A stretch of 12,103 nt of DNA from Nanobdellati archaeon. Its GTDB lineage: Archaea > EX4484-52 > JAADEF01. Both the position numbers and the translations under genes were made by a program. Of this stretch, positions 1-12,103 are shown in pieces (position 1 is the first letter of the stretch; each line of letters starts with the position of its first letter). Below the pieces are notes generated by a model that worked only from the letters and a program-made list of their open reading frames with translations, had not been told where the DNA came from and searched no databases. The DNA lies in contig WAOB01000043.1 in NCBI GenBank assembly GCA_015521505.1, positions 1-12,103 of the forward strand, in the 5' to 3' direction.

Positions 1-36
1 ATATCTTCCAACAACAATATCTAAAGATCCCATAAT

Positions 37-45
37 CTTATAGAT
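37..45 (+). promoter_or_regulatory. Possible TATA box for the gene at 72
   Basis: The sequence CTTATAGAT lies about 30 bases before the ATG at 72. With the usual archaeal spacing of roughly 25 bases from TATA centre to transcription start, the mRNA would begin within a few bases of the ATG. This fits the absence of any Shine-Dalgarno sequence there. The match is weak and no clear purine-rich BRE precedes it. Confidence 0.3.
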
Positions 46-54
46 TTGCATTTG

Positions 55-68
55 ACAAATATATTTGT
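55..68. repeat. 14-bp perfect palindrome abutting a start codon
   Basis: ACAAATATATTTGT is identical to its own reverse complement. It ends three bases before the ATG at 72, so if the mRNA is nearly leaderless it covers the transcription start. It could be an operator for a dimeric regulator. AT-rich palindromes of this size are expected about once in a window this long by chance, so only its position is suggestive. Confidence 0.3.
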
Positions 69-71
69 ATT

Positions 72-1385
72 ATGTTTCCTATCAAAAAGTTTAAAAATTT
101 TATCTCTAAAATATTTTTTAGTATGGTGGGTATTGGTTTTGTGACCGCCATAATTAAAAGCAAGATATTTTTAGGGATATTAGGGATATTGATCTTACTT
201 GCTTTATTATCATCAGATGATAAAAAAGAACCTAAATTATTTATTTCAGAATATGAGTGTCTTTCTTGTAAGGCGCGAAATACTAGTTTAAAAATCTATG
301 CAGATCTACCAGAGGATATCAGGTATGATAGAGTGTTATTGGAGGTATATTATGAGGATGGAAGATCTGTTGAACGGTACCAGTGCTATCCAGATCCAGA
401 GGAAATTAGAAATATGACTGTTTATGGAGATAAAGGCATGGAGGAATACTTTAAAAGCAAGACAATGGAAGGATATGTTGAATGTATTTATCAAACAGAA
501 AACTTGAAAAAACCAGGGAAATATAATATAACAATATACTTATATATTTATGAAGAACCACCTCCAATTGCTAAGTCAGTTATAAACGTTGATATTAAGG
601 AAAGCGATCTTTTACCCTCTATTCTAAGGAACAAGATAATATATTCCTTAGGAGAGATTATAAAACAAAAACCATTTCCAAATGTTGTATTTTATAACTA
701 TACTATAACAGATAGAGTTCCTGTGTTGAAATGCTCTAAGAAAATTTATGAGATTAAACAATCTTGTGCCGATTCTTGCTATCAACAATCTAACACAAGA
801 CAGGAGAATATTGCTTGTACTTCTAAATGTGAAAAGGAGGAGATGGAAAGATATTGTGAATCCACTTATATCACTACTTCTAAAGATAAGAAATTTGTTA
901 TAGTTAACTACGCTATTGCTATAGATAAGAAAGATCTTGAAGAGAAAGGTTTGAGTTGTAATGATATTGTAGGTGAATCCATAGAACCTTTAGCATCTTT
1001 GAGTTATGCAGGTATATGTTTAGTTCCAGTTACTATAAACTTAGGTACAACAATTACAGAAAGTATTATTGAAATTCTGAATAACAAAGGAATACAGTTT
1101 TTTATCACCGCAGCATTTGGTTTAGGTCTGTTAGGAGAGGATTATGAGTTTGCTATAATGGATGAATGGGATCAGGTTTATGCTCAATACAACTTCCAAG
1201 ATATGAATAGAACACAGTACGATTATTTATTCAATTTTGATGCATCTATCCAACCTCTTGTCTTTTTAATGGCAAAAGACGAGGAGCCTAGATTTTTAAT
1301 TTCTAAAAGAATTACTTCTGGGTTGTTGTTTTTCATTATACCTATAAGTAAGGAGGACATAAATTATGCAGTTAAGTTATATTAG
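72..1385 (+). CDS. Membrane-anchored cysteine-rich extracellular protein, function unknown
   Basis: This 437-residue protein belongs to no family I recognise. Two hydrophobic stretches (about residues 11-28 and 32-46) precede a charged DDKKEPK turn, so the N-terminus is probably a signal anchor with the remainder outside the membrane. The exposed part has twelve cysteines (63, 66, 105, 138, 221, 232, 236, 249, 253, 262, 296, 316). It includes a CX2C near the membrane and a twin CX3C block (C232/C236 and C249/C253, 12 residues apart) flanked by C221 and C262. An even count of clustered cysteines suggests structural disulfides. Hydrophobic patches at about 342-354 and 417-425 are too weak to call helices. 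NXT/NXS sequons (for example NMT at 114, NIT at 152, NYT at 209) suit a glycosylated surface protein. The ATG at 72 has no Shine-Dalgarno and is probably leaderless. The gene is 88 bases before the pilin-like gene, which has its own promoter, so the two may be regulated separately. The reading frame is certain; the function is unknown. Confidence 0.85.
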   Translation: MFPIKKFKNFISKIFFSMVGIGFVTAIIKSKIFLGILGILILLALLSSDDKKEPKLFISEYECLSCKARNTSLKIYADLPEDIRYDRVLLEVYYEDGRSVERYQCYPDPEEIRNMTVYGDKGMEEYFKSKTMEGYVECIYQTENLKKPGKYNITIYLYIYEEPPPIAKSVINVDIKESDLLPSILRNKIIYSLGEIIKQKPFPNVVFYNYTITDRVPVLKCSKKIYEIKQSCADSCYQQSNTRQENIACTSKCEKEEMERYCESTYITTSKDKKFVIVNYAIAIDKKDLEEKGLSCNDIVGESIEPLASLSYAGICLVPVTINLGTTITESIIEILNNKGIQFFITAAFGLGLLGEDYEFAIMDEWDQVYAQYNFQDMNRTQYDYLFNFDASIQPLVFLMAKDEEPRFLISKRITSGLLFFIIPISKEDINYAVKLY

Positions 1386-1402
1386 GATTATTAAAGAATA
1401 AT

Positions 1403-1417
1403 CGAAATCTTTATATA
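1403..1417 (+). promoter_or_regulatory. Archaeal BRE/TATA promoter for the pilin-like operon
   Basis: A purine-rich BRE-like CGAAA (1403-1407) precedes TTTATATA (1410-1417), close to the archaeal consensus. Transcription would start near 1438-1442. That leaves a leader of about 30 bases carrying the AAAGGTGGT ribosome binding site of the next gene. It is the strongest promoter-like sequence in the window and the likely driver of the genes from 1474 to 8859. Confidence 0.75.
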
Positions 1418-1460
1418 GTTTTATTTCCAATATATTACTATATTGTTATATTATGTTTTT

Positions 1461-1469
1461 AAAGGTGGT
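1461..1469 (+). promoter_or_regulatory. Ribosome binding site AAAGGTGGT
   Basis: AGGTG pairs with the CACCU of the archaeal 16S 3' end. The site lies four bases before the ATG at 1474 and inside the longer frame that opens at the ATG at 1453. It therefore decides for 1474 as the start. Confidence 0.7.
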
Positions 1470-1473
1470 TTTG

Positions 1474-2100
1474 ATGCATTATAAAAAAAAAGGAGCATTT
1501 CAAGTTAGTTTAACTATGATAATTGGAGTTGTGTTTGCTGTTATCATTTTGGGTTTGGCTATTTCATGGATAACTTCTTCTTTTTCTGGGATAAGTAAGA
1601 TCTCTGACCAAGCATTAGAGGCCGCTAAGAGTAATTTGAGAACCACTACTGATCAGAAAAGCGTTCCGGTCTTAGGAGGAGACAGTATGAGAGCAGATGA
1701 TGAGATAGAAGCAACGATAGTAATAAGAAATAATAAATATTATCCTGCAGTATTTAAAATTATATTATTTTCTCCAAAATATGATGACAAGCCTTTATTT
1801 GAGTTCGGTAGCGTTTCAGAGTATGATGAGAAGGAAGGAATAGGATATGATATATCCAAACGGTTATCTCCTGACGAAATAGGTGAATCCAGATTTACTA
1901 TTCTAGGAACCTCTATGTTGAAAGAATGGGTAAAAAAGGAAATAGAGAATAAAGGGAGAATAAAAAGATCTGTTCAGATTAGATATGAGATAGAGGTATG
2001 TAGTATTGAAGATGATAAAAATAATTGTGATCTTGAAAAAGGCACGTGGAGTTATTATGATGGAGGAGAGATGATTTTGGATATACTTTCTGAGAAGTAA
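1474..2100 (+). CDS. Type IV pilin-like secreted protein
   Basis: This 208-residue protein begins MHYKKKGAFQVSLTM. A basic patch ending in glycine (KKKG) is followed directly by an uncharged helix of about 25 residues (to ISWI, about residue 33). That layout is the archaeal class III signal peptide cleaved by prepilin peptidase after the glycine, and QVSL resembles the QxSxE start of mature archaeal pilins. The expected glutamate at mature position 5 is missing here. The rest (about 75-208) alternates short hydrophobic and charged stretches, as in a beta-sandwich head, and has one cysteine pair (C176, C185) near the C-terminus. The start at 1474 is chosen over the in-frame ATG at 1453 because the ribosome binding site falls between them. 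A stop is followed after 67 bases by the next pilin-like gene. Assembly into a pilus is inference: no secretion ATPase, platform protein or peptidase gene lies in the window. Confidence 0.8.
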   Translation: MHYKKKGAFQVSLTMIIGVVFAVIILGLAISWITSSFSGISKISDQALEAAKSNLRTTTDQKSVPVLGGDSMRADDEIEATIVIRNNKYYPAVFKIILFSPKYDDKPLFEFGSVSEYDEKEGIGYDISKRLSPDEIGESRFTILGTSMLKEWVKKEIENKGRIKRSVQIRYEIEVCSIEDDKNNCDLEKGTWSYYDGGEMILDILSEK

Positions 2101-2121
2101 TTCCATTTACGACATCGGTAA

Positions 2122-2135
2122 TAAAATATTAAAAA
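2122..2135 (+). promoter_or_regulatory. Possible internal TATA box
   Basis: The A/T-only run TAAAATATTAAAAA in the 67-base gap before the GTG at 2168 could be a weak TATA element, with transcription starting near 2150-2155 just ahead of the ribosome binding site. There is no convincing BRE, and AT-rich runs are common here. Readthrough from the promoter at 1403 is at least as likely. Confidence 0.25.
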
Positions 2136-2155
2136 TACTTACAGGTTATGGTTTC

Positions 2156-2164
2156 AAAGGTGGT
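2156..2164 (+). promoter_or_regulatory. Ribosome binding site AAAGGTGGT for a GTG start
   Basis: This is the same nine bases as the site before the previous gene. It sits three bases ahead of the GTG at 2168, which supports GTG as the true start; no ATG occurs in frame close by. Confidence 0.65.
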
Positions 2165-2167
2165 TTA

Positions 2168-4756
2168 GTGAACAAAGGATTTTCAATAACCATAGGTAGT
2201 GTTTTAACAGCATTGATTTTGTTTGGTTCTTTGTTTTTGATTTCATATTGGTATTCATCTAATTCTATCTCTAATACTCCTACAGCAAAAGCTATTGTTT
2301 CTCCAGAAAAGCCATATACTTATGATGTCTCTTCTAAAAGAGAAGAGGTTGAGCAGATAATCAGAAACTCATTGATAGAGGCAATTAAGGAAGTTGAAAG
2401 ATACGGAGGATATTTATTAGGAGAGGAAAATGATGTTTTTCCTAAAAAAACAGTGGATTTTAGAGGAGGTCTGGTTCCTTATTATAGAGTATGTGGTGAA
2501 ACAAAATATCCTACTTTAGATGAGATAAAGGAAAAGATAAGATTTCGATTTATACAGATACTTGATGAGAATATGAGGAAATATGTAAAAGGGGATGAGA
2601 ATTTAGAATATAGTGGAGCAGATTTTGATATCACTATACTAGATGGTAAGATAAGAAGTTTGGGTAATGTGTATGTTAGTTATAAAGGTAACTCAATTCC
2701 TTTAGAATATCAAGTTGATATTCCTACGAGATTAAAAGAGATTTATGAATATGTCACTTCTTTTAGTGAAATGATGAGCGAAACTAGGTTATTGGATTAC
2801 TTATTCTTGAATACTCTTTATATGGCAAAACAAAATTATTTTCCTACATGGGGTACATTAACTAAGTGTGGTGAAAGAATAGAGATTGATAATATAGAGC
2901 TCACCAGAAGATTTATGTATCTTTATGATTATTTCTTAACAAATGTTGATCTCTCCTCCGATAGTGCTTTAGTTTCCTCTATTTTAGGTGGAAATTCTCT
3001 TGATACTACTATGTATGACAATTACCCTCCTTATTATTTTATCTCTAGTGTTATAGATCCTTCTGGAAATGTGGTAACAACAGATTTGGAGGCTAAATTA
3101 TCTATACCAGACGATTACTTCTTTATTATGCCTAATGGAATTTCATTAGTAAATGATGAACCTATTTTAAGAGTGGTGGTTCCTATAGTGGATTCTTGCC
3201 TTTTGCCGTATAACATAACTTACTCGTTCCCTTTCTCTTATGTGTTGTCTATAAAAGATGATTTATTAGCGAAGGATGCTTACTATAATATTGCAGAATA
3301 TTCCTCTATAATATCTATGACTCCTAGTAATGAATGTGGATATGAAGATATTCCAGATAATGAAGGTATTTTTATGCCTCTATTGAATGATGAGTCAGAA
3401 CTATTAAATTCTCTCGAAGAGATTGTGGGAGAGGTTTCAGAAGATGTTGAGGAAGAGGTAGCTTGTAGAGAGGAAAAGGAAATTGTGGTTTCTGTAAAAG
3501 ATGAGTCAGGAAATCCAGTTTCAGGGGCAAATGTGTTGTTTGGTCCATGTTTTATTGGGGTAACTAATGAATATGGCATGGTTAAAGGCAAGGTGAATGA
3601 AGGAGAATTTCTATTAAGGATTGATGCAGGTGAAGGATATGTATTCTATTCTAAATTACACGATACCAGAGAGGAAAGATATATCAGTATTACCCTTCCT
3701 CGCACTTATGAAACTTCTGAGATAGATATGGATTATGTTGTTATTAAAGGAAGGATTGTAGACACATGTTCTGGTGATGAGGAGACATGTCCTGAATATG
3801 TTCCTAAAAGGAGTATGGTAGATATAGGGTCTTTCTCCCCTTATGTTGCACCTACGGATGTTGTGTTTGAAGTAGAGAAATGTGAAATAGTGGATGAGTA
3901 TAAATTTAATTTGCCTACTAATGACGCAGTGAGGATTGATGTATCAATGACATACAATTATGATATGGGTCCCAGATATTACCCAGAAGGTCTTATTACT
4001 CTTGAAGAAAACGATGAAGAAAGTATAAATGTGCAGGTAGATGAGGATGTAATGGAAGATGTTGTTGAGAAAGAGATGGATGTCGGTTTATATTTTGTGT
4101 CATCTATAAGCGAGGAGATATCGGGATCTGAGGAAGGTAATTCTAAAGAGAAAAGATTTATCTTACCTTTCGGAAAACAGAATGTTGATATTTTAATGAT
4201 AAAAAAACCTGTAGATAATGAAAATATTAATACAGAAGGGAGTAAATCTATTATAATGTTAGGAAAATACTCTTTTTCAAGTAATGATTTCATTTACAGT
4301 AATAAGAGGTCTTCGCAGATAGTACCTAAACAACTTAAAAGAGTTATTGTACCAGTTATAGAGGTTTCAGCACCTGAGGAAGAGATTTATACAGATTATC
4401 TTTATTCCAAATATTTAGATATAGGGTTCGTTATTTCCACTCTTTATGAAGATTCGAATAAAGCACAAAAGTATTTGGAGGAAGGACTTACACGTGTGAT
4501 ATATGAAGGTTGTAGGATAGATCCTTTAGGAGAAACAAGAGAAGGGGTTAAAATATATCCGATAAATTGGGAAAACAGCAGAGCAGATGAGGTTCTTGCA
4601 AGTATTTCACAGGAATGCGGTATAGATCCTGGAGATTATTGTTCATATACTCCTGATGATGATGTTAGTTGTAATAGGGAAGAACTCATTGCTGTGTTAA
4701 GAAACGAGGGATGTTATGTAACGGATGCTGTTGTTATATGGAAAGATAATGCTTAA
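2168..4756 (+). CDS. Large surface protein with pilin-like N-terminus and carboxypeptidase-regulatory-like domain
   Basis: This 862-residue protein starts with GTG. Its N-terminus MNKGF plus a hydrophobic helix (about residues 5-28) resembles a class III signal peptide with cleavage after KG. It is followed by a Ser/Thr/Pro linker (30-50) and a helical domain (56-145) containing RYGGYLLGE. Residues about 200-260 and 285-375 look like further domains, the second beta-rich. Residues about 425-512 match a carboxypeptidase-regulatory-like (transthyretin-type) beta domain: VSVKDESGNPVSGANV, then TNEYGMVKGKV, then GEFLLRIDAGEGY. This is the one part I can assign to a family. Residues 610-660 are very acidic. 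Fourteen cysteines (109, 234, 344, 390, 433, 461, 534, 541, 572, 782, 817, 825, 835, 849) include a cluster in the last 90 residues, suggesting a disulfide-locked C-terminal domain. From memory, large DPANN surface proteins share the order helix, GGY motif, middle beta domain and regulatory-like domain; I cannot verify this here. Function is unknown; a surface or adhesive role is inferred. Confidence 0.8.
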   Translation: MNKGFSITIGSVLTALILFGSLFLISYWYSSNSISNTPTAKAIVSPEKPYTYDVSSKREEVEQIIRNSLIEAIKEVERYGGYLLGEENDVFPKKTVDFRGGLVPYYRVCGETKYPTLDEIKEKIRFRFIQILDENMRKYVKGDENLEYSGADFDITILDGKIRSLGNVYVSYKGNSIPLEYQVDIPTRLKEIYEYVTSFSEMMSETRLLDYLFLNTLYMAKQNYFPTWGTLTKCGERIEIDNIELTRRFMYLYDYFLTNVDLSSDSALVSSILGGNSLDTTMYDNYPPYYFISSVIDPSGNVVTTDLEAKLSIPDDYFFIMPNGISLVNDEPILRVVVPIVDSCLLPYNITYSFPFSYVLSIKDDLLAKDAYYNIAEYSSIISMTPSNECGYEDIPDNEGIFMPLLNDESELLNSLEEIVGEVSEDVEEEVACREEKEIVVSVKDESGNPVSGANVLFGPCFIGVTNEYGMVKGKVNEGEFLLRIDAGEGYVFYSKLHDTREERYISITLPRTYETSEIDMDYVVIKGRIVDTCSGDEETCPEYVPKRSMVDIGSFSPYVAPTDVVFEVEKCEIVDEYKFNLPTNDAVRIDVSMTYNYDMGPRYYPEGLITLEENDEESINVQVDEDVMEDVVEKEMDVGLYFVSSISEEISGSEEGNSKEKRFILPFGKQNVDILMIKKPVDNENINTEGSKSIIMLGKYSFSSNDFIYSNKRSSQIVPKQLKRVIVPVIEVSAPEEEIYTDYLYSKYLDIGFVISTLYEDSNKAQKYLEEGLTRVIYEGCRIDPLGETREGVKIYPINWENSRADEVLASISQECGIDPGDYCSYTPDDDVSCNREELIAVLRNEGCYVTDAVVIWKDNA

Positions 4757-4776
4757 CAAGGTTGTTATAATATAGT

Positions 4777-4784
4777 GGGGTGGT
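4777..4784 (+). promoter_or_regulatory. Ribosome binding site GGGGTGGT
   Basis: GGGGTGGT ends seven bases before the ATG at 4792. The in-frame GTG at 4780 lies inside this site and cannot use it, so 4792 is the preferred start. Confidence 0.65.
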
Positions 4785-4791
4785 AGTTATA

Positions 4792-7700
4792 ATGAAGAAG
4801 GGTTTTTTAAAGACATTTAGCATAGCTATAGTAAATTATTTAATAATATCTCTCATTATTGCATTTCCTTATGTGTTATCAAAGAATATTAGTGTGGTTT
4901 ACGCTGAAGGTATAGGAAGTGATGAAAATGAAGAGACATACGCTGAAAGAACAGAGATGTCTTTAAAAGGGGAATCATATCCTATTTATGTTATAAGTGA
5001 GAAGGGGTTCTATTATCTGGAAAATGTTGAATTTTCTGTAGAGGTGAGAGGAGTAACAGGAGATGTTTCTTCTATGTCTTATGAGATTTCTATTGACGGA
5101 GAGAGATATACTAGTAGTTGTTTGATCTCAAGAAGATCTATAGCCTCTACATCCTTTGACTGTACTATACCTTTAATTAAAGGTGTTATGTCACCAGATA
5201 TTTATGAAAATAGTGTAATTGAAGGTACTGTAAAATTGACTTATTATATTGATGGATTCAAGCGTATAAAATATTTTGATCTCTCTATTCCATTACAAGA
5301 ACCCACTTTTATTGAGTTAGAATACGATATGGAAAATTTTGATTCTGAAGATTTTATTTTAAACTTTGTAGGATACAATTCTGCTGATAACGAAAGAGGA
5401 TTTTGCATGTTTAAAGAATTAAACAATCCTGTCTCATTTAAATTGAATGTTACTACTAATTATCCTATTGCTTCTTCATATAGGGTTTCTGTAGATGATG
5501 CAACATTTATGGTTTACGGTACAGAAATCTTGGCAGATGCTGATTATTCTTGTAGTGTTGTGGAGGTTTATGATGAGGGAATTATTGAATTTGAATGTGA
5601 AGTTGATTCTTTGAATGCTGATTCTGGATGGTTTTTATGCTCGGATGAATCTTTAAGTTCTGGAAGTTTTTCTGAATTAGATGGAAATTTATTGGTGAAA
5701 GTTTTTTCAGGAGAGGCAAATTATAAAGAATATGAGGTTTCTGTAGACGGGTATTACTATATAGAAGAAGTGTATGATAAGTTGGAATATGATATGAAAA
5801 TATATGGGGAATCTCCCGATACTCCTATATCTTTCGATTGTTATAGATATGGAGAAGATAATCCATATTGTATACCTTTAGACGAGAAAGGGGAATACAA
5901 ACCTATTGATTTTAATATATTTATCTCTGGTTTTGATGGTTCTTATGAGATAATAGAGTATGATGTTGTGATGAATATTGATAATAACTATCTAGGCAAC
6001 CCCTCTTTGGATTTAGTATTATGTGATATAGAGGATAGAACAGATATGAATTTGCTTTTAAGTTGTGAGGCATATTTGCCATTGATAGAGTATGAAGGAT
6101 TGGATACTGTATCTATAAGTGTTCTCCTCAGATATTCCGATGGTGAAGAAGAATACTCTGAGATGCTTTCGAAAGAAGGTGTGGTGGATATTAATGTCCG
6201 TGATGATGCGGTTCCGTATTTTATGTTTATAGAGTATCCTAATATAAAGGAGGAAGGAAATCCTGAAATTGTTGTATCTACATCTGGAGAAGAATATTTA
6301 GGATGTTTAATTGATCCATATAATAATATTTGTTACTTTGGTGAGATTTCTGATGATATTCTGAGGTCTGTATTTGGAAGTTCATTTGAAAATGAGGAAT
6401 TTAAGTATCCTTTTGAACTTTCAATTAAGGGTTATGTGTTCTCCAATATTTTAGATGTTGTCTCTGAAGAGGATGGATTATTTAATATTGAGGTAGAGGT
6501 ATCTTCTATAGAAGAGAGGGTGTTTAATTATGTGATTACTAAAAACGATTGTGAAATTGATGAGCATCCGAATTTCAAAGGCATATATATGATTAGCTGT
6601 TCTATAGATCTATCGACAAGAGAACCTTTTAAGAGTGGTATTCCTTATGATCCAAGAGACCCGCCACAAGTCTCTTACTTTGTTGCATATGCAGACGGAA
6701 ATAAGAGAGGAGAGATAATATTCTCTGAAATGAGAGATGTTGAAATTGAAAAAGATATTATTGATATTGTTGGAAATATGGATGTTAGTATAGTTGATAG
6801 AATATATAATAAAGAATATATGAGTTTGATTCTTTCTCTATCACCTTCAGATGTATTAGATGAAAGTACTATGGTTGAAGGGGACATTGTATATGCTTAT
6901 GGAGTACCTTCAAAGACACTTCCTGTAAATGATGTCCAGAATCTATATACTTCCTTAGGATTTAAAGGAGTTCCTGTGTGTAAGTTACCTGTTAGATTAA
7001 CACGGATATTTGCAGAGGGTGTTGGGTGTGATCCTCAAGATTATCAATGTTTATTTAATGAAAGGGATAAGTTCTTTAACCCTCAAGAAAAACCAGAATG
7101 TATTTTCCGACAAGGAATAGCGTTAGTGATAAAGATAGATGGTATCTATAATAAGAGTAGTTATGCTCCAAAAACACTTTATTATGCATTTAGAGAAGAC
7201 AAAGTGTACTCTATGGATGCTACTCCCCGTAGATGTTATGATATACAAAGATATTCTGAGTTTCTCTCCTCTTTAGAGGAGAACAAGACATTCCCCTTAC
7301 CATTATGTGAGGATTATTATGGTCCTACCTCAGAATCTTCGAAATGTGATTTATATGATTATGGAGAGGAAGGTTCATACATTATGATGTGTGAACTTCC
7401 TGAATTAGGTATAACCATGGATTGGGAGGATATACCTCTTTACGGAATGTATTATTATTCTGCAGAAGATCCTTTAATTGTTACTTTGTCTTCAGATGAT
7501 AATGGTTATTTGAGAAACGGTACGGATATATATACATTTGATTATATAGTTGAGAACACTTACGGTACAATAACTTTTGCACTAAATACATATAATCAAT
7601 ATAAAGACGCTGTTCAGAGAGTTATAGAGGAAATAAATAGAATTTACAATAGACTTATGATAGTCGTGGGTATAATAACTATTTTGGATGTAACCTTTGG

Positions 7701-8859
7701 TTCAAACATGGCACCTTCATTCCTTGCATATACCACCCCAAGTACTTGTTTAGTTGGTTGCATTTCTTGTGTTACTTCTTTATTTAGTGGAGGTGTAGGG
7801 TATGGTGCATGTGTTAAAGAGAGTTATCTTGTTGGTTCTCCATCATGTGGAACATGTGTTCCTTTATTTGATGGGGCTTTTGTTTGTACCACCGCAGGAT
7901 CTTTATGGATAAACGATTTCTTGAAAGGTCAATTAGATAGAGCATCTAAGGATTATGAGAAATCCATGCTTGCTATACTTAAACTGCAATATCTCCTGAA
8001 TAATTTAGATATTGAAGTACAAGCAGGAGAGTATGGAACAACTTCGAGAGAATCATCATTTAGACAATTTAAAAAGGATGTTAAAGATATGGCGAATAAA
8101 TTAAAATATACTTCATATTATGCGAAGATCTTAAATGAAAACATAGGAAGTCCTTGGAAAGACCTTCTTAAGTGGTATTATACTGGTCTATGTGGTTATA
8201 TTTTAGGGAAGAGTATACTAAGTATTAAAGAAGTAGGTATTGGAGAGGCAGTTCTTTATGGATCTCTAATAGGTGCAGGAACTACTACTGCGATAGAATA
8301 TGTGTTCACTGGTAGGGTTGAAGGTGAAACAGCACTTAAAGGAGGTATTACTGGTGGTTTAGGTGGTGTAGCGGCTGCTTGGAATCCGGTACTTATGAAA
8401 GTGATTACAGGCTATGGTTTAGCATTTGTAGGTGCTAACTTCATAATTGGTTATCTAAGTGGAGGAGCAGAAAGAGAAAGAGCAGCCTTCATGTTAGGAT
8501 CAACTTTCTTAGCAGCAGGTATTGGTATGGCTATAGCAGGGGCGATACAACTTATGGAAATTGGTGTTAAGAAAGGATATGAGTGGTATTTAAGAAAGAA
8601 AGGCGTGTTGGCAGAGAATGAAGAACTTATAAGTGTAGATCCACCAAAAGAAATGGAGATAGTATATAGGACAAATAATAATTTTGAGGAGCCTAAAAGT
8701 GAGAGAGTTAAAGTAAAATATGAGATAAAAGGACCCACACAACCAGATGGTCATGTATCTGTGAAAAAAATTATCACCACAGATGGACGAGTATTTGAGT
8801 GGCAGTCTACTATAGGATATGTAGAAAGAGATAGGATTGATATATCTAAATTACCTTAA
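4792..8859 (+). CDS. Giant secreted protein with tandem cysteine-paired repeats and C-terminal membrane region
   Basis: This 1355-residue protein has no recognised family. Residues 1-38 form a Sec-type signal peptide (MKKG, hydrophobic core, likely cut after VYA). Residues about 62-660 hold four degenerate tandem units. Each has a cysteine pair 14-16 residues apart (110/124, 254/269, 411/425, 587/603), preceded by YxV/YEI-type strands. Three of the units are followed by a Y-x-DG strand end (YIDG, YSDG, YADG). Units 3 and 4 carry an extra early pair (350/360, 505/514). They look like Ig-type beta domains with conserved disulfides. Residues about 700-920 form another cysteine-containing globular region. 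A hydrophobic helix (about 955-969) precedes a seven-cysteine cluster (about 985-1035) and a charged helical stretch (1043-1103). Hydrophobic Gly/Ala-rich segments follow at about 1132-1173, 1178-1225 and 1231-1259. The last 96 residues lack cysteine and begin with a basic KKGYEWYLRKKG, so this tail probably faces the cytoplasm. The gap from the preceding gene is 35 bases, consistent with one operon. A role as a surface or contact protein is inferred. Confidence 0.8.
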   Translation: MKKGFLKTFSIAIVNYLIISLIIAFPYVLSKNISVVYAEGIGSDENEETYAERTEMSLKGESYPIYVISEKGFYYLENVEFSVEVRGVTGDVSSMSYEISIDGERYTSSCLISRRSIASTSFDCTIPLIKGVMSPDIYENSVIEGTVKLTYYIDGFKRIKYFDLSIPLQEPTFIELEYDMENFDSEDFILNFVGYNSADNERGFCMFKELNNPVSFKLNVTTNYPIASSYRVSVDDATFMVYGTEILADADYSCSVVEVYDEGIIEFECEVDSLNADSGWFLCSDESLSSGSFSELDGNLLVKVFSGEANYKEYEVSVDGYYYIEEVYDKLEYDMKIYGESPDTPISFDCYRYGEDNPYCIPLDEKGEYKPIDFNIFISGFDGSYEIIEYDVVMNIDNNYLGNPSLDLVLCDIEDRTDMNLLLSCEAYLPLIEYEGLDTVSISVLLRYSDGEEEYSEMLSKEGVVDINVRDDAVPYFMFIEYPNIKEEGNPEIVVSTSGEEYLGCLIDPYNNICYFGEISDDILRSVFGSSFENEEFKYPFELSIKGYVFSNILDVVSEEDGLFNIEVEVSSIEERVFNYVITKNDCEIDEHPNFKGIYMISCSIDLSTREPFKSGIPYDPRDPPQVSYFVAYADGNKRGEIIFSEMRDVEIEKDIIDIVGNMDVSIVDRIYNKEYMSLILSLSPSDVLDESTMVEGDIVYAYGVPSKTLPVNDVQNLYTSLGFKGVPVCKLPVRLTRIFAEGVGCDPQDYQCLFNERDKFFNPQEKPECIFRQGIALVIKIDGIYNKSSYAPKTLYYAFREDKVYSMDATPRRCYDIQRYSEFLSSLEENKTFPLPLCEDYYGPTSESSKCDLYDYGEEGSYIMMCELPELGITMDWEDIPLYGMYYYSAEDPLIVTLSSDDNGYLRNGTDIYTFDYIVENTYGTITFALNTYNQYKDAVQRVIEEINRIYNRLMIVVGIITILDVTFGSNMAPSFLAYTTPSTCLVGCISCVTSLFSGGVGYGACVKESYLVGSPSCGTCVPLFDGAFVCTTAGSLWINDFLKGQLDRASKDYEKSMLAILKLQYLLNNLDIEVQAGEYGTTSRESSFRQFKKDVKDMANKLKYTSYYAKILNENIGSPWKDLLKWYYTGLCGYILGKSILSIKEVGIGEAVLYGSLIGAGTTTAIEYVFTGRVEGETALKGGITGGLGGVAAAWNPVLMKVITGYGLAFVGANFIIGYLSGGAERERAAFMLGSTFLAAGIGMAIAGAIQLMEIGVKKGYEWYLRKKGVLAENEELISVDPPKEMEIVYRTNNNFEEPKSERVKVKYEIKGPTQPDGHVSVKKIITTDGRVFEWQSTIGYVERDRIDISKLP

Positions 8860-8870
8860 AGTTTGCATCA

Positions 8871-8888
8871 TTATTTTTCTTTTTTAAA
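8871..8888 (+). terminator. T-rich tract, likely transcription terminator
   Basis: TTATTTTTCTTTTTTAAA follows the stop at 8859 by 11 bases. Archaeal RNA polymerase terminates at oligo-T runs without needing a hairpin, and none is seen here. The final bases overlap the proposed TATA box of the next gene. Confidence 0.45.
8881..8888 (+). promoter_or_regulatory. TATA-like box for the oxidoreductase-like gene
   Basis: TTTTTAAA is centred about 27 bases upstream of the ATG at 8913, which would give a leaderless transcript. There is no Shine-Dalgarno before that ATG, in agreement. The upstream bases are T-rich rather than the expected purine-rich BRE, so the call is moderate. Confidence 0.4.
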
Positions 8889-8912
8889 TCTTTCCTTGTC
8901 TTATAATTTTTT

Positions 8913-10247
8913 ATGACCTCAAAACAATACGATATTATTTTCATATCAACAGGAGCATGTTTTAATGAGTTTTTGAGTTTGGTTAAGAACATTCCTTCTT
9001 TAAAAGAGAAAAAGATTCTTGTGGTGGAGGATTTTTCTATTGGCGGGAATTGCTTGAATTACAACTGCTTACCAGTGCAATATCTTTATGAAGGAGCAAA
9101 ACTCATGAGGGGTATAAAGCAAGGTTATTATTATGGTGTTGTTTTTGATGTTGTTAGGTTTGATTATCCTATGCTTAGATCTCAACTTTTATATTACATT
9201 GAAGAGCTTAAAGAAAAGATGTTAAATAAAGCAAAATCTTTGGGCATAGAGGTAGTTTATGGAAAACCTAAAGTATATGAAAATTACATAGAGATTAATG
9301 GAGAAAAAATTTATTCTGATAATATTATTGTGGCACACAATACTTCTTATTGTTTTTCTCATGATGTTTTAAAAGTAGATAATCATACTTGCTTTTTAGC
9401 ACAAAGATTTTTAGATTATAAGGGAGATATTAAAAGAGTTGCTGTTTATGGTGATAACTCTTTTTCCTATACTTTAGCAACAATACTTGCAAACCTATCT
9501 AATGTTGAAGTGTTTTATATAATAGAAGGAGAATTTTTAGAGGATGTATCTATAAGTAATGAACTAAAAAACTCCTTAAAGCAGAGGTTGATTGAGGAGA
9601 GCAAAATAAATATAATAGAAAAATCTAAAGTGAAGGAGTATTGGCATAAAAACAACAAAGCATTTATAGAGATAGAGGATTACGGATTAATAGATTATGT
9701 TGATGTGGTTTTTGTTGAAGGAGAAAGATGCTCAAACATAAGAGATATAGTTTCTTTTGACATATCTGCTACAAAAGAAGGTTTAGTAGAGATAGTCAAA
9801 CACAATAATGTTTATTTCTGTGGAGATATTTTAAGAGATATTTCAGGAACAGAAAAAGAGTTTTGGATAATGGATGAGATAGTTAAAGACATCATCAAAG
9901 GAGAGGGAGATTTTGAGATATACAAGAAGAAGGTTAATTTTGTGAGAGGTTTTCCAGGTATAGTGTATAATAAATACAAGGTAGAAGAGAATAACAAAAA
10001 AATAATTATAAAGGCAGAAGAGTATCCTCTCTATAAGATTTTTGGTTTAAACCCTATAGATACTATCGTAATTTATGTTGATGCTAAAAACATCATAAAA
10101 GGTTATGAGATTGTTTCTCATAATGCAGAGATATTTGCTAACTATTTAAACGTTTTCATAAACCATCAGATACCTTTTGATAAAGAAATTATATTCAATC
10201 CTCATTATTTAATGCTTTTGAGGAAATCAGAAATTAGAAACATTTAA
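8913..10247 (+). CDS. Degenerate class I pyridine nucleotide-disulfide oxidoreductase
   Basis: This 444-residue protein has the length and domain order of the dihydrolipoamide dehydrogenase/glutathione reductase/mercuric reductase family. An N-terminal FAD-type region (1-150) contains GGNCLNYNCLPVQYL at 44-58, matching the family motif GGTCxNxGCIPSK and keeping the redox cysteines C47 and C52. A central NAD(P)-type region starts at about residue 174, and a VYFCGD segment at about 303-308 matches the conserved GD of the second FAD motif. A C-terminal interface-type domain (about 345-444) ends with NPHYL where enzymes have the HPT catalytic motif. The oddities are strong. The first GxGxxG is STGACF (11-16), keeping one glycine of three, and the second is GDNSFS, also keeping one. 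The lysine after the second cysteine is replaced (VQ for SK). It may be a redox protein with altered cofactor binding or a non-catalytic relative. There is no signal peptide, so it is cytosolic. It is probably leaderless, and stands 53 bases after the giant secreted protein. Confidence 0.75.
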   Translation: MTSKQYDIIFISTGACFNEFLSLVKNIPSLKEKKILVVEDFSIGGNCLNYNCLPVQYLYEGAKLMRGIKQGYYYGVVFDVVRFDYPMLRSQLLYYIEELKEKMLNKAKSLGIEVVYGKPKVYENYIEINGEKIYSDNIIVAHNTSYCFSHDVLKVDNHTCFLAQRFLDYKGDIKRVAVYGDNSFSYTLATILANLSNVEVFYIIEGEFLEDVSISNELKNSLKQRLIEESKINIIEKSKVKEYWHKNNKAFIEIEDYGLIDYVDVVFVEGERCSNIRDIVSFDISATKEGLVEIVKHNNVYFCGDILRDISGTEKEFWIMDEIVKDIIKGEGDFEIYKKKVNFVRGFPGIVYNKYKVEENNKKIIIKAEEYPLYKIFGLNPIDTIVIYVDAKNIIKGYEIVSHNAEIFANYLNVFINHQIPFDKEIIFNPHYLMLLRKSEIRNI

Positions 10248-10250
10248 ATA
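10237..10250 (+). promoter_or_regulatory. BRE/TATA promoter overlapping the preceding stop codon
   Basis: A GAAAC BRE-like segment (10237-10241) precedes TTTAAATA (10243-10250). The TAA stop of the oxidoreductase-like gene (10245-10247) is inside the box. Transcription would start near 10270-10272, right at the ribosome binding site, so the Yip1-like gene can be transcribed on its own. Confidence 0.55.
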
Positions 10251-10271
10251 ATTTAACTTCCTATATAGTTT

Positions 10272-10279
10272 GAGGTGGT
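10272..10279 (+). promoter_or_regulatory. Ribosome binding site GAGGTGGT
   Basis: GAGGTGGT ends five bases before the ATG at 10285. The frame can be extended to a TTG at 10270, but that start would contain the site and have nothing upstream, so 10285 is chosen. Confidence 0.7.
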
Positions 10280-10284
10280 TCTGC

Positions 10285-10863
10285 ATGGGCCATAAGATTC
10301 TATGGGATCCAGCAAGATTCATAGATGAAAGATCAAAAAAAGATTTTGCAAGAGATGGTTATTGGTTTAGTTTGTGGAGTAGTATAATTTTTGGTTTAAC
10401 CTTTGTTTTAGTAAGTATGGTATTATCAAGAGCAAGTGCTTACTTTGAAGGTGGTTTAAGAGAATATATTTTAAGTTTTGCTATAGTTTTTGCTATATCT
10501 TATGTTGCTCAAGCAATATTGGGCTATTTAACAAAGGAAGTAGTGGGTTTACTTAAAAAAGAGATTTCATTTACAAAAGCATTCGCGAGTGTTTCTTATT
10601 CTTTCTTTCTTATAAGTGTTGCTTTTGCTTTGACCTCAATATTTGGAATTTTTCCAGGGATAAATCTAATTGCACCTTTATTAGGAATTGTGTTTTTAGT
10701 TAGATCTTATGGAATATACATCAGATTTTTACATGAATACGCAGGATTAAGCATAATTGAGGCTTATATTGCAAGTGTTGTTCTATTTACAACAATAGGT
10801 ATAGGTTTTGTGATGGGATATAATTTAGTGGGTTTGTTGAATTTAGGAATTAGTGTAGGATAA
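10285..10863 (+). CDS. Yip1-like five-helix integral membrane protein
   Basis: This 192-residue protein has a short cytoplasmic-looking N-terminus, WDPARFIDERSKKDF, then five hydrophobic segments at about residues 27-47, 61-84, 99-122, 127-145 and 159-185. The PxxF(F/I) motif before the first helix, the five-helix count and the loop between the fourth and fifth helices (RSYGIYIRFLHEYAGLS, positions 140-156) match the Yip1 domain family. In that family this loop typically reads as a tyrosine-rich turn before 'GLS'. Prokaryotic members are membrane proteins of undefined role, so no reaction can be assigned. It has its own promoter and ribosome binding site and ends four bases before the converging DUF429 gene. 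An alternative is an unrelated small multispanning protein; membrane location is secure, the family call moderate. Confidence 0.75.
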   Translation: MGHKILWDPARFIDERSKKDFARDGYWFSLWSSIIFGLTFVLVSMVLSRASAYFEGGLREYILSFAIVFAISYVAQAILGYLTKEVVGLLKKEISFTKAFASVSYSFFLISVAFALTSIFGIFPGINLIAPLLGIVFLVRSYGIYIRFLHEYAGLSIIEAYIASVVLFTTIGIGFVMGYNLVGLLNLGISVG

Positions 10864-10878
10864 TTATTTACACTAATT
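10848..10878. terminator. Inverted repeat at convergent gene ends, probable bidirectional terminator
   Basis: AATTAGTGTA (10848-10857) and TACACTAATT (10869-10878) are perfect reverse complements separated by 11 bases. The stop codons of both converging genes (10861-10863 on +, 10868-10870 on -) fall in the loop or at its edge. The arms therefore encode the last residues of both proteins. A G-T pair at 10847/10879 could extend the RNA stem by one. Each transcript could form the same hairpin. No long T run follows on the + side, so processing or 3' end protection is an alternative to termination. Confidence 0.5.
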
Positions 10879-11389
10879 TAGGTAGTATAATAGTACCTTC
10901 CTTTTTATCACCTAACTCGATATATTTTCCTTCAAGATAATGATATGAAGTTAAACAACATGCAAATGCATCTATTTCATCCTTGGTTAGTTTTCTATTG
11001 AATATCCTTTCTGCATATTCTTTCGTTATTTTTAATTCTGATAACGATGCTGTTGCAAAAACCTCTATGACTTTACCATGTTTGGTTATTTTAGGTAGAA
11101 GTTTTCTTGCTCTTTCGTAAAGCAATCTCATAGAAGGAATATTTAGATTTAAAGGTCTATATCCCATATTAATTAATTCTTTTTCACATTCTCTAAATGC
11201 TCTGTTTAAAGGTAAAGATAAAGGCGCATCTATAGATATTACTTTTGGTTTGAATATGTCTAATATGGAGAGAATGTTATTATCGCTATATGCCGTTTTC
11301 ATAACAAACCCCTTATCTTTTGTAGAATACAAACATATTGGAGATGGATTAGATTCTTTACCTGACAGATCAATTCCTGCTAACCACAT
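10868..11389 (-). CDS. DUF429 family predicted nuclease (RNase H-like fold)
   Basis: This 173-residue protein matches the DUF429 family of predicted RNase H-fold nucleases. GIDLSGKE (residues 5-12) carries the first acidic residue D7 at the end of strand one. VISIDAPLSLP (50-60) has the second, D54, and the family's DAPL signature. RAFRECE (63-69) follows the usual R-x-C-E pattern. EVFATAS (109-115) corresponds to the EVxPxxS element. KDEIDAFACCLTSY (136-149) matches the C-terminal acidic helix with D140. The full set of expected acidic residues is present, so the protein is probably intact. Substrate and role are not established for the family. The start ATG lies inside the 3' end of hisS, a 20-base overlap, with GAGGTG seven bases upstream. 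The two are therefore likely co-transcribed and translationally linked. Confidence 0.85.
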   Translation of the reverse strand: MWLAGIDLSGKESNPSPICLYSTKDKGFVMKTAYSDNNILSILDIFKPKVISIDAPLSLPLNRAFRECEKELINMGYRPLNLNIPSMRLLYERARKLLPKITKHGKVIEVFATASLSELKITKEYAERIFNRKLTKDEIDAFACCLTSYHYLEGKYIELGDKKEGTIILPKLV

Positions 11390-12103
11390 CTTTTAACACC
11401 TCTAATTCAGAAACCTTTATTTTCTTTTCCTCTCCACTTTCTAAATTTCTATAAGTAATCTCTCCTTTGCTCAAATCCTTTTCTCCTACTATAAGGAGGT
11501 GTTTTATCTTTAATTTATCTGCATGTTTTATCTGATTTGTTAAGTTTTTGCTGTCATAAGTTAAGTATGTTTTTAAATTAAGTTCTTTTAGTTTTTCTCT
11601 CATTTCTATGCCTTTTTTCAACATGTTTTTATTAGTATATGCTATGTAGATAAGATCTTTTTCTTCTTCTGATTCCTTAGAAAGATAATCAATTATCCTA
11701 TCTACTCCAAAAGAAAACCCTACTGAAGGAAGGTGCTGATGTATTATTTTATCAAAAACATTGTCGTATCTTCCACCACTTGCGATACTACCTAATAAAG
11801 GAGCATCGACTATAAATGTTTCAAAGACATTACTAGTATAATAACCCAACCCTCTCACGATTTTCATTGAATAATAATAGTTTTTGACATTCATTTCTTT
11901 TAAACTTTTATTAAATTCCTCTATTTCTTCATCCTCTAATTTGAAAGCGTCTAAATATTGATTTAAATTGCTAAATTCATTTTTTATATTTTCGTAGATA
12001 TTGTCTTCTATTTTTATTTCTGATATCTGTTTTAGATCTTCCATGAATGTCTCATAACTTATTTTATCTATCTTATCTATTATTCTTAAACCCTTTTCAA
12101 TAT
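11370..12103 (-). CDS. hisS: Histidyl-tRNA synthetase, C-terminal part (N-terminus beyond the window)
   Basis: The frame is open to the right edge; about 243 codons are visible of an enzyme usually 400-430 residues long. The enzyme charges tRNA-His with histidine in the cytoplasm. Visible class II motifs include the histidine-specific RGLGYYTSNVFE (about 11817-11860), SIASGGRYDN (about 11761-11792) and motif 3, PSVGFSFGVDRI (about 11696-11731) with its arginine. The Rossmann-like anticodon-binding domain follows, from DLIYIAYTNKN to the end, including NQIKHADKLK and LLIVGEKDL. RGLGYYT has glycine where many enzymes have aspartate, a tolerated variation in my recollection. An internal ATG at 12044 is not a real start, since upstream codons (RIIDKIDKISYETF) continue the family's IDKLDKI region. 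The end overlaps the DUF429 gene by 20 bases. Missing motifs 1 and 2 lie outside the window. Confidence 0.93.
   Translation of the reverse strand, partial: IEKGLRIIDKIDKISYETFMEDLKQISEIKIEDNIYENIKNEFSNLNQYLDAFKLEDEEIEEFNKSLKEMNVKNYYYSMKIVRGLGYYTSNVFETFIVDAPLLGSIASGGRYDNVFDKIIHQHLPSVGFSFGVDRIIDYLSKESEEEKDLIYIAYTNKNMLKKGIEMREKLKELNLKTYLTYDSKNLTNQIKHADKLKIKHLLIVGEKDLSKGEITYRNLESGEEKKIKVSELEVLKDVVSRN
11395..11402 (-). promoter_or_regulatory. Ribosome binding site GAGGTGTT inside hisS
   Basis: Read on the minus strand, GAGGTGTT then AAAAG precedes the ATG of the DUF429 gene. It lies within the last codons of hisS and confirms the overlapping start at 11389. Confidence 0.6.

Follow-up and report, generated by a model that had tools for sequence, protein, structure and literature searches.

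A large pilin-like protein paired with a giant secreted protein in DPANN archaea: a three-gene operon and its relatives in a second phylum

The window, a stretch of 12,103 nucleotides, is a whole contig of an 849-kb genome (G000) assembled in 141 contigs and 77% complete. On its forward strand lie three genes, named P1, P2 and P3 in operon order, with the following features:

1403..1417, + strand: BRE/TATA-like promoter element CGAAATCTTTATATA, from a pattern scan, with the P1 start about 57 bases downstream
1464..1469, + strand: GGTGGT Shine-Dalgarno-like site before P1
1474..2100, + strand: P1 open reading frame (ORF), 208 aa, ATG start, pilin-like
2159..2164, + strand: GGTGGT Shine-Dalgarno-like site before P2
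2168..4756, + strand: P2 ORF, 862 aa, GTG start, putative pilin-like scaffold and divergent member of a DPANN P2-like family
2168..2266, + strand: N-terminal segment of P2 (residues 1-33), a charged tip leading into a hydrophobic helix (residues 7-25 have hydropathy 2.36; helix 2-35 in the model)
2321..3337, + strand: P2 conserved core from hhalign, residues 52-390, with the GGY motif, C234 and C344
3470..3718, + strand: P2 transthyretin/carboxypeptidase-regulatory-like domain, residues 435-517, with C461
4779..4784, + strand: GGTGGT Shine-Dalgarno-like site before P3
4792..8859, + strand: P3 ORF, 1355 aa, ATG start, secreted cysteine-rich giant
4792..4911, + strand: P3 Sec-type signal peptide, placed by eye within residues 1-40 (hydropathy 2.35 at residues 11-29)
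4960..7551, + strand: P3 paired-cysteine region, putative Ig-like modules, predicted from a repeat in the G002 homologue and a weak match of the first ~140 residues to the giants described below
7552..8856, + strand: C-terminal part of P3, putatively helical, containing a cysteine cluster (C986-C1032) and a glycine-rich tail (alignment A3)

The first-pass annotation had described three head-to-tail genes separated by 67 and 35 bases, preceded by a promoter and encoding about 2,400 residues of product; the ORFs bear out this layout, encode 2425 residues in all, and follow the BRE/TATA-like element listed above. The pattern scan also gave two occurrences of TTTATATA in the window. GGTGGT sites do precede all three starts as claimed, but the motif also precedes a Yip1-like gene near 10270 and is thus no mark of the operon. 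Of the paired cysteines ascribed to all three products, those of P2 (14 cysteines, 1.6% of residues) and P3 (30, 2.2%) represent an enrichment over the 0.73% found among ORFs of at least 150 aa at three other loci of the genome, whereas P1 (2, 0.96%) hardly rises above the genome's ORFs. None of the three proteins gave a Pfam match above cut-off, or any NCBIfam match at all.

Archaeal prepilins carry a class III signal peptide, in which K/R-G/A precedes a hydrophobic helix. The N-termini of P1 (KKKG/AFQ, with a mean hydropathy of 2.79 over residues 15-33) and P2 (NKG/FSI, likewise K/R-G and then a single hydrophobic helix) fit this form. A KG-hydrophobic start had been read in P3 as well, but the relatives of P3 begin MSIVRKLL or MRIVKKLL, without KG, and by eye possess an ordinary Sec signal peptide. 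Nor does the description of P3 as membrane-ended hold, the two stretches concerned (residues 951-969 and 1231-1249) being weak, with hydropathy reaching 1.6, and not conserved; in the P3 proteins of G002 and G003 only the signal peptide reaches that value. The results support a conserved surface operon of a small pilin-like protein, a large pilin-like protein and a secreted giant, rather than of three pilin-like proteins.

Comparison with three relatives in the same family (G001, G002 and G003) identified the P1-P2-P3 trio in identical order in G002 and G003, two genomes of another genus, where successive genes overlap by 4 bases. In G001, the 3' part of P3 lies at a contig start, and P1 and P2 were not found in that genome. 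Identities over aligned columns between the window and G002/G003 are 37-38% for P1, 32-33% for P2 and 25% for P3. The genes flanking the trio are the same in G002 and G003, and differ from those of the window. That these two genomes carry the same trio shows that its order is more than chance. In the gene-order comparison proposed in the first-pass annotation the homologues are not scattered: members of the family retain the order of the trio, and the pairing of P2 with a giant recurs in a second phylum. Among the matches listed with names, that closest to elongation factor 2 of G003 is an Aenigmarchaeota record (67%), with Nanohaloarchaea at 64%, placing the lineage in a DPANN group near Aenigmarchaeota and Nanohaloarchaea.

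Clear matches to the P1 profile were obtained only in the window's family. A PDB search with P1 returned chance-level rows only, and no P1-like pilins were seen by eye in the loci of the other phylum, where a motif scan gave two doubtful ORFs. Profile comparison places P2, as a divergent member, in a DPANN P2-like family that has no name and is marked by the GGY motif. Alignment of five window-type proteins with nine proteins of the type found in G049, whose phylum (and that of the other sampled genomes) we take to be the Woesearchaeota phylum, or Nanobdellota, gave E 2.6e-10 and a probability of 96.8 over 387 columns (hhalign). Removing the N-terminal part left this almost unchanged (E 2.3e-10), as compared with E 0.49 for a reversed profile and 0.34-0.72 for eight column shuffles. 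The G049 proteins have the same layout as P2, in which a pilin-like start precedes the GGY motif and a domain containing cysteine comes later, and in an alignment of 27 proteins including the window P2 (A9) three cysteines are conserved (C234 and C344 in 25/27, C461 in 27/27). A prepilin-like motif, [KR][GA]Q[ILVMF][TS], was found in the P2-like proteins of 35 of 40 loci sampled one per family; the P2 proteins of the window, G002 and G003 lack its Q.

Database models do not cover this family. No NCBIfam match was obtained at E 0.01 among all 27 P2-like proteins, and of the 14 scanned against Pfam, CarbopepD_reg_2 was a weak match (E 0.0037) for one window-type member, and DMAP1_like a match below its cut-off for one member from Woesearchaeota. 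Profiles of P2 and P3 searched against the PDB gave nothing beyond one chance-level row, with no sequence match for the P3 alignment A3. In the structural model of P2, block-mean pLDDT is 55-95 for residues 52-260 and poor at residues 264-343. Its transthyretin-like domain also occurs in the S-layer protein SlaB and in Gram-positive pilins.

The 27-member profile was run on 236 genomes sampled evenly across the Woesearchaeota phylum and matched at E 0.001 in 207 of them (186 of 207 among genomes at least 90% complete). Thirteen of the 29 negative genomes were searched again at E 10, yielding one match at E 0.47; G158 and G185, small single-contig genomes of the Nanobdellota phylum, gave no P2-like match even at this threshold. 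Matches per genome range from at least one to at least seven; in many cases the scoring covered five candidates, and a single gene may account for two matches. Within the window's own phylum, full-length P2-like matches were found in 3 of 34 genomes (G000, G002 and G003), with two more genomes giving weak, N-terminal matches.

The genomic neighbourhood of the P2-like genes was surveyed in 61 loci, comprising 21 loci from named genomes (18 Woesearchaeota, one Aenigmatarchaeota, one Nanoarchaeia and one uncultured archaeon) and 40 further loci, one per family; three contigs, as judged by their lengths, are included twice (L091=L114, L094=L115, L096=L128). In the complete set of loci, a protein of 900 aa or more lies no more than 250 bases after 55 of the 70 P2-like genes; among the 305 other genes, taken as control, three have such a neighbour, and each of these three is itself a giant or part of one. 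In 20 of the 21 named loci a same-strand giant of 895 aa (cut by a contig end) to 2510 aa follows the P2-like gene, overlapping it by four bases in 12 cases; in the remaining locus the P2-like gene runs off the contig. Eight of the 21 possess two P2-like/giant pairs, an arrangement that suits adhesins of different aim. The window's own pair agrees with the layout of the family, P3 lying 35 bases after P2 in the window and overlapping it by 4 bases in G002 and G003.

In the 40-family set, a same-strand giant directly follows the P2-like gene in 32 loci; 25 of these giants are complete (989-2695 aa), and seven are cut by a contig end (188-1926 aa, counted from the start). As for the eight other loci, the P2-like gene is followed in L116 and L132 by a short ORF that comes after a signal-like start; in L148 the next ORF, of 292 aa, is itself matched by the P2 profile and precedes a protein of 1174 aa; in L153 the contig ends after the P2-like gene; and in four loci (L140, L142, L149, L152) no giant adjoins the P2-like gene. 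This set was picked by hand among the matches listed (E to about 1e-74), and under-samples weaker members of the family. Conversely, of 55 giant-type ORFs, 53 come immediately after a P2-like gene and two after another giant. This count leaves out the three contigs present twice and four ORFs of 900 aa or more that failed the cysteine or N-terminal test (L081, L085, L116, L151); as a P2-like gene was the criterion for choosing the loci, it carries no information on giants in other parts of those genomes.

All 32 giants of the 40-family set have hydrophobic N-termini and contain 1.2-3.8% cysteine. Among ten giants scanned against Pfam, two matched fn3, Big_13 or Glucodextran_B above cut-off, five weakly matched beta-sandwich models of this kind, and three gave no match; one modelled giant forms a chain of beta-sandwich domains with helices at its end. 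The giants examined thus look like secreted rods of Ig/FN3-like domains. The link between the window's P3 and these proteins is weak. A single-sequence search reached relatives of P3 through residues 846-1066, and a tandem repeat is clear in the G002 P3, not in that of the window. Profile comparison of the whole length of P3 with the shorter giant type gave E 8.9e-4 (probability 23), and with the longer type E 0.14. The first ~140 residues, aligned from residue 1, matched the giants at E 9.8e-5 (probability 58), to which the signal peptides may contribute, and a longer piece of the giants at E 2.0e-4 (probability 46); no match was found between the C-terminal parts of P3 and the giants. These similarities are at most suggestive of homology at the sequence level. 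P3 and the giants also agree in position, secretion signal and cysteine content, and P3 is taken here to be their functional counterpart and, probably, a homologue that has changed quickly.

Components for processing and assembling pilins are present in the family. A prepilin peptidase (PF01478, A24) scored above cut-off in 4/4 family genomes (E 1.2e-8 in G000), as did T2SSE ATPases (PF00437) in 4/4, with three strong places in G000; PF06847, which we take to be part of archaeal prepilin peptidases, was found in none of the four. By eye, each of the three G000 ATPase places lies beside two membrane-protein-like ORFs, and two of them beside small pilin-like ORFs. Pfam identified no pilus assembly genes in the window. 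Furthermore, among 491 ORFs of the 61 loci, a single-sequence search, which could miss divergent sequences, found no relative of the three ATPases or of the six adjacent membrane-protein-like ORFs; the pair is hence not seen in clusters of pilus-machine genes. Such absence of linkage weakens the claim of P2 to be a shaft pilin, but not the possibility that it works in a pilin-like manner. Pilin-like proteins as large as these would also be hard to pack into a pilus shaft, which counts against the reading of the operon that follows.

We consider it about an even chance (roughly 0.5) that the operon encodes a device for surface adhesion in which P2 displays P3, or the corresponding giant, as an adhesin. 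P2 would be exported with its prepilin-type N-terminus, be cut or held at its hydrophobic helix, and take its place in the membrane or, alternatively, at one end of a type IV-pilus-like fibre built by the genome's own machinery. P3, exported by the Sec route, would form a rod of Ig-like modules stabilised by disulfides and dock on P2, which would present it outward to bind another cell, with P1 possibly serving as a small accessory pilin of the window's lineage. The gene order, the place of P2 in its family, the signal types as read from sequence, and the prepilin peptidase and pilus-type ATPases of the genome are observed; the fold of P3, its binding to P2, any incorporation into a filament, and adhesion to a partner cell or contact with a host are inferred. 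Counted against this reading are the missing Q in the motif of the P2 proteins of the window, G002 and G003, the weak link between the window's P3 and the giants, the 4 of 40 P2-like genes without an adjoining giant, and the 3 of 10 giants without a Pfam match. A close parallel is the tip complex of the bacterial type IV pilus, FimU-PilVWXE with PilY1, where a pilin-like protein and a putative adhesin likewise act together: minor pilins have been proposed to display PilY1, the C-terminal domain of which is a beta-propeller. The present pair differs in that no pilus machinery genes are seen beside it and the profiles of P2 and P3 lack matches above chance level to solved structures, and minor pilins are far smaller than P2. 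A groundwater study reports type IV pilin-like genes and pilY1 transcripts for ultra-small prokaryotes as a whole (PMC9938205), so the idea of a pilus adhesin in ultra-small cells is not new.

The absence of pilus genes nearby, together with the near-universal occurrence of the P2-like family in the sampled phylum, makes a static envelope complex the main rival to adhesion. Here P2 would be a membrane stalk anchored through its N-terminal helix, and P3 a structural protein of wall or S-layer-like type, not an adhesin. SlaB is such a membrane stalk in Sulfolobus, and has one domain in common with P2, nothing more. This arrangement is possible, if less likely than an adhesion device; against it stands the prepilin-like motif, retained by the P2-like proteins of 35 of the 40 loci, and the loci with two different pairs, as well as a repeat that is present in the P3 of G002 and not in that of the window, also fit adhesins better than a lattice protein. 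Should the trio be no more than chance neighbours with unrelated functions, the lack of P1-like pilins in the other phylum's loci would be explained, but the same trio recurs with overlapping genes in G002 and G003 despite flanks unlike those of the window, and the P2-giant pairing lies far above its control, so that coincidence is scarcely credible.

Two further explanations are drawn from known systems. P2 might be a carrier pilin that aids the export of P3 as a released, TcpF-like cargo acting away from its producer. We regard this as unlikely: P3, like each of the 32 giants, starts with its own hydrophobic signal, and these archaea, to our knowledge, have no outer membrane to be crossed. 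The Vibrio toxin-coregulated pilus is the precedent, its operon likewise encoding a soluble secreted protein, TcpF, that interacts with the minor pilin and is exported with its help (PMC9565799); the giants differ from TcpF in their own signal sequences and adhesin-like domains, and are not known to be homologous to it. Alternatively, the giants could be enzymes attacking the wall of a partner cell. A 2021 survey reports, in the part cited here, an extracellular family of up to 3,000 aa with a murein-transglycosylase domain, fam00969, in Woesearchaeota and Pacearchaeota (PMC8204110). These proteins are, like the giants, very large, extracellular and found in the same archaea, and may overlap some of them. 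That part of the survey mentions no pilin-like partner, however, and neither the ten giants scanned (E 0.001) nor the window's P3 (E 1) matched a transglycosylase or other peptidoglycan enzyme, leaving a role in wall attack very improbable.

The observation in the first-pass annotation that no named system has this composition stands as far as Pfam, NCBIfam and the open-licence literature go; in that literature (preprints outside scope) no description of the P2-giant pair was found. Attachment organelles were reported in Nanobdellota by two 2024 papers, one of which (a cryo-tomography study) states, in the portions of text cited here, that the proteins are unknown, while the other leaves the molecular identity of the organelle to later work (PMC11420986, PMC11104419). 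The organelle resembles the present system as a large surface apparatus in the same phylum, and differs from it in that two small single-contig genomes of that phylum, G158 and G185, gave no P2-like match. The pair is nonetheless a candidate worth testing for this organelle. A broader and more speculative view, to which we give little weight, is that it constitutes a contact machine specific to DPANN archaea, of which each cell would have several versions, and which would form the outward part of partner-seizing structures, attachment organelles included, with the window as a second-phylum variant that has its own accessory pilin.

The P2-giant pair may bear on the way in which DPANN archaea recognise other cells and attach to them. 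A family without a database model, present in 207 of 236 sampled genomes of one phylum and in another phylum, provides concrete proteins to tag, pull down and seek at contact sites, and the 8 of 21 loci in which two pairs lie next to each other could be relevant to the choice of partner. The pair may be part of how these tiny archaea hold other cells.

Two genes flank the trio encoding P1 (pilin-like), P2 (pilin-like scaffold) and P3 (secreted giant) in the window:

72-1385, directly upstream of the trio: gene for a 437-aa protein
8913-10247, adjoining the cysteine-rich secreted operon: gene for a flavin disulfide-reductase-like protein

Two hydrophobic stretches lie in the N-terminal part of the 437-aa protein, which contains 12 cysteines (2.75%) and has no above-cut-off match in Pfam and no matches in NCBIfam. 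No counterpart of its gene was found among the genes read beside the trio in G002 and G003, two genomes from another genus of the same family. The flavin disulfide-reductase-like protein carries a redox-type cysteine pair (CLNYNC), and the NCBIfam models that it touched scored far under their cut-offs.

By eye, both G003 (L009:3-2276) and G002 (L010:11055-12000) also show a series of small genes whose products begin in a pilin-like way, located past the trio and a glycogen-synthase-like gene. Elsewhere in the window's order, two loci from another family (L038 in G018 and L039 in G013) resemble ordinary pilus loci by eye, comprising large ORFs of ATPase and membrane-protein size followed by small pilin-like genes.

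A profile built from P2 relatives of the window's own kind also matched proteins of L033 (G045), L034 (G029) and L035 (G031), with E-values of 2.1e-6 to 1.7e-4, solely around its transthyretin-like domain.

Within the unnamed DPANN family that includes P2, several loci show variations on the usual pair of a P2-like gene followed directly by a giant. In L116, L132 and L148 the gene following the P2-like one is either short or divided into separate ORFs; broken genes or sequencing errors may be the reason. In two loci (L085:5381-9300 and L086:4938-8929) a short P2-like gene, of 301 aa in one and 304 aa in the other, forms a pair with a giant of ~1010-1030 aa; these pairs adjoin the main pair on the opposite strand. 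P2-like genes of 712-771 aa lacking a downstream giant were identified in L140, L142, L149 and L152, and perhaps constitute a separate subfamily.
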